Below are positions 1 to 64,000 of a DNA stretch of 64,000 nucleotides, one piece after another. This stretch comes from Methanococcoides vulcani (GTDB taxonomy: Archaea; Halobacteriota; Methanosarcinia; Methanosarcinales; Methanosarcinaceae). The position numbers and the translations under genes are program-made. The stretch lies in contig NZ_FOHQ01000006.1 in assembly GCF_900111645.1 (NCBI RefSeq), positions 1-64,000 of the forward strand. Direction: 5' to 3'. The notes beneath the pieces were generated by a model. It worked only from the letters and a program-made list of their open reading frames with translations. It ran no database searches and had not been told where the DNA came from. Within the stretch, counting starts at the first letter, position 1; each line of letters starts with the position of its first letter.

Positions 1-593
1 CAGCAGATGATATTGATATTATTATACCCCCGGCTGACCGTTCTGTGGATGCAAATCACACATATGCGACCTCTGGTTTGTACAATGTCACATTCACTGT
101 TGAGGACGATGATGGTGGCAGTGATACAGAATTCCAGTATGTACTTGTGTATGATCCAGAAAGTGGATCTGTAGCAGGTAGAGGAAGTTTTGACTCACTT
201 GCAGGTGCATATGTGGATGAGCCGGGTCTTACGGGCGTGGCAACTTTCGTTTTCAATTCAAAGTACAAGAAAGGTGTGCTGACAGGTGAGACGCAGTTCG
301 AGTTTGAGGGTCTGAATTTCCACTCCGTCGATTATGAATGGATGGTTGTTGCGGGTCACAAGGCCACTTACAAAGGAAATGGTACTGTCAACGGTGAGGG
401 CAACTATGAGTTCCTGATATCGGTAATTGATGCAGAACGTACATCAAGCACCGATGTTGACCTGTTCAGGATAAAGATCTGGAATACAACAACTGTCATT
501 TACGACAATAATGTTGGTGTCGGTGTGGATACTGGAGACTATGCAGATTCGATAACACCAATATTGAAAGGTAGAATCCAGATCAAACCATAA
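1..593 (+). CDS. PKD-domain surface protein, C-terminal part (5' end outside window)
   Basis: The frame is open from base 3 and runs to TAA at 591-593, so the gene begins before the window. The visible ~196 residues start in the last part of a PKD (polycystic kidney disease) Ig-like domain, with DANHTYATSGLYNVTFTV followed by an acidic DDDGGSDT loop. A ~110-residue C-terminal module follows that has no name I recognise. The whole visible part is almost the same as the C-terminus of the protein encoded at 1104-3434. PKD domains are common in exported methanogen surface proteins, so an extracellular location is inferred. No membrane anchor is visible at the C-terminus. Confidence 0.85.
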   Translation, partial: ADDIDIIIPPADRSVDANHTYATSGLYNVTFTVEDDDGGSDTEFQYVLVYDPESGSVAGRGSFDSLAGAYVDEPGLTGVATFVFNSKYKKGVLTGETQFEFEGLNFHSVDYEWMVVAGHKATYKGNGTVNGEGNYEFLISVIDAERTSSTDVDLFRIKIWNTTTVIYDNNVGVGVDTGDYADSITPILKGRIQIKP

Positions 594-662
594 TCGTCTG
601 GAAACAAGGACAATTCGCACATACTTCTGGTGATTGAGCCGGGAGTCGTGCATTCCTTTTTT
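1..662 (+). repeat. Direct repeat copy A (partner at 2845-3502)
   Basis: Bases 1-662 match 2845-3502 over the coding end and about 70 bases beyond the stop codon, including a T-rich tract after GTGCATTC. Copy A has one extra codon (GVGVDTG against GGVDTG). The sharing of non-coding 3' sequence points to duplication of a genomic segment or gene conversion and not only protein conservation. The T-tract at about 655-664 could act as a transcription terminator. Confidence 0.85.
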
Positions 663-1103
663 TAAGCTAGAAATTGATTCAAAAATTTCTGCAAATGAAA
701 TTTCAATGCTATAACTTCTGATGGAATTATGGTAAGCATTGCTGATTTCATTCAAGGTAGAGCTGCAACCACTGTTGGCAGTGCACATTACCTTAACAAA
801 GTTAAACAGGCAAAAACTGAGTATCATAAAATCGTGGGAAATTTGTGTTGTAATAATGTAACAATATTACCGATAAAAAAGTCCATCAGAGGAATTGAGG
901 TTGAATCTGATATTCTTTGACAACGTACTTATAAAATAAAATATAAACTTTAACTAAAGGTTCATATTCGTCTGTGGTGGACGACAAGGTGGCACTGCCT
1001 TTTTTGTACCTGATGTTTTTTTTGGCATGTTCTGCCTTAGTGATCGTGATCTCTACAGATGTAGATGATTCTGAAGATTGCAATTAATAAGGTGGTGGAA
1101 GTA
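594..1103. other. Intergenic region between tandem PKD genes
   Basis: The first ~70 bases belong to the duplicated segment. The rest is A+T-rich. A good archaeal TATA-like stretch lies at about 928-948 (ATAAAATAAAATATAAAC), suitable as the promoter of the next gene. A 37-codon open frame at 974-1087, starting GTG and carrying one hydrophobic stretch, sits where the transcript should begin. I cannot tell whether it is translated or is just leader sequence. No RNA gene is seen. Confidence 0.5.
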
Positions 1104-3434
1104 ATGAGAATTAAACAAAGTATACTGATTTGTTTTGGAATGGCTTTAGCTTTAATGAGCATAGGAACTGCAGCAGCAACTGAGTGGAATGTGTATCCTG
1201 GAGATTCTATCCAGGATGCTGTATATGGCGCAAACAACGGTGACACGATCATTGTCCATCCTGGGGTATACACAGAGAACGTGGATGTTAACAAGGAGTT
1301 AACAATCAAATCTTCGAGTCATGCTGTTGTTGTGGCTGACGCTACGGACGTTGACGTTTTCAAGGTGACTGCAGATAACGTGAACATCAGCGGGTTTTAT
1401 GTGATCGGTGCTACAACTGCTAATGGAATATTTCTTAATGGAGTTGAAGGATGCATTGTTACTAACAACATCTTATCGAACAACTGGCAAGGAATCTATC
1501 TGTATGGTCCCTATCTGGATCGTTCCAGTAACAACAATCTGACCGGCAACATTGTGTCGGACAACCGTTACGGCATCTTTCTGTCGTCTTCCTACAACAA
1601 CAATCTGACCAGCAACACTGTGTCGAACAATGTCAATGACGGCATCTATGTGGAGGATTCCTACAACAACAATCTGACCAGCAACACTGTGTCGAACAAC
1701 ACTGGTCATGGCATCGTCCTGTATTATGGCGGCTACAACAACCTAACCAGCAACACGGTATCGGGCAACTACTGGGGCATACTTCTGGAGGATTCCTCCA
1801 ACAACAATCTGACCAGCAACACTGTGTCGAACAATATCTACTACGGCATCCGTCTTCTGGAGGCTTCCACCATCGACAACCTCATCTACAACAACTACTT
1901 CAACAACACGAAAAACGTTGAGATTTTTACTTCCGAAATCAACATCTGGAACTCAACCGAGATGCTGGCCTATACCTACAATGGTAGCAACTACGTAAAC
2001 TACACAGGTAACTACTATTCTGACTACCCAGGCGCGGACAGCGATGGTGACGGCATTGGCGACACGCCCTACGACATACCCGACAGTAGTAATGATGACA
2101 ACTATCCACTGATGTTCTGGCCGGTTATATCTGCACCCGCAAACCAGCCACCTGTGGCAGATGCCAACGGACCTTATGTAGGGAACGAAAGTACAACTAT
2201 AACCTTTGATGCATCGGGTTCCTATGATCCTGATGGGTCAATTGTCTCATATAAATGGGATCTGGATGACGATGGGGAATTTGATGATGGTACAGGTGTT
2301 AGTGTTCTACACACATGGTATGACGACTATTCAGGAGCAATTTCTGTCAAGGTTACCGATGATGAAGGAGCCTCAGATATTGATACTACGACAGTGACTG
2401 TCAATAATGTTGCACCAACTGTAACTGCAGTTGGAGATGTAATAAATGAAAATGATTTTGCAAACGTCTCTGGTACCATAAGTGACCCCGGAATTCTTGA
2501 TACTTTTGATGTGGTGATCGACTGGGGTGATGGGTACAATGAAACCTTCCCTTATCCGGCAGGATCAACCGTTTTCAATGAAACCCATCAGTACCTTGAT
2601 GACGACCCAACCGGAACATCATCAGATGACTATACTGTGAGTGTGACTGTGATCGATGATGGCGGAGGTGAGGGTATTGCAACTACAACAGTAACTGTCA
2701 ACAATGTCGCACCAAACATAACATCCCTTGCTGTGTTGGAAACTGAACCAGTTGAAGTTGGTACTAAAGTGAATTTAACTGCAGAATTCCTCGATCCTGG
2801 TATCGAAGATACTCATAATTTTACCATAGACTGGGGAGATAATGCAGCAGATGATATTGATATTATTATACCCCCGGGTGACCGTGCTGTGGATGCAAAT
2901 CACACATATGCGACCTCTGGTTTGTACAATGTCACATTCACTGTTGAAGATGATGATGGTGGTAGTGATACAGACTTCCGCTATGTGCTTGTGTATGATC
3001 CAGCAAGCGGATCTGTAGCCGGTAAAGGAAGTTTTGACTCACTTGCAGGTGCATATGTGGCTGATTCGGGCCTTACGGGCGTGGCAACATTCGATTTCAA
3101 TTCAGAGTACGAGAAAGGTGCACTGACTGGTGAGACTCAGTTCGAGTTTGATGATTTGAATTTCTATTCCGCCGATTATGAATGGATGGTGGTTGCAGGT
3201 CACAAGGCCACTTACAAAGGAAATGGTACGATCAACGGTGAGGGCAACTATGAGTTCCTGATATCAGTAATTGATGCACAACGCACATCAAGCGCTGATA
3301 CTGACATGTTCAGGATAAAGATCTGGAATACAACAACTATCATCTACGACAATAATGTTGGTGGTGTAGATACTGGAGACTATGCAGATCCGATAACGGA
3401 GATAGAGAAAGGTAGAATTCAGATCAAGCCATGA
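1104..3434 (+). CDS. Exported parallel beta-helix / PKD repeat protein
   Basis: A 776-residue protein. The ATG at 1104 is chosen because it gives a typical signal peptide (MRIKQ, hydrophobic core, ending near GTAAATE) and follows GGTGG at about 8 bases. An upstream in-frame ATG at 1065 would spoil the signal. After the signal comes a right-handed beta-helix of the NosD/CASH type (about residues 30-250), with five coils of 22-24 residues built on NNNLTSNTVSNN. Two or three PKD-type domains follow (about 370-660), then the same C-terminal module as the gene at 1-593. Beta-helix proteins of this type often bind or process surface polysaccharide, so the role here is only inferred. The gene stands alone behind its own promoter. 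Confidence 0.85.
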   Translation: MRIKQSILICFGMALALMSIGTAAATEWNVYPGDSIQDAVYGANNGDTIIVHPGVYTENVDVNKELTIKSSSHAVVVADATDVDVFKVTADNVNISGFYVIGATTANGIFLNGVEGCIVTNNILSNNWQGIYLYGPYLDRSSNNNLTGNIVSDNRYGIFLSSSYNNNLTSNTVSNNVNDGIYVEDSYNNNLTSNTVSNNTGHGIVLYYGGYNNLTSNTVSGNYWGILLEDSSNNNLTSNTVSNNIYYGIRLLEASTIDNLIYNNYFNNTKNVEIFTSEINIWNSTEMLAYTYNGSNYVNYTGNYYSDYPGADSDGDGIGDTPYDIPDSSNDDNYPLMFWPVISAPANQPPVADANGPYVGNESTTITFDASGSYDPDGSIVSYKWDLDDDGEFDDGTGVSVLHTWYDDYSGAISVKVTDDEGASDIDTTTVTVNNVAPTVTAVGDVINENDFANVSGTISDPGILDTFDVVIDWGDGYNETFPYPAGSTVFNETHQYLDDDPTGTSSDDYTVSVTVIDDGGGEGIATTTVTVNNVAPNITSLAVLETEPVEVGTKVNLTAEFLDPGIEDTHNFTIDWGDNAADDIDIIIPPGDRAVDANHTYATSGLYNVTFTVEDDDGGSDTDFRYVLVYDPASGSVAGKGSFDSLAGAYVADSGLTGVATFDFNSEYEKGALTGETQFEFDDLNFYSADYEWMVVAGHKATYKGNGTINGEGNYEFLISVIDAQRTSSADTDMFRIKIWNTTTIIYDNNVGGVDTGDYADPITEIEKGRIQIKP
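1530..1835 (+). repeat. In-frame tandem repeat encoding beta-helix coils
   Basis: Five copies begin at about 1530, 1596, 1665, 1737 and 1800, spaced 63-72 bases and always a multiple of three. Each carries AACAACAATCTGACC or a close variant. The spacing varies by whole codons and the repeats lie inside an open gene, so they encode protein coils and are not a CRISPR array. Confidence 0.85.
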
Positions 3435-3502
3435 TCGTCTGGAAATAAGGGCAATTCGTGCACATTCCTGGTGATTGAGCTGGGAGTTGTGCATTCTTTT
3501 TT
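2845..3502 (+). repeat. Direct repeat copy B (partner at 1-662)
   Basis: Second copy of the segment described at 1-662. It covers the last ~197 codons of the beta-helix/PKD gene and its 3' flank up to a T-rich tract at 3495-3502. The two copies are about 2.2 kb apart in direct orientation and could recombine to delete the intervening gene. Confidence 0.85.
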
Positions 3503-3632
3503 AGCATCTCTCATAAACCATTAAGTAGTGTCAACTTCCGTCTCATTCAGACGTAGAAACCCGACTATCTGCACTGGAAGAACAAGTCGCAATGCTATCA
3601 AAACCGCAATCAAGCGCATCAGAAAAACCAGA

Positions 3633-3706
3633 TGGGCCCGGGGAGATTCGAACACCCGACCTCTGCCGTGTGAAGGCAACGTCATAACCAGCTAGACCAC
3701 GAGCCC
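3633..3706 (-). tRNA. tRNA-Val (anticodon CAC)
   Basis: Read on the minus strand, a 74-base cloverleaf is complete. The acceptor GGGCTCG pairs with CGGGCCC (one G-U), the D-arm contains TAGC..GGTT, and the anticodon stem TTGCC/GGCAG holds loop TTCACAC with CAC at positions 34-36. The T-loop is GTTCGAATC and the discriminator is A. CCA is not encoded. The anticodon reads GUG valine codons. A second valine tRNA lies at 56847. Confidence 0.95.
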
Positions 3707-4155
3707 ATTTTTGTTTGAATTAGATACCTGATATCTTGTTTTTCGTTCAATTTTCAGGTACCACTGAACCATCACATAGACTTGATGGGCTATAAGCTTA
3801 ACGGCAATTTATTTTTGTTGCAATTATAAAACAAAATATATTTCAAAAAACTCGTCCATTTATGGAAAGGCTTATGTATAATTCGGGTATTTATTGTTTT
3901 GTACATTGGCAGAGAACTTTGAGTAGTTACTTGACAACTGATGAGTCACTACCCTAACACACAGACAAACACCACACACTCCTTTCCAACTCGAAGTTCT
4001 CTTCTGATGCCATATTTTTTGTTCATCTTTAGAATGAGATACTTGTATGGCTGCATAACTGCATACATGCATGCCTGTCTGGGGCTTTATAGCTGGGACT
4101 GAAATTTGATCAGAAAAAAAGAAGAGCAAAAGTAGGAAGGTCTGGAGATCTTATC
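3707..4155. other. Intergenic region upstream of tRNA-Val and downstream of lipoprotein gene
   Basis: A+T-rich. The part nearest the tRNA must hold its promoter (minus strand). TATA-like runs occur at about 3790-3845. I see no convincing open frame: the longest ones lack coding character and a ribosome-binding site. The sequence at 3930-4010 is mixed and I find nothing recognisable in it. Confidence 0.4.
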
Positions 4156-4611
4156 TTATCGTTCCAGAGCCATACGTTTTCTTAATTGTGAAGATTCAAG
4201 CCAAAATCCTCGGAGTTGCACCTGCCCGTCAGAATTTACGAATATCAGCCGTAATATCACATCATCAGTCTCTTTCTCGAAGTTGGCCCGATATATAACA
4301 ACAGTATGCCTTTCAGCAGCATTGATCTCCAGCAGTTCTTTTGAAGTATAGTTGCCCAGTTCATCCTGGATTATGTATGCAGACTTCAGAAAGATCTCTT
4401 CTGTGAATGCTTTTTTCATCGTCAGGTCCAGATCAGCGGAGAATTTGGTGTAATTCTGCTCATTGATGGCCTGGAGTGCATTTTCTGCAATAGGATCCGC
4501 ATATCCTTCAATATCGGCATTGAAGCTTTCTTCATCTATGGAGGTGCATCCGCTCTGGAATATCGTCGCTACAATGATGAGAACCAATAATGCTTTTATC
4601 TTTAATTTCAT
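4156..4611 (-). CDS. Small lipoprotein, DUF3887-like
   Basis: 151 residues. The N-terminus is a lipoprotein signal (hydrophobic LLVLIIVATIF, then lipobox QSGC with Cys21), so the mature protein is probably anchored outside the membrane. The remainder, with paired helices and a strand-rich end (HTVVIYRANFEKETDDVILRL without long gaps), resembles the DUF3887/DUF4878 class of small secreted domains. That match is from memory of pattern and is not certain. The gene follows the histidine kinase at 4621-6399 by nine bases on the same strand, so the two are probably cotranscribed, and a role in the same signalling pathway is inferred. Confidence 0.7.
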   Translation of the reverse strand: MKLKIKALLVLIIVATIFQSGCTSIDEESFNADIEGYADPIAENALQAINEQNYTKFSADLDLTMKKAFTEEIFLKSAYIIQDELGNYTSKELLEINAAERHTVVIYRANFEKETDDVILRLIFVNSDGQVQLRGFWLESSQLRKRMALER

Positions 4612-4620
4612 GTTTCTCCC

Positions 4621-6399
4621 TTAATACTGCTCTATCTCTGTGAAGTCTTCTTCCTTAAGCTCTTTTGGTAATCTGAATGTGAAAGTACTGCCCTTGTCGG
4701 TCTCGCTTTCCACGAATATGCTGCCGCCCTGTCTATCTATAATTCCTTTGATGATCGCCAGCCCAAGACCTGTGCCGCCTGCTTTTCTTGTAGCGGTACT
4801 GTCAACCTGATAGAACTTATCGAATATTTTTTCTCGCTTCTCAGCGGATATGCCGATACCATTGTCCCTGATACTTGCCTGGATGTGATCTCCGAAATCC
4901 GTTACGCTGATCTCCACCTCTCCATTATGTGGTGTGAACTTGATGGCGTTCGTCAGGAGGTTCACAAATACCCGGATAAGCTTGTCCTTATCTGTCTTGA
5001 TGGTAAGGCTCTCTTCCGGATATCCAACCTTGATATCAATTCCTTTATCCTTCGCTTGCTTTTCAACTGTCTGCAGGGAAGTCTCAACGATATCCCTTAC
5101 ATTCACGTCTTCCGGATTGAACTTCATCCTGCCGGATTCAATGCGTGAGATGTCCAGAAGGTCATCCACCATTCTTGCCTGACGATCAATGTTCCGTATA
5201 ATAAGATCAAGCATCTCTTCCTTGACCTCAGGGTCGCATTCGGTTTCCTTCATGAACTCACTGGAGGTTTTCATTGCTGTCAATGGCGTTTTCAGCTCAT
5301 GTGATACCATTGACACGAAATCGTTCTTGAGCCTGTCAAGCTCTTTCAGTTTCCGGTTGGCATTTTGCAGGTAGTCGTTCGACCTTTCCAGCTCCGATGT
5401 CTTACTTTTTACTTCATCCTCAAGTGTCTTGTTCCAAGAGAACAGGATCAGTGCTATAAATGAGCCGATGAAGAGAATGAATGCAACAGAGATCATTGCA
5501 AAGAGTCCCTGCTTAATGTATATTGACTGGACAAGTGATTCCACATACCACAGCGGTGTAACAACACCTACGGACCACTGCTGGTTCTTCCATATCACAG
5601 GTTCGTAGGATATGATCTTCTGCTCCAGGAAACCGTTCTCGTTCCTTTCCGAGAAACTGCCACTTCCTGAGAGTCCTTCTGTCTGCATTCCGATTATTTC
5701 AAGGCGGCTGACATCAGGTTCGTTCACAATGTCAAAGTAGTTCTTTCCAATAAGTTCTGTCTCAGCACTATCGTAGAGAAGTCTTGCATGGTCGTTGATC
5801 AGGTAGATATATCCTGCAGGATTTTCCGTTTTTATCGTCTCTTCAGCGATCTCATCGATCTCGATAACTGCAACAAAGGCGCCTTTAAAATCATCTTCAC
5901 CGACGTATACAGGCACCCAAACATATATTGCCAGTTCTTTCTCAAATGTGGTGAGCGGGTCAGTGATATAAGTTTCACCGGTTTGCTGTATTATGTCAAA
6001 AGGAATGCTCTTTTCATTCTCGTACAGGTTGTATCCAAGCGGTGTGTTCTCTTCGGGATACCCTGATATTATAGTTCCGTTCTCGTCCGCATATTCAATA
6101 ACGTAAAAACCCTTTGATTTTTCATATATGTTGGCAAAGATGAGTTCGAAATTATCATCTGGTATCTGGTTGGGTTGTATGGAAAGAACCTCCAGCATGG
6201 TAACCTTCTCATTAAGGAAAGTCGTTATGCCGGTAGAGATCTGCTGTGCTTGTGATGTTTGCCCCTGCTTGAACTGTTCAATGAACTGCTCTTCAACCTC
6301 AGTGTTGGCCCTGATCCCTAAAAATAGGATCGAGCTGATAAAGAGCATCGTTATAATAAGAACGATGATCGCATTCCATCTGCTTTTTCTGGCAAACAT
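4621..6399 (-). CDS. Membrane sensor histidine kinase with extracytoplasmic Cache domain
   Basis: 592 residues. A first membrane helix lies at about 12-30. An extracellular dCache-like sensor domain (about 35-295) contains the typical FYVIEYADENGTIISGYP region and a DPLTTFEKELAIYVWVPVY strand pair. A second membrane helix (about 302-325) is followed by a coiled coil and HisKA with the phospho-accepting His367 in VSHELKTPL. HATPase_c follows with N, G1 (DNGIGI) and G2 (GGTGLGLAI) boxes. It should autophosphorylate on ligand binding and pass phosphate to the regulator encoded just upstream (6432-6944). The downstream lipoprotein may be an accessory. No start-proximal Shine-Dalgarno is obvious. 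Confidence 0.93.
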   Translation of the reverse strand: MFARKSRWNAIIVLIITMLFISSILFLGIRANTEVEEQFIEQFKQGQTSQAQQISTGITTFLNEKVTMLEVLSIQPNQIPDDNFELIFANIYEKSKGFYVIEYADENGTIISGYPEENTPLGYNLYENEKSIPFDIIQQTGETYITDPLTTFEKELAIYVWVPVYVGEDDFKGAFVAVIEIDEIAEETIKTENPAGYIYLINDHARLLYDSAETELIGKNYFDIVNEPDVSRLEIIGMQTEGLSGSGSFSERNENGFLEQKIISYEPVIWKNQQWSVGVVTPLWYVESLVQSIYIKQGLFAMISVAFILFIGSFIALILFSWNKTLEDEVKSKTSELERSNDYLQNANRKLKELDRLKNDFVSMVSHELKTPLTAMKTSSEFMKETECDPEVKEEMLDLIIRNIDRQARMVDDLLDISRIESGRMKFNPEDVNVRDIVETSLQTVEKQAKDKGIDIKVGYPEESLTIKTDKDKLIRVFVNLLTNAIKFTPHNGEVEISVTDFGDHIQASIRDNGIGISAEKREKIFDKFYQVDSTATRKAGGTGLGLAIIKGIIDRQGGSIFVESETDKGSTFTFRLPKELKEEDFTEIEQY

Positions 6400-6431
6400 G
6401 TGAGGTCAGCACAAAGAGTGCGTTATGAGTA

Positions 6432-6944
6432 TCAGTCCTGTGCTCTTCTTAGCACCGTTTTGATCCTCGCTTTCAGTTCCTTCAGGTTGAAAGGTTTTGT
6501 TACGTAGTCATCTGCTCCGATATCAAGACCACCTACCTTATCCTCGATCTCTCCTTTTGCAGTAAGCATTATGACAGGTATGTTCCTGTACACAGGATCT
6601 TCTTTTAGTCTCTTACATACCTCGAAGCCGTCCATATCCGGCATCATTACATCGAGAAGGATCACGTCAGGGATGTCGGATCTCAGGAGGTCGAATGCCA
6701 TAGCACCATTTCCTGCATCAATGACATTGTATCCATCTGCTTCAAGTGCTCTTTTGGTAGCGATGACGGCATCAGGTTCATCATCCACGATAAGGATCTT
6801 CTCTCTGGTATCTGAAAGGACCTCTACTCTTTTTGCCACCACGTCTTCAGAAACAGATAGCTTCTCTGCAATTTCTTTGGTGCTGATGTCCGGCTGTTCC
6901 TCGAGAAGTCTCATGATGTCTTTGTCAAGCGTTTCCTTTTCCAT
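6432..6944 (-). CDS. Response regulator with N-terminal HTH and C-terminal receiver
   Basis: 170 residues from the ATG at 6944. A GTG three codons upstream (6953) overlaps the likely GTGGT ribosome site. Residues 1-45 form a short winged-helix/AsnC-like HTH (DISTKEIAEKLSVSEDVVAKRVEVL). Residues 48-168 are a receiver domain with acidic pair D54/D55, phospho-acceptor D98 (LLDVMMPDMDG), the T/K residues LTAKG, and KPF. The order HTH-then-REC reverses the usual REC-output order. It is 32 bases upstream of the histidine kinase gene on the same strand, so the two form a two-component system. The target genes are unknown. Confidence 0.9.
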   Translation of the reverse strand: MEKETLDKDIMRLLEEQPDISTKEIAEKLSVSEDVVAKRVEVLSDTREKILIVDDEPDAVIATKRALEADGYNVIDAGNGAMAFDLLRSDIPDVILLDVMMPDMDGFEVCKRLKEDPVYRNIPVIMLTAKGEIEDKVGGLDIGADDYVTKPFNLKELKARIKTVLRRAQD

Positions 6945-7083
6945 ATATACCACAACTTTGAAATATATCTAAACATAAATGAATGATATTATTAAAGCCT
7001 TTCTAAATATAATGAGGCCTCTTCATATTTTGAATCTACCAGCCAATTATTAGAAAGTCTTATAAGTTATTATTGTATATTTA

Positions 7084-7377
7084 ATGATGATATTAATGGA
7101 TGCTCTTGAAAAAATATTCGGAAAGACGGCACAGATAACTGTTCTGAAGAACCTTATTCACCACAAAGGTGAGTCCACCTACTTATCAGGCATTGCAGAG
7201 GAGACCGGTCTTTCCCATTCAAGTGTCGCAAGGGTGATCGAACCGCTGCTTGAAGCGAACATTGTTACCGAGAAGCGCCTTGGTAAACAGATACGCACCT
7301 TTAGCCTGAACCTTGATAATAAGCTAACATTATTGATACTTGATTTCTACAACAATTTGGGTAAAATGAAGGTTTGA
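7084..7377 (+). CDS. Small winged-helix transcriptional regulator
   Basis: 97 residues or slightly fewer (ATG codons at 7084, 7087 and 7096). It is nearly all one MarR/ArsR-like winged helix: KTAQITVLKNLIHHKG, then a recognition helix ETGLSHSSVARVIEPLL and a wing with ANIVTEKRLGKQIRTFSL. A TATA-like CTTATAAGTT at 7059-7068 sits ~25 bases from the first ATG, and there is no Shine-Dalgarno, so the transcript may be leaderless. It is divergent from the two-component operon and could control it. This is inference from position only. Confidence 0.8.
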   Translation: MMILMDALEKIFGKTAQITVLKNLIHHKGESTYLSGIAEETGLSHSSVARVIEPLLEANIVTEKRLGKQIRTFSLNLDNKLTLLILDFYNNLGKMKV

Positions 7378-7481
7378 TCTTAGATCGGTTTCTACTGGCC
7401 TTATACTATTCATTTTGATGCCATCTTCATTGGTGGCATGAGCTTCATTGGTAGGAACACAATTTGTTCCTTGTCAACATC

Positions 7482-8261
7482 TCAATCCTTTGGATTCTTT
7501 TCAGTTCCAACATTATCCACATCTTCGATTTCTGCCGTTGTTTCCAGGGTTGCTTCCGTTTTTGTGCCTAGGCTTTCCTCTTCTGCATCGTCATCGATCT
7601 CGATGTATGTGTAATCATTCTCATCGATGCCTGCAGACCCTGTGCTTCCAAGCAGGTGGTAGGCCACTATTCCGGAAAGCTTTGCAAGAGCATTCATGAT
7701 ATGCAATGAGATGATTCCTAAAAGCAGGCCCCCAAACATTATCGCAATGGCTATTCCCGGTGAATCCACCTGGTATGATCCGAGATCCATGTAAGCGGTC
7801 TTATAGATAAAGGGTACCGCAATTAGGGTTATTGTGAGTGCTATTAGCGTGAATGAAACTATTAGCGTGAATATTCCCAGTGGGAATTTGATGAACAGGA
7901 AAACCAGTCCTTTCCATGTGACCGGGTTCATGATATATCCTTTCAGTTTCTCTGTCATCTTCTGGTTTGTGATCTTCCGGGATTCCATTGGCGGGATGTT
8001 AATTCCCAGAAGCCAGATAGCAAGTTGCCTCTCAAAGGATGCCAGCTCCCACCAGGCAACAAGCATCAACAGGAGTATAGGAATGCCGATAAGGGTGATA
8101 GAAAGGCTTAGGCCCATTGAAAGACCGGTCACAAGGAAAATGAAATATGCTGTTCCAAGCGGGAAAGAGAACAACAGGTATGTGAGGTTCAGATAGGTCT
8201 GTTTACGTGTGACCACGCCAAAAAAATCCCGTATCATACTTTTCATGCCTCTTTCTACCAT
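7482..8261 (-). CDS. Integral membrane protein, putative-sensor (PF13796-type) domain
   Basis: 259 residues. The ATG at 8261 follows GGAGG by eight bases. A soluble N-terminal stub (RDFFGVVTRKQTYLNLTYLL) leads into two pairs of long hydrophobic segments (about 25-70 and 115-150, plus one near 175-200). This is the pattern of the 'putative sensor' domain that often precedes histidine kinases in other organisms, but here it has no kinase. The last ~45 residues are acidic and low in complexity. It lies 23 bases downstream of the 84-residue membrane protein gene (8285-8539), so they are probably one operon. Function is unknown, and membrane stress sensing is a guess. Confidence 0.75.
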   Translation of the reverse strand: MVERGMKSMIRDFFGVVTRKQTYLNLTYLLFSFPLGTAYFIFLVTGLSMGLSLSITLIGIPILLLMLVAWWELASFERQLAIWLLGINIPPMESRKITNQKMTEKLKGYIMNPVTWKGLVFLFIKFPLGIFTLIVSFTLIALTITLIAVPFIYKTAYMDLGSYQVDSPGIAIAIMFGGLLLGIISLHIMNALAKLSGIVAYHLLGSTGSAGIDENDYTYIEIDDDAEEESLGTKTEATLETTAEIEDVDNVGTEKNPKD

Positions 8262-8284
8262 ATGTTCCCCCTCCTATGTACTTT

Positions 8285-8539
8285 TTAATTTTCTGAACTC
8301 ATTGATATTTCCGGTGCGATCCTTTTTGGCCTTCTGAAGAAGAAATAGATCAATGCTCCCAATAACTGAGTAAATACTATTATAATTACCCATATAAGCT
8401 TATCATTTCCCTGTGACGGTTCGTTCATTACACAGTCGATAAGCATCCAGAGCCAGAATAGTGTACTTGCTACTGCAAGCCCTGCAAACATCAGGAACAT
8501 TATTGCATTTATCGGGAAAAATATCCAGCTATCAAGCAT
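8285..8539 (-). CDS. Two-helix membrane protein, PLDc_N-type
   Basis: 84 residues with two membrane helices (about 8-33 and 45-67) flanking a conserved WMLIDCVMNEP turn and ending in FFFRRPKR. This is the pattern of the phospholipase-D N-terminal (PLDc_N, PF13396) domain found as stand-alone small proteins. AGGTGA lies seven bases before the ATG. An 18-codon open frame with its own GGAGAT (8532-8588, minus) ends inside the first codons of this gene and may couple its translation; that small frame is unproven. It is cotranscribed with the sensor-domain protein downstream. Confidence 0.75.
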   Translation of the reverse strand: MLDSWIFFPINAIMFLMFAGLAVASTLFWLWMLIDCVMNEPSQGNDKLIWVIIIVFTQLLGALIYFFFRRPKRIAPEISMSSEN

Positions 8540-8851
8540 CTAAGTTCACCTGTTTCTTTTTTTTATTCTGATCAGTCGGAATACCCATTGTTTCATCTCC
8601 TATGATCTGCAAGTTCGTCGACTTATCGACAAGTTTCTATATGGAGTTTAGTCAATTTAAACATTTCGATATTTCGTCAGGTTTGGCTATGATGGCAAGT
8701 GAATCGTAATGCCTTGATCAAAAAAGAAGCTAAAGGTTAAAAGATGGAAACGGAAGCTAAATATCAGTTAAAAAGAAAGCAAAGAAGAAACTGATCAATA
8801 GAAGAAATAGTAGAAAAAAAGAAGAAAGAATTAAGGGAAAATGAGAATATA
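8540..8851. other. Intergenic: thiC 3' end and membrane-operon promoter
   Basis: The part at 8700-8851 is strongly purine-biased on the plus strand, which means a pyrimidine tract with several T-runs in the thiC transcript (minus strand). This fits an archaeal T-rich termination zone. The part at 8540-8690 holds the presumed promoter of the membrane-protein operon, a short palindrome around GTCGACTTATCGAC (8619-8632) and the small upstream frame noted at 8532-8588. Confidence 0.5.
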
Positions 8852-10150
8852 TCAGGAAGAAGAATTATTCTTCTGCCTGCTCTCTTCAAGTGCACTCTTG
8901 ACGATCTTCATTGCACAAAGCTCACCGCACATGGAACATGCATCGCTTCCGGTGTACCTGTTCTCCCTGATAGTGCGAGCCCTTTCGGTATCAATAGCGA
9001 TCTCGTACTGGGTATCCCAGTCAAGCTCTGCACGGGCTGTTGCCATCCTGTTGTCCAGTGCGCGTGCACGCTCTTTCTGACCATCGCGTGTCAGGTCGGC
9101 AGCATGGGCTGCTATTTTAGTGACAGTGGCACCCTCACGGATATCCTCGACTGTTGGAAGTGCAAGGTGCTCTGCAGGTGTGGTCATGCAGAGGAAGTCC
9201 GCGCCACACATGCCGGCAAGTGTACCTCCGATCGCACCTGTGATGTGATCAAAACCAGGTGCAATGTCAGTAACAAGTGGCCCCAGCAGGTAAAGTGGTG
9301 CCTGATGGCATAATTCCTTCATTGCTCTTACGCTGAGCTCAACTTCGTTCAACGGGACATGTCCGGGACCTTCAACAAAGGTCTGTACGTTAGACTGTCT
9401 TGCTTTGCTCACAAGTTCACCGAGTGTGATAAATTCCATGAACTTCGGTCCGTCAGATGCATCATGTATGCATCCCGGTCTCATGCCATCCCCAAGGCTT
9501 AAGGTAAGGTCATATTCCTTTGCTATCTCAACAAGATAGTCATACTCTGCATAAAAAGGATTTTCCTGTTCGTTGTGTGTCATCCACGCAAAGGTAAATG
9601 AACCGCCACGGCTGACCATATTTGTGATCCTGTCGCTGTTCTTGAGTCTCTCGATTGCATTGTAGTTGACACCTGCATGGACGGTGACAAAGTCCACTCC
9701 GTCCTCAGCATGCTTACGCACGGCATTGAACATGTCATCGGATGTCATATCAACAACGGTCTTGTGGGAAGCTGCAGCTTGGTATATTGGTACGGTACCT
9801 ATTGGTACATCCACCGCATCCATGATCCTCTGACGTATCAGGTCAAGGTCTCCGCCTGTGGAAAGGTCCATGATCGTGTCAGCGCCATAGGCAACGGCGA
9901 CCTTAGCTTTCTCAACTTCATCTTCAATGTCTACAAAGTCCCTTGAGGTCCCGATATTAGCGTTGATCTTTACGCTCATATATTTCCCGATACCGAATGC
10001 CCGGGATTTTCCCTTGATGTTATTTGGGATCGTTACAAGCCCTTTTGCAACGCAGGATCTAACTGTATCTGCATCGATACCTTCTACCTCTGCCACACGT
10101 TCTATCTCTGGAGTGATAAGGCCCTTATTTGCATCTTCCATTAACGTCAT
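8852..10150 (-). CDS. thiC: Phosphomethylpyrimidine synthase ThiC
   Basis: 432 residues. This is the radical-SAM enzyme that rearranges aminoimidazole ribotide to the hydroxymethylpyrimidine phosphate of thiamine. Visible family marks are the [21 protein letters not shown] start of the core, [44 protein letters not shown] and the C-terminal cysteine motif CSMCGELC (about 405-412) that binds the [4Fe-4S] cluster. The ATG at 10150 follows CGGAG by six bases. It is a single-gene unit. No TPP riboswitch is visible upstream (no CUGAGA-type core), so control must be by other means. Confidence 0.97.
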
Positions 10151-10352
10151 TGTAACTCCGAAAAAATGATTTTTAGCATGATTATAGCCGGTTCTTAGGA
10201 TTCAATACAGCAATGATACATATATATCTTTCATACTCTCAGGAATATCAGTCTCTTATTATGTTTTGGGAAAGTTGATATATTATTGAAGTTTATATTT
10301 ATTTGGCAAAGTGCAACAAGCACTGCTTACAGATCAACAAGGGGATAATTGT

Positions 10353-10799
10353 GTGACTGCTAATGAATATAAGAAGATCCTGATAGCTACTGACGGATCA
10401 GAGAATGCGGATAGGGCGATCTTATCCGGGATCGATATTGCAAAAAAACTTGATGCAAAGGTATATGCGATTTGTGTAGTGCCTACACATCCATCTTCTT
10501 CAATGCCTATAGGCTCCAGGATGATGCAGTGGGAAGTACCATTCAAGGTCATGATGGAGGAGGCTAAAAAGGCTGTTGAACAAGTTGCAGATGCCTGCTC
10601 ATCAAGTGGTGTTGAAGTTGAAACTGTGGTCCTTGAGGGTCATCCGGCAGAAGAGATCGTCAAGTATGCAGAAGATGGTAAAATGGATCTTATTGTAATG
10701 GGAAGTCTTGGAAAGACAGGACTTACAAGATTACTTCTTGGAAGTGTTGCAGAGGAAGTTCTGCGTCATTCCAAAGTAGACGTCATGGTTTCAAGGTGA
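10353..10799 (+). CDS. Universal stress protein (UspA family)
   Basis: 148 residues from a GTG at 10353 that follows AAGGGGAT by five bases. The open frame extends 14 codons upstream without a ribosome site. It is one Usp domain: YKKILIATDGSENADRAI at the start, and at the end the nucleotide-binding pattern GSLGKTGLTRLLLGS (G-x2-G-x9-G-S), so ATP binding is likely. It probably forms dimers in the cytoplasm. It is divergent from thiC with ~200 bases between them and forms a single-gene unit. The stress to which it answers cannot be read from sequence. Confidence 0.92.
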   Translation: MTANEYKKILIATDGSENADRAILSGIDIAKKLDAKVYAICVVPTHPSSSMPIGSRMMQWEVPFKVMMEEAKKAVEQVADACSSSGVEVETVVLEGHPAEEIVKYAEDGKMDLIVMGSLGKTGLTRLLLGSVAEEVLRHSKVDVMVSR

Positions 10800-11018
10800 G
10801 CTTCTTGGCTCACCATCTTTTGATCTCTTAAATCTCCTGAATTTCTCAAATCCAGCTTTTTTATTTCCTTGATGGCTTAACTATTAAAGAATAAATTGCA
10901 GAATAGTTGATCTCTACCGGATTACCAGTAGCTATTGTTCTTAAAAAATAAGCAGTGAGGATAGTATGAGGGGTTAAGGAAATATTTGATTCCATATCCC
11001 CTGAAAGTTTATTTATTT

Positions 11019-11225
11019 TTAATCTTCAACTTCCATTGCGTTGATTATGTCATTAACGCTAAGTTCTCCTTTGGTTGCCCTTTTTATCATAGGATAGATA
11101 TATGAGCAATCGTCAATTGCACTCCAGCGCTTTTCCCCTACTTTCTGGATAATTTCTTCCAGTATCTTTTCACAATCGTTACAATATTTGTTTTCAGTTT
11201 CGACTCCGCAAACAGTACATTGCAT
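11019..11225 (-). CDS. Small zinc-binding-type protein, unknown function
   Basis: 68 residues. The ATG at 11225 is chosen because CGGAGGG lies six bases upstream; the longer frame to 11258 lacks this. The N-terminus has two CxxC pairs (CTVCG at 3-7, CNDC at 15-18), which look like a small zinc knuckle. The rest is helical, ending in acidic residues. I do not recognise the family. It stands alone between the stress-protein gene and topA, convergent with the former. Confidence 0.7.
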   Translation of the reverse strand: MQCTVCGVETENKYCNDCEKILEEIIQKVGEKRWSAIDDCSYIYPMIKRATKGELSVNDIINAMEVED

Positions 11226-11454
11226 AGTTACCCTCCGATAATATATTGGTTTGAACAATTATGAAGTTTTTGATGAGGTTGAATTGTTTTTCTCCATCTC
11301 TTAGCTCGTTGGAAAAATGATCTTTTTTGCTCTTTATGAATCTGATCGATATGGTAAGTAAATACGATAATTAATGTACTGTTAGTACCATTTTATGTCA
11401 CTCCTTTTTTAGGAACAGTACCGCGATTTGAAAACGTTATTTACCTGAATTTCC

Positions 11455-13803
11455 ATGACCACAGTCGTATTCACAGAGAAGAACAAAGCTGCAGCCCAGA
11501 TATCGAACATATTAGCCGGCGGCTCGGCCAGACGAACAATTGTAGCCGGGGTTCCTGTTTATGAGTTCCAGAGGAACGGTGTCCTATGGAGAGTAATGGG
11601 ACTTGCAGGACATATCATGGGCTATGATTACCCGGAGGAGTTCAATAACTGGAGGGATGTTGATCCTGCTATGCTTCTGGACACCGAACCGGTAAAACAG
11701 ATCACAAAAGCCCCGTTTGGCAATGCGATACTGAAGCTTTCACAGGATGCTGACCTTCTCGTACTTGCCTGCGATTTTGACAGGGAAGGGGAAAATATCG
11801 GTTTTGAGGCGAAATCCATCGCTGAAAAGGTATCCAGATCAACAGTCAAGCGTGCCAGATTCTCTTCTCTTTCAAAAAGTGAGATAGAGAAGGCCTTTAC
11901 CAATCTTGTGGAGCCGGATGAGAACATGGCAATGTCCGCGGAGGCAAGACAGATACTTGACCTGAAGATGGGTGCAGCATTTACTCGCTTTGTAACCCTT
12001 TCCGTGAGGGAGCGTGCAAGGACCAAAGGCGTGTTGTCTGTCGGCCCCTGTCAGACGCCGACGTGTGGTTTCGTCTATGAGCGTGAGCTTGCCATACGCA
12101 ATTTCAATTCAAAGGACTTCTGGAAGATAGAAGGGCTTTTTATCGGGAAAGGAACCGATTTTGCAGGGGCCCACCGCGGAGGTCATATCTATGAAAAGGA
12201 AAAAGCGGATGCTATATTCAGCAAGATCAAAGGCTGTAAGACCGCGGTGGTATCAAAGAAGACCGTAAAGGAGATGAAAACCAATGCTCCGTTCCCTCTT
12301 AACACCACTGAGTTCCTGAAACGTTCATCCAAATACCTTGGGGTAAGTCCTGAAAAGGCTTTGGAGATCGCAGAACAGCTTTACCTTTCCGGTTTTACAA
12401 GTTATCCCAGGACAGAGACCAACAAGTATGCCGATGATATGGATTTCAAGAAGATCCTCAAAGGATTTACCAGAGGCGATTACCAGGACTTTGCCTTGCT
12501 TCTTCTCTCTCAGAACACAATAACTCCCCGTAACGGGAAGAAAGATGGTCATGACCACCCTCCTATCCATCCGATCAAGGCTGGTTCCCGTGCAGAAGTG
12601 GAAAAAGCTGTCAAGATGCCTCATGTATGGGATATCTATGACCTTATCGTAAGGCACTTTATTGCAAACCTGCTACCTGAAGCTGTCTTTGAGAAGACAC
12701 GCTTTGAGCTCACAATAGAGGGTGAGCTATTCGATTCCACAGGTTCTATTCAGAAGAGTGCCGGCTGGCTTGCAGTGTATCCTTTTGAGAAACCAAAGGA
12801 TAAGCTCTTGCCTGATCTCGAAGAGCGTGATGTTGTAGATGTGAAGAAGATCAACAACGTAAAGTCGCAGACAATGCCTCCAAAAAAGCTTACGGAAGCA
12901 GAGTTGCTGACCCTTATGGATAAACATGGTATAGGTACCAAGGCAACCGCACCTTCTCATATCGAAACGAACAAGAAACGTGGCTATTTTGAAATAAAGG
13001 GCAAGACCATTGCAATAATGGATACAGGTTTCACCTTGATGGATGCACTGAACAGCTCTGTGCCCATACTTGTCAAACCGGATATCCGTGCCCGGATCGA
13101 ATCTCTTATTCAGGATGTGGAGGATGGAACTAAGAAGTTCCCACAGGCCCTTGAGGAAGGCACTGCCCTTATCAAGGAGATGTATTCCCATCTGCTGAAG
13201 AACCGTGATCTTATGGTCTCCCAGATAGCAGGTACAATTACTGATGAAGCAGTTGCAGCGGACAAGAAGAGCCATATTGGCACATGTTCCGAATGCAATC
13301 GTATGCTTCGCATAGTTAGTACGGATAAGGGTCGTTTTGTGGGATGTACAGGCTATCCGCAGTGTAAGAACACATTCCCGCTTCCTAAAGCTGGTGCACT
13401 GGCGGTGCAGCGCTCCCGTAAGTGTAAAAAAGGTGGTGCTGCGGTAATAAAGGTGGGGAACAAATACTACTGGTCTGTTGGTATTGGTCCATGCTTCTCA
13501 TGTGACCTGGAAAAAGAATGCTTCCCTCCTGAAGTGGTAGGTCCGTGTCCGTCCTGCGATGGTCAGATGTTCCTGATCACTACCAAGGATTCCCGTTTTC
13601 TGGGATGTACTAAACGCTGTGGACATACGCAATCTGTCCCGAAGACAGGAAGACTGACCGTTACAGATAAGGTATGTAATGGCTGTGGCTGGCATTTCAT
13701 ACGTGTGAAAGAGCAGGGGAAAGATGCCAAAGAATACTGTGCTAACCGCAAGTGTGAAGCAGCAGCTGCAGCTCGCAGGAATGCGATGAAAAAGGCGAAA
13801 TAA
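11455..13803 (+). CDS. topA: DNA topoisomerase I (type IA)
   Basis: 782 residues. The Toprim domain (about 2-150) carries the acidic triad region ACDFDREGENIGFE. The catalytic core has the active tyrosine Tyr317 in FTSYPRTETNKY and the later HPPIHPI and GIGTKATAPSHIE motifs. The C-terminus (about 605-775) has four zinc-ribbon-like cysteine sets, starting CSECN, CKKGG, CPSCD and CNGCG. It relaxes negatively supercoiled DNA by a 5'-phosphotyrosine intermediate. The zinc set fits archaeal TopA. The start ATG has no strong Shine-Dalgarno. It is an isolated unit. Confidence 0.95.
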   Translation: MTTVVFTEKNKAAAQISNILAGGSARRTIVAGVPVYEFQRNGVLWRVMGLAGHIMGYDYPEEFNNWRDVDPAMLLDTEPVKQITKAPFGNAILKLSQDADLLVLACDFDREGENIGFEAKSIAEKVSRSTVKRARFSSLSKSEIEKAFTNLVEPDENMAMSAEARQILDLKMGAAFTRFVTLSVRERARTKGVLSVGPCQTPTCGFVYERELAIRNFNSKDFWKIEGLFIGKGTDFAGAHRGGHIYEKEKADAIFSKIKGCKTAVVSKKTVKEMKTNAPFPLNTTEFLKRSSKYLGVSPEKALEIAEQLYLSGFTSYPRTETNKYADDMDFKKILKGFTRGDYQDFALLLLSQNTITPRNGKKDGHDHPPIHPIKAGSRAEVEKAVKMPHVWDIYDLIVRHFIANLLPEAVFEKTRFELTIEGELFDSTGSIQKSAGWLAVYPFEKPKDKLLPDLEERDVVDVKKINNVKSQTMPPKKLTEAELLTLMDKHGIGTKATAPSHIETNKKRGYFEIKGKTIAIMDTGFTLMDALNSSVPILVKPDIRARIESLIQDVEDGTKKFPQALEEGTALIKEMYSHLLKNRDLMVSQIAGTITDEAVAADKKSHIGTCSECNRMLRIVSTDKGRFVGCTGYPQCKNTFPLPKAGALAVQRSRKCKKGGAAVIKVGNKYYWSVGIGPCFSCDLEKECFPPEVVGPCPSCDGQMFLITTKDSRFLGCTKRCGHTQSVPKTGRLTVTDKVCNGCGWHFIRVKEQGKDAKEYCANRKCEAAAAARRNAMKKAK

Positions 13804-13837
13804 AATATGTGGAAATAAAATAAGTGTATGGAAGGCT

Positions 13838-14371
13838 TTAATTTTCACCTGCCCACTTTGCACCATACTTTTCTTGGAATGTGATCTCTTCGAGATATTT
13901 CCTTGTCGATGACCGCTCCTTTTCTACCGGGTGGCCAATAGCAAGGACTGCCATAAGCTCGAAACTTTCCGGTACTTCCAGAATAACATCTACCTGCTCG
14001 CTCTTCTTTAGGATCTCTCCAAGCCAGACCGCACCAAGTTCCAGATCAGTACAGGCAAGAAGCATGTTCTGTATGGAAGCTCCGATGGCAAGTACGTCCT
14101 TATCGTGATGGTACATGGTGTCCTGATCGAGATATACTGCTATCAATACCTTTGCCTGAAGCACTACCTTTGAGTAATGTGTACATTCCGCTATCTTCCG
14201 GATGGCGTCTTCGTTCTGTATGACAATGAATTTCCAGGGCTGGTTGTTAAGTCCTGAAGGTGCCCATCTTCCACATTCCAGAATGGTGTTGATATCATCT
14301 TTGCTCACAGGAGCTTCCGTATATTCCCTAATGCTTCTGCGTGCAAGTATGGTCTCTATAGTAGTTGACAT
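13838..14371 (-). CDS. Nitroreductase-family flavoprotein
   Basis: 177 residues, the size of a single nitroreductase fold. The N-terminal RRSIREYTEAPVSKDDI and RWAPSGLNNQPWKFIVIQ are the FMN-binding marks, and GAVWLGEI and the terminal KYLEEI also fit. The enzyme should be an FMN-containing NAD(P)H or F420H2 oxidoreductase, with unknown physiological substrate. It is convergent with topA (34 bases apart). Downstream of ilvC on the same strand with a 60-base gap, it might be read with the branched-chain amino acid genes but has no obvious link to them. Confidence 0.88.
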   Translation of the reverse strand: MSTTIETILARRSIREYTEAPVSKDDINTILECGRWAPSGLNNQPWKFIVIQNEDAIRKIAECTHYSKVVLQAKVLIAVYLDQDTMYHHDKDVLAIGASIQNMLLACTDLELGAVWLGEILKKSEQVDVILEVPESFELMAVLAIGHPVEKERSSTRKYLEEITFQEKYGAKWAGEN

Positions 14372-14431
14372 GTTTATAACAAAAAAAGAATGGTTTTCAG
14401 GACGATTGTCCTGAAAAATGTATAATTTAAT

Positions 14432-15439
14432 TTACTCTTCGTTGAGCTCGCTGTTGAGCCATGGCATCATTGCCCTGAGCTTCTTACCAACGACCTCTAC
14501 AGGGTGCTCGTTCTCCAGGCGCTCCATGGAGGTAAGTACCGCATGGTTTGTCTGTCCTTCAAGGACGAACTCGCGTGCAAACTCTCCGTTCTGGATCCTC
14601 TCGAGTGCAATGTACATTGCTTCACGGGACTCTTCGTTGATGACCTGTGGCCCTACTGTAAGACCGCCATATTCTGCGGTGTTGGAGACTGAATACCACA
14701 TCTTCTCAAGACCGCCCTCGTGGATGAGGTCAACGATGAGCTTGAGCTCGTGGAGTGTTTCGAAGTATGCCATCTCTGGCTGGTAACCTGCTTCCACAAG
14801 TACTTCAAATGATGTCTTGATGAGGCTTGCAACACCACCACAGAGGTCGACCTGCTCACCGAACAGATCGGTTTCGGTCTCCTCGCGGAAGGTTGTCTCG
14901 ATGACACCGGCTCTTGTACAGCCGACACCCTTTGCGTGTGCGAGTGCCATTTCATGTGCATTGCCAGTTGCATCCTGGTAGATAGCAATAAGTCCTGGTA
15001 CACCAGCGCCTTCATTGTATGTCCTTCTTACAAGGTGTCCCGGGCTTTTTGGTGCGACCATGTAGACATCCAGATATTTTGATGGTACGATCTGGTTGTA
15101 GTGGATGTTGAACCCGTGGGAAAATACAAGCGCATTGCCTGCTTCAAGTCCTGGCTCGATCTCAGAGTAGTATACCTGTGACTGGATCTCGTCAGGGAGG
15201 AGGATCTGGATTACATCTGCAGCTTTTGCAGCGTCTGCAACGGTCATGACCTTAAGACCATCGTTCTCTGCCTGTTCCCAGCGGCGGCTGCCTTCCCTGA
15301 GACCGATGACAACATCAAGGCCTGAGTCGTGAAGGTTCTGAGCCTGTGCGTGTCCCTGGCTTCCGTAACCCATTACAGCTACTTTCTTGCCTTTTAGTGC
15401 GCCAAGATCGGCGTCTTTGTCATAGAACATTTCTACCAT
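14432..15439 (-). CDS. ilvC: Ketol-acid reductoisomerase
   Basis: 335 residues, class I length. It converts acetolactate or acetohydroxybutyrate to the dihydroxy acid using NADPH and Mg2+, in valine, leucine and isoleucine synthesis. The NADPH site is [15 protein letters not shown]. The knotted C-terminal domain has metal-ligand regions [12 protein letters not shown] and [13 protein letters not shown]. The ATG at 15439 has GGAG nine bases upstream. It follows ilvN by 38 bases in the ilvB-ilvN-ilvC order. Confidence 0.97.
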
Positions 15440-15477
15440 ATTTATTTCTCCGTATTTAATAGATCAAAATAATTCGA

Positions 15478-15963
15478 TTATGAACTTTTAGAACCCCTTG
15501 TAAGTGCTACCTTACCGGTTCTTGCCATTTCCTTGATCCCGAAAGGTTTCAGCAATGACTGGATCGCCTTGATCTTGTTGGAATCTCCTGTGACCTCAAC
15601 GGTAACTGATTTTGAAGCAACGTCAATGATCCTTGCCCTGAAGATGTCCACGATCTGGATGATCTCAGCACGGTTGTTGGCATCGGCATTCACCTTTATG
15701 AGTGCCAGTTCCCTTTCAACGGATTCATCAGAGCCAAGATCTGTCACACGAATGACGTCGATAAGCTTGTTAAGCTGCTTTGTGACCTGCTCAAGCACGT
15801 GGTCATCACCACGGACGACAATTGTCATTCTTGAGATCGTGGGGTCTTCAGTGATTCCCACTGCAAGGCTGTCAATATTGAAACCACGTCGTGAAAAGAG
15901 TCCTGCAACCCTTGCCAGTACTCCATATTTATTATCTACCAGAACAGCAAGTGTATGTTTCAT
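15478..15963 (-). CDS. ilvN: Acetolactate synthase small (regulatory) subunit
   Basis: 161 residues: an N-terminal ACT domain ([21 protein letters not shown], then [12 protein letters not shown]) and the ALS_ss C-terminal domain ending [17 protein letters not shown]. It binds valine and tunes the large subunit. Its ATG overlaps the ilvB stop (ATGA, four bases), which implies translational coupling and one-to-one production. Confidence 0.96.
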
Positions 15964-17651
15964 TGTGTCCTCTCCAGATCAAGTATTTCGTTGATTGCTG
16001 CACCTGCTGGTACCATTGGTGATACATTCTCCTCTCGTTCGACTATGAAGTCGATGATCACAGGTCGGTTTGCTTCAATTGCCTTTTCAATTGCAGGTCT
16101 GACCTCTGAAGGCTTATTCACACGAATTCCAAGTGCGCCGTAGGCTTCTGCCAGTTTGACAAAGTCCACGCTGTTCTCTATGGTCGTGTGTGAATACCGG
16201 TGCTCAAAGAACAGCGCCTGCCACTGCCTTACCATTCCAAGATATCCGTTATTGAACAGTGCGATGATGATCGGAATATCGTTCTGTACGATAGTTGCCA
16301 TCTCCTGAGAGTTCATCTGGAACGATCCGTCACCGGAAACATCGAATACGACCTTGTCAGGTCTTCCGAGCTTTGCACCGATGGCAGCCGGGAATCCGTA
16401 TCCCATGGTCCCCAGTCCACCTGAGGTTATGAATGTACGTGGCTCTTTGTATTTGAAGTACTGGGCAGCCCACATCTGGTGCTGTCCGACCTCTGTTACG
16501 ATGATAGCATCAGGGCATGCTTCATTGATCTGCTCGATAATGTACTGTGGTTTGATGGCATCATCCCTGTTGACATAGAAAAGAGGGAAGTCTCGTTTCC
16601 ATATGGCGATCTTGGCAAGCCATTCTTTTGTATCACACTCGGTGACATATGTCAGAAGTGACTTGAGGATGTCTTTTGCATCTCCAACGATAGGTATGTC
16701 TACAGTGATATTCTTTGAGATCTCTGCCGGATCGATATCTATGTGGATGATCTTCGCATTTGGTGCAAATGACTGGAGTTTTCCAGTGACCCTGTCATCA
16801 AAACGTGCTCCGACAGCGATCAAAAGGTCTGATTCCTGTACCGCATAATTGGCGTATTTGGTACCATGCATTCCCAGCATCCCCAGGTAAAGATCATTAT
16901 CATTTGGAAATCCGCCTATGCCGGTCAATGTACTTGTGACAGGTGCCTTGATCTTCTCGGCAAAAGCTACCAGTTCCTTGCTTGCATCTGCTCCGATAAC
17001 TCCGCCACCTGCATAGATGACAGGGCTTTTTGATTTTGCTATAGCTGCTGCAGCTCTTTTGATCTGCTGGGCGTTGCCTTTGTATGTTGGCTTGTAGCCG
17101 CGAAGCTCTACTTTATCAGGATATACGAAATCGATCTCAGTGGTTGTAATATCCTTTGGCATATCAATAAGTACAGGGCCCGGCCTGCCTGTGGAAGCGA
17201 TATGGAATGCTTCTTTGATGATCCTTGGCAGATCATTTGCATCCTGTACAAGATAATTGTGTTTTGTGATAGGCATCGTAATGCCTGTGATGTTAGCTTC
17301 CTGGAAGGCATCGTTGCCTATCATTGAGCTTGGTACCTGTCCGGTGAAAGCTACCATTGGAATTGAATCCATGTATGCGTTTGCTATGCCTGTGACAAGG
17401 TTTGTTGCTCCCGGGCCTGATGTTGCCAGGCAGACACCTACTTTACCTGTAGCTCTTGCATATCCTTCGGCTGCATGGACTGCTGCCTGCTCGTGCCTGA
17501 CGAGTAGATGGTGCAGGTGTGCATCATAGAGTTCATCATAGATAGGGAGCAGCACGCCACCTGGATATCCAAATATGACTTCGACATTTTCCCTGTACAG
17601 GCACTCGACGAATGCTCTTGCGCCTGTCATTCTTTCTGGTTTTCCGGTCAT
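15960..17651 (-). CDS. ilvB: Acetolactate synthase large (catalytic) subunit
   Basis: 563 residues. It is a thiamine-diphosphate and FAD enzyme that condenses pyruvate with pyruvate or 2-oxobutyrate, the first common step of branched-chain amino acid synthesis. Visible marks are the glutamate region [23 protein letters not shown], the central FAD-binding domain with [12 protein letters not shown], and the TPP site [12 protein letters not shown] followed by FNNGYLG. It is 100 bases downstream of the citramalate/isopropylmalate synthase gene. With thiC nearby this supplies both cofactor and pathway, but that is proximity only. Confidence 0.97.
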
Positions 17652-17754
17652 GCTATCTTTTCCTTTTAGTTGATCGGTAAGATATTATCAATATATGTTC
17701 AAATGTTTGTTTTTCAGTTTGTTATTATAGCTGTTCAGTCCTGTATGTGAATGT

Positions 17755-19212
17755 TCAGTCCTGTATAAGCTGGTTGATTCCGTTAATGACGGCTTCCACA
17801 GAAGCCATGATTATGTCGGTACGTGCACCTCTTGAAGTGACCATTTTTCCATCCTTGGAAAGTTTAACCAGTACTTCTACAAGTGCATCAGTTCCTCCGG
17901 TGATCGAATCCACATGATATTCTTCAAGATGGATGTCTGCAACACCTGAGATAGCCTTACGTATTCCTTCAAAGGCTGCATCCACAGGTCCGTCTCCGAT
18001 ACCGGCTTCAACTACCTCTTTTCCGTCAACTATCAGTCGCACGGAGGCTGTTGGTATTGCCTTATTGCCTGAAACAACAGTGAATTCCTCGAGCTTGACC
18101 TTTGCTTCACGATAGATATCAAGCACAGTCTCAGCGATCGTCTGGAGGTCTGCATCTGTGACACGCTTTCCATGGTCACCCAATTGCTTGACACGGCCCA
18201 CGATCTCGTTCAATTGTGAGTCATCAACATCAAGTCCCAGCTCTTTTAATGCAAGTGTTACGGAACTCTTTCCTGCATGCTTTCCAAGCACGATCTGTCT
18301 TTCACGTCCAATGCTCTCAGGAGTTATTGGTTCATATGTGGAAGTATCTGCCAGCAATCCATGTACATGGATGCCTGCTTCATGGGTGAATGCATTTCCA
18401 CCAACAAGGGATTTGTTAGGTGCTACAGCGAGTCCGGTCAGGCGGCTGACAAGTCTTGAAATCTTGTAAAGCTCATTGGTCTTTATCCCGGTGTCGTATT
18501 TATAGAGCCACTCAAGGACCATTACGACCTCTTCAAGCGCTGTATTTCCTGCCCTTTCACCGATACCATTGATCGTCATATGTGCTTCTCTTGCACCGCT
18601 ATTCAATGCTGCGATGGTGTTCGAGACAGCGAGGCCGAAGTCATTATGACAGTGAATGGCTACCGGTACATCGATGGCTGATGAAAGTTCTTTGAATATC
18701 TCGGTCGTTCTTTCTGGCACAAGCAATCCTACAGTGTCACAGAAGCATACCCTGTCAGCACCTACTTCCACGCCTGCTTTGTACAGGTCCTTTAAGAATT
18801 CCAGATCTGCCCTGGATGCATCCTCTCCGCTAAGCTCTACTATAAGACCGTGGTCCTTTGCATACTCCGTGGCGCTTAATGCCATTTCCTTTAATGCTTC
18901 CCTGTCCTTCTTGAGCTTTACATTAATGTGAAGGTCTGATACAGGTGCTACGAGGTGAATTGAATCCACATCGCATTCTAAGGCATAGTCCACATCCTGC
19001 TGCATGATACGGCAGTAGCTGCATATCTCTGCGTCCAACCCTTCAGCTGCCACAGCACGAATGGCTTCGCGCTCGCCTTCGGAAGTGATGGCTGAGCCTG
19101 CTTCGATGATGTCCACTCCCAGATCGTCAAGCTTGCGTGCGATCCATACTTTCTCTTCTGTTTTCAGTGCGACACCAGGTGTCTGTTCACCGTCTCGTAA
19201 AGTTGTGTCCAA
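17755..19212 (-). CDS. cimA: (R)-citramalate synthase or 2-isopropylmalate synthase
   Basis: At least 485 residues. It is a Claisen-type synthase with a TIM barrel beginning [13 protein letters not shown], catalytic [12 protein letters not shown] and [14 protein letters not shown] motifs, and a C-terminal LeuA-type allosteric domain ([18 protein letters not shown]). The motif [16 protein letters not shown] is closer in my memory to archaeal CimA (acetyl-CoA plus pyruvate, isoleucine route) than to LeuA. The two cannot be told apart safely by eye, and AksA is a third option. The start is odd: TTG at 19212 gives MDTTLRD, but the frame continues upstream as ...[11 protein letters not shown] with no ATG or GTG before an in-frame stop. 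It heads the ilv gene group. Confidence 0.85.
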
Positions 19213-19503
19213 AAACCGGATATTTTCGAATAATGTAATCCCTCAGTTCTATTTTTTTATTTCAGCGAATTCTGTCTTTCTTTTCTATCGTGATCTTCAG
19301 ATTTATCACTAATAATCAAGATGTTATTTATAGATACATGTCGCTGACTATAACAGCCAAAATAATACTCCTATTGGTTTTAGTACTTTTGGTGTGGAGC
19401 TTGCCTGATCGGATATGTTGATCAAATCCATTTATGCTCTTGTATCTATCACTTTCAAACCTGATAGATTTGATCAAAATAAAAAAGAGATGCCAGAAAG
19501 GCA

Positions 19504-20556
19504 TCAGAAATACCTGTCAACAGTGAGTACTGCCTTTGCGATAAGGTTTGCACAGGCTTTAAGGTCCTCAAGGGACAATACCTCAACAGGGGAATGAATG
19601 TACCTTGTAGGTACACTGATAGTGCTTGAAGGAATGCCTTCACGCGTCAGGTGTATTGCAGTAGCATCTGTTGTACCGCCACCGCCTACGTTTAGCTGGT
19701 ATGGTATGTTATTTTCCTCGGCGGTCTCTTTCAGCCATTTCACGACGGTTTTGTCTGCAATGAGTCCTCTTCCGGATGCATCAACAACGGTGATGACAGC
19801 ACCTTTTCCCATCTCGAGTGCTGAATCCTTCTTTTCGATGCCGGGGTGGTCTCCGGGGAATGTAACATCCACTGCTATTGCAACATCAGGGTTCAGCCCG
19901 AAAGCAGATGTGCGTGCTCCTTTAAGCCCGACCTCTTCCTGCACGGTGCCCACGGCATGGACAGTTGCCTTAACATCACTTTCTGATAGCTGTCTCATTG
20001 CATCGATAAGCATTGTAACGCCTGCGCGGTTGTCAAAGGCTTTACATGTGACAATTCCGTTGGCAAGATTTGTATAATCTCTGTCAATGGATATAGCAGT
20101 TCCGACGTCTACTCCCATGTTGATGGCATCCTCTTTGTCCTTTGCACCAATATCGATGAACATGTCCTCTGCCTTTACCGGTCGTTTCTTGTCTTCCTCT
20201 TTCATGACATGCGGCGGCTTTGATCCGATGACTCCCGGAAGGGGTCCGTTACTTCCGTGAACTACCACTCTCTGGCTGTGAAGCGTCTGGTCGAACCATC
20301 CTCCTATCTTCACGAAGCGCAGGAATCCGTTGTCGTCGATGTACTGTACCATCAGCCCGATCTCATCCATATGTGCTGCCAGCATGATGGTAGGACCTTC
20401 CCCTTTCTTTGTGGCGATGAGGTTTCCCATCTTATCGGTCTTTATCTCATCCACATATGGTTTGATCTCATCTTCCATTATCTGTTTAATGTCATTCTCA
20501 TATCCGGATATGCCGTGTGCATTGGATAACTTTTCAAGTAGCTTCTCTAGTTCCAT
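19504..20556 (-). CDS. M42-family (TET-type) aminopeptidase
   Basis: 350 residues. It is a dimetal aminopeptidase of the tetrahedral TET/FrvX group. The metal and catalytic residues are in place: AAHMDEIGL, CKAFDNRAG, TVQEEVGLKGA (general base Glu), DVTFPGDHPG and RYIHSPVEV. The family forms large tetrahedral shells that trim peptides released by the proteasome in the cytoplasm. The start MELEKLLEKL fits family length. It is a single-gene unit, divergent from mdh. Confidence 0.94.
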   Translation of the reverse strand: MELEKLLEKLSNAHGISGYENDIKQIMEDEIKPYVDEIKTDKMGNLIATKKGEGPTIMLAAHMDEIGLMVQYIDDNGFLRFVKIGGWFDQTLHSQRVVVHGSNGPLPGVIGSKPPHVMKEEDKKRPVKAEDMFIDIGAKDKEDAINMGVDVGTAISIDRDYTNLANGIVTCKAFDNRAGVTMLIDAMRQLSESDVKATVHAVGTVQEEVGLKGARTSAFGLNPDVAIAVDVTFPGDHPGIEKKDSALEMGKGAVITVVDASGRGLIADKTVVKWLKETAEENNIPYQLNVGGGGTTDATAIHLTREGIPSSTISVPTRYIHSPVEVLSLEDLKACANLIAKAVLTVDRYF

Positions 20557-20661
20557 AGCTGATCGGTGATAGATTGGTCTTTGAGGATATAAATGTTTGA
20601 GTAAGGTGGTTTTGATTTTAGAGTTTTTCTTATTTTGGTTTACATTTTGGCAGATTCAAAC

Positions 20662-20688
20662 AAAACTAAGAAAACATATATTAGTTTT
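20662..20688. promoter_or_regulatory. Short inverted repeat upstream of mdh
   Basis: AAAACTAA (20662-20669) and TTAGTTTT (20681-20688) form an 8-bp inverted repeat with an 11-base spacer, between the divergent M42 and mdh genes, about 70 bases before the mdh start. It could be an operator for either gene, or chance in A+T-rich sequence. Confidence 0.3.
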
Positions 20689-20757
20689 GAGTGTCAAACT
20701 ATAGATTATGGGGTACTGATAATTTGATATATCTAATCACTTGGGGGTTGTTACGAA

Positions 20758-21681
20758 ATGAAGAAAATTGCAGTCATAGGATCAGGTAACGTTGGTTCTA
20801 CCACGGTTCAGCGTCTTGCAGAACTTGAACTTGGGAATATTGTTATGACCGATGTTGTTGATGGTCTGCCTGAAGGGAAGGCACTTGATATTATTGAGGC
20901 TGCTCCTGTTCTTGGATACGATGTGGACATTCTAGGCACAACAGATTACGCTGACATTGCAGGTTCTGATATTGTGATCATTACTGCAGGAATTGCCCGT
21001 AAAAAAGGAATGGTACGGGACGACCTGATGAAGATCAATGCAAATATCATAAAAGAGGTCTGTGAAAATGTAGCAATATATGCACCTGAAGCCATAGTTA
21101 TCACGGTATCCAATCCACTGGACATAATGACCTATGCCACACAGAAATATACTGGATTGGAAACGAATCGGGTATTTGGAATGAGCGGAGTACTAGATTC
21201 AAGCCGGTTTGCAGCATTCATTGCAATGGAACTTGGAATTTCAGTAAAGGACGTTTCTGCACTGGTACTTGGAGGACATGGCGATTCCATGGTTGCATTG
21301 CCACAATACACCACAGTATCAGGAGTTCCGCTACCAGAATTACTTCCTGAAGAAACGATCGATAGGCTGGTACAGCGCACTGTCAACGCCGGAACTGAAA
21401 TTGTTGAATATCTTAAGACTGGCAGTTCTTTTTATGCCCCGGCAGCAGCCATTGCAGCTATGGTCGAATCCGTAATTAATGACCAAAAGCGAGTTCTTCC
21501 TGCAGCCGCTTACTTGCAGGGAGAATATGGTGAGAACGGCTTGTATTTAGGAGTGCCTGTAATATTAGGTAAGAATGGCGTAGAAAAAGTCCTCGAACTT
21601 GAATTGAGCGAAAGCCAGCAACAGGCATTTTCAAGGTCTGCTAAGTCTGTACACGAAGGGATAGCAAAGTTGCAACTGTAA
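20758..21681 (+). CDS. mdh: Malate dehydrogenase (lactate/malate dehydrogenase family)
   Basis: 307 residues. The Rossmann motif is IGSGNVGSTTVQ. The substrate loop ARKKGMVRDDL has the arginine pattern of malate rather than lactate enzymes. The catalytic pair is seen at VSNPLDIM and the active-site histidine at GGHGDSMVAL. It interconverts malate and oxaloacetate with NAD(P)H and feeds the partial TCA route of methanogens. The ATG follows GGGGGTTGTTACGAA. It is a single gene. Confidence 0.95.
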   Translation: MKKIAVIGSGNVGSTTVQRLAELELGNIVMTDVVDGLPEGKALDIIEAAPVLGYDVDILGTTDYADIAGSDIVIITAGIARKKGMVRDDLMKINANIIKEVCENVAIYAPEAIVITVSNPLDIMTYATQKYTGLETNRVFGMSGVLDSSRFAAFIAMELGISVKDVSALVLGGHGDSMVALPQYTTVSGVPLPELLPEETIDRLVQRTVNAGTEIVEYLKTGSSFYAPAAAIAAMVESVINDQKRVLPAAAYLQGEYGENGLYLGVPVILGKNGVEKVLELELSESQQQAFSRSAKSVHEGIAKLQL

Positions 21682-21906
21682 TATCTAAGGGTATCTGATC
21701 AATTACATCTTCTGTTGTATCTTTCTACTTTGTGTCAGTTTCATCTGATAGTGTAGAAATGATGCAACTTAGTTTTTAATTTCTGTGTTTTATATATCCT
21801 TAGAAACCTTTTATAACATAGAATACAATTCTAATAATTGTATATTATAAGCTGCTGGTGAGGGGTATTCATAAGAAACACTACTAAGATCATTCTCTTT
21901 TTTGTT

Positions 21907-22698
21907 TTGTTATCAATACTTGTCTCAGCATTAGCTTTTTTCATTTCAGGTCTTTTTGCTGCTGAAATAGTCTTGGTAATGTCCATATGGATAAGCTACG
22001 GCCTCTATCGGTATAGTGGCAAACTTCTCCTTAAATGGTATCGTGCAGAGAAGGTGGGCGTGCTGAAAAAACTCTCTGAGAAGGCAGGAATATCTACAGT
22101 TGGAATGTACAATTTTAATTCACCCATACCCCTTATCTTCACGGTAGGGACCGGCCCCGAATATAATGTAGCTTTATCCACTGGTGCAATGGGGATTTTT
22201 GGTGTAGCTGAGATTGAAGCATTGCTTGCTCGTGAGATTGGCCATATTAGGAATGGGGATGTTCCAATAAATACTATCACAGCTCTTTTTGCTGGTACTT
22301 TGGTAGGAGCTTCATCTGTTGCTTTCCATTTATCGTTGATGGCAGTGTTTGGCAAAGAAAATAACCCAATACCTAAATTAATTTATTTCTTTATAATGGG
22401 TCTTATAGCGCTCCCAGCAGCATTGCTGGTACAGCTTATGATCTCTTCTTCTCGGGAGTATGCTGCTGATGAAGTTGTGGAAGAGATAACTGGCAGACCG
22501 AACCTACTGCCAGAAATGCTGAAACGTCTTGAAAGTCAGATCGAGTCATTCCACAGACAAATAAATCCTGGTCATGCTCACTTGTTTCCTGTAAACTTCC
22601 TGTATATTAAAGATGCTTATGATGTGTATCTATCAATGTTTAATACGCATCCAAATATAGACAAAAGGATTGATAATCTCATAAAAAAGGGTGAGTGA
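21907..22698 (+). CDS. M48-family membrane metalloprotease homologue with altered zinc motif
   Basis: At least 263 residues. Two N-terminal membrane segments, a YNFNSPIPLIFTVGTGPE strand region, two more hydrophobic segments, then SSREYAADEV and a C-terminal THPNIDKRIDNL are all M48 (HtpX/Ste24-like) marks. The zinc motif that should read HExxH is REIGH: codon CGT at 22231-22233 replaces the first histidine, while the second histidine and the glutamate of the third ligand remain. This suggests a non-proteolytic or impaired homologue. TTG at 21907 is the only standard start, yet the frame is open upstream to ATA at 21871, five bases after GAGGGG, giving the likelier N-terminus IRNTTKIILFF. Confidence 0.75.
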   Translation: MLSILVSALAFFISGLFAAEIVLVMSIWISYGLYRYSGKLLLKWYRAEKVGVLKKLSEKAGISTVGMYNFNSPIPLIFTVGTGPEYNVALSTGAMGIFGVAEIEALLAREIGHIRNGDVPINTITALFAGTLVGASSVAFHLSLMAVFGKENNPIPKLIYFFIMGLIALPAALLVQLMISSSREYAADEVVEEITGRPNLLPEMLKRLESQIESFHRQINPGHAHLFPVNFLYIKDAYDVYLSMFNTHPNIDKRIDNLIKKGE

Positions 22699-22702
22699 TA
22701 GA

Positions 22703-22909
22703 ATGAAAAAATGGAAACTATCTATGGCTTACAGTTTATTATCCTATTTTCTTTTACTTCTAATGATAATCTTTATTGATATCTTTTGGAAACAGGCTTT
22801 CATATTCAAAGAAATTGCGATGATAGCTGGTGGATTTATTAGTGTAGTCTTACTTCTCACTATACTTGGATTTGTAGTATTTGGATATCGATTAAGTAAG
22901 GATCAATAA
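22703..22909 (+). CDS. Small two-helix membrane protein
   Basis: 68 residues from the ATG at 22703, which has GGTGAGTG about five bases upstream. An in-frame GTG at 22691 overlaps that site. There are two membrane helices (about 8-30 and 37-62) with a positive N-terminus MKKWK. The gene starts five bases after the stop of the M48-like gene, so they are translationally linked and may work together in the membrane. I recognise no family. Confidence 0.65.
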   Translation: MKKWKLSMAYSLLSYFLLLLMIIFIDIFWKQAFIFKEIAMIAGGFISVVLLLTILGFVVFGYRLSKDQ

Positions 22910-22950
22910 CTTTCGATTGTCTGTCATTTCAATTTGAATTTATCAATTGT

Positions 22951-23691
22951 TCAGATTATTTGACATCCATCAACAGATATTACCTGACCACTTACATAAT
23001 TCCCAAGCTCTGAGCTTAAAAATAAAACCACTTTTGCAACATCTTCCGGGTTACCACTTCGACCAAGAGCTATGTTTGATATAATTTTTTCGCGAACTTC
23101 TTCTTTAATATCTCTGGTCAGATCAGTTTCAATGAAACCTGGTGCAATAGCATTTACAGTAATTCCATATCTGCCAAGTTCTTTTGCTGCAGACTTCGTA
23201 AATCCGATTACCCCTGCTTTGCTCGCTGAATATACTGTTTGGCCAGCATTTCCATTTAACCCTATCACTGATGAGAGATTAATTATCTTTCCTGATCCTT
23301 GTTTTCTCATCATGTTTGAGGCGTATCGACTACATAGAAATGTTCCTTTTAAATTAACATCAATGGTATGATCAAATAACTCAGTACTTGTCATCGCCAA
23401 CAGATTACTTTTCAATATTCCGGCATTGTTAACAAGTATATCAAGTTTAGAGTAGTGTTTTTTAATAAAATCGAACATGTCCTTGACTTCATTCTCAACA
23501 GAAACATCTGCTTTTATCATGGTGGCTTGAAGCCCTTTCTCAGTAATGTTTTCTACAAGTTCAGCTGCTTTTTCTTCACTTTCTTTGTAGTTAATAATGA
23601 CATGTGCATGGTTCTCTGCTGCCAATAGAGCTGTAGCTCTTCCAATCCCACGGCTTGCTCCTGTGATCAGTACTACTTTATCTTTGAGCAT
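22951..23691 (-). CDS. SDR-family reductase, FabG-like
   Basis: 246 residues. It has the classical short-chain dehydrogenase set: TGASRGIG cofactor site, NNAG, catalytic Ser in NLSSV, YSASKAG with the catalytic Tyr/Lys, and the C-terminal GQVISVDGC. It is closest in pattern to 3-oxoacyl-ACP reductase FabG, which reduces a beta-keto group on a carrier-bound chain with NADPH. Methanogens do not make fatty acids by the bacterial route, so its presence last in a cluster with an acyl carrier protein is notable. It lies 70 bases after the NadE-like gene. Confidence 0.88.
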   Translation of the reverse strand: MLKDKVVLITGASRGIGRATALLAAENHAHVIINYKESEEKAAELVENITEKGLQATMIKADVSVENEVKDMFDFIKKHYSKLDILVNNAGILKSNLLAMTSTELFDHTIDVNLKGTFLCSRYASNMMRKQGSGKIINLSSVIGLNGNAGQTVYSASKAGVIGFTKSAAKELGRYGITVNAIAPGFIETDLTRDIKEEVREKIISNIALGRSGNPEDVAKVVLFLSSELGNYVSGQVISVDGCQII

Positions 23692-23761
23692 TTTTGCTTC
23701 CTTTTTTTGAATAGTTCAAGTTTGAGCATGATAAATTGATGTCGTTATCTCTGATACGAAA

Positions 23762-24730
23762 TCATTTGTCAAGATAACATATGGGAGGCCCGGATGTGAT
23801 GTATTTGGATGCACTTTTTATTTTGTCAATGCCTCTTTTTGCCTTGTTTATTGTTTCCTCTGACAGTTCTGTATTCTCTTCAATTATTTCCATTGGCAGG
23901 TCGTGTTCCTGTGAATATAGCAGCTGGTCCATGATATGTATCGGCATACGCCAGAAAAAGTCCTCATCAGATGTGTAGCTACTCCATGTATCGGCGCTTG
24001 GTGGCCTTTCTATTATTTCCTTATCGATGCCAAGCACATCTGCTAATGCATAGACCTGGGTCTTGTAGCAGTCTGACAGAGGTTCGATATCCACTCCTCC
24101 ATCCCCATATTTCACGAACTGCCCCAGAAGATATTCGGTCTTATTAGTGGTACCACATACAAGATAATTATTCTTTTCCGCGTATAGATACTGGATCAAC
24201 ATTCTTGATCTTTGTTTCACATTCTGGATACCGATCAGTTCGAGATAGTCCTTTGCTTTCAACCTGTTCTTTGCAACCATCTCATCATCTTTTACAAGGC
24301 TTATGGATGGAATGGTCAACATATCATTTTCTAAGAGGCTGGGCAGGACCAGTGAGGTCTTATGGATATTTGGATCATATTCCAGGCAGGTTCTCTTTAT
24401 TATCTGATCCTTTTTACCGTATATGTCAAGTGCTTGCAATATTGGGGTGATCGGGACTTCTTCATAGGAAACATCCAGTGACTCACAAAGTCTTGCTCCA
24501 AGTTCTTTGCTGCTGCTGGCTGATTCAGTTTCAGGAAGTATTAATCCGTAAACATTCTCCTTACCTACAGCCTGAACTGCCAGCGCAAGTATAACTGCAG
24601 AATCAATTCCACCTGAAACTCCTACAACAATTCCTTTTTTCTTAAAATCCTTTACTTTCTCTTCAATGAATGTCCTAATCTGAGATGCGTTCTTTTCTGC
24701 ATCTTTGTTAAGTTCATCAATTATTTTCAT
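23762..24730 (-). CDS. NadE-like ATP-dependent amidotransferase / NAD+ synthase
   Basis: 322 residues from the ATG at 24730 (GTGGGG upstream; a GTG at 24742 overlaps this). P-loop SGGIDS is at about 39-44, and the NadE signature GTTNKTEYLLGQFVKYGDGG and PLSDCYKTQV are clear. There is no glutaminase domain, so it would use free ammonia. It is longer than usual NH3-dependent NadE because of inserts around 85-150. Two functions are possible: true NAD+ synthase, or a paralogue used for amidation in the neighbouring biosynthetic cluster. Position 80 bases after the PP-loop gene favours the second, by inference only. Confidence 0.8.
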   Translation of the reverse strand: MKIIDELNKDAEKNASQIRTFIEEKVKDFKKKGIVVGVSGGIDSAVILALAVQAVGKENVYGLILPETESASSSKELGARLCESLDVSYEEVPITPILQALDIYGKKDQIIKRTCLEYDPNIHKTSLVLPSLLENDMLTIPSISLVKDDEMVAKNRLKAKDYLELIGIQNVKQRSRMLIQYLYAEKNNYLVCGTTNKTEYLLGQFVKYGDGGVDIEPLSDCYKTQVYALADVLGIDKEIIERPPSADTWSSYTSDEDFFWRMPIHIMDQLLYSQEHDLPMEIIEENTELSEETINKAKRGIDKIKSASKYITSGPPICYLDK

Positions 24731-24810
24731 AATATACCCCACTGGAATAATTTGTATTGTGTGATGTTTTCTGGTTTAGAATATTGATACGTCCCCATTT
24801 GTATGGAAGT

Positions 24811-25824
24811 TTATTCCAGGTCCATTTCAAGTTTCTTTGCAGCCATTTCTATCAATGGCTCTGACAATTCTTTATGCAATTTCTCCAATCCTTCTTCCCG
24901 GGTCATATCCCCGCTTCTCACAAGGCCTGCTATGTCGAAAGCGTATGGATGGATGTCATATTTATTGATATGATTCTGACAGGCAAATGCATTTAAAAGG
25001 CAGTTTGTTGAATTACTGTCATTGATCTTTGGAGGCATCCATCCGAGGTCTATCAGTGTCTCCACTATCTTATCTTCATTGTAATCCCAGAGGCACATTG
25101 GGTGTAACATAATTGGAGTGGTGTCTTTGTTTATGCTTTTTATGATCTCATTTTTTAAAAGGAAACTCTCATCCTTGTCATCTACACCGATATTTTGAAG
25201 CTGCTTCTCAAAAATATCTCGGGACCATTTTATGAAATTGACTTGGAGGTCAATTATAGGATTAGGGGCTTGTCCGGATGTAAATGCAAAAACAATGAAT
25301 GGTGCTTTATGAATAATTGCCTGTTCTACCAATTTCTGCTTGATGATGCTAATGCATGTGTTGCAGATGTCACTGGCTCGATATCTGGCAAATTTTGAGT
25401 ATGCGTTGGTAGATTCAGCTGCTTTTCGAAATGTATCACAAAGTAGTTTTTCTTCCATGGTCAGCTTAAAATAATCGCAGCCCACGATCTCACACATCTT
25501 TTTTGCATTAGCAACAGCAGTGTCTGAAATGAAGGCATTATCAAATTGAACTGCAAGGATATTCAGGAATGGGTACTCTTTTTTAAGTTTATAGAGTCCA
25601 TATGAAGAGTCTTTTCCGCCGGAAAGTGCAAAAATAACATCATATTCTCCTTTTCCGCTGCGTTCTTTAAGCAGGTCTTCTATAATTCCCAAATATTTCT
25701 TCTTTTCTTCTGAAGACATGGGTGTGTAGTTCTCACAGAACTGGCAAAGGCCACTTTCCTCGTTTATTGTTATACCAGGAATGTCTGAATCTAAAATACA
25801 TTTCTTACATGTTAGCTTTGACAT
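24811..25824 (-). CDS. Zinc-ribbon PP-loop ATPase, amidotransferase-like
   Basis: 337 residues. An N-terminal four-cysteine ribbon (C6, C9, C27, C30) precedes a PP-loop SGGKDS at 68-73, the adenylating fold of the N-acetyl-sugar amidotransferase (WbpG/WbuX-like) and ExsB group. A further cysteine pair is seen in SDICNTCIS. Such enzymes adenylate a carbonyl or carboxylate and replace the oxygen with nitrogen or sulfur. The substrate is unknown. Its start overlaps the AMP-ligase gene by 20 bases. No HisH/HisF-type glutaminase partner is nearby, unlike in WbpG systems. Confidence 0.78.
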   Translation of the reverse strand: MSKLTCKKCILDSDIPGITINEESGLCQFCENYTPMSSEEKKKYLGIIEDLLKERSGKGEYDVIFALSGGKDSSYGLYKLKKEYPFLNILAVQFDNAFISDTAVANAKKMCEIVGCDYFKLTMEEKLLCDTFRKAAESTNAYSKFARYRASDICNTCISIIKQKLVEQAIIHKAPFIVFAFTSGQAPNPIIDLQVNFIKWSRDIFEKQLQNIGVDDKDESFLLKNEIIKSINKDTTPIMLHPMCLWDYNEDKIVETLIDLGWMPPKINDSNSTNCLLNAFACQNHINKYDIHPYAFDIAGLVRSGDMTREEGLEKLHKELSEPLIEMAAKKLEMDLE

Positions 25825-27283
25825 TTTGATACTCCTCTATTATAGACCTGTTAGATATTTTTCCACTTTTACTTAGTGGCAAGTTCTCGATAAGAATTAT
25901 TTCCAGTGGACACAGGAAGCCAGGCAAATTCTTCCTACAAAATGTATATAATGTTTCAACTTCTGTATCCTGAGTTGGAATTACCATCAGGCTGATGGCA
26001 TTTCCCAGGTACTCATGATCAACTGGGACGACGAATACATCTGAAACTTCATTATTTTTGCCAATATATTTTTCCACTTCTCTTGGATTTACACGATGAT
26101 CAGCAACTTTGATCAGGTCATCCTTGCGACCTAACAACTTAAAGTAACCATTTGGTAACTTTTGTGCCAGATCGCCGGTATACATCCAATCATTTACTAT
26201 TTTTTTGCGGGTAGCTTCCTCATCGTTAAGGTAGCCTATCAGTATGTTTTTCCCTCTGGCAATTAATTCTCCTGTAATACCGGATGCAACTGGTTTTTTA
26301 CTATCATCAACTACATCAAGTTCAACTCCTGGAATCGGTTTACCTATTGTATCAGGGTATTTTTCCAGGTCTGCTGATGGAAGATAGGAAAGTCTTGCTG
26401 TTGCTTCTGTTTGTCCATACATTGGGATTATCTCTATCCTGTCATTCAACTGCTTGATCTTTTCTACAATTTCTACTTCCATAGCACCGCCTGCAGATGC
26501 AGCAAGTCTGACGTTCCTGAATGATCTCTGGAAGCTAGAAGGATATTTGAGAAGAATACGATAAGTGCTTGGAACTCCATAAAATATAGTTACTCCCGAT
26601 TCTACAAGTTTAAAGGTTGATTCGAGGAAAGTAAGACCGCCGATTTTGATAGATCCTCCTGCAACCAACTGGGAATTAATGATCGAATTTCCAAAAGCAT
26701 GGTGTGGAGATATTACTTGTGCAGCTTTGTCTTTTGGTGTTATGCTCAATACCTCTATTATGGAATTTGCATTTGTTATTAGATTTTCATCACTCAGCAT
26801 GACACCTTTTGGAGCTCCTGTAGTCCCGGATGTGTACATTACGAGCCTTAATAAATCATTATTATTCTCACGAATGATCTCTTTACGTAAAGTCTTCACA
26901 GAGGAATCCTTTGAAATATAGATCACAGTAGTGAATCCTTCAAAGAAAGCATTTCCAAATCTCGAATATTGCTGATCTGTGACAATAATACTATTTATCT
27001 GGTTGCTATCTAGTATCTGTCTTATATTGGATTCTGTCAGTTCCACCGGGAGAGGTACGGCGATATTATCCGATCGGTAGACTGCCATTAGGGCCTGAAT
27101 ATATTCTATACCTGATTCGGCAAAGATCGCAAATTTGCAATGATTGAAATCATCTATTTCTGCTGTTATAGCGTTTATAGCTTCATCAAGAAGACTATAA
27201 GAAATTGATTTGTCTTTCTCTTCCAGTGCAGTTTTTTGAGGAGTTTCTTTAGCATGTTTTGCAATATATTCATCAATTCTCAT
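25805..27283 (-). CDS. AMP-forming acyl/aminoacyl ligase (ANL superfamily)
   Basis: 492 residues. It has the adenylation-domain motifs in order: YTSGTTGAPKG at 150-160, VPSTYR, MYGQTEATAR, YTGDLA, LLGRKDDLIKVADHRVNP and the C-terminal lysine in LSKSGKIS. It should activate a carboxylic acid as the adenylate and load it on a thiol. With an acyl carrier protein gene four bases upstream, the carrier is the likely acceptor rather than CoA. The substrate pocket cannot be read by eye. It is the second gene of the minus-strand operon. Confidence 0.9.
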   Translation of the reverse strand: MRIDEYIAKHAKETPQKTALEEKDKSISYSLLDEAINAITAEIDDFNHCKFAIFAESGIEYIQALMAVYRSDNIAVPLPVELTESNIRQILDSNQINSIIVTDQQYSRFGNAFFEGFTTVIYISKDSSVKTLRKEIIRENNNDLLRLVMYTSGTTGAPKGVMLSDENLITNANSIIEVLSITPKDKAAQVISPHHAFGNSIINSQLVAGGSIKIGGLTFLESTFKLVESGVTIFYGVPSTYRILLKYPSSFQRSFRNVRLAASAGGAMEVEIVEKIKQLNDRIEIIPMYGQTEATARLSYLPSADLEKYPDTIGKPIPGVELDVVDDSKKPVASGITGELIARGKNILIGYLNDEEATRKKIVNDWMYTGDLAQKLPNGYFKLLGRKDDLIKVADHRVNPREVEKYIGKNNEVSDVFVVPVDHEYLGNAISLMVIPTQDTEVETLYTFCRKNLPGFLCPLEIILIENLPLSKSGKISNRSIIEEYQNVKANM

Positions 27284-27287
27284 GGCA

Positions 27288-27533
27288 TCACTTTGTTAAT
27301 TTTTGGATAACATTTACAATTCCACTGATGGAATCAAAATTTTCAGGAGTTAATAGTTCTTCAGGAATCTCTATGGAATATTTTTCACAAATAAAATCTA
27401 TAAATTCGATCAATCCAATTGAATCGATGATTCCTTTCATTGTTAAAGAATCATCATCATTTAATTGTGTACCACTGTCCATAAACGATTTATTTTGCAA
27501 ATATGCCATTATATCTTCTTTAATTTCTTCCAT
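27288..27533 (-). CDS. Acyl (or peptidyl) carrier protein
   Basis: 81 residues from the ATG at 27533, with GTGGGT eight bases upstream. It is acidic and helical, with the phosphopantetheine serine Ser38 in GIIDSIGLIEFIDF (DSxG motif) and ICEKYSIEIPEEL in helix III. It must be modified by a phosphopantetheinyl transferase, and a gene for one lies 290 bases upstream. Free carrier proteins are rare in methanogens. It is the first gene of the operon with the ligase, PP-loop, NadE-like and FabG-like genes. Confidence 0.88.
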   Translation of the reverse strand: MEEIKEDIMAYLQNKSFMDSGTQLNDDDSLTMKGIIDSIGLIEFIDFICEKYSIEIPEELLTPENFDSISGIVNVIQKLTK

Positions 27534-27821
27534 GTTTGTCAACCCACTCAAATTATTTATTATTTAAATTGCATAATAATGCAACATTGATTCAACAAAG
27601 CCATGTAGTATAAGCATAAGGAATACTCTATGCTTCATAGCTGTTTGAACTACTTCCCCATAAACAAAATAACTTCAATCGTATATAAGATGTTCTTATG
27701 GCAAACAATTTCTTCTATCTGCCAATGATTTATCTCTAATATTTCAATTAGGTAGTTATTTATCCAAATTTATCTATTTGATATCTAAAAATTATATATA
27801 CTTTAGGAGTAGTTTCGCCAT

Positions 27822-28505
27822 TTAAAGGGGAATACTCTTTTGGAGATAGCATATATTGATCTTGTTATTTTTTGAAGCAAAAGCGACAGATAGTACATAT
27901 CTGTTATTTATAACAAGCTCTTGATGATCGATATCATTGAGGTCAATTTCTTTATTCAAACATGCTAGCATACTCTGATCTGTCAGTTTACAATATGCTT
28001 CTCTCAATGTCCAATTTTTTAGCGTATCAACATTATCTTTTTGAAGCATATCTCTTTTAGATTTTGTATTCCGCAAAAATTTCGAAACATTCTCTAAAAC
28101 TATTGGTCTGATGTACTCAATATCAATTCCTGTTTTCGTTTTTGATATTGAAATAGCAGCAAGACTGTCGGTGTATGAGATGCAGATATAAATATCGTCA
28201 TGTTTGTGTACGCACACACGCCCCGTATTATTTCGATAGAGGGATACGTCTAATGATGATCTTTTTTTAAGGATATGCTAAAGAATAAATTTCAGGAACG
28301 ACCGAGATGCAATGAACCTTTTTCTAAAATAATTTGTTTTTAGTGTGTTTAGATATTCTTTTTCATCGCTGCTTAGATCTGATAACTCTAATTGTTCATC
28401 CATTTCCAGATCAATCAAAAAAATAAGAGCATCGTTCTTATTCCATAATTTATAGATTGATAAAGAGGATGGAGGAGTTAACGATTCTAATACTTTAATA
28501 ACCAT
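27822..28505 (-). CDS. Sfp-type 4'-phosphopantetheinyl transferase interrupted by an in-frame TAG
   Basis: ATG at 28505 (AAAGGTT six bases upstream) to TAA at 27822: 228 codons in one frame with a single TAG at 28278-28280 (codon 76). Before it, SDEKEYLNTLKTNYFRKRF and IASRSFLKFIL match the N-half of this family. After it, HILKKRSSLDVSLYRNNTG, GIDIEYIRP (Mg-binding D/E) and NWTLREAYCKL (W..(K/R)EA..K) give the rest. The total of 227 residues is the usual length. The enzyme would transfer phosphopantetheine from CoA to the carrier protein at 27288. TAG may be decoded as pyrrolysine, read through at low level, or be a nonsense mutation. If TAG stops translation only a useless 75-residue piece is made. 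Confidence 0.75.
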
Positions 28506-28805
28506 GAAATAACCTTTCAGTTTATGATAATAGCAAAGATCATAGTAGGCAATGATCAGGTTTGTAAATCTCGATTATGTTCAAGTTAGTTCAGCGGAGA
28601 TTTATTCATTTCTGTTTAATATTGTTCTAATTGAATATGCCGTGTGCGTCAAATTACTTTTAACTTACTTCTCCAATTCTATAGTTGATTGGTGTTATAT
28701 TAGTTTTTGGGAATATAAGTATTTTAATAAGGGGACGATTCTGAAGTCAAAATATATGAATTCGATAATATTGGTTTAATTAAAATAGACTTAGAGTTTT
28801 TAAGC
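28506..28805. other. A+T-rich intergenic region upstream of the PPTase gene
   Basis: Very A+T-rich. The part near 28506-28560 should contain the promoter of the minus-strand transferase gene. An open frame on the plus strand (28552-28779) has low-complexity, codon-poor content and no ribosome site, so I do not call it. Nothing else is recognised. Confidence 0.4.
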
Positions 28806-29446
28806 TTACTGTTCATCACGATCAATAATGTAATCGTCGGATAGGGTTAACCTTTCTGATTCTACTGTATAAACAGTAACATACACAAAAGCTGTTCCAT
28901 TTGTTATACTATTATTAATCTCTGTTTGGTATGTGTATACATTATCTTCGATCTCTGGACCGGATAGCATTATGTATGTATCATCTCTTCTAACCCTGAT
29001 TTGTGTTTCATATCTTAATGCAACAGAAGCTATCACTCTTATTTCTATGTCGCCATTTGTTTCTTTTTCAGAAAGTTCCACTCTTAGATCATCTAATGAT
29101 GTATCTACATAGAATTGACCTATTATAGTCTTGTAGTTGTAGGCAAGGTCGGTAGTTGTGACTTCTACTTTGTGGCTTTTGTCAGTTTCAGGTGTGAGAT
29201 ACCAAACCAGTCAATTCCATCATCAGAGGACATATCAATACCGACTTTCTGGTATTGGAAATTCTGGTCATTTGGTGCTATTAAGCAGTTAATATCTCTC
29301 AATGCTTCTTCTGCTTTGAAGGTTACTAATATTGATCCACTTGAAGGAGTTGGGAATATATCAATGGTGAACTACGGATCTGTTATGTCTACAGTTGTTT
29401 TGGTATCAGGAGCATCATGGAAAGATTCCCAGTTTCCAGTTGCATC
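28806..29446 (-). pseudogene. Decayed surface-protein gene fragment
   Basis: On the minus strand a continuous protein sequence can be followed only by crossing lesions. From ~29446 one frame reads RDATGNWESFHDAPD, then KTTVDITDP, TAG at 29372-29374, then FTIDIFPTPSSGS through GIDWFGIS. At about 29195 the reading shifts by one base to TPETDKSHKVEVTTTDLA and continues to TAA at 28806. The upstream end is closed by TAA just before RDATGNW. There is no start codon or signal peptide. The repeating beta-strand style and the neighbouring cohesin genes suggest a former extracellular protein. Because a frameshift accompanies the TAG, this is decay and not recoding. Confidence 0.65.
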
Positions 29447-29652
29447 TCTTTATATTTTTTATAATTTTTATTCATTGTTATTATATAGGTCAGGTATAAA
29501 TGTCTCATAATAATGATTGTAATGACTTTTTTGTTTTTTTCACAATGTATTTATAGCACCAGTACCATTTGGAATATGGGGATTTTGAATTTTGGTGATT
29601 AGAATCAAGTCAGCGCAACTCATCAAATGCATTTCAAAATAAAGGAAAAAAC

Positions 29653-30309
29653 ATGTCTAGCATAAAAAAGATCTTGATAGTAGCAACTATAATCACATTG
29701 CTGGTAGGTCTAACTAACGTTTCTGCAGCTGCTTCAGATGTAACTTTAAAGCCATCATCACAGACCATTGCACCGGGTGAAACTTTCACAGTCGAAATCT
29801 TTGTTTCTCCTGATGTTGATATTGCAGGAATCCAGTTCGATCTGCTTTTTGATAGTTCTCAGTTCCAGGTATCAGATGTGAGTGAAGGAAGCTTGTTCAA
29901 GCAAAGTGGTATGGATACATTTTTTGTTTCAGGTTCTGTAAATTCAGGTTTACTAAATGACGCATATGGTTGCATTCTCGGTGCTTCAGATGTCGCAACA
30001 CCAGCAACTTTTGCTATCATCACGTTAACAGCAACTGAACAGGCAAATGGAAGATCAGAGTTAGTCCTGAAAGATGTTATAATCAGTGATCCAGAAGGTA
30101 ATTCTGTAGATCTCGAATTAACAAATACAGTGATCTCAGTCCTGATCTTTGATATAAACCAGGATAATGTGGTTGACTTTGGTGATTATGGTCTAGTTGA
30201 ACAGCATTTCGATGAAACCACCTCATATCCTTATCCTCTATGGGATGTAAATCAGGATAATATTGTAAATGTCCTTGATATGATGTTGGTACTGTCGCAT
30301 ATGGACTGA
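29653..30309 (+). CDS. Exported cohesin-dockerin protein
   Basis: 218 residues. A signal peptide (about 1-26, ending SAAAS) is followed by a cohesin-type beta-sandwich (about 28-165: VTLKPSSQTIAPGETFTVEI, IAGIQFDLLFDSS, and LTATEQANGRSEL). A C-terminal type-I dockerin follows with two calcium-loop repeats (DINQDNVVDFGDYG and DVNQDNIVNVLDMM). Cohesins bind dockerins, so the protein could link to partners or to itself outside the cell. AAAGGAAAAA precedes the ATG. It lies 18 bases upstream of another cohesin gene, so they form a two-gene operon. Confidence 0.87.
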   Translation: MSSIKKILIVATIITLLVGLTNVSAAASDVTLKPSSQTIAPGETFTVEIFVSPDVDIAGIQFDLLFDSSQFQVSDVSEGSLFKQSGMDTFFVSGSVNSGLLNDAYGCILGASDVATPATFAIITLTATEQANGRSELVLKDVIISDPEGNSVDLELTNTVISVLIFDINQDNVVDFGDYGLVEQHFDETTSYPYPLWDVNQDNIVNVLDMMLVLSHMD

Positions 30310-30327
30310 TAATGGTAAGGTGTCCCG

Positions 30328-31512
30328 ATGGAAAAGTATATTTTCATCTCTGGAAAAAGTAAATTTTATTCCTTACTATTTTTTTCTTTGTTTACTATTA
30401 CTTGCCTTAGTGGAATTGCCAGTGCCAGTACGACCATCAGCATCATACCCACCTCTCAATCAGTAGAGGAAGGGCAGAACTTTGCTGTGAGTTTCTATTT
30501 GGATCCGGACCGTCCGGTTGCTGGTATCCAGTTCGACTTGTCTTATGACAGTGAACTTGTCAAGGTTGTTCAGGTCTCAGAAGGTGAATTCTTAAGGCAG
30601 GATGGTGCTCTTGTCTGGTTCAATCCAGGTCAGATCGAAAGCTCAAATGGGAGAATTGATTCTGTGTATGGCCTGATATTGGACAAGACAAGCGTTACAG
30701 AACCGGAAGATTTTGTTGTCATCCATATGAAGGCTGGCAATGTATCAGGTATAAGTTCTCTGGAACTCTCTAATGTTGTAGTTAGTGATACTCAAGGGCA
30801 GATCATACCGATAGATGTTGTTAATGGATCAGTTACTATCGTATCTGATACAGCTTCATCTACTAAATCTAAGACCAGTGACAAGGATGATTATGGAGCT
30901 GGCGGAATTAGCACCACAAGCGGATCCTATGAGGAATTTGAGATCATAGAGAAATCCAGCCGGTCTGTGTATCTTGGTTCTCAGGTTTCCTATCAGTTCG
31001 ATAAGCCTGAAAATCCCATTATGTACATCAACTACGAATCTCTCACAAATGCCGGCAATGTTGTAGCAACAATTGAAGTCCTTAAGCAGACATCTCTTCT
31101 CGTTTCATCACCTCCTCCCGGTATTGTCTACAAAGATGTGAATATCTGGTTGGGTAAACCCGGTTATAGCACTGAGAGCAATATGAAGGATGCAGTTATT
31201 GGATTCCGGGTAGACCGATCCTGGCTTGAAGAGAACCAGATATCTGATAGCTCTGTAATGATGTATCGCTATGATCAGGACCTGTGGGTACCCCTTTCAA
31301 CAAAGAAGATCAATGAGAGCAGCAGCGATGTGAGCTTTGAAGCAGAAACTTCTGGTTTTTCACCTTTTGCGATAGTGGGTGAAAGCTCCGATGATATAAC
31401 CGGAAAAACAGAGGTTGATGATACTCCTGCAGAGGATGAAAGTCTTGATCAGAATGCAGCTTTTATTTTGTGTCTATCGATGTTACTACTCCTATTTGCC
31501 AGAAGGCATTAA
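30328..31512 (+). CDS. Cohesin and PGF-pre-PGF domain surface protein
   Basis: 394 residues. A signal peptide (ending GIASAS near 34) precedes a cohesin domain (about 36-175: ISIIPTSQSVEEGQNFAV, VAGIQFDLSYDSELVKV). A low-complexity Ser/Thr/Asp linker (about 178-215) leads to the PGF-pre-PGF domain (about 245-350: GFRVDRSWLEENQI, YRYDQDLWVPL, SGFSPFAIVG) and a C-terminal hydrophobic helix with terminal RRH. That end resembles archaeal surface sorting/anchoring tails, although no PGF triplet is seen. It is probably held at the membrane and could capture the dockerin protein encoded just upstream. Confidence 0.85.
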   Translation: MEKYIFISGKSKFYSLLFFSLFTITCLSGIASASTTISIIPTSQSVEEGQNFAVSFYLDPDRPVAGIQFDLSYDSELVKVVQVSEGEFLRQDGALVWFNPGQIESSNGRIDSVYGLILDKTSVTEPEDFVVIHMKAGNVSGISSLELSNVVVSDTQGQIIPIDVVNGSVTIVSDTASSTKSKTSDKDDYGAGGISTTSGSYEEFEIIEKSSRSVYLGSQVSYQFDKPENPIMYINYESLTNAGNVVATIEVLKQTSLLVSSPPPGIVYKDVNIWLGKPGYSTESNMKDAVIGFRVDRSWLEENQISDSSVMMYRYDQDLWVPLSTKKINESSSDVSFEAETSGFSPFAIVGESSDDITGKTEVDDTPAEDESLDQNAAFILCLSMLLLLFARRH

Positions 31513-31791
31513 TCTATAATTCGCTATCAATACTACACAGGTTTGGTAGCTTTAAAATTTTTCTATCATGAATTATCCATTACAATGAGCTCAAAGAAGA
31601 ACAGAATTATCAATGGGCTCACGCTGGCTGTCGGCGATGTCCATGTAGATCTATGAACCTCCTATTCGGGAAATTACCTTGAAATTGGTATAGGAAATGA
31701 CTTTTATACAATATTCAATTCAGTAACTATAAGTGTAATTGCTTGAAACCTGAGGCCAACTATCTGATAAATTCTTAAATGAGACGACGAT

Positions 31792-32196
31792 ATGCTTGAA
31801 CGACTAATTCCTAAACAGAGGACAACATCAACCCGCCTTGGAGGCATCCTGATCCTGGTAGGTGAGACCATGTTCCTGTTCTCCATCCTGAACTTTGTGA
31901 TGATCACCCGTCTTCAGTATTACAGTTCAGGTGATTCGTTTGCAAGAACCATATTCCCTGAATATTATTTCTTCCTGTCAGCAATGTTCATAGTAGCTTT
32001 CATAGGAATGTGGCTTGCATATGTCTATATTTTCCCTAGCAAGCAGAAGTTCTCACAGGAACAGGCTGTAAAGGATGACAGAAGCCCTATGTATAACCGC
32101 CTTGTGCAGATGCACGATGAAATGCGTGAGATGCAGTCCATGGTGAAGGAGTTACAGGAAAAGGTAGATACCTTAAGCAAGGATGGACAGAAATAA
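31792..32196 (+). CDS. Two-helix membrane protein with C-terminal coiled coil
   Basis: 134 residues. Two membrane helices (about 18-40 and 58-82) are joined by a short outside loop (RLQYYSSGDSFARTIFPEYY). The cytoplasmic tail holds a heptad-like coiled coil (NRLVQMHDEMREMQSMVKE and on to LSKDGQK). The family is not recognised. It is two bases from the metallophosphoesterase gene and so forms an operon with that and the Lhr helicase, but a membrane protein has no obvious part in their DNA work. Confidence 0.75.
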   Translation: MLERLIPKQRTTSTRLGGILILVGETMFLFSILNFVMITRLQYYSSGDSFARTIFPEYYFFLSAMFIVAFIGMWLAYVYIFPSKQKFSQEQAVKDDRSPMYNRLVQMHDEMREMQSMVKELQEKVDTLSKDGQK

Positions 32197-32198
32197 AA

Positions 32199-33083
32199 AT
32201 GACGATAACTGTCGAACCTGTGATCAATGAGCCTGCACTCTTAGTTTCAGGTGATACAAAGGCCCTTGTACTGGCAGATATCCATCTTGGGATAGAATGG
32301 GACCTTTACCGGAGCGGTTTTTCCATACCCAGCCAGATGGAGCAGCGCCTTGAGCGTATCATGGGGCTTGTGGAGCAGGAGGAACCTGACAGGATCGTGC
32401 TGCTTGGGGATATCAAACACAACGTACCACAGGTTTCCTGGCAGGAACGTGATGAGATCCCTTATTTTATTGGCAGCCTTGCAGAGAAGGCCATTGTTGA
32501 TATCTTCCCCGGGAATCATGACGGTGGGATCGAGTTCCTGCTTCCGCCGGACAATGATGTAAATGTTTATTCAGCACGTGGCGACGTTATTGACGGAGTA
32601 GGCTATTTCCATGGCCACACGTGGCCATCGGTGGACCTGCTGTCTGCTGATCATGTTATTGTTGCTCACAATCATCCGACAGTGCGATTCACGGATGCTA
32701 TGGGATACTCGGTGGTGGAGCAGGTCTGGATAAGGGCACGGTTTGAAAGAGAAGTGCTTGCAGGGCACTTTAAGAGTGCAGACCTCTCTCCGGAAAGTGA
32801 TGGCTGGTCTGACCCTGATGTGGTAGTAGTCCCGGCTTTCAACGAACTCTGTGGCGGGGTTGCTTTCAATGAGTCCGTGCGTGATGACCTTCTGGGACCG
32901 GTATTCTCATCCGGTGCACTTGACCTGGAAAACTCTGACATCTATCTGCTGGATGGTACTTATCTTGGAATATTGAAGAATATAAGGAAGCTGGAGGAAA
33001 CCCGGTCCGATCGAAGCAGAAGCAACAGGAATAACAGAAGTAGCAGATCAAAGCGAAAGAAGTCAAAGGAGGCGGGAAAATGA
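32199..33083 (+). CDS. ICC-like metallophosphoesterase (COG1407 type)
   Basis: 294 residues. The calcineurin-like metal site is complete: D27 and H29 in [28 protein letters not shown] and [10 protein letters not shown]. The C-terminal ~35 residues are basic and serine-rich. The family is associated with Lhr-type helicases, and here its end overlaps the helicase start by four bases (ATGA). A nuclease or phosphodiesterase role in DNA repair with the helicase is the best inference. The physiological substrate is unknown. Confidence 0.87.
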
Positions 33084-35914
33084 GCTTTGGCAACCAGTTC
33101 GATGATTTTCATCCTGCCATTCAGTCGACCCTTGAAAAAATGGGGTTCACTGCTCCCACTAAACCTCAGGAGATGTGCTTCCCACACATCCTTGCAGGAG
33201 AGCATACATTCCTGATAGCACCCACAGGTTCTGGAAAGACCGAGTCTGCAGTACTGCCTATGTTCGATCATATCCTTCGCAAAAGTGAAGAAGGGCGCAC
33301 AGGCATTTCTGGTCTTTACATAACACCATTGCGTGCCCTCAACCGTGATATGCTAACACGTATCCAGACATGGGGAAAAGAGTTGGGCATAACCGTACAG
33401 GTTCGCCATGGGGATACCTCACCATACGAAAGGCAGAAACAATCCAAGAACCCTCCTGATCTGCTGATAACAACTCCTGAAACACTCCAGGCGATGTTCA
33501 CAGGTTCAAGGCTTCGAAAGAACCTTGAATGTGTCAGTTACGTTGTCGTGGATGAGATACATGAACTTGCATCATCCAAAAGAGGCGCACAGCTTTCTGT
33601 GGGGCTTGAGAGGCTTGTGGAGATCTCCGGTGAGTTCCTGAGGGTCGGACTTTCGGCCACCGTGGGCAACCCTGATGTAGTCTCGCAATTCCTTGTAGGC
33701 TCAGGCAGGGAAGTATCCGTTGTACAGGTTTCCATGATAAGCCTGCTGGAATTCAATGTGGTCAGTCCGCAGGTTACTGATGAGGACGTTGAACTTGGAA
33801 GGAAGATCGGCTGTGAGCCGGAGTTTGCATCCCATCTGCGTTGTATCCGTGAGATCGTGGAAAGCCATCTGTCAACTCTGATCTTCGTTAATACAAGACA
33901 AAGCGCAGAAGCCCTTGCCTCGGGTTTCAAGATACTGGAGGCTTCAATAGGGGTACATCACGGATCGCTTTCAGTGGATGCACGTATCGAAGCTGAGGAA
34001 TCGTTCAAGGCAGGCGATATAAAGGGCCTGATATGTACCTCATCCATGGAGCTTGGTATTGATATCGGTAAAGTTGACCACGTTGTCCAGTATGGTTCCC
34101 CGAGACAGGTTTCCCGCCTGCTCCAGCGCGTGGGGCGTGCCGGGCACAGGATACACGAGGTCTCCAGGGGTACGATCCTTGCAATGGGTTCCGATGACAT
34201 TGTGGAAAGCATGGCCATCGCAAAGGCTGCAATACAGGGTAAAGTTGAAAATATCATTCCCCACAGTGGTTCCCTCGACGTTGTGGCAAACCAGATCTCC
34301 GGAATGGTGATCGATTTTGGCGATGTTGAGATAAAGAAGATCCATTCCATACTAAGACGGACCTATCCTTTCAGGGACCTTTCCATGGAACAGCTTGAAC
34401 GTGTCATCGAACAGGTCACTGATTACCGGATGGTCTGGCGTGATGAGGGTTCAGACACCATAAGCAGGCGAAAGAAGAGCTGGCAATATTACTACGAAAA
34501 TCTTTCAATGATCCCTGATGAAAGGAAGTTCGAGATCTACGATATTGTTTCCGGCAGGTCTGTTGGAATGCTGGATGAGGCTTTTGTTGTTAATTTTGCA
34601 TCACCCGGTGCGGTTTTCATTACCAAGGGTGACATGTGGCGTGTCATTGAGATGAATACCGATCGTGACCGGATAAAAGTTGAACCTGTCAAGACCATGG
34701 GTGAGATACCAAGCTGGGTGGGCGAGGAGATCCCTGTCCCGTTCGCAGTGGCACAGGAAGTCGGGCGCATTCGGTTCAGGATATCGTTTCTGCTACACGA
34801 TGGAAAAAATGATGAGAGAATAGCTGAAGCACTGATGGAAGAATATCCTGTTGATATTCACAGTGCCCTTACTGTCATAGATCTCATAAAAGAGCACATT
34901 TCAAAAGGCTGTCCACTTCCTGATAATGATACGATCGTAATTGAGGATGAAGGAGAAGCCATCATAATCAATTCATGTTTCGGACACACTACCAATGAGA
35001 CCATCGGTAAGGTAATTACTTCCCTTCTTGCTGCACGCTTTGGCAGCAGCGTGAGTCAGGAGATCGATCCTTACAGGATAAGGATGCAGTTCCCAAGGCG
35101 TATGAAGGCCCTGCATATTCAGGAAATGATATATGAGATCCAGCCTGAGCACATTGAGCCGATCATTGAGATGACCCTGAAGAACACTTCAGTGATGAAA
35201 TGGAAGATGGTCCATGTGGCACGCAAGTTCGGTGCATTGAGCAAGGACATTGATTACGATCGCATCAGCATGAAAAAGCTGCTCGAGATCTACAAGGACA
35301 CTTCCATGTATGATGAGGTCATGCGTGAGATCTTCCACAACATGCTGGATGTGGACCAGGCAAGGGATGTGCTTTCGCGCATAGCTTCAGAGGAGATGGT
35401 CATACTGGTGAGTCCTATGCCAACACCCATTGGTTCGGCAGGATTTGCAATGAGGCGTGACCTTGTAGCTCCGGAGAAAGCTGACAGGTCGATTGTCCTT
35501 GCCCTGAAGGACAGGATCATGCACGACCGGATCATATTGTTCTGTGTACACTGCAAGAAATGGGTGTCACGCAGGAAGGTCATGAACGTTCCCGATGAGA
35601 TCCAGTGTCCGGTATGTGATTCCAGAATGGTGGCCGCCCTTAAACCGTGGGAAGAGGAAGAGATCAAGCTTGTCCGGAAACAGGACAAGGTAACTGCAAA
35701 GGAAGATGTGAAGCGCATTCAGCGGGTATATCGAAATGCCGGCATTGTGATGGGCAACGGGAAGCTTGCCGTTATAGCTCTTGCAAGCCGTGGCATTGGT
35801 CCTGATACCGCTTCACGTGTCATCGAAAAGATGCGTGTGGACGAGGAAGCGTTCTACAGGGATATTATGGCTGCAGAAAGGAACTATGCCAAGAACAAAC
35901 AGTTCTGGAAATGA
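33080..35914 (+). CDS. Lhr-type superfamily 2 DNA helicase
   Basis: 944 residues. Walker A is [10 protein letters not shown] (47-56), the DEIH box is at D158 (VVVDEIHEL), LSATVGN is motif III, and the C-terminal RecA motifs are [15 protein letters not shown] and QRVGRAGHR. The long Lhr winged-helix/beta-barrel region follows. A cysteine pair set (CVHCKKW ... CPVCDSR) near 820-850 forms a zinc ribbon. Lhr-core enzymes unwind DNA-RNA hybrids and DNA with 3'-5' polarity. It is coupled to the phosphoesterase by the four-base overlap. Confidence 0.93.
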
Positions 35915-36007
35915 GAAGTGGACATATGTCATCTTCAAAACAGGTCTGCCATTTGCTGCTTCATATGGCGCAATATCCTTATACTTTGTAAATACAAGAA
36001 ATCTGTC

Positions 36008-37762
36008 ATGGACATAAGGGACAGGATATTTGCAGCTACAGGTAAAGTTAAAGCAGACACAATCTTTACCGGCGGTCATATTGTCAATGTCAATACAAAA
36101 GAGGTATTGGACAGGGATATTGCAGTAAAGGACGGCTATATTGTAGGTATCGGCGATGTTTCCTGCCTTAAAGGTGATGATACTCAGCTCATCGATGTAA
36201 GTGGTCGTTACATCTGTCCCGGACTGATCGATGGTCATGTTCATTTTGAATCCAGCATGGTTACCTTGAGCCAGTTCTCTGTCTCGGCTCTGGAACATGG
36301 AACAACATCTGTGCTGATCGATCCTCATGAGATAGCCAATGTCCTTGGTAGGAAAGGCATTGAACTTGTGCTTGAAGAAGCGAAGTCACTACCTTTGAAT
36401 GTTTTTGTAGCGATCTCATCATGTGTTCCTGCAACCACTTTTGAAACGTCTGGTGCATCCATCAGTTCGGATGATATTGATTCCCTGATCGATAACGAGA
36501 ATGTCGTAGGTCTTGGTGAGCTGATGGACTATCCCGGTGTGTTGTCAGGAGATGAGAACAAGTTATCCATGATTAGGGCTGCACTAAAAGACAAGCTCGT
36601 GGTCGATGGCCACTGTCCTGCACTTGCCGGTGAGCAATTGTGGGGCTATATGGCAGCCGGTATATCAACAGACCACGAATCCATTGAATATGAAGAGGCG
36701 CTTGAAAAACTTCGTCTTGGAATGAAGCTTATGATCAGGGAAGGTTCGGCTGCGAAATCTCTCGATCGTTTTCTTCCACGACTTATAAGGGACGGTGTGT
36801 CCCTTGAGAACGTTTTCTTTGTCACTGATGACAAACATCCGTCTGATCTGATGGAAGGCTACATGGATGTGATAGTCAGAAGGGCTATCGTAATGGGACT
36901 TTCTCCTATTGATGCGATCTGCATGGCAAGCATCAATACTGCAAAGCATTACCATCTTGATGATATTGTTGGTTCCATTTCAATTGGCAGGAAAGCAGAT
37001 CTTATTGTGCTTGATGACCTTGATGCCTTCAGCATAGATTCGGTCTATGCAGCAGGGAAGCCTGTCGATGGCTTCACTCCATCTTATGAATATCCTGATC
37101 TCGTTTTTAATACGGTCAGGTTCTCAGAGGTCGATGCATCTGACATGCAACTAAAAGCAACTCCTGATAAGGATTACAGAGTCTCAGTGATAAAGATCCT
37201 GCCGGATCAGATCCTTACGGAAAAAGAGAATGCAATACTTCATTCAGACCTTGATGGTGTGTTGCTTCCGGATGGTGATAATGATGTCCTGAGTGTTGCT
37301 GTGATCGAAAGACATGGAAAGACAGGTAACATAGGGCTTGGTTTTATCAAAGGAATAGGCATCAGAAATGGTGCTATCGGTCAGAGCATAGGGCACGACA
37401 GCCACAACGTTGTGGTAACAGGGGACAACCATTCAGACATGGCATTGTGTGCCAACACCATTCGGGAGATGAATGGTGGTATTTGTGTTGTCAATGATGG
37501 TAAGGTAGTTGACAGGCTTGAACTTCCGTTTGCCGGTCTGTTAAGCACTCTTCCTGTCGAAGAGGTTGAAAAAAGATTGAACGATCTTCATATGGCAGTA
37601 AAGAGTATCGGCTGTACCCTTCCTGCACCATTCATAACCCATTCATTCATAGCTCTCCCGGTGATCCCCTCGTTGAGACTTACTGATATGGGGCTTTTCG
37701 ATGTGGATAATTTCAGTCTTGTATCTCCTATATGGGAAGAGATGGGATCTTCAGAAAAATAA
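36008..37762 (+). CDS. ade: Adenine deaminase
   Basis: 584 residues from the ATG at 36008. The frame is open 30 codons further upstream, but that extension has no family character. A TATA-like CTTATACTTT at 35978-35987 lies ~25 bases before the ATG, so the transcript is probably leaderless. Marks of the amidohydrolase fold: GLIDGHVHFESSM (metal HxH), IDPHEIANVLG, DGHCPAL, STDHES, FVTDDKHP, then the C-terminal Ade domain with GHDSHNVVVTGDN. It converts adenine to hypoxanthine in purine salvage. Confidence 0.94.
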   Translation: MDIRDRIFAATGKVKADTIFTGGHIVNVNTKEVLDRDIAVKDGYIVGIGDVSCLKGDDTQLIDVSGRYICPGLIDGHVHFESSMVTLSQFSVSALEHGTTSVLIDPHEIANVLGRKGIELVLEEAKSLPLNVFVAISSCVPATTFETSGASISSDDIDSLIDNENVVGLGELMDYPGVLSGDENKLSMIRAALKDKLVVDGHCPALAGEQLWGYMAAGISTDHESIEYEEALEKLRLGMKLMIREGSAAKSLDRFLPRLIRDGVSLENVFFVTDDKHPSDLMEGYMDVIVRRAIVMGLSPIDAICMASINTAKHYHLDDIVGSISIGRKADLIVLDDLDAFSIDSVYAAGKPVDGFTPSYEYPDLVFNTVRFSEVDASDMQLKATPDKDYRVSVIKILPDQILTEKENAILHSDLDGVLLPDGDNDVLSVAVIERHGKTGNIGLGFIKGIGIRNGAIGQSIGHDSHNVVVTGDNHSDMALCANTIREMNGGICVVNDGKVVDRLELPFAGLLSTLPVEEVEKRLNDLHMAVKSIGCTLPAPFITHSFIALPVIPSLRLTDMGLFDVDNFSLVSPIWEEMGSSEK

Positions 37763-37810
37763 CAGTTGACAATTGGATAATTTGAAAAAAGAGGGCTGAT
37801 ATTAAAATAT

Positions 37811-37835
37811 GATAAAATAAAATAAAATAAAATAA
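37811..37835. repeat. Short AAAAT tandem repeat
   Basis: About four copies of a five-base AAAAT unit after the adenine deaminase gene, in a convergent intergenic space. It is simple-sequence DNA with no visible function. Its T-rich complement could help terminate the minus-strand reading. Confidence 0.7.
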
Positions 37836-37933
37836 TAAATTAGAAAGTAGTGCAGGACATTTTTCCGAGAGATGTCGGTAAGATGCCAGCACAACTTTTA
37901 CTCTTACAAAGAACTATCTGCAAATAAATTCTC

Positions 37934-39166
37934 TTATCCAAACTTCTCAATATAGCTCTTGTAAGTCCTGATATACTCTGCATGAGGCCATATAAGGGGT
38001 ATCGTTACGTATGCCATTCCATCCTTCCATTTTGGATGGTTGCGTATATTCTCGATCATGGTAAGTTTACTATCCCTGAGGATCTTTGCGTTGGTATAGT
38101 CTTCATACCATATCTCGAACCTTTCAATTGTCGAGATGTGTTCCGGCAGGAGATAGTTGTGTGACATATCCAGTACCCAGCCCATGTACATCTCTGCCAT
38201 ATCCTCGTCATCAATGGCAATATAGTGGTTTGCAAGCTGGCAGGTAAAGTGGCACCATGGTCCGTATCCTCCGTTATTCCTGTCCCATATTTCCGGATAG
38301 CGGTTCAAACCTCCTATTTCCTTGTCCCAGAGGTTATCGTGTATCCTCCTGACCGTATAACGGTTCTTGATATCATGCTGGTCGATGAGCTCAAAGTATG
38401 CAGGTGCGTATTCCACAACATCCACATCGATGACGCTTGATGCAAAAGCATCATATCCGATAGGGTTGCTGCTTTTCTCTTTCACACGGATACATTTGAT
38501 AAATGAACGCCTACGTGGGCTATACATCCGCGTAAGGATGGCTTCCCTGACCTTTTCAGCCTCAGCTTTCCAGTTGGCGACATCTTCACCAAGAGCCTCT
38601 CCCATTTTTACTGCCGCAAGGATCCCTGCACAACAGGCAGAGTTGGCATAGATCTCAAAGCCATGCTCGTAGGCCGGATATTCATGGATGCTGTTCACGG
38701 TATGGATCAGGTCTACCTCTTCGTTCTTGTTCATTAATATGAACTCAACGGCTTTCTTAACTGTTTCCCAGTGCTTTTCCACAAAAGTCCTGTCTGCCAT
38801 TGATTCAAAGAAGAGTCCACCTGTTGCTTCAAAATATTTTCCCATTGCAAAAAGGACCAGACCGTTTCCATCGATCTGGAGGTCCTTGTAGCTGGCATCA
38901 TTTCCGTCAACATCATATCTCTGGGAAAATTCTCCCAGAGGTTTCTGGGAGTTCAGGACGAATTCAAGACCTCTTCGGGCCTCATCCATCATCTCGGCTT
39001 CAATGCAGCCAAGTATTGCCACAGAGTGGTCCCTCGGGTAGATAAAAGGATAACGTGTTCCTGGCGGACTTGCATAAAATCCTCCTTTTTCATGCTGGTT
39101 GTTCTTCAGGATCTTCACGCTGTTCTCGTAGAGTTTTTCAGCTTCGATCAGGTTCAAGAATTTCAC
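37934..39166 (-). CDS. Six-hairpin (GH15-like) glycosidase, probably glucosylglycerate-linked
   Basis: 410 residues. Alternating helical hairpins carry TRYPFIYPRDHSVAILGC (the PRD region typical of glucoamylase-like enzymes), DLQIDGNGLVLFA, NSIHEYPAYEHGFEIYAN, and GGYGPWCHFTCQLA. Glutamate candidates for catalysis are present but cannot be fixed by eye. It has no signal peptide, so it is cytoplasmic. It overlaps the 176-residue gene upstream by four bases and lies in the operon led by glucosylglycerate phosphatase, so hydrolysis or remodelling of glucosylglycerate is the best inference. Glycogen-type substrates are an alternative. Confidence 0.75.
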   Translation of the reverse strand: MKFLNLIEAEKLYENSVKILKNNQHEKGGFYASPPGTRYPFIYPRDHSVAILGCIEAEMMDEARRGLEFVLNSQKPLGEFSQRYDVDGNDASYKDLQIDGNGLVLFAMGKYFEATGGLFFESMADRTFVEKHWETVKKAVEFILMNKNEEVDLIHTVNSIHEYPAYEHGFEIYANSACCAGILAAVKMGEALGEDVANWKAEAEKVREAILTRMYSPRRRSFIKCIRVKEKSSNPIGYDAFASSVIDVDVVEYAPAYFELIDQHDIKNRYTVRRIHDNLWDKEIGGLNRYPEIWDRNNGGYGPWCHFTCQLANHYIAIDDEDMAEMYMGWVLDMSHNYLLPEHISTIERFEIWYEDYTNAKILRDSKLTMIENIRNHPKWKDGMAYVTIPLIWPHAEYIRTYKSYIEKFG

Positions 39167-39693
39167 TCCTTTTTAAGGTAATTGATCTTGCAAACGTAAT
39201 ATGCTTTCTCTAGATACTTATCAACGTCTTCTTTTGTCATATTTGCCTTTTCAAGGGCTTTCTCGTTGTAGACGAAATTGTTGGTTCGGGGACATCTTGA
39301 TCCCACGTTAAGAAGTTCAACACCTGCCATCATCCCTCGTCTCTTAAGGTAGCTGTGATGAAGTATGCCTGTGACTGTTGTAAGTGCCGGATAGTCCCAT
39401 CCGTCTTCCGCTTCCATCATTTGCTTGTTAGAAAGGTTTATGAGCTCTACGAATTGTGAAGGTCTCTCCCCGTAGATCTTTATAAAATCAAGAAGTGTGT
39501 TTGAGAACGGACACACCGGCAAATAGTTGATCTCATCTTCGCGAGCACCTTCAAATCCCGGTCCTTCGATCTCAGCCATTTCTTCTCCGATCTCACGTAA
39601 CCATTCCAGTGCGTTCTGAATCCCGTTTTTGTCTACCATCTTGATAATACCTATCAAAAAGGCTCTTGATATCATATTCTCAATTCGTGTCAT
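39163..39693 (-). CDS. Unknown conserved-looking protein in the glucosylglycerate operon
   Basis: 176 residues. The ATG at 39693 follows AGGGGTACAGGGA closely. It is helical and soluble. Cysteines occur in VCPFSNTLLDF, SRCPRTNN and YYVCKIN, which could bind metal or a cluster. I do not recognise the family. It lies 27 bases after gpgP and overlaps the glycosidase gene by four bases, so it is made with both and probably acts in the same pathway. Confidence 0.7.
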   Translation of the reverse strand: MTRIENMISRAFLIGIIKMVDKNGIQNALEWLREIGEEMAEIEGPGFEGAREDEINYLPVCPFSNTLLDFIKIYGERPSQFVELINLSNKQMMEAEDGWDYPALTTVTGILHHSYLKRRGMMAGVELLNVGSRCPRTNNFVYNEKALEKANMTKEDVDKYLEKAYYVCKINYLKKE

Positions 39694-39720
39694 TCCCTGT
39701 ACCCCTTTAGACTCTTATTA

Positions 39721-40542
39721 TTAAATTTCTGATCCCTTCTCGATTATCTCGCTGATCGCATTGTTCCACCCTATAGGTCCGATACCCTTTACATGCTTTA
39801 TCTTCGGATCAGTTATGGAAGGATCGTGTAAACTACCCGGCTTTTGTACAAGAACAGGTATATCCACAGATCCCAGCATTGGCAGGTCATTCATGCTATC
39901 GCCCAGACCTATTGTAGTAACATCAGTGAACTGCTGTTTGTAGATATCACTTAGTATCCTGACAGCTTTGCCTTTATCATTATTTCCGATTATATGCCAG
40001 TATCTGCCACCTCTTGTGTGGTTGTATCCTGCAGATCCTATGAGTTCCATTATCCGGGAGGCTTTATCTTCAGTCTCATCGATTATCCGGAAAACCTCAT
40101 CATATTCGCGTATCTTTGCAAGTCCCGCAGAGTGAAGATCAAGTCCTGTATCCTCACTTACTTCTTCAGTGGTCATATTTCCGAAATTGATTATCTCAAT
40201 ACCGGAGCTCTTACTGATCTCAATTAGTGTATCTTTTAATTTGGAATAGCTGGTCCCAAGTTCTATGACATTATAGTTCCCAAGCTTGTGGTCGAACTTC
40301 AGATCAATATCAAAATATTCTTCCGGTATGAATATGCCTCCACCATTCTCCGATATGAATGGATGGCGGCAGTCCAGTTCTTTAACATAGACCTCGATCT
40401 CTGCACGTGTTTTGCTGGTACAGAATATTAACGGTATATCTTTTTGTTTGAGCAGGCTAAGCGCAGGCCTTGCTGCCTCGTATGAATAGGTATCATGGTC
40501 TATTAAAGTGCCATCAAGGTCTGTAAATATGATATATCTCAA
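39721..40542 (-). CDS. gpgP: Glucosyl-3-phosphoglycerate phosphatase (mannosyl-3-phosphoglycerate phosphatase family)
   Basis: 273 residues of the HAD-IIB fold: nucleophile Asp in FTDLDGTLIDHD, motif II CTSKTRAEI, the family stretch FISENGGGIFIP, Lys in the GNNDKGKAV region, and GLGDSMNDLPML for metal. The MPGP group removes phosphate from mannosyl- or glucosyl-3-phosphoglycerate. It is paired across a divergent promoter with the glucosyl-3-phosphoglycerate synthase gene, so the glucosyl substrate is preferred. The pathway has been characterised in Methanococcoides burtonii. It is the first gene of a three-gene minus-strand operon. Confidence 0.9.
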   Translation of the reverse strand: MRYIIFTDLDGTLIDHDTYSYEAARPALSLLKQKDIPLIFCTSKTRAEIEVYVKELDCRHPFISENGGGIFIPEEYFDIDLKFDHKLGNYNVIELGTSYSKLKDTLIEISKSSGIEIINFGNMTTEEVSEDTGLDLHSAGLAKIREYDEVFRIIDETEDKASRIMELIGSAGYNHTRGGRYWHIIGNNDKGKAVRILSDIYKQQFTDVTTIGLGDSMNDLPMLGSVDIPVLVQKPGSLHDPSITDPKIKHVKGIGPIGWNNAISEIIEKGSEI

Positions 40543-40617
40543 GATCGTTCCCCCTGCCCGCAGTTAAAAAAATATACGGCCATATGTTAATATTTCGACC
40601 GACCGTTGCCAGTTTTA

Positions 40618-40693
40618 TATTTCCCGTTCGTATAAAAGCTTATATTGAATGTCCTATATATAGATATTCAACCTATCATACAAACGGGAATAT
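40618..40693. promoter_or_regulatory. Inverted repeat flanking the gpgS promoter
   Basis: The left arm TATTTCCCGTTCGTAT (40618-40633) and the right arm ATACAAACGGGAATAT (40678-40693) pair at 12 of the inner 13 positions. The 44-base spacer contains two TATA-like runs (ATAAAAGCTTATATTG and CTATATATAG). The site lies between the divergent gpgP and gpgS genes, 95 bases before the gpgS start. A regulator binding both arms could control osmolyte synthesis. A cruciform or leader hairpin is another possibility. Confidence 0.5.
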
Positions 40694-40787
40694 TGGGATG
40701 CATCTACAGTTGGGGGAATGCATTTCGAGCAGTCCTTTTCCCGGGTTATGAATGCTTTGTAGGCTATCAGATCTACTGGGGAGTTAG

Positions 40788-41999
40788 ATGGATTTCTATC
40801 AAGAATATATTACGACAATTCATGATTTTAGTATTGATAAAGAAAGGCTTATCAAGAGAATAAATGAACTTAAGAGTCGCAGACCTGCATCACTCGTTAT
40901 TCCTATTTTGTATGAGGAGGTTAACAATCCACCTCTTAAGAATATAATTTCCAACCTCAATGAGGGTACGTGCGTTAATCAGGTTGTTATTGCTCTTGCA
41001 GCTGAAAATGCGGAACAGTATATTCACGTGGTGGAATTTTTCAAGGAATTGAATGTACCTCACATCGTGGTCTGGTGTGACGGTCCAAGGATCCAGCATA
41101 CCTTATTCACAATGAAAAAGATGGGAATTGACCTTACATCCTATAAAGGTAAAGGAAAAGATGTCTGGATAGCTACGGGAATAGCCACTCTTGATTCCTA
41201 TGCTATTGCTTATCATGATGCTGATATTGTCACTTATTCAAAGGATTTCCCTGCAAAACTGCTATATCCTGTTGTGGAACCTGAACTTAACTTCTTTTTC
41301 AATAAAGGATATTATGCCAGGATCAACATGGAAAAGAAGACCATGCATGGTCGTGTTTTCAGGCTTTTCATCCGTCCTCTGCTCGATACTTTGCAAATGG
41401 ATTCCAAGGCGGACATACTTCGGTATCTTCTTGCTTTCAGGTATACTCTTGCAGGTGAATTTGCAATGACCAGTGATCTTGCGATGAATATACGCATCCC
41501 TGCAGATTGGGGACTTGAAGTAGGTCTTCTCGCAGAGGTCTATAGAAACACAACAACTAAAAAAGTGTGTCAGACAGATCTTGGTTACTATGATCACAAG
41601 CATCAGGACATAGGTTCCAATAGATCCGAAGGTCTATGCAAAATGGTCGGTGATATTTTCACGACCTTTATGAGGATCACAACGGAATCCACGGATAATA
41701 TAATTTCACCTTCTTACCTGCATGGTATCCATGTAAAATACAAGCGCCTTGGACAGGACCTTATACGCAGGTATCATGCTGATGCCCTTTGCAATGGTCT
41801 ATGTTATAACAGACACGAGGAAGAACTATATGTTGATATGTTTGCAAATGTGATCAGGAGGGCAGGTGAGGATTACCTTGAGCATCCTTCAGATGTGCTC
41901 ATGCCTGACTGGGCCCGTGCACTTTCAGCTATGCCGGACCTTCGTGAACAGTTATATGAAGCCTGTCTTGCTGATGAAAAGGAATATTGCAAAGAATAA
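40788..41999 (+). CDS. gpgS: Glucosyl-3-phosphoglycerate synthase
   Basis: 403 residues, GT81-type retaining glycosyltransferase of the GT-A fold. It joins glucose from NDP-glucose to 3-phosphoglycerate, giving glucosyl-3-phosphoglycerate, which GpgP dephosphorylates to the compatible solute glucosylglycerate. Marks seen: VIPILYEEVNNPPL, VVIALAAENAEQ, KGKDVWIATG, AYHDADIVTYSKDF (metal-binding acidic set), and LDTLQMDSKADILRYLLAFRY in two parts. GGGGAG is five bases before the ATG. It is a single-gene unit, divergent from gpgP. Confidence 0.9.
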   Translation: MDFYQEYITTIHDFSIDKERLIKRINELKSRRPASLVIPILYEEVNNPPLKNIISNLNEGTCVNQVVIALAAENAEQYIHVVEFFKELNVPHIVVWCDGPRIQHTLFTMKKMGIDLTSYKGKGKDVWIATGIATLDSYAIAYHDADIVTYSKDFPAKLLYPVVEPELNFFFNKGYYARINMEKKTMHGRVFRLFIRPLLDTLQMDSKADILRYLLAFRYTLAGEFAMTSDLAMNIRIPADWGLEVGLLAEVYRNTTTKKVCQTDLGYYDHKHQDIGSNRSEGLCKMVGDIFTTFMRITTESTDNIISPSYLHGIHVKYKRLGQDLIRRYHADALCNGLCYNRHEEELYVDMFANVIRRAGEDYLEHPSDVLMPDWARALSAMPDLREQLYEACLADEKEYCKE

Positions 42000-42033
42000 T
42001 GAGATATTCTTTGGCTTGTGGCGGGGAGGATCT

Positions 42034-42399
42034 TCAAGGTTCAAAATTTATGCTGATACTTCCGGAGTTCTCTGCCAGGTTCTTTGACATGAAGCCTGCC
42101 TCCAGGCTGCACATGTGAAGTACTGCACATGGGATCAGGCAGGTAGAACTGCATTTTGCATCTTTTGCTTTCCTGATGACATAGTTATCATCGATCCCGA
42201 ATATCTCCATCATCGGGACCTCCATGTGGGAAAATCCCTTTATCTTTTCACATGGGCTTTCGATATCGATTATTATCTTATCATCGTTCAGCTTCCCGTT
42301 TATTGTATGGGTAAATCCACATATTACTGAATCGACGGTGATCTTTGTCATCTTGTTATCTTCCCTTATTTTTTGTTCAAAAACATTTTCTTCTCTCAT
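42034..42399 (-). CDS. Small cysteine-rich protein, unknown function
   Basis: Up to 121 residues. An internal ATG at 42351 (MTKITVDSVICGF) preceded by AGGGAAG may be the real start, giving 105. The sequence has cysteines in VICGF, ESPCEKI, KCSSTCLIPCAVLHMC, so a metal or redox role is possible. It resembles short uncharacterised methanogen proteins, but I cannot name the family with confidence. It is convergent with gpgS and alone on its strand. Confidence 0.65.
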   Translation of the reverse strand: MREENVFEQKIREDNKMTKITVDSVICGFTHTINGKLNDDKIIIDIESPCEKIKGFSHMEVPMMEIFGIDDNYVIRKAKDAKCSSTCLIPCAVLHMCSLEAGFMSKNLAENSGSISINFEP

Positions 42400-42473
42400 A
42401 TGTATTATAAGCTATCCTTAAATAAACCTCAAGAGCATACATATTAAGAACTTAGGATCAGGAGCTACCAAGA

Positions 42474-43640
42474 ATGTCACATCCACCTGCCTCTTTATTG
42501 CTATCTGAAAGATCCATGAACATACCTCCTTTCTATGTCATGGAAGTGCTGGAAAGTGCCCAGAAACTGGAACGATCCGGCAGGGACATTGTTCATCTTG
42601 AGATCGGAGAACCTGATTTTCCAACAGCACCACACATCTGTGATGCAGCAAACCAATCACTTGCAGCCTGTAACACCCGCTACACTCATAGTCAGGGCCT
42701 GTATGAGCTGAGAAGTGCCATAGTGGATGATTATAACAACCGGTTCGGGCTTGAACTTGTTCCCGAGCAGGTCCTTGTGACATCCGGGACAAGTCCTGCG
42801 TTGATGTTGACCTTCATGGCATTGCTTGATCAGGGGGATACGGTTCTCCTGCCAAATCCACATTATGCCTGCTACCCGAATTTCGTCAGTGCTCTTGGTT
42901 GCACATCGAATTTTGCATACACATCCGAAGAGAATGGTTTTGGTCTGACGCCAGAGCTTGTGTCTGAGAATCTTGATGCTGATAGCAGTTCAATTCTGAT
43001 CAATAGTCCCTCCAATCCAACGGGTTATGTAATGCCATCAAAGGACATGCAGGGAATTGCAGAAATAGCAGGGGACATTCCAATCATCTCGGACGAGATC
43101 TATCAGGGGCTTGTTTATGGCGGAAAGGATCACAGCATACTTGAGTATACTGACAATGCCTTTGTTCTCAATGGATTTTCCAAGAAATACTGTATGACAG
43201 GATGGCGGCTTGGATATCTCATTGCACCTCTTGATTGCATGAGGGTCCTGCAAAAGCTCCAGCAGAACTTCTTCATATGTGCCAACAGCTTTGTCCAGGA
43301 GGCAGGTATCGCTGCACTTCGTGGCCCGCAGGAGCATGTTGATGAAATGGTGGCCACATATGACAAACGCAGGAAATACATGCTTAAGAGGCTGCAAGAT
43401 ATCGGGTTTAACGTGGGATACGAACCAATGGGAGCTTTCTATGTACTTGCTGATGCCCATGAGTTTGGAAATGACTCTCTTGAACTGAGCCGCACAATAC
43501 TGGATGAAGCAGGGGTGGCTGTCACTCCGGGAATTGATTTTGGCGATGGTGCGGAAGGATATATCAGGTTCTCATATGCCAACAGCCTGGAGAACATTGA
43601 AGAAGGAATGAAAAGGCTTGATGCTTTCCTGAATGGATAA
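42474..43640 (+). CDS. Class I/II pyridoxal-phosphate aminotransferase
   Basis: 388 residues, fold type I. The substrate-binding end has HLEIGEPDFPTAPH, the phosphate pocket is TSGTSPALMLT, NSPSNPTGYV holds the PLP-contacting Asn, SDEIYQGLVY the Asp, and the PLP lysine is in FSKKYCMTGWRLGYL. These are aspartate-aminotransferase family marks. The amino acid used cannot be decided, although aspartate, aromatic or branched-chain acids are all possible. The product start at 42474 is the first of two close ATGs (the second at 42516). It is divergent from the cysteine-rich gene. Confidence 0.9.
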   Translation: MSHPPASLLLSERSMNIPPFYVMEVLESAQKLERSGRDIVHLEIGEPDFPTAPHICDAANQSLAACNTRYTHSQGLYELRSAIVDDYNNRFGLELVPEQVLVTSGTSPALMLTFMALLDQGDTVLLPNPHYACYPNFVSALGCTSNFAYTSEENGFGLTPELVSENLDADSSSILINSPSNPTGYVMPSKDMQGIAEIAGDIPIISDEIYQGLVYGGKDHSILEYTDNAFVLNGFSKKYCMTGWRLGYLIAPLDCMRVLQKLQQNFFICANSFVQEAGIAALRGPQEHVDEMVATYDKRRKYMLKRLQDIGFNVGYEPMGAFYVLADAHEFGNDSLELSRTILDEAGVAVTPGIDFGDGAEGYIRFSYANSLENIEEGMKRLDAFLNG

Positions 43641-43657
43641 TTTCAGGTTTAAATGCA

Positions 43658-43696
43658 GAATGAATGAATGAATGAATGAATGAATGAATGAATGAA
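43658..43696. repeat. GAAT tetranucleotide microsatellite
   Basis: About 9.75 uninterrupted GAAT copies between the convergent aminotransferase and argG genes. A four-base unit of this purity can change length by slippage. It lies outside both genes, so a phase-variation effect is unlikely unless it touches transcript ends. Confidence 0.9.
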
Positions 43697-43735
43697 AATG
43701 TTAGTATGCGATAAACGCATACTTACAAACTATTT

Positions 43736-44920
43736 TTAGTTCTTGTCAACGAATTTCCTGAACAGGCGTGCCTGGAATCCGTGATATTTTGCAAATCCTT
43801 CGGCATCCTTCTGGTCGATGCTTGTTCCATCAAAGGACACAAGTTCCTCTGAATAAAGTGCAGCCGGTGAGGTTCTTGCAAGGATGGTGAGGCTTCCTTT
43901 GTAAAGCTTCATTGTAACATTACCGCTGACACGTCCCTGTGTCTTGTCAATGAACGCATTCAGGTCATCGTAGAGTGGTTCGTCCACAAGACCGTAGTAT
44001 GCAAGCTCAGACCACTGTTCATCGACCATTGCCTTGAACTTGAGTTCAGAGCGTGTGAGCACTAATTTCTCAAGGTCCCTGTGTGCTGCAAGGAGTACGG
44101 TTGCTGCAGGGTGCTCATAGTTCTCACGTGCTTTAAGTCCGAGGACACGGTCTTCGATCATGTCAGTACGTCCGACACCGTGTGTGCCTGCAATGACGTT
44201 CAGCTTCTCAATGAGCTCCACACCGTCCATCTTCTCATTATCAAGTGATACCGGCACACCGTTCTCGAAACCGATCACGATGGTCTGTGCCTCTGGTGCG
44301 TCTTCAGGTGAAGCTGTCCACTTGTAGATCTCCTCAGGTGGGATGTATCCCGGGTCTTCGAGCTTTCCGCCTTCAATGCTTCTGCTCCAGATGTTCTCGT
44401 CAACGCTCCATGGTTTTGCAGTGGTCACACCTACTGGTATGCCATGTTCTTTTGCGTATTCGATCTCCCATTCACGGGTCAGGTTCATCTCCCTCATAGG
44501 TGCGATGACATCCATATCAGTGAGCCTGAACACAGCCTCGAAACGAAGCTGGTCGTTGCCTTTTCCGGTACAGCCGTGTGCCAGTGCAACAGCACCTTCC
44601 TGTTCTGCTATCTCGACGACCTTTTTGGCGATGAGTGGGCGTGCGATGGATGTTCCCATAACATAGCCCTCGTAGTCACCATTGGCTCTTATCAAAGGGA
44701 AGATGTAATCGTTCACGAACTCCTCGCGAACATCAAGTGTGAAATGCAGGTCACTGATCTTCTGTGCCTTCTCTTCTGCCTGTGCGACATCTTCCTTTGG
44801 CTGTCCCACATCGACTGCTACTGTTATGACCTCGTCATATCCGTATTCCTCTTTGAGGAGCGGGATGCAGATGGATGTGTCCAGCCCTCCGGAATAAGCA
44901 AGTACTACTTTCTTTGACAT
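43736..44920 (-). CDS. argG: Argininosuccinate synthase
   Basis: 394 residues. The ATP site is [10 protein letters not shown] (8-17). Citrulline and aspartate site marks are [13 protein letters not shown] and [13 protein letters not shown], and the C-terminal [14 protein letters not shown] also fits. It joins citrulline to aspartate in arginine synthesis. It lies 26 bases downstream of carB, which makes the carbamoyl phosphate that forms citrulline, so carA-carB-argG form one arginine/pyrimidine gene group. Confidence 0.97.
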
Positions 44921-44946
44921 GATATTTAGCTTCCTTTAAATGATAA

Positions 44947-47900
44947 TTAGTTCCTGATGATATCTTTGTGATATTCATTGATGGACTTGATGGTAATGTC
45001 TCCCTTCTTCATTGAGACAATAGCATCAGCCGCAGCTTTTGCAGCCTGGATCGTAGTAATATACGGTACCTTGAAGTCGACTGCTGCACGGCGGATGTTG
45101 TATCCGTCATTTCGTGACTGCCTTCCTGTTGGTGTGTTCACAATGAGTGCCACCTCATCCCTGCGCATCATATCGATGACGTTAGGACTGCCCTCATGCA
45201 CTTTCATCACTGCTTCCATATTGATGCCTTTCTCAGCAAGGAAGTTCACAGTACCTTTAGTACCGATCAGCTTAAGCCCTGCATCCTGCATCTTACGGGC
45301 AGTTTCAACAAAGGCGTCCTTGTCGTTCTGCCTGATGGACATGAAAACGTAACCGCTAAGTGGCAGGATATTGTCTGCACTGAGCTGTGCCTTAAAGAAA
45401 GCACGTCCGAAATCATAGTCAACTCCCATGACCTCTCCGGTACTCTTCATCTCAGGGCTGAGCACAGGATCTGCGCCTGGCAATTTGTCGAATGGAAGTA
45501 ATACTTCCTTGACGGAGTAATGTTTCACAGGTATCTCATCATGGTTTGCATAGCCAAGGTCTTCAAGTGTATGTCCGATAATGACCTGTGCAGCTATCTT
45601 GGCAAGTGGAAGTCCGACAGCCTTTGATACGAATGGTATCGTTCGGCTGGAACGTGGGTTTGCTTCAAGCACATAGACCTTTCCGTTCTGCTCTGCCATC
45701 TGGATATTGATAAGTCCCTTTACATTGAGCGCAAGTGCGATCTTACGGGTATAATCACGTACTGTAGCGAGTGTTTCTTCGGAGAGTGAATATGGTGGGA
45801 TCACACATGCGGAGTCACCGGAGTGTACACCTGCTTCTTCAATGTGTTCCATGATAGCACCGATAAGTACCTCCTTTCCATCACCGACAGCATCTACATC
45901 GATCTCGACCGCGCCTTCAAGGAAGTCATCGATAAGTATTGGATGCTCAGGAGAAACACGAACTGCTTCTCTCATATAACGTTCAAGGTCTGACTGCTCA
46001 TAGACTATCTCCATTGCACGTCCACCGAGAACATATGATGGTCTGACCAGTACAGGGTATTCGATGCGTGATGCGATCTCAATTGCATCTTCCTGGGATG
46101 TTGCATAACCTGCTTCAGGCTGTGCGACATCAAGCTTGTTCATCATCAGGTTGAACTTCTCCCTGTCCTCTGCCATGTCGATATCTTCCGGAGAGGTTCC
46201 GAGGATTATCGTATCGATATCGTCACGACGATCAAGCTCTTTCTGGAGTGGCATTGCAAGGTTGACAGATGTCTGACCACCGAACTGGACAAGCACTCCG
46301 TATGGTTTCTCGCGTTCGATCACGTTCATGACATCTTCAAGTGTCAGAGGTTCAAAGAACAGCTTGTCGGATGTATCGTAATCAGTTGATACTGTCTCCG
46401 GATTGTTGTTAATGATATGTGCCTCAATACCTTCCTCACGGATGGCTGTGACAGCGTGGACGGTGCAGTAGTCGAACTCGATACCCTGACCGATGCGTAT
46501 CGGACCTGCGCCGAGGATCAGGACCTTCTTCCTGTCGGTTGGCTGGTCTTCGCACATAGTCTCATAACATGAATAATAATAAGGGGTCTCTGCAGCGAAT
46601 TCCGCAGCACATGTATCTACCATCTTGTAGGTGGTGGTGATCTCATTATTGCGACGCAGGTCAGTGATCTCCTCTCGAGCCTTACCTGTCAGCTCTGCGA
46701 TTCGATCGTCGGTGAATCCCATTCTCTTGGCAGACCTGAGCATATCATTATCCAGCTCGCCTGCGAAAAGCTTGTTCTCAAGATCCGATTCCATTTCGAT
46801 GATATTGTTGATCTTCGTTATGAAGAATACATCAATACCTGTAAGCTCGGAGACTTCCTCAATGCTCATTCCGGTCTTCAATGCATGGAATACTACAAAG
46901 AGTCGTTCGCTTGTAGGTGTTTTCAGCAGGGTGATCACCTCTGCCTGATCCCACTTCTTGCTTCCTAACTTCATGTCGATGTCAAGAGAGCGGACGGCTT
47001 TTTGAAGTGATTCTTCAATGGTACGTCCGATGGACATTACTTCACCGGTACTTTTCATAGCAGTAGTAAGTGTCTTGTCCGCTGTTACGAACTTGTCGAA
47101 TGGCCATCTTGGTATTTTTGTAACAATGTAGTCGATGGTAGGTTCAAAGGATGCCGGCGTCTTCTTGGTGACATCATTGAGTATCTCGTCAAGTGTCATG
47201 CCAATCGCGATCTTAGCTGTGACCCTGGCAATAGGGTAACCTGTTGCTTTTGATGCAAGAGCTGATGATCTTGAGATACGTGGATTCACTTCAACGATCC
47301 TATATTCGCCATCTTTGGCAGCGAACTGGATGTTACATCCACCTTCAATACCAAAAGCACGTATGATCTTGATAGCTGCTGTTCGCAGCATCTGGTGTTC
47401 TATATCGTTCAGTGTCTGGGAAGGTGTCACTACAATGGATTCACCTGTGTGAACGCCCATTGGGTCAAGGTTCTCCATGTTACAGATAACGATACAGGTA
47501 TCGTTGGAGTCACGCATTACTTCATATTCGAATTCCTTCCATCCAAGAACGCTCTCTTCGATGAGGACCTGATTGATCCTGCTGCGTCGCAGGCCTCTTT
47601 CTGTTATCTCGAGAAGCTGTTCCTTTGTGTATGCGATACCGCCACCGGCACCTCCAAGGGTGTATGCGGGGCGGATGATAAGGGGTAATCCAAGTTCATC
47701 GATAATTTTCTCAGCTTCTTGAAGTGTGGAAACTGCCACGCTTTTAGGTACTTTCTCACCGATAGTTTCCATCTTTTTCTTAAAGAGTTCACGGTCCTCA
47801 GTGTTCTTGATGGCTTCAAGAGATGTTCCAAGTAATTCGACATTGAACTTTTCGAAAACTCCCATCTCAGCGAGTTCGCTTGTAAGGTTGAGTCCGGTCT

Positions 47901-48177
47901 GGCCGCCGATACCTGCAATGATACCGTCAGGTCTTTCTTTTTCGATTATCTTAGCGATTATCTTTGCTTCAAGCGGTTCGATGTAAACGGCATCTGCCAT
48001 CTCCGGATCGGTCATGATAGTTGCCGGATTGGAGTTTACAAGGACCACTTTGTATCCTTCTTCTCTTAATGATCTGCAAGCCTGGCTTCCTGAGAAATCG
48101 AATTCTGCTGCCTGTCCGATCATGATCGGTCCGGAACCTATCAGCAGGATCTTCTTAATATCTGTCCGTTTTGTCAT
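44947..48177 (-). CDS. carB: Carbamoyl-phosphate synthase large subunit
   Basis: 1076 residues, full length. Two homologous ATP-grasp halves are visible, each opening with the GAGPI/GSGPI-type loop ([35 protein letters not shown]). ATP-binding stretches are [14 protein letters not shown] and [14 protein letters not shown], and a C-terminal MGS-like allosteric domain contains [19 protein letters not shown]. It makes carbamoyl phosphate from bicarbonate, ammonia and two ATP. Its ATG shares one base with the carA stop (TAATG), so translation is coupled. Confidence 0.98.
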
Positions 48178-49271
48178 TATACCCTGCCTCCCATAGCTTT
48201 CATGACCTTTCCAAAGAATATCTTTTCCGTGTCCCTTGGTCCGGCATGTGCTTCCGGATGATACTGGACACTGAAGATGTCAAGATCGTTGTGTTCGATT
48301 CCCTCGACTGTATTATCATTAGTGTTGATCTGTGTTACAGTCACATCAGTATCGTCAAATGAGTCACCTTCAACAGCAAAACCGTGATTCTGTGATGTTA
48401 TGTGGACAATTCCAGATTCCAGGTCCTTGACCGGCTGGTTTGCTCCGCGGTGTCCGAATTTGAGCTTATATGTATCTGCTCCAAGTGCTCTTGAGATCAC
48501 CTGGTGTCCAAGGCAGATGCCTGATATTGGCATTGTTCCTGCCAGGTCCTTAACAACATCAATGGCATTTTGTGCGTTCTGTGGGTCTCCCGGGCCATTG
48601 GAAAGGAAGAGCAGATCCGGGTTGTAATCCTCGATCACAGAAGTGGGTGTGTTGGCAGGCACTACTGTAACATCAACGCCTCTTTTCAACAGGCTCATGG
48701 AGATGTTCTTCTTCATACCAAGATCAAAGAGCACAACGTGTTTTTTGTCAGCGGTCTTTACCTGACTTTCGATTGTGTAAGGCTCTTTGCAGGTGACCCT
48801 TGAGATAAGATCAAGGCTTGAAATATCGGGCTGTTCTCTTGCCAGCCTGACTGCTTCTTCACCATCGTCGCTGCCGTTTATCAGTGCAGCACGCATGGTA
48901 CCATGCTCTCTGGTACCGATGGTAAGCATACGTGTGTCAATACCGGATATCCCCGGCTTACCTTCATCCTCCATCAATTTGTAAATATTACGCGTGGAAA
49001 GGTGGTGACTTGGAGAAAGGCAGGCTTCCCTTACCACAAGACCTTCGGCCTTTACGCCGTCGGACTGGAATGTTTCATCATTGACACCATAGTTCCCTAT
49101 CAAAGGGTACGTGAACATTAATATCTGACCAGTATAGGACGGGTCTGTAAGAGACTCCTCATATCCTGTGTACTGGGTAGTAAAAACAAGTTCTCCGCAA
49201 ACGATACCTTCGGCACCGAAACCAGTACCTTTTAAAATTGTTCCATCTTCTAATCCTATTACTGCAGACAT
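48177..49271 (-). CDS. carA: Carbamoyl-phosphate synthase small (glutaminase) subunit
   Basis: 364 residues from the ATG at 49271 ([10 protein letters not shown]). A second ATG at 49274 and one at 49292 are also open, and AGGTT stands just before. The N-terminal CPSase_sm domain contains [19 protein letters not shown]. The class I glutamine amidotransferase domain carries nucleophile Cys in SGICLGHQV and the catalytic histidine/glutamate in SVQYHPEA. It supplies ammonia through a tunnel to CarB. First gene of carA-carB-argG. Confidence 0.96.
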
Positions 49272-49425
49272 CATCCGAACCTGCGAATACATGTCATGAA
49301 TAGGCTATAAGCGTTACGATGGAATCTAGAACTTTCAGAACAGATATGATTGGTAGAACTCTTGCTTCTAATATAATAGGATAATAAAAGGTAATATACG
49401 TAAAAGGAAAATTAAAGGACTGTTC

Positions 49426-50490
49426 TTACAGTCCTTTCAGGAAGTTTCTGAGGAACATTACTATAATGACCATTGACACTGCAAACAGTATCATGAGTGT
49501 TCTCAGTGGTGATAATAGTACGAACTCTTCGATTTCTTTTACGAGATCGAACTCTTCTTCTTCCATTATCAGTTCCTTGTCCAGTCCCAACTCAATTGGC
49601 TTCTCGGTGTCTGAAAGTGTAACTGTCCAGATGTTGTAGTCACCACCTTCGTTCGATGCAAATGCTATTTTGTCGCCTTCAGGATTCCAGGCAGGGTATA
49701 TTTGAGTCGAATTCTCAAATGTGATCTGTTCTATGCCTAGACTATTTGAGTTCATGACCCATATGTCGGAATTTCCAGACCTGTCAGATGCAAATACTAT
49801 CTTTGATCCGTCAGGGTTGAACACTGGATGTGTGTTCTCAAAAGTGTCATTCCTGAGGATTACCGGAACCCTGTTACTAAGTTCGACGGTCCAGAGGTTA
49901 CCTTCCAGTGAATATGCCAGCATTTCACCTTCAGGTGACCAGGAGGGTGCCCCTTCATCACTGGCTGAATCGGTAATCTGCTTGCTCTCACTACCATCAG
50001 GGTTCATTACCCAGATGTCATAGTTGCCTGAGACCTTGGACAGATATGCTATCTTTGTTCCGTCAGGACTCATGACGGGTTCCCTTTTATCAGCATTTTC
50101 CGTTATCTGTGAGGTATTGCTTTTGTCAGCAAGTTCTACCACACGTATACTGATGAACTTGGAAGAGAATGGCTGAACATGTTCTGTAGCATAATAGATG
50201 AATTTTCCATCTGAACTGAAAGAAGGCTCTCCTTCCCATGCAATGGTATCATATACCCTTGTTTGGTCAGATCCATCTGCATTCATGACCCAGATGGCCT
50301 GCTCTGAAGAATAAGTTATCAATTGCCCATCCGGACTCCACGCAGGTGATCTCTGGTTGACTTCAAAGGTCAGTTGTTCTGTCTCTTCTACTGTTACAGC
50401 ACCTGCCAAAGCCGTTGATATCAATAGAATTGACGCGATCAATGCAATCTTTAAGACTAATGTACCAGTGTTATTTCTACCAAGTGTCAT
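49426..50490 (-). CDS. TolB-like beta-propeller protein with C-terminal membrane anchor
   Basis: 354 residues. An N-terminal signal or anchor helix (about 14-31) is followed by six or so WD40-like/PD40 blades repeating the pattern PxWSPDG-xx-I-x-Y-S ... DIWVMNPDGS (about 35-290), and an acidic segment EELIMEEEEFDLVKEIEE-like near 300. A C-terminal membrane helix (about 328-348) ends FLRNFLKGL. The propeller is probably outside the cell. The blades bind proteins in TolB, and no target is known in archaea. It stands alone, 15 bases after the gatE stop region on the same strand. Confidence 0.83.
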   Translation of the reverse strand: MTLGRNNTGTLVLKIALIASILLISTALAGAVTVEETEQLTFEVNQRSPAWSPDGQLITYSSEQAIWVMNADGSDQTRVYDTIAWEGEPSFSSDGKFIYYATEHVQPFSSKFISIRVVELADKSNTSQITENADKREPVMSPDGTKIAYLSKVSGNYDIWVMNPDGSESKQITDSASDEGAPSWSPEGEMLAYSLEGNLWTVELSNRVPVILRNDTFENTHPVFNPDGSKIVFASDRSGNSDIWVMNSNSLGIEQITFENSTQIYPAWNPEGDKIAFASNEGGDYNIWTVTLSDTEKPIELGLDKELIMEEEEFDLVKEIEEFVLLSPLRTLMILFAVSMVIIVMFLRNFLKGL

Positions 50491-50505
50491 AATATCTAAT
50501 GAATA

Positions 50506-52407
50506 TTATGTATTAATACACTCATTAATCTTTTGTTTCAAGAGTTCACTGAGAACTTTTCCGTCAATCTTCCCACGGAACTCTCCCATTACAATTCCCA
50601 TGAGAGGTCCTACGGCTGCTGGTCCCTTTTCTTTCACAAAGTCCTGTCTTTCTTCCACGATCTTTGTGATAAACTCTTCGATCTGTGATGTGTCAATGCC
50701 TGTAAGTCCAAGATCTTCCAGACTATCTCTGATATTGACCTTTGGTTTCTTTGCAACATAGCGAAGTATCTGTTCGATACCTTCTTTGGCGACGTCACCT
50801 GAAGATATGATCTCGAACATCTGTTTGAAATGCTCATCATTAATGTTAGTAACGTTCACACCATCACGTTTTAGTTCAGGTACAAGTCCTGTGAGTGTGG
50901 TTACGATAAGAGTTGCAGTGACATTTTTGTCATTGTTGAACCTGCTCATCAATTCCTCGAAAAGTGTCAGGTCCTGTGAATATGCGATCTTCTCTGCAAG
51001 TTCCTCGTTGAGTCCGTAATCTTTGCTGAACCTCTTTGCTCTTTCAGTTAGAAGCTCAGGGATCTCGATAGTGTCAAAGTAATCCTTCCTGATCTCCACC
51101 TGTGGTACATCTGTCTCGGGGTACATCCTTGATGCACCTGGAAGTGGTCTCATGTATGCGCTGTTACCATCAGGAAGTGCACGTCTGGTCTCTTCCGGAA
51201 CGAACTCCAGTGCTTCCTTTGCACGGATCAGCACACTCTCCATCGCACCCCAGGCACGTTTCTCTTTGTCTGCTACCATGACGACAGCATCTCCTTCTTT
51301 TGCACCGACGAAATCACGCAATGAGGCGACCTCATCTTCGGTTATACCATAATTGGGCAGTTCATCAGTGTGGAATATGCCACCTACGCCTGAGGTCTTT
51401 GCGCGGTCGGAAAACTCGGTACCCAGACGTCTTCCGGGCTGTACTTCCATTCCCACATGTCCTGCGAATCCGGGCAAAAGAACTGCAAGTACCTTTCCTT
51501 TCTTGAGTGATTTCTTTATGACCTTTGATTCTGTTTCCCTGAACAGGTCGGTCACATCAAATATCTCCTCATGGACACTTGCATCTCTCTCCAGAAGGGA
51601 CCTGCGTATCTCAAGCAAGTTGACCTGCCTCTCGGCTTCCCTTTCAACAATAGTTTCGATAAGATCAAGAGCCTGGACACCTTTGACCTCCACACGGGCT
51701 CCTTCTGCAATGGATATGTTAACATCCTGCCTGATGGTCCCAAGACCTCTTTTTACCTTACCGGTAGAACGGAGCAGCATGCCGATATTGGCAGCTGTCT
51801 CTTTTGCATGGGCCGGTGAGATTATGTCAGGTGCTGTACCGATCTCCACGAGCGGGATGCCAAGTCTGTCAAGTGAGTATATGATAGAATCGCCTGCATC
51901 CTCTATTTTCTGTGCAGCCTCTTCTTCCACACAAAGGACATCGACACCTACATCTCCTTCAGATGTGTCGAGGTGTCCGCCTCCTGCGAGGAAAGCAGTT
52001 CTCTGGAATCCGCTTGTATTTGATCCGTCCACAACTATCTTTCGCATAACGTGGAGCTGCTCCACTGGTACCATGTGCAATAGCTTTGCAATTGATAATG
52101 CAATGTCAAGCGATTCTTTGTTAAGTTCACGAGGTGGTTCCTCATCATTTTCCACAAGGCAGGTGCTGTCGTATGCTTTGTAGATATATTTCCTGTTGAC
52201 CTTTGTCTGCTCAAGTGCTGCCCTGTCGGTCTCCCCCATCTCACTTGCAGTAGGGCGCAGGTAACGGAAGAATTCAAAGTTCGACTCATCCGTGTCACGT
52301 ATCTTAGTAGGGCATCTACAGAAGAGTTTCTCCTTTGAGTTCAGCTGCTGATGAATCTCAAGTCCGCATTTTAGTCCAAGTTCACGGTAGTCGATCATTT
52401 TGCTCAT
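50506..52407 (-). CDS. gatE: Glutamyl-tRNA(Gln) amidotransferase subunit E
   Basis: 633 residues. It is the archaeal Gat[21 protein letters not shown] at the start (GatB/E signature), [17 protein letters not shown], a zinc-type cysteine set (CGLEIH, CRCPT), an AspRS-like inserted domain in the middle (about 280-420) specific to GatE, and a C-terminal GatB/Yqey domain ([13 protein letters not shown] to ELLKQKINE). With GatD it converts Glu-tRNA(Gln) to Gln-tRNA(Gln). gatD is not in the window. The insert marks it as archaeal. Confidence 0.96.
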
Positions 52408-52547
52408 AAAAGTATCACCAAAAATTACTCTGTCACAATCTAGACAACAAAATGTGTTAGGCGTTATAAAAGTATTGTTTGCTATCTGTTCACTGGTATA
52501 AGGGTATCGTCCTTAATAATGGTTTCAGGAATATCTTAAGACGATAG

Positions 52548-52622
52548 ATGTGCCTGATGGCACAGGCAGTTCTTATGCCTGTATATCAGCAGACCCCGTG
52601 AAACAGGATGGCATCTGTTTCC
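52548..52622. other. Cluster of short hairpins between hdr operon and gatE
   Basis: Three small inverted repeats lie close together: GTGCC/GGCAC around a TGAT loop at about 52550-52563, ACAGGCA/TGCCTGT (52562-52568 and 52576-52582), and GAAACAG/CTGTTTC (52600-52606 and 52615-52621). On the minus strand they follow the polyferredoxin stop by 45 bases, so they may end or stabilise that transcript, or sit in the gatE leader. Confidence 0.4.
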
Positions 52623-52667
52623 TGAAAAAGTGATCATTCCATAATTTAACTTTTCTGATTTTAGATC

Positions 52668-53957
52668 TTACTTTTCCATGGACCTGTGGATATCCTCTGC
52701 ATCACCTTTGTTCAGGATCCTCCTGAACTTTGGTTTGGTAAGGACATCCCTTGCCTTTTCCATCCTGTCGAAAACTTTACCCATCATCTCTTCATCGACA
52801 TACGGGAACGCGATATCCACATGCTCTTTCAGTGGCTCGCTTTCAATCTCAAGTGCCCTTGAAATATCTGGTCGCTTTCTTTCTTTTGTGAGGAGTGAAT
52901 CAATGGCGTCCTTCCACTCAGATGCCCAGGGTGTATCGGGTATATCAGTATGATTTACCTTGCTGCGTGCAACTTTCATCACATCCACGGGACATGCATT
53001 GACGCAGGCTCCGCAGTAAGTGCAAAGATCGTGTACTGCTGCGATCTTCTTTCCATCTTCCGGGACGTACCAGAGGTGGGATGGGCAGATATTAAAACAG
53101 GCATGACAGCCCTGTGTGTCGCATTTTTCGATATGTTCTTCGACAAGGACCAGCTCACCTTCGAAAGGTTTGAGCAGATCAACCGCATCATATGGGCAGA
53201 CTGCGTCACACCAGCCACATCGTGTGCATTTATCATCATCTACCGTCACATGTCCTGAGACCACAGGAGGTTCGCAGGGACGCTCTCCTTTTACACGAAT
53301 TGCATCCTCGGGACAGATGTCCTGGCAGAGCATGCAGTAGTCACACATGTCCTCGTCCACAATGAGTTGTTCAAAGGGCATGGGGTCGGCTGCTGTAGGT
53401 TCCTTTTCCAGCATGAGGAAGGCGTCACAGAAAGCTGCACATATGCCGCAGAGATTGCATTTCTCGGTATCTATCTCGATCTCGCCTTCAGCGTTCTCTT
53501 TTAAAGGTGCTATCTCTTCTTTTTTCGGGAATGTGTATTCAAGCTCAATGGCATCCTCGGGGCATGATGCTTCACAAAGGGAACAAGGTACGCATTTCTC
53601 GTTCATCTCAACCTTGTATTCCAGCACAGGATAGAGTTCCTCTTCAGGGAAATCTCCTTCCGTTCTCATTTCCAGTGCTGTTACAGGGCAGAAGTTTACA
53701 CACATTGAACAAAAGGTGCATTTATCAAGGTCCATCATCACAGGTGGTGCATCCATACCGGTGGCTATTTCCTTGATAGGTCCAAGCTCGAGTGCTTTTG
53801 TGGGACATATCCTTACACAGATGCCACATCCCACGCATCTCTTGTAATCGTAATCAAGTGTTTTTTCAGACCTGTCGGAGACCAGTTTGTAAAGTATGTG
53901 GTTGCCCTGTATGTCCATCTCTCTTGAGACGGTCATGGACTTTTCTTCGTCGCTCAC
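52668..53957 (-). CDS. Polyferredoxin partner of HdrA
   Basis: 429 residues with many 4Fe-4S ferredoxin motifs: CVGCGICVRICP, CTFCSMCVNFCP, CVPCSLCEASCP, CNLCGICAAFCD, CDYCMLCQDICP, CTRCGWCDAVCP, CHACFNICP and CTYCGACVNACP, giving about eight cluster sites in a row. It is soluble and suited to carrying electrons along the protein. It overlaps the hdrA stop by four bases (ATGA). In Methanosarcina an hdrA next to a polyferredoxin gene is a known arrangement tied to methylotrophic growth. The electron source here is not visible. Confidence 0.92.
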   Translation of the reverse strand: MSDEEKSMTVSREMDIQGNHILYKLVSDRSEKTLDYDYKRCVGCGICVRICPTKALELGPIKEIATGMDAPPVMMDLDKCTFCSMCVNFCPVTALEMRTEGDFPEEELYPVLEYKVEMNEKCVPCSLCEASCPEDAIELEYTFPKKEEIAPLKENAEGEIEIDTEKCNLCGICAAFCDAFLMLEKEPTAADPMPFEQLIVDEDMCDYCMLCQDICPEDAIRVKGERPCEPPVVSGHVTVDDDKCTRCGWCDAVCPYDAVDLLKPFEGELVLVEEHIEKCDTQGCHACFNICPSHLWYVPEDGKKIAAVHDLCTYCGACVNACPVDVMKVARSKVNHTDIPDTPWASEWKDAIDSLLTKERKRPDISRALEIESEPLKEHVDIAFPYVDEEMMGKVFDRMEKARDVLTKPKFRRILNKGDAEDIHRSMEK

Positions 53958-56308
53958 TCCTGCACCTCCGGCAACTCGGAACCCACCGGACCGAGTTCTG
54001 TAAGTTCGTCAACGAAATCCTCGATGGTCTTTGCAAATTTCTCTCCTTCTGCTGCGGATATCCATTGCAAACGCAGTCTTTTAGGGTCCAGCCCGATCTC
54101 ATCGAGTACTTCTTTGAGATTCTCCATCCTGTGTTTTGCATCAAGGTTGCCGAGGATGTAGTGACATTCATCGAGACGGCAACCTGTAACGAGCACTCCG
54201 TCAGCGCCTCCCTGCAATGCTTCCAGTGCGAAATCCGGGTCGACACGTCCGGCGCACATAACTTTGATGATCCTGACGTTAGTCGGATATTGTATCCTTG
54301 ATGTTCCTGCAAGGTCAGCGGAACCATAGCTGCACCAATTGCAGAGGAACGCAATGATAAGCGGGAACTCATCCTTTACCTCAAGGGCTGCCCTTATCTG
54401 TGCTATGATCTGTTCGTCAGTGCTATGGGGCATGGTAATGGCATCTGTGGGACAGGATGCACTGCATGAACCACATGTCTGGCAGGAGATCTCGTCAACC
54501 ACTGCTTTCCCGTCTATGACCTTGATCGTATTGAAATTACATGTGTTCTCACATATGCGGCAGCCGATACATTTTTCCGGATCGACATGTGCACTGAAAG
54601 GATCGTTCTCAAGCTCGCCCTTTGCCAGCAGGCGGGTGGACCTTGCAGCAGATGCACTTCCCTGTGCGATCGATGTCTGTATCTCCTTTGGTCCTGAAGC
54701 ACAGCCTGCGATAAAGACACCGTTTATGTGAGCATCCACTGGTCTCATCTTTGGGTGTGCGATGGATAAGAACCTGTCAGGCCTTTTTGAGAGATTCAGC
54801 ATCTTTGCGATCGGATCTGAAGTGGTGCTGGCTTCCATTCCGGTTCCCAGAATTACAAGGTCGTAAGGCTCCTCACGGATTGCACAGTCGAGCGTGTCTT
54901 CGTACCTGAGCTTCATCTGTCCTTGCGTGTCAAGCTGCACTTCAGCGACTTTCCCGCGAATGAAATTTACACCCATTAACTGCGTGCGTACATAGTATTC
55001 CTCGTACATCTCGCCGGCAGCACGTATGTCAATGTAATGAATGGTAACATCGGTATCAGGATAGCGCTCCTTTATCATCTGTGCATTCTTCATGGATGAC
55101 ATGCAGCAGACCCGGGAGCAGTAGGGATTATCAACGGTCTCATCCCTGGAACCGACGCACTGGATAAAAGCAACTTTCTTCGGAATCTCTCGTGTGGATG
55201 GTACGACTACTTTGCCGCGTGTTGGTCCTGATGCATTGAGCAGCCTCTCCAGTTCCATATTGGTCAGGACATCCGGATAGACACTGTAACCATACTCTTC
55301 CTTGCGCTTTGCATCGAACCCTTGGTAACCGGTTGCGACTATCACAGCCCCGACTGTGAACGAGAACTCCTCTTCCTTCAGGCTGAAATCGATTGCATCT
55401 GCCGGGCAGGCCTGTTTGCAAAGTCCGCAGCCAACACAGTATTCATTGTTGATGTAAGCCGACTGCGGGACAGCCTGCGGGATAGGCATGTTGATGGCCT
55501 TTGTCTTGCCAAGGCCGCTGTCAAATGGGTTAGGTATCTCTACCGGGCAGACATGTGAACATTCATCGATACACCCTTTGCAGCGATCGACCATGACATA
55601 CCTGGGGTGCTGGATGCCTTTTACATTGAAATTACCTACTGAGCCGGAGATGTCAGTGATCTCGGAATATGTCCGCATTTCAATGTTCGGATGGTTCTGC
55701 ACATCTGTCATCTTCGGTGCCAGCACACATATAGAACAGTCATTGGTGGGGAATACTTCATTGAGCAATGCCATCTTACCGCCGATGGTAGGTTCCTTCT
55801 CCACCATGTAGACGTGCGTACCGGCATCTGCAAGTGTCAGGGCTGCCTCGATACCGGCAACACCGCCACCGATAACAAGGACGTCCTTGTTAGCCTTGAA
55901 CTTGCGGATCTGCAATGGTGCCAGCAGCTTGACCTTTGCCACGCCCATTTTGATGAGGTCAAAGGCTTTCTGGGTGGCCATGCTATGGTTGTGCATGTGT
56001 ACCCATGAGCACTGCTCGCGGATGTTAGCTATCTCCAGAAGATATGGATTGATCCCTGCTTTTTCGAGGACGCGCTTGAATGTGGTCTCATGGAGCTTCG
56101 GAGTGCAGGCTGCTACCAGTATCCTGTCGATGTTGTTCTCTTTGATGTCCTCGATCAGTTGCTCCTGCCCGAAGTCAGAGCACATGAACTGGATGTCCTT
56201 TACAAGCGTGACATCCTCCATCTCCTCGACTTTCCTGTGCAGTGCATCCATGTTGATGACACTGGCAATGTTCAATCCACAGTGGCAGATATATACTCCG
56301 ATTCGCAT
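53954..56308 (-). CDS. hdrA: Heterodisulfide reductase subunit A with C-terminal MvhD-like domain
   Basis: 784 residues. The N-terminus RIGVYICHCGLNIASVI is followed by the cysteine segment AACTPKLHE and the FAD site VIGGGVAGIEAALTLADAG. Next come KGCIDECSHVCP and CVGCGLCKQACP clusters, the second flavin-binding half ending VFIAGCASGPKEIQTS, and CIGCRICENTCN/CQTCGSCSASCP clusters. The last ~130 residues (FLCNWCSYGSADLAG, KVMCAGRVDPDF, VTGCRLDECHY) are an MvhD-type iron-sulfur domain fused on. HdrA bifurcates or relays electrons by FAD for CoM-S-S-CoB reduction. No hdrB or hdrC is adjacent. Confidence 0.95.
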   Translation of the reverse strand: MRIGVYICHCGLNIASVINMDALHRKVEEMEDVTLVKDIQFMCSDFGQEQLIEDIKENNIDRILVAACTPKLHETTFKRVLEKAGINPYLLEIANIREQCSWVHMHNHSMATQKAFDLIKMGVAKVKLLAPLQIRKFKANKDVLVIGGGVAGIEAALTLADAGTHVYMVEKEPTIGGKMALLNEVFPTNDCSICVLAPKMTDVQNHPNIEMRTYSEITDISGSVGNFNVKGIQHPRYVMVDRCKGCIDECSHVCPVEIPNPFDSGLGKTKAINMPIPQAVPQSAYINNEYCVGCGLCKQACPADAIDFSLKEEEFSFTVGAVIVATGYQGFDAKRKEEYGYSVYPDVLTNMELERLLNASGPTRGKVVVPSTREIPKKVAFIQCVGSRDETVDNPYCSRVCCMSSMKNAQMIKERYPDTDVTIHYIDIRAAGEMYEEYYVRTQLMGVNFIRGKVAEVQLDTQGQMKLRYEDTLDCAIREEPYDLVILGTGMEASTTSDPIAKMLNLSKRPDRFLSIAHPKMRPVDAHINGVFIAGCASGPKEIQTSIAQGSASAARSTRLLAKGELENDPFSAHVDPEKCIGCRICENTCNFNTIKVIDGKAVVDEISCQTCGSCSASCPTDAITMPHSTDEQIIAQIRAALEVKDEFPLIIAFLCNWCSYGSADLAGTSRIQYPTNVRIIKVMCAGRVDPDFALEALQGGADGVLVTGCRLDECHYILGNLDAKHRMENLKEVLDEIGLDPKRLRLQWISAAEGEKFAKTIEDFVDELTELGPVGSELPEVQE

Positions 56309-56394
56309 TTGACAGGCTTCCTCTTAAAGGTTGGTTAATTTATGAGGTACTAGGTAATGGGTAATTCAAATTCAAATTTTAGTTTGTTCTAATA

Positions 56395-56685
56395 TTATTT
56401 ACATTTCTTTCCAATGCCGCTGATGCAGAACATATTCCTGATGTCATGTGCAGTACCAAATTTCTCATAGGCTTCCTGTGCTTTTTCAGGACTCGGATGC
56501 ATGTGGACAAAAACACAATCCCGTATTCCATCCTCGCTACTGGTAATGATACGCATGTCATGCCCCCCGACCGGAAGCCAGATAATGATCTGCCCCATCT
56601 CCTCATTGTAGTTGAGGTCAACCTTGAACTCTTCAAGCTGCTTGCTTTGCTGGACTATTTCAGAATTCTCATTACTATCGGTCAT
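56395..56685 (-). CDS. Small unknown protein upstream of hdrA
   Basis: 96 residues from the ATG at 56685 (TTGGGT just upstream). It is soluble, with strand-rich centre (GQIIIWLPVGGHDMRIITSS) and a C-terminal helix ending CISGIGKKCK with two cysteines. I recognise no family. Its stop is 86 bases before the hdrA start on the same strand, so it may be the first gene of the hdrA-polyferredoxin unit. Confidence 0.6.
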   Translation of the reverse strand: MTDSNENSEIVQQSKQLEEFKVDLNYNEEMGQIIIWLPVGGHDMRIITSSEDGIRDCVFVHMHPSPEKAQEAYEKFGTAHDIRNMFCISGIGKKCK

Positions 56686-56846
56686 GCTACCCAATTATGC
56701 ATTACTGATTATTAATGGTTGTGATTCATTCCTGCACAGCCCATCCCCTACACAAAAAAGCTATATACCACTAATGACATTAAGGGGATGCACGTCCCTT
56801 ATCACTTACATGATGACGGTTATAGATGTGCATTATTCGCAAAGAT

Positions 56847-56923
56847 GGGCCCGTGGTCTAGCCGGTTATGACATCGCCTTTACACGGCGGGGGTCAGGAG
56901 TTCGAATCTCCTCGGGCCCACCA
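56847..56923 (+). tRNA. tRNA-Val (anticodon TAC) with encoded CCA
   Basis: The cloverleaf GGGCCCG...CGGGCCC with discriminator A at 56920 is followed directly by CCA (56921-56923). The anticodon stem TCGCC/GGCGG holds loop TTTACAC, so the anticodon is TAC, reading GUA and wobbling to other valine codons. The T-arm is GTTCGAATC. The other valine tRNA at 3633 has no encoded CCA. Confidence 0.95.
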
Positions 56924-57239
56924 TGTTCATTTTCTTTTGAATTTCGCGATGAAGAGCTTTGGTTTTGCAGGTTCGGATTTACAATTGAGCCTTTCGTTGG
57001 GCTTTTGATGGATATAAGTGTTATATCACCTTTTAATTACTCTTGCAAGGGATTAGTATGAATTTTATCTTATCTTTCATTTTGAAGCACAGTAACACTC
57101 TCACCACGGACAAATTCTGAATGGAAGAAGATGGAGTTCTCCAAGGGTACTTTGCATTACATGAAGCAGACGCCAAGAGTGATAAGCCGTTCACTCTCAA
57201 TGTTCGTGTGAAAGAGAGGTATTCATGTCCTTGTTTTAT
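56924..57239. other. Intergenic region after tRNA-Val
   Basis: The first ~130 bases are A+T-rich without clear signals. A 20-codon frame at 57058 ends in TGA and is followed in the same frame by the 40-codon frame at 57121-57243. Together they may be the remnant of one longer gene. Nothing else is recognised. Confidence 0.4.
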
Positions 57240-57243
57240 TTAA
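57121..57243 (+). CDS. Possible small protein or gene remnant
   Basis: 40 residues starting MEEDGVLQGYFALHEADAKS and ending VKERYSCPCFI. The composition looks protein-like, with a CPC motif at the end. No ribosome-binding site is seen, and the same frame is open upstream to an in-frame TGA next to the ATG. It overlaps the 3' end of the convergent lipoprotein gene by four bases. It could be the tail of a lost gene. Confidence 0.3.
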   Translation: MEEDGVLQGYFALHEADAKSDKPFTLNVRVKERYSCPCFI

Positions 57244-57770
57244 TCCTCCAAGTAGAACCCTGATCCCACAATGTAGGTCTGGTTATCAAAGGATGCCCCC
57301 TTGATGAATGTGTATTTCTTTGAGGGTTCTGTCTCACCGGGTCTTGGCCAGTAGTAATCAATCCATCCCTCACCTTCTTCGCCCTGGGTCATGTTTATGA
57401 ACATCTGGCCTATTGGTTTGCCGTTGAAGTCTTCAAGATTGCTCACGTCTTGCCCCTCACCGCTGATATCGGGTGGATATACCACACGTATTCCATCGTT
57501 TCTCCAGACGAAGATGTAGAAATCATCATGGAACCACTGACCGTTCTTCTCCCTGAACTGTGGAAAGGCCTGCTCTCCCTCCTCCTCAATCAGCTCGATG
57601 GCTGAATAGACCTGTGCAGAGGTAAATTCTCTTTGGGAAGCCAGTTGATCCTGTTCCTCAACTAGTCCCTTTTCGTCTTCGGCAATATCTTCTGGTTGAA
57701 CACACCCTGCAACTACAAAGAACAGGACGAAGATCAATAGAACACAAATTACTTTCTTCAGCTCGATCAT
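57240..57770 (-). CDS. Cache-domain lipoprotein
   Basis: 176 residues from the ATG at 57770, with GGGAG nine bases upstream. A further ATG at 57791 lies before that site. A hydrophobic signal (VICVLLIFVLFFV) ends in lipobox VAGC. A single Cache (sCache-like) domain follows: QWFHDDFYIFVWRNDGIRVV, PIGQMFINMTQGEEGEGW and GASFDNQTYIVGSGFYLED. It is a ligand-binding domain without any attached kinase or methyl-accepting region, so it would need a partner. It is divergent from the acetate-transporter-family gene. Confidence 0.8.
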   Translation of the reverse strand: MIELKKVICVLLIFVLFFVVAGCVQPEDIAEDEKGLVEEQDQLASQREFTSAQVYSAIELIEEEGEQAFPQFREKNGQWFHDDFYIFVWRNDGIRVVYPPDISGEGQDVSNLEDFNGKPIGQMFINMTQGEEGEGWIDYYWPRPGETEPSKKYTFIKGASFDNQTYIVGSGFYLED

Positions 57771-57839
57771 GTCACAACACTCCCATATCATATATTATTT
57801 TTAGAATAAATACGACTATTGGTTCAAGAATATAGATTA

Positions 57840-57893
57840 TAGAGAATATCAAATTAGAATTGGGGGATTTATGAGCTAATTTGATATTCTCTA
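57840..57893. promoter_or_regulatory. 18-bp perfect inverted repeat upstream of the acetate-transporter-family gene
   Basis: TAGAGAATATCAAATTAG (57840-57857) and CTAATTTGATATTCTCTA (57876-57893) are perfect complements separated by 18 bases that include GGGGGAT. It lies between the divergent genes at 57770 and 57981-57987, with TATA-like CTATACTATAATTTTATT at about 57943-57960 further downstream. It may be a dimeric operator, a leader hairpin, or the ends of a very small inserted element. Confidence 0.6.
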
Positions 57894-57986
57894 AAGTTAA
57901 GCGCCAATAACTGATACTGTTTATATCCACACCATCCCTAAACTATACTATAATTTTATTAATAATAAATTCTAAGAAGTGTGAGT

Positions 57987-58559
57987 ATGGATGAAAGTGT
58001 AATCAAGGACACAACGGCAAATCCGGCACCATTGGGATTGATGGGGTTTGGGATGACTACGGTGCTGCTTAATTTGCATAATGCAGGATTGTTTGGACTG
58101 GGATCAATGATCTTAGCTATGGGCCTATTTTATGGAGGTATTGCTCAAATGATAGCAGGGGTCATGGAATGGAAAAAAGGTAATACTTTTGGGACAACAG
58201 CATTCACTTCATATGGAGCATTCTGGCTCACTTTAGTATTCATAATGATTGCACCAAAATTAGGCTTGGGAGACGCTCCAAGCGCAATCGAAATGTCAGC
58301 ATATCTATTCATGTGGGGATTGTTTACCTTTGGAATGTTTATAGGAACTTTCAAAGCTAACAGGGCCTTGCAAATCGTTTTCGGAACATTGGCATTGTTA
58401 TTCATATTGCTGGCCATATCCGATCTTACAGGAAGTGCAGCAATAAAGCAGTTCGCTGGTTATGAAGGGATTGTTTGTGGTCTTAGTGCGATCTATTTGG
58501 CACTGGCTGAAATAATAAATGAAAAATTCGGTAAAACGATTTTGCCACTCGGTGAATAA
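57987..58559 (+). CDS. GPR1/FUN34/YaaH (AceTr) family acetate/succinate transporter
   Basis: 190 residues from the ATG at 57987; a GTG at 57981 is also possible. It opens with the family signature [14 protein letters not shown] and has six membrane helices, with [21 protein letters not shown] as the second family signature (in the loop of helix 2-3), and a SYGAFW element. The family moves acetate, succinate or ammonium across the membrane as a channel. In a methylotrophic methanogen it could take in acetate for biosynthesis. Promoter TATA lies about 30-40 bases upstream. Confidence 0.9.
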
Positions 58560-58644
58560 CAAGTTGTTTGCATTTGCTTTACCTGCTGGTAGTTGCTGGA
58601 ACTGAATAGTGGTATTAAAAGAGAACGTACATTATCAAAGGAAT

Positions 58645-58770
58645 ATGCAAAAAGAAAATGACTTTGATACAAGGTGGAGTATAATATCTGGAAATCCGAT
58701 ACATCACGTATCTTGGAAAACCAAACATCCTGAGGTTCGTGAGTTGCTTATTGCTGCTCTTAAGGACTAA
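58645..58770 (+). CDS. Possible small protein
   Basis: 41 residues, starting MQKENDFDTRWSIISG and ending VRELLIAALKD. AAAGGA is two bases from the ATG, closer than usual. Composition is protein-like. It follows the transporter gene by 85 bases and could be the end of a former gene. No family is recognised. Confidence 0.3.
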   Translation: MQKENDFDTRWSIISGNPIHHVSWKTKHPEVRELLIAALKD

Positions 58771-59544
58771 GCTCATTGATCTTGTTCTCTTTATTTTCTT
58801 TTATGATTTTCCAATTTCTTTTTTGTTACCATGTTGTATATCAAAATCAATTAATAGATTTAAAACATATACTCTATTACCGTACTATAAATGGTACGGT
58901 GTGGCAGTGAGTCAGAAGGTAGAACGCCATTGGGTATAAAAGCCCATGATCTTTCAAGGTTTGTATGGCATTTGTAAATCCTTTAGATCGACCTCAGACA
59001 TCGGGACAGGGTCGCCCAATGAAGTCGGCAAATCGATCCCTGATCACTGTCATTAAATTACTATTCTACGATTTATTTTTCGATAAGCTTTGGCTTTATT
59101 TTTACTTCATTCCTTTTCTTATCGCACAACAAGTCAGGGATGTAAGTAACACCAATAACCCTACGTTTTTGTCAATTTGATATGCAATAATATCACTCTC
59201 CCCGCGTTTTTTCAAAGGGATGATTGCAATAAACAGTGGAGTGTAATTTTTTATACCTTCCAAATATTTTTCATCAAGAGAAATATATGTACTAATTTTT
59301 CACCTTAATCAAAATCTCTTATTATTTCTACTCCTTAGTGTCGAACGGAGTTCGACTCGGACGGTACGGGGGAGGAACAGCATGGGGTGAAAAAGGCGGA
59401 GCAACCTTACCAGAGTTCAATGTCTTTCTCCGACCACATTGCCCCATTAAATTTACTGTCCCGGAAAATCCACCGGTCTGCCATCAAGCCAATCAAATCC
59501 CCAAATCAGCTGAAATATAACATTTGGGCGGATGGATTTTCGCA
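58771..59544. other. Gene-poor stretch with two structured, G+C-rich islands
   Basis: The A+T-rich background is broken by two islands. Island 1 (about 58879-59045) begins with hairpin ACCGTAC/GTACGGT (58879-58900), then a TGGG..CCCA hairpin at 58931-58946 followed by AGATCGACCTCAGACATCGG and GGGACAGGG. Island 2 (about 59340-59480) begins with GTCGAAC-GGA-GTTCGAC (59340-59356), then ACGGTACGGGGGAGGAAC. Open frames here are short and unconvincing. The look is of structured RNA. A decayed ORF-less group II intron was considered, but I find no domain V. An unknown ncRNA or IS remnant is equally possible. Confidence 0.35.
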
Positions 59545-59766
59545 ATGAATATGCAGGGATATAGGTTACACGAAAAGGTCGTAATCGATCGAGTGAGTCA
59601 GATCAGGAAGATAATTCAAATGGAAAAGGATGGCACCCTACGTGAAGTTGAGAAGATGATCACGAGACCATACATCACAACTGTAGACAACTACGCTGAC
59701 ATGCTTGGTCGAACTGCAACATTTCCCTACAATAATTTAAGCTTAAATAAAGAGATTGAAACCTAA
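59545..59766 (+). CDS. Hypothetical small protein
   Basis: 73 residues from the ATG at 59545. Charged helical sequence HEKVVIDRVSQIRKIIQMEK is followed by KMITRPYITTVDNYADML. No clear ribosome-binding site is seen. No family is recognised. It lies just after the structured region and ends 60 bases before the convergent ferredoxin-thioredoxin reductase gene. It may be real or a relic. Confidence 0.4.
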   Translation: MNMQGYRLHEKVVIDRVSQIRKIIQMEKDGTLREVEKMITRPYITTVDNYADMLGRTATFPYNNLSLNKEIET

Positions 59767-59826
59767 ATTCTATAATGACAAGCCTTATAATCTCACATAG
59801 AATTGATGCTGGTTAAATTCTAATTA

Positions 59827-60117
59827 TTATTCATCCTCATCTTTTTTGAAGAAAAGTTCACAATGGCACATCCCATCATTTTCGATCTCTTCTTTGAGGT
59901 AGATACATGGACATATTATCTTCTTATCCTCTTCCTCATCGCCTGTTACAATCCGACATGGGCAGTATCTCTTACCGTATTTCTCTTTATTTTCAGCAAG
60001 CCCATCGATTACAGTGTCGAGTATTTCCTTATCAGGATTCAGTCTGTATCCTTTCTTTTCGGCGTACTTTATACCCAATTCATATAGCTGTTCTTTTAGT
60101 CCTTCATGCTCATTCAT
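59827..60117 (-). CDS. Ferredoxin-thioredoxin reductase catalytic (beta) subunit
   Basis: 96 residues. The cluster-and-disulfide cysteine pattern is complete: YCPCR, ICPCI and MCHCELFF (CPC, CPC, CHC). This protein takes electrons from ferredoxin through a [4Fe-4S] cluster and reduces thioredoxin or related disulfides. In methanogens the subunit works without the plant-type variable subunit. It is short, with a charged C-terminus KKDEDE, and forms a single-gene unit. Confidence 0.93.
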   Translation of the reverse strand: MNEHEGLKEQLYELGIKYAEKKGYRLNPDKEILDTVIDGLAENKEKYGKRYCPCRIVTGDEEEDKKIICPCIYLKEEIENDGMCHCELFFKKDEDE

Positions 60118-60240
60118 GTCTGCCTCCGGAATACTTCTACATTCCTCTTAATCTTGTTAATAAATATCCATTCCCAATCCTATATTGCCGATTAGAGGCT
60201 TTACCAGATAGCGTCACTAAATTGCTGTAAATTATAATTA

Positions 60241-60540
60241 GTCCTGTACCTTTGTTAGAGCGCTAACAACCAATAAAGGATACAGGACAATGGAACTCTA
60301 CGACTTAATATCAGATTATCTTAACGATAGCAATGGTTCACTAAAACTTCTCATAACTTGGTTCTTAAACAAGTCATGGAACAAGAAGCAATTGAACAAT
60401 CGGGTGCAGGAAAACACGAAAGAAGTATGACACGAACAACTCATAGGAATGGTTATCGTGATAGGTCACTCACAACAAGACATGGAGAACTGACAATTTT
60501 AAACTGGAAGGCGCTCTAAGGTATTGTTAATAGAACCTGG
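60241..60540 (+). mobile_element. Internally deleted IS256-family remnant
   Basis: The fragment begins with a strong imperfect hairpin: GTCCTGTA (60241-60248) pairs with TACAGGAC (60281-60288), CCTTT with AAAGG, and GTTAG with CTAAC inside. TTAGAGCGC (60255-60263) recurs inverted as GCGCTCTAA (60511-60519), probably parts of the terminal repeats. Between them is only the first ~75 codons of an IS256-type transposase. The catalytic region is missing, so the element is dead. Exact ends are uncertain. Confidence 0.55.
60290..60519 (+). pseudogene. IS256-family transposase, N-terminal fragment with frameshift
   Basis: ATG at 60290 starts MELYDLISDYLNDSNGS. At about 60360 the reading must move by one base to continue as VLKQVMEQEAIEQSGAGK, then SMTRTTHRNGYRDRSLTTRH, the N-terminal IS256 signature (YRNGY.R.L.T..GEL). 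It ends LNWKAL-TAA at 60519. Frameshift plus loss of the DDE region makes it non-functional. The hairpin just upstream covers the AGGAC ribosome site, which in live elements limits transposase translation from outside transcripts. Confidence 0.65.
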
Positions 60541-60569
60541 AAAGTTGTTAAGCTTTGGTTAGCAGTTGT

Positions 60570-61088
60570 TCATTCCAGTTCAATATCATAGATATTTAAA
60601 AGGGAGATAACTTCAGGGATAGAAAATTTTGTCTTTTTCAGGAAATTGTTATTTGGGTCGATATCATAGTTCTTTGCATTCCTGAAAGATGTAAAGCTCA
60701 GGTTTGTATTTCTAAAGAGACTGTTCTTAAGGTCGGAGTTCTCAAAATTTGCTCTTGTAAGGTTAGTATTTACAAAATCACAGTCATATATCTGGCAATT
60801 GGTAAAATTCGTATTTTCTAATTTCAGATCGGAAAACACAGACAGGGAAAGAAAAGAGTCTTCAAATCCAAAAGTGAGTATGAAGTCATTGCATTTTGAA
60901 AAGTCCAATCCCAGAATTTTGCAGTTCTTAAATCTAATATCCTGGAATTTGGTGTTATCCAGATCTACGTTTGATAAGTTGCAGTTTTCAAAATCACAAT
61001 CAATAAACCTTGAATTTTTGAAAGATACGTATGTAAGATCAATATCCTTAAAGGTTTCTGCTTCAAACTCTTCGTTCTGGTATTTCAT
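60570..61088 (-). CDS. Pentapeptide-repeat protein
   Basis: 172 residues. A run of A(D/N)LXX-type five-residue units forms a right-handed quadrilateral beta-helix from about 10 to 135 (FKNSRFIDCDFENCNLSNVD, then NTNLTRANFENSDLKNSLF). A helical C-terminal cap follows, with YDIDPNNNFLKKTKFSIPEV and LLNIYDIELE. The cap matches the Qnr/MfpA-like group in style, which mimics DNA and protects gyrase, but the archaeal target is unknown. It lies 50 bases from the IS256 remnant. A+T-rich codon use suggests recent acquisition. Confidence 0.85.
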   Translation of the reverse strand: MKYQNEEFEAETFKDIDLTYVSFKNSRFIDCDFENCNLSNVDLDNTKFQDIRFKNCKILGLDFSKCNDFILTFGFEDSFLSLSVFSDLKLENTNFTNCQIYDCDFVNTNLTRANFENSDLKNSLFRNTNLSFTSFRNAKNYDIDPNNNFLKKTKFSIPEVISLLNIYDIELE

Positions 61089-61560
61089 GATTTAGAGATA
61101 TTGTTGCTGTTTTATATGATTTCTTCTCACACGGAATAAATTCGATTGTGGCTCTGGAAACCATTGAATATAGTTATGCTATTGCGACAACTGTTGAAAA
61201 CTTAAACAGTTTCCATGAAATTGTTCCTCATGAATGAAAAATGAGATGATCATTTAAGTATCATCTCGGAGTAGCTTGCCGTTTTCCGCTACTGATAGGA
61301 TATGTGAATTCCAAACCCTTTTCACCACCAACGGTGTTGATGGCTCTCAGGCATTCAGATTCAAGCAGAGTATATGATCAAGGGGTAAAAACTAGTAGAA
61401 AATCAAAGCACAAAGTTTAAACTGACATACACATATATTTTTGAATGGTAAATATCAATAATCAATTACAGAGATATTTTGCCTATAATTAAATTGTTGA
61501 GTAACTAAACACCGGTGTAAATTCAGGTGTAAGTGCCAACAAAGTGGGGAGAAAAAGATA
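61089..61560. other. Intergenic region upstream of the cytochrome lipoprotein
   Basis: A minus-strand open stretch at 61261-61377 reads as protein-like sequence (LLESECLRAINTVGGEKG, then EFTYPISSGK) but has no start codon and is only 38 codons, so it is probably a leftover of a lost gene of unknown type. The rest is A+T-rich, and the cytochrome gene promoter should lie near 61430-61500 (ATATATTTTT). Confidence 0.35.
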
Positions 61561-62790
61561 ATGGTATCAAGAAATGCAAGTAAAGCAATCATAGTGATAC
61601 TGGCTGTGATCATAATACTAACATCCGGCTGTGTTGAGGACGAGGGGGAGGTAGGACCAGAACAGCTGTACGATCAAAGCAAACTGAATGTGATCAAGGT
61701 CACGAATGTGCCAGTAGTAGATGGTGACGTGGATCAACTATGGGCTGATGCCCCGGAACTGACCGTGCCACTTGGTGAGACATATGACACCCAGGACCCA
61801 GCAAGCATTAGTGACTGTGCTGGATGCCATGCCTATGACAGCGATACAATAGTTACACTAAAAGCTGTTTATAATGCCACTCACCTGACCGTCCTGGCGA
61901 CCTGGCCGGATCCAACAGCGAGTTTCACCCGTGGTGGTTCATGGTCATTCATTGATGGAACATGGGTGAAACAAGATCCGGAACAGTCCGAAGATCGTAT
62001 CTCTTTCTTCTGGCCTATCGGGGAGATCCAGGGTGACCCCTATGATACGGGGGGCTGTATGGCTAAATGCCATATCTATTATCCAACAGACACTGATCCT
62101 CATGTCAGTACCCATGGCATCATTGATGATTCCTGGTTGAAGAGCGGACGAGCGGATATGTGGCATAGCAAAGCAGGAAGAGGTGCAGGACTGACTTCAG
62201 CTACAAGTTTAGGCCTTACGGTAGATCCGGACACTCATGAGGTTGTTGCTGGAACTATCTCTACGATCGGGTACGCTGATGACAAGTATGTTGATGTCTG
62301 GGCAAACGATACTATCAATGGAGAAGACGGTGGGCGTTATGGTGATGAAGGAACCAGTGCATATTCACATAACCGTATTGCAGACAAGTCACGTCCAAAA
62401 TATATGGAAAAGGACCCGACCGATTTTACTGATGCCATGATTCTAACTCAATCTGAGATCGATGCAGGCGAAACTATCGGAGATGAAAACACAGGTGTGA
62501 GCGACGAAGATGCTGTCACTTACTGGTCTAAATATGAAGCTGTGGATGCTGTAGTCCCGGAGCGGATTCTCAGGACACCAGATGGTAGCCGGGCTGACAT
62601 CCAATTTGGAGCTGTCTGGAAGGACGGTACCTGGACAGCTGAGCTGTCAAGAGATCTCACCACCGGCAACGAGGATGATGTTCAGTTCAATACAAGTGAA
62701 GAGCATTACTTCGGGGTTGCCATATTTGATAACTCACGACATGGTTATCAACATATGACCTCCCGGATGTATTACATGAAGTTCATCTGA
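61561..62790 (+). CDS. c-type cytochrome lipoprotein with ethylbenzene-dehydrogenase-like domain
   Basis: 409 residues. A signal with lipobox LTSGC (Cys24) anchors it outside the membrane. CAGCH (C86-C89-H90) is a classical haem-c site. A second CMAKCH (C166, C170, H171) is a CxxxCH variant that may bind haem or metal. The body is a large beta-sandwich like the gamma subunit of ethylbenzene dehydrogenase/DMSO reductase-type enzymes (HLTVLATWPDPTASFTRG, then DRISFFWPIG). GGGGAGAAAAAGATA precedes the ATG. It stands alone. An extracellular electron-transfer role is inferred. No partner molybdoenzyme is in the window. Confidence 0.82.
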   Translation: MVSRNASKAIIVILAVIIILTSGCVEDEGEVGPEQLYDQSKLNVIKVTNVPVVDGDVDQLWADAPELTVPLGETYDTQDPASISDCAGCHAYDSDTIVTLKAVYNATHLTVLATWPDPTASFTRGGSWSFIDGTWVKQDPEQSEDRISFFWPIGEIQGDPYDTGGCMAKCHIYYPTDTDPHVSTHGIIDDSWLKSGRADMWHSKAGRGAGLTSATSLGLTVDPDTHEVVAGTISTIGYADDKYVDVWANDTINGEDGGRYGDEGTSAYSHNRIADKSRPKYMEKDPTDFTDAMILTQSEIDAGETIGDENTGVSDEDAVTYWSKYEAVDAVVPERILRTPDGSRADIQFGAVWKDGTWTAELSRDLTTGNEDDVQFNTSEEHYFGVAIFDNSRHGYQHMTSRMYYMKFI

Positions 62791-62959
62791 GCTCGTCACC
62801 AGAAACTGAACGTTGAGAGGATGTGGTTGTGAAAAGGCAACCACCTCCTATTTTACTCTTTAGTAAAGAACAGGTCTTAACCTTAATGAAAAGCTCTCAG
62901 TCCTGACAAAATCCTTGTTATTCAGAGCTTCCCTTTCAATCAACTTCATGACAGCAAGG

Positions 62960-64000
62960 TTAGAATATTTTTTCTTCAATTGGTTTTGTTTTCATCGGCA
63001 TTAGCACGATCAGCATCACTGCAGACACAACAGCAGCCATCGCACCATAGATAAATGGTGCCGGAGCACCTATCAGGTCCCAGAGAATTCCAGCAATGAG
63101 ATTTGCGAAGAGCATCATTATACCAATTACAGTATGGTATATACCAAGGGCAGTTGCCCTCTTATCAGAAGGAACAAGGTCTACTACGTACGCTCTTCCA
63201 ATTCCATCGGTAAGTGCCGCATACAGCCCATACACCACAAAAAGCAGCCAGACATAGCTATTTTCAGCAGTCAGCGCAAAACCTACATATACGCATGCAA
63301 AGATCAGGAACCCGCATGTCATGAGATTGCGCCTTCCCAGTTTATCCGATAATATGCCTGCAGGGAACGCACCGATCGCAAAGATCACGTTGTACAAAAT
63401 GTAGCACAAAAGTACGGCATAAACGGAAAATCCCAGATCCTGAGCTCTCAATATCAAAAACACATCACTTGAGTTCCCAACAGCGAATATAGATGTTATT
63501 AATAAAAATACCTTAAAATCCCTTCCAAATTGGGACACTTTAAATGAGATCTTTGTATCGACTATGTTCTTTCGTTCAGATACAAAGAACATCACAAACA
63601 AAACACCAATCAAACCTGGAATAAATGCTATCAGAAAAAGTAGGCGATAGTCATTATTTGTAAGATATAATATCATGATCGCAATAGCAGGGCCAAGCAC
63701 CGCCCCGATGGTATCCAGTGTCCTATGAAGTCCATAGGACTTACCCCTCTGGCATGGGTCACAGGAATCTGCGATCAAAGCATCACGGGCAGATGTACGC
63801 ACACCTTTTCCAAATCTATCCATAACCCGCGCAACAAGAACGAGCGGCCAAGTATAAGCAAAAGCGATCAAAGGCTTTGAGATGGCGGAAATGCTATATC
63901 CGGAAAGCACAAAGGGCTTACGTTTTCCAATTTTATCTGAATACCATCCTGTAATTACTTTCAGGAAACTTGCCGTACCTTCAGCAATTCCCTCAATAAG
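62960..64000 (-). CDS. Major facilitator superfamily transporter (5' end outside window)
   Basis: The frame is open to the last base of the window, so the N-terminus is missing. At least 346 residues are visible with about ten membrane helices. It has the MFS cytoplasmic loops GWYSDKIGKRKPFVLSGY, RVMDRFGKGVRTSARDALIA and ILSDKLGRRNLM. The RxxDRxGKGxRTxxRDAL loop is typical of a subgroup of archaeal and bacterial permeases of unknown substrate. The C-terminus is cytoplasmic (KTKPIEEKIF). It is convergent with the cytochrome gene. Confidence 0.88.
   Translation of the reverse strand, partial: LIEGIAEGTASFLKVITGWYSDKIGKRKPFVLSGYSISAISKPLIAFAYTWPLVLVARVMDRFGKGVRTSARDALIADSCDPCQRGKSYGLHRTLDTIGAVLGPAIAIMILYLTNNDYRLLFLIAFIPGLIGVLFVMFFVSERKNIVDTKISFKVSQFGRDFKVFLLITSIFAVGNSSDVFLILRAQDLGFSVYAVLLCYILYNVIFAIGAFPAGILSDKLGRRNLMTCGFLIFACVYVGFALTAENSYVWLLFVVYGLYAALTDGIGRAYVVDLVPSDKRATALGIYHTVIGIMMLFANLIAGILWDLIGAPAPFIYGAMAAVVSAVMLIVLMPMKTKPIEEKIF

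Follow-up and report, generated by a model that had tools for sequence, protein, structure and literature searches.

A carrier-protein locus headed by a phosphopantetheinyl transferase gene with an in-frame TAG

The window analysed here is a 64,000-nt stretch of DNA, bases 1–64000 of contig 12 of a 2.31 Mb genome (G000). Among named records, those of Methanococcoides come nearest to a gene neighbouring the PPTase, a helicase gene, at 87%. From 28505 to 27822 on the minus strand, the window carries a gene for an Sfp-type phosphopantetheinyl transferase (PPTase), which is open in a single frame apart from one TAG and contains no frameshift. The features of the locus are:

27822..28505, minus strand: Sfp-type 4′-phosphopantetheinyl transferase, 227 residues including the TAG-encoded residue 76 (PF01648; Sfp profile and fold matches)
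28278..28280, minus strand: in-frame TAG, codon 76 of the PPTase, putative pyrrolysine codon (same TAG in G019 and G021; CAG, Gln, in three sister species)
27824-27822, minus strand: TAA stop codon of the PPTase (translation)
27288..27551, minus strand: acyl/peptidyl carrier protein with a DSIG phosphopantetheine site (PF00550, E 0.0036, below the Pfam cut-off; several NCBIfam ACP models, also below cut-off; synteny)
25805..27283, minus strand: AMP-forming ligase (PF00501, E 3.5e-56; synteny)
24811..25824, minus strand: PP-loop amidotransferase, WbuX-related (TIGR03573, 102 bits, below the cut-off of 203; synteny)
23762..24742, minus strand: NAD synthase-like protein, NF002048 subfamily (441 bits, cut-off 313; synteny)
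22951..23691, minus strand: FabG-like short-chain dehydrogenase (PF13561, E 2.1e-67; synteny)

The original prediction of 228 codons in one frame with a single TAG is borne out, the gene encoding 227 residues followed by TAA. With the TAG read as a residue, the product scores 27.5 bits against PF01648 (ACPS; Pfam gathering cut-off 25) and matches Sfp (1qr0) in a profile search with an E-value of 1.7e-8. Its AlphaFold model (pLDDT 80.7) adopts the two-half Sfp fold of ~225 residues. The best PDB match of this predicted model, found with Foldseek, is Sfp 4mrt (E 6.4e-11, TM 0.65), with an alignment of 219 columns that includes codon 76. In addition, 27 orthologues share without exception residues G126, D128, E130, W165, E169 and K173, which belong to the metal-binding motifs GxDxE and W-x-x-(K/R)-E-A-x-x-K. 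All of these residues are encoded 3′ of the TAG; a product ending at residue 75 would lack them and could not be active. The PPTase shares its fold and its GIDIE and WTLREAYCK motifs with the Sfp/HetI-type PPTases (1qr0, 4mrt; NF042922), from which it differs in being ~16% identical to Sfp, in scoring under the equivalog cut-offs and in having a candidate pyrrolysine codon.

The six-gene order, with the PPTase first, is kept in 8 of 12 relatives compared over 20 kb around the PPTase gene. Two relatives outside the genus have the locus complete except for the FabG-like reductase, while in G022 and G024 the PPTase is the only one of the six genes seen. The PPTase is the fastest-evolving member of the locus, at ~43% identity to distant relatives compared with 60–75% for its neighbours; its family score is weak, and selection may constrain it less than the neighbouring genes. 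Because it is the sole PF01648 match in the genome, it most likely activates the adjacent carrier protein, its predicted substrate. Loading of the carrier protein probably falls to the AMP-forming ligase, and the enzyme families of the locus suggest that an acyl or aminoacyl group is borne on the carrier protein and then amidated.

Upstream of the PPTase, 28806-29510 of the window (minus strand) contains short frames only; one of them, of 91 residues, has no Pfam match, and the region may be a decayed gene. Farther upstream, at 29653-31512 (plus strand), lies a gene for a cohesin-plus-dockerin protein adjoining that of a cohesin protein, which is kept beside the PPTase in several relatives.

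A probable single origin of the TAG at codon 76

A search of 112 genomes across the family found the PPTase gene in 51. The original prediction had called for orthologues with the same TAG or a sense codon, and both occur: the TAG lies exactly at codon 76 in two other species, G019 (89% identity) and G021 (84%), and CAG (Gln) occupies this codon in three more, G025 (81% identity), G018 and G020. The TAG is thus not a lone one amid orthologues that all carry sense codons, and a sequencing error at 28278-28280 is rejected because the TAG is common to three genomes. In a tree built from 9 kb of neighbouring genes, the three TAG species form one clade with a support of 1.0, so a single CAG-to-TAG transition explains the TAGs at codon 76. 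This implies one gain, retained across two speciations.

A second TAG is present in the PPTase gene of G016 and G023, at the position of Ser211, which is TCG in their relatives; the same gene therefore gained a TAG twice. Altogether, 5 of the 10 Methanococcoides members having the gene carry a TAG in it, at two separate sites, and no TAG was found in any orthologue outside Methanococcoides in the family-wide search. One relative of the genus, G017, has no PPTase match. A contig scan with the PPTase as query found no relative, and the named Methanococcoides contigs matched through the neighbouring helicase have no PPTase beside the helicase. Short, decayed PPTase-type fragments with stops are present at G024:C4:83021-83173 and G022:C74:589-753; both adjoin matches of a GNAT-like gene, and both genomes hold another, intact PPTase.

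In the AlphaFold model, residue 76 is located in the last turns of a well-predicted helix (residues 58–78). Column 76 is variable among orthologues (C, R, Q, Y or S), making a long side chain plausible without any special function. This supports the earlier proposal that the residue falls in a helix-turn region off the metal site, where a large side chain might be tolerated: the position is a helix end and lies outside the metal-site motifs.

Purifying selection beyond the TAG

The dN/dS values 3′ of the TAG in pairs of TAG-bearing genes are 0.18, 0.24 and 0.26, compared with 0.19–0.44 on the 5′ side; these are simple pairwise estimates from pairs that share branches and are not independent, but all point in the same direction. 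Genes bearing CAG give values similar to those of the TAG–TAG pairs. For the 20 codons from the TAG to the first possible restart (codons 77–96), dN/dS is 0.19, 0.23 and 0.06, noisy values from a short stretch. Furthermore, amino-acid changes past the TAG are fewer than in neutral simulation in every pair: 17 versus 26.9 (P = 0.0005), 21 versus 31.8 (P < 0.00025) and 19 versus 26.0 (P = 0.006). As judged from these sequence comparisons, the part of the PPTase beyond the TAG is under purifying selection.

Pyrrolysine machinery and UAG usage

The full pylTSBCD cassette, whose presence the original prediction had asked to be confirmed, is found in the genome: there is a tRNA-Pyl with anticodon CUA, and pylS, pylB, pylC and pylD are clustered and all score over their NCBIfam cut-offs. 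The genome also has MtmB-family and MTTB-family genes with internal TAGs, and pylS is present in 10/10 other Methanococcoides genomes. No stable PYLIS-like stem folds 3′ of the PPTase TAG (z = +1.40), and such a stem is not considered to be required for UAG decoding (PMC8211752).

We counted stop codons in samples of the two genomes, 459 kb of G000 and ~0.42 Mb of G021. The 311 coding frames of G000 end in TGA (170), TAA (136) or TAG (5); TAG thus makes up 1.6% of gene ends, although it accounts for 18% of the stop trimers that the DNA contains. The five TAG-ended frames comprise one interrupted histidine kinase, two with a TGA one codon on, pylB, and one apparent false frame. Similarly, 4 of 280 genes in G021 end at TAG, namely three interrupted genes (the same kinase, a subtilase-family gene and a CcmF-like gene) and pylB. 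The rarity of terminal TAG in these samples, together with several TAG-interrupted genes, suggests that UAG is mostly a sense codon in this genome. Apart from the kinase, the TAG-containing genes singled out are:

L097:11710-13404, minus strand: subtilase-family protein of G021, TAG-interrupted, with a 752-codon coding-like extension (stop-usage sample)
L099:4245-4787, minus strand: CcmF-like protein of G021, TAG-interrupted, with a 150-codon coding-like extension (stop-usage sample)
L066:9337-10464, minus strand: GNAT-like gene, TAG at codon 123 in G000 only, AAG or GAG in the relatives aligned (alignment)
L073:9488-10006, plus strand: MarR-family regulator, TAG at codon 59 inside the MarR domain span (codon-usage screen)
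L068:9794-10906, minus strand: pylB, TAG end, with a 42-codon non-coding-like extension overlapping pylC; likewise in G021

The codon-usage screen for interrupted genes fails to detect those that are AT-rich, this PPTase among them, and some of its entries are antisense artefacts. The GNAT-like gene is an ordinary drift-type pyrrolysine candidate. The TAG end of pylB, also known in M. mazei, M. acetivorans and M. burtonii (PMC2933860), means that UAG may sometimes terminate; an amber reporter in M. acetivorans, as cited in the same paper, gave mainly terminated product.

The histidine kinase at G000:C12:67521-70193 (plus strand; L167) has a 7TM-PAS-GAF-HisKA-HATPase_c architecture and an in-frame TAG at codon 803, inside the ATPase domain. 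Exactly one TAG is present in each of its best 20 matches, from 11 Methanococcoides genomes and including paralogues at 56–64% identity, and it occupies the same ATPase-domain position in 12/12 loci read (including relatives L168–L178). The next matches, other kinases and those from other genera, lack the TAG almost without exception. A pyrrolysine seems to have been kept in the kinase, perhaps by selection. One paper names a histidine kinase of M. acetivorans, M. mahii and M. barkeri, with an in-frame UAG, as a candidate for selection of a less neutral kind (PMC3639795).

Proposed decoding of the PPTase TAG

Residue 76 of the PPTase is very probably pyrrolysine, acquired through a near-neutral codon change. 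The TAG in three species, the purifying selection past it, the pyl cassette, the near absence of TAG as a terminator and the tolerant helix site together give good support to the original prediction that the TAG is read as pyrrolysine. In the proposed mechanism, UAG codon 76 would be decoded by tRNA-Pyl charged by PylS, placing pyrrolysine at residue 76 of the cell's Sfp-type PPTase, which would be synthesised as a single 227-residue chain. The CAG-to-TAG transition would have occurred once, in the ancestor shared by the three Methanococcoides species that carry this TAG, and would have been near-neutral because the site is variable and at a helix end and because UAG is hardly a terminator in the lineage. 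The PPTase would then modify the carrier protein encoded next to it, at its Ser. We infer the identity of the inserted residue, the efficiency of its insertion and the carrier protein as substrate.

The same genes also bear on readings in which the TAG ends or divides the protein, or is decoded by something other than tRNA-Pyl. That the TAG truncates a PPTase no longer needed is highly unlikely: G017 has no match and G022 and G024 contain short fragments with stops, but those fragments show how a decaying PPTase would look, whereas here every TAG pair has a dN/dS well under 1 beyond the TAG, there is no frameshift or second stop, and the other genes of the locus are intact. On these grounds, decay is rejected. 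A split enzyme, in which fragment 1–75 associates with a C-terminal fragment restarted at GTG codon 97, could draw on the GGGG just 5′ of that codon; it is extremely improbable, and was rejected, because codons 77–96, which would lie outside both fragments, are conserved (dN/dS 0.06–0.23), and the same GTG in the CAG species G025 argues against adaptation to the TAG. Reading of the UAG by a near-cognate standard tRNA (e.g., Gln or Lys), or leaky termination, would fit the ancestral Gln at codon 76, but a dedicated tRNA-Pyl(CUA) with a whole pyl cassette, and TAG-containing methyltransferase genes of known Pyl families in the same genome, leave it little probability.

A different role for pyrrolysine would be a regulatory switch, in which UAG decoding gates the sole PPTase (with TAG in five species), and with it the holo-carrier protein and the six-gene pathway, by pyrrolysine supply, tied to methylamine use. 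If this were true, production of pyrrolysine would be a precondition for the pathway to operate, and one codon would serve as a metabolic switch. With one PPTase found in the genome, dependence of its function on pyrrolysine supply follows logically, and two independent gains in the genus, one from CAG and one from TCG, would also fit. However, the TAG is present in only half of the gene-bearing members and at two different sites, sister species have Gln in a variable column, and orthologues outside Methanococcoides have no TAG, so that a switch is improbable. The link to methylamine growth in the original prediction is accordingly unsupported, and the scattered pattern across genomes is more like tolerated drift than like a switch under conservation.

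Comparison with known pyrrolysine proteins

The pyrrolysine of MtmB, MtbB and MttB is catalytic and conserved. These proteins share with the PPTase the in-frame reading of UAG, with the same machinery in this genome; in contrast, column 76 of the PPTase is variable and holds Gln in sister species. Kivenson et al. are said to have described, in Science in 2025, 'Pyl code' archaea in which UAG is generally sense. Rare terminal TAG, TAG within several unrelated genes and backup stops are also found here, although our counts come from sampled DNA, and pylB still ends in TAG.

A closer parallel is Thg1, the tRNA-His guanylyltransferase of M. acetivorans, which contains pyrrolysine that has been physically seen (Heinemann et al. 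2009, cited in PMC2933860 and PMC8211752). In both Thg1, as these citing papers relate, and the PPTase, an in-frame amber codon lies in a gene other than a methyltransferase, homologues have a sense codon, and neutral evolution is the explanation offered. The Thg1 amber is there reported in one species, whereas the PPTase TAG is found in three, with measurable selection past it; conversely, pyrrolysine in Thg1 was seen physically, whereas that of the PPTase is predicted from sequence.

Outside the methylamine methyltransferases, the PPTase is thus a clear example of TAG read-through for which selection in several species, and not a single genome, provides the evidence. The example favours the view that UAG is mostly a sense codon in Methanococcoides, with the result that real genes are broken up or missed by automatic annotation, and it would make an ordinary PPTase, and the pathway that it should activate, pyrrolysine-dependent.

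Follow-up and report, generated by a model that had tools for sequence, protein, structure and literature searches.

In the window, the whole stretch of 64,000 nucleotides of Methanococcoides vulcani that was analysed, two genes on one strand, 18 bases apart, both encode cohesin proteins (Table 1). The product of the first gene, P1, has a cohesin domain (50.4 bits against a cut-off of 24.1 for Pfam PF00963) and a dockerin domain (29.0 bits against 22.9 for PF00404) separated by a gap of 3 residues, and the spacing D-x-N-x-D-x-x-x-[ND]-x-x-D is present in both loops of the dockerin. The signal region is the sole hydrophobic stretch of P1 in the hydropathy analysis. The product of the second gene, P2, has a cohesin (36.6 bits against the same PF00963 cut-off of 24.1), a PGF-pre-PGF domain and a C-terminal tail in which the hydrophobic stretch begins at about residue 372. 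The first-pass annotation had described P1 as a cohesin joined to a dockerin with two calcium loops, which is borne out by two Pfam matches above cut-off and two full loops, and P2 as a cohesin with PGF-pre-PGF and a C-terminal membrane tail, where the domains are confirmed and the tail itself is without PGF.

Table 1. Features at and upstream of the P1-P2 locus, in positions of the window.
Feature	Position	Strand	Basis
Reductase-to-PPTase gene group upstream of P1	22951-28217	-	Domain matches
P1, cohesin-dockerin protein (adaptor), 218 aa	29653..30309	+	ORF, domains, orthologues, selection
P1 signal peptide region, about residues 1-26	29653..29730	+	Hydrophobic windows begin at residues 1-10 only
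P1 cohesin domain, residues 34-162	29752..30138	+	PF00963, E 3.4e-13
P1 dockerin domain, residues 166-213	30148..30291	+	PF00404 (Dockerin_1), E 1.2e-6
P1 dockerin calcium loop 1, residues 167-178	30151..30186	+	Sequence
P1 dockerin calcium loop 2, residues 198-209	30244..30279	+	Sequence
P2, cohesin + PGF-pre-PGF + membrane tail (anchor), 394 aa	30328..31512	+	ORF, domains, orthologues
P2 cohesin domain, residues 41-171, class distinct from that of P1	30448..30840	+	PF00963, E 6.4e-9; tree
P2 PGF-pre-PGF domain, residues 202-351	30931..31380	+	TIGR04213, E 1.2e-50
P2 C-terminal tail: LDQN motif, hydrophobic stretch, basic end	31444..31509	+	Alignment; hydropathy

Both proteins are conserved in five congeners, with 82-94% identity for P1 and 67-81% for P2. 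For P1 the mean dN/dS over 28 pairs from 8 orthologues is 0.09 in the dockerin and 0.12 in the cohesin, and the signal region is the fastest evolving part of the protein (0.41). By these estimates purifying selection is acting on P1, most strongly on the dockerin. The strong conservation of P1 and P2 together with the low dN/dS of P1 shows that the observation of the two genes is not due to chance.

The predicted model of P1 was compared with the PDB, and all 50 matches listed are cohesins or cohesin-holding cellulosome chains (best E 4.3e-10), with the Archaeoglobus fulgidus cohesin 2xdh at rank 3 (E 6.7e-10). The identity to the solved cohesins is only 10-20%, and the dockerin part of the model (residues 170-218) has a pLDDT below 50. 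A sequence search of the PDB with P1 alone gave three weak matches (best dockerin E 0.055, cohesin E 0.17), and a search with a profile of the P1 orthologues gave nothing at E 0.01. The P2 profile gave weak matches to solved cohesins, the best with an E-value of 3.6e-4.

The PGF motif is absent from the P2 tail, and no PGF-CTERM match was obtained in NCBIfam at E-values up to 1. P2 was considered as an archaeosortase-anchored PGF-CTERM protein and this was rejected because the tail is without PGF; the genome has one archaeosortase gene. The sequence L-x-Q-N ahead of the membrane stretch is invariant in all 14 aligned proteins of the P2 type (cohesin-PGF-pre-PGF), comprising 6 P2 orthologues and 8 sequences of an unlinked paralogue, named C10-type after its contig in this genome. 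Judging from the alignment, L-x-Q-N before a C-terminal membrane stretch is possibly an undescribed sorting signal. The tails of PGF-pre-PGF proteins in this genome were read at 7 of 8 loci, and once P2 and the C10 protein are set aside the remaining 5 tails depart from LDQN; PGF is present in one of these 5 (L010), and the reading of the L012 tail may miss the true end. Besides P2 of the window, the loci recorded for these aligned proteins are L017, L070, L073, L076, L079, L082, L085 and L090.

The whole genome (2.31 Mb in 15 contigs, completeness 99.95%) contains four cohesins in four separate proteins, namely P1, P2, a cohesin-PKD protein on contig C14 and a cohesin-PGF-pre-PGF protein on contig C10. 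Two dockerins are above cut-off, one in P1 and one in a protein of 1012 amino acids on contig C8, and a third match (C5:471844) is far under the cut-off (E 0.02). The first-pass annotation had named the lack of any other dockerin protein in the genome as part of what would refute its model, and with the C8 protein this part of the refutation fails. No multi-cohesin scaffoldin was found in the whole genome; this absence, together with a total of only two dockerins, led to the rejection of a cellulosome proper. The long chain that had been suggested from P1 and P2 is not favoured because each protein has one cohesin. The cohesin-PKD protein of this genome (C14:24705-25082; L015:4574-5926) represents a third cohesin class and has no dockerin match.

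A phylogeny of 32 Methanococcoides cohesins shows one group each for P1, P2, the C10-type anchor, the cohesin-PKD proteins and the cohesins internal to the large dockerin proteins, with support from 94/95 to 100/99 for the five groups and a long-branch warning for P2 with the anchor group. The dockerins of P1 and those of the large dockerin proteins are plainly different sequences. Taken from tree and alignment, the separate cohesin classes and the unlike dockerins fit two binding specificities without proving them.

Large dockerin proteins, here called cargos, are present in all 11 Methanococcoides genomes searched, this genome (G000) included. The C8 cargo carries its dockerin at the C-terminus, together with a beta-helix, Ig-like domains, a Disaggr_assoc domain (E 4.3e-36) and a Disaggr_repeat domain (E 3e-75). 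A Disaggr_assoc protein from a different genus in the family shares 32% identity with it over 478 columns. The gene has polysaccharide genes around it; 7 of 8 chosen neighbouring ORFs match flippase, glycosyltransferase, PGA_cap, UDP-sugar dehydrogenase or UDP-GlcNAc 2-epimerase families and the eighth has no Pfam match at E 1e-6. A Disaggr_assoc paralogue (L092:1824) was excluded from this count. This disaggregatase-related paralogue (L092:1824-4058) has a CBM9_1 domain and no dockerin and lies about 13 kb from the dockerin-bearing gene. Glycosyltransferase or flippase genes also adjoin the cargo in genomes G044 and G060.

Twelve cargos from the 11 genomes were scanned with Pfam and a thirteenth (G062 C10) was left out. 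A beta-helix was found in 10 of the 12, Disaggr_assoc in 7, CBM9_1 in 6 and Disaggr_repeat in 4, and the 10 cargos with a beta-helix are the same 10 that have CBM9_1 or Disaggr_repeat. Pfam gave no match to beta-helix, Disaggr_assoc, Disaggr_repeat or CBM9_1 in the cargo of G044 or in the one linked to P1 in G060. Domains of the CBM9_1, PKD and Ig-like types are common among the cargos. The statement of the first-pass annotation that no degradative enzyme is present thus holds in the vicinity of P1 and P2 in this genome, and probably does not hold genome-wide, the C8 dockerin protein being disaggregatase-related. A further point against it is that in four congeners a large dockerin protein is encoded directly upstream of P1.

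A PDB sequence search with the Disaggr_assoc protein L061 gave no match. Residues 45-545 of the cargo of Methanococcoides seepicolus were modelled with AlphaFold from two sequences, with a pLDDT of 63. Foldseek gave weak E-values for this beta-helix (best 8e-4; RbmB lyase 2.7e-3). With VIA-align the model matched AlgE6 (Z 29.4, rmsd 3.1, 312 aligned), RbmB (Z 29.2, rmsd 2.5, 297 aligned) and a PL6 lyase (Z 27.5, rmsd 3.3, 317 aligned), and the AlgE4 epimerase is also among the matches with Z 27-29. Phage tailspikes and one adhesin (PfbA) score nearly as high. As modelled, the M. seepicolus cargo holds a beta-helix of carbohydrate-active type; the fold alone shows no activity.

Close relatives of P1 were found in M. 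seepicolus (G061), M. alaskense (G060) and a Methanococcoides MAG (G062). P1 has an intact dockerin in 8 genomes (G000, G002, G016, G028, G037, G051, G061 and G062), and in all 8 it is directly followed by P2, which upholds the earlier pairing of a membrane cohesin with a secreted cohesin-dockerin partner. The start codon of P2 is ambiguous in G061 and G062, where the first ATG gives 345 amino acids and the cohesin requires the longer frame. G044 and G060 retain the P1 cohesin next to a decayed P1 dockerin, and their locus is without P2. The P1 dockerin and P2 therefore go together in 10 of 10 genomes, with both present in 8 and neither intact in 2. Decay of the P1 dockerin where P2 is absent is expected if this dockerin serves P2. 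The genes downstream of the locus are the same in all ten genomes other than G058. The eleventh genome, G058, was considered as a further case and is uninformative; the locus is absent from the assembly and the neighbouring phosphoesterase was not found.

The tree of P1 groups the decayed sequences of G044 and G060 together (100/98), whereas the tree of a neighbouring gene joins G060 with G061 and G062 (99/97). The trees of downstream genes had suggested that G044 and G060 lost the P1 dockerin and P2 independently of each other, which was rejected because the P1 tree joins the two. On the P1 tree the joint loss is accordingly counted as about one event.

Four of the 10 genomes that have the P1 locus (G044, G060, G061 and G062) carry a large dockerin gene immediately upstream of P1 and in the same orientation. 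The order is cargo-P1-P2 in G061 and G062, and cargo followed by the decayed P1 in G044 and G060. The large dockerin gene is located elsewhere in the remaining 6 genomes. The helicase gene downstream of the locus yields a tree with two subclades, one (100/100) made up of the four genomes with linkage and the other of the six without it. The linkage of cargo and P1 is thus a subclade trait (4 of 4 against 0 of 6 in the subclade of the window) and may count as one event. The cohesin of P1 is kept beside the cargo dockerin gene in G044 and G060, where its own dockerin is lost, and it follows that the P1 cohesin does not need the P1 dockerin.

The gene group upstream of P1 in the window includes a FabG-like SDR, an NAD-synthase-like protein, a WbuX-like amidotransferase (under cut-off), an AMP-ligase, an ACP-like protein and a PPTase-like protein; acylation or amidation of a surface sugar is a possible function of the group. 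Homologues of the first three and the end of a ligase gene adjoin a second dockerin protein of disaggregatase type in G060 (L111). In G058 a reductase and part of an NAD synthase adjoin a dockerin-disaggregatase gene (L088) and run to the end of the stretch fetched. Judged by gene neighbourhood, these homologues in G060 and G058 again tie the surroundings of P1 to the cargo, possibly through one event.

The domains, conservation, gene order and cargo family, all read from sequence, give about an even chance that P1 serves as adaptor and P2 as anchor in a small system, probably monovalent, by which a large dockerin protein is docked on the cell surface. Predicted pairings, membrane location, catalytic activity and substrate would then combine as follows. 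P2 would be held in the membrane through its C-terminal tail, with its cohesin displayed outside the cell. The secreted P1 would plug its dockerin, with calcium, into the P2 cohesin, and the P1 cohesin, of another class, would hold the C-terminal dockerin of a large secreted beta-helix protein with sugar-binding domains, which in this genome would be the disaggregatase-related 1012-aa C8 protein. As the outcome, a polymer-cutting or polymer-binding protein would be kept at the surface, where it would trim or hold the matrix of the cell itself. The more specific version, a cellulosome-like tether of three parts in which P2 and a monovalent P1 hold a dockerin-tagged enzyme of disaggregatase type that cuts the cell's own extracellular polymer at the surface, giving the cell control over its aggregation, is put forward tentatively.

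What the cargo does at the surface can be read in a second way. It may be an adhesin rather than an enzyme, in which case the beta-helix and the CBM-like domains would take hold of other surfaces or of the matrix, and cohesin and dockerin would together act as a tether for attachment. Beta-helices are also adhesin folds, PfbA is among the structural matches, and the frequency of CBM9_1, PKD and Ig-like domains in the cargos is a further point for an adhesin. The closest structural matches are, however, mostly polymer-acting enzymes, and the disaggregatase family is named after an enzyme that cuts methanochondroitin; the adhesin reading appears somewhat unlikely. For the Methanosarcina mazei disaggregatase, the available text of PMC12369344 describes cutting of the matrix polymer methanochondroitin and dispersal of aggregates.

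The true receptor of the cargo could also be the unlinked C10 anchor or the C14 cohesin-PKD protein, which would make P1 and P2 a separate pair. The C10-type anchor was found in 8 of 8 genomes where it was fetched, a set that includes G044, with its locus without P2, and G058, with its assembly without the locus, and that G060-G062 lie outside. Against this, the cargo gene adjoins that of P1 in 4 of the 10 genomes and no C10-type cohesin anchor stands beside a cargo in the regions fetched, and this alternative is unlikely. Quite improbable is a purely structural pair in which the cohesin of one P1 binds the dockerin of the next to give head-to-tail fibres rooted by P2, a reading near to the surface-building role that the first-pass annotation proposed; the placing of both partners in one P1 chain at a distance of 3 residues, possibly as a rigid polymer unit, and the close spacing of the two genes speak for it, but G044 and G060 have kept the P1 cohesin and the adjoining cargo dockerin gene while losing the P1 dockerin, and every genome of the genus has a large dockerin protein.

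The adaptor and anchor proposed here have counterparts in known systems. A. fulgidus AF2375/AF2376 is a noncellulosomal cohesin-dockerin pair, encoded by ORFs with consecutive numbers and reported to bind strongly and specifically, for which no role is given in the available text of PMC9705933. The Methanococcoides locus is similar in being archaeal, in having neighbouring dockerin and cohesin genes and in lacking a scaffoldin, with binding here predicted; it differs in that the anchor has PGF-pre-PGF and a membrane tail and in that there is a beta-helix cargo with a dockerin of its own. In Ruminococcus flavefaciens, ScaC is an adaptor whose single cohesin admits a class of enzymes and ScaE is a surface-anchored single cohesin (PMC5301203, in the part available). 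P1 and P2 follow the same logic of adaptor and anchor, as predicted from their domains. Unlike in R. flavefaciens, no multi-cohesin scaffoldin was found in this genome, which has only two dockerins, and its archaeal anchor is not of the LPXTG type, whereas ScaE is sortase-anchored.

The same domains occur in related archaea. In ANME, cohesin and dockerin proteins include scaffoldin-like ones; a single protein can have as many as 5 cohesins and the totals are much higher, according to the sections available of PMC9012536, whereas in this genome each protein has one cohesin. That paper, from 2022, states in these sections that the implications of archaeal cohesins and dockerins are not clear from their presence alone. 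Archaeal cohesin-dockerin pairs are already known from A. fulgidus, and the counts of four and two are in print for M. burtonii, which is tabulated with 4 cohesin and 2 dockerin domains, as is A. fulgidus (Table 2 of PMC5244752). The C8 cargo resembles the Methanosarcina disaggregatase family in having both Disaggr_assoc and Disaggr_repeat, with cleavage here predicted. A disaggregatase joined with a dockerin was not found in the literature searched. No description that combines the compact set with the archaeal anchor and a cargo of disaggregatase type was found in the literature searched, which may miss earlier ones.

The small size of the set, with 4 cohesins and 2 dockerins in this genome, makes every pair testable in one experiment. 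If the cargo cuts the matrix of its own cell, cohesin-dockerin docking would be linked to the control of aggregation in methanogens and the archaeal modules would gain a defined function. Methanococcoides includes cold-living members, and the locus supplies candidate cohesin-dockerin pairs from such a genus.

The family was sampled with 60 genomes from 14 genera. Dockerins were found in 31 of the 60 genomes and cohesins in 32. A cohesin lies within 1.2 kb for at least 44 of 79 listed dockerin matches (24 genomes), and two or more cohesins do so for at least 21; the nearby cohesin in at least 44 of the 79 indicates that cohesin-dockerin proteins with a further cohesin close by are a recurring theme. 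Disaggr_assoc is present in 19 of the 60 genomes and in 4 of the 14 genera. The five genomes of genus g7 in the sample (G007, G021, G032, G047 and G054) have many Disaggr_assoc proteins and no dockerin or cohesin, whereas the cargo of Methanococcoides is dockerin-tagged. Among the matches listed, a dockerin and Disaggr_assoc are found in one reading frame only in Methanococcoides.

Another recurrent layout in the genus consists of a cohesin-dockerin protein beside a small cohesin frame, found at L086:4433-6262 in G051, on C14 in G058 and on C17 and C3 in G062. The cohesin-dockerin protein of this layout in G051 bears a PD40 propeller.
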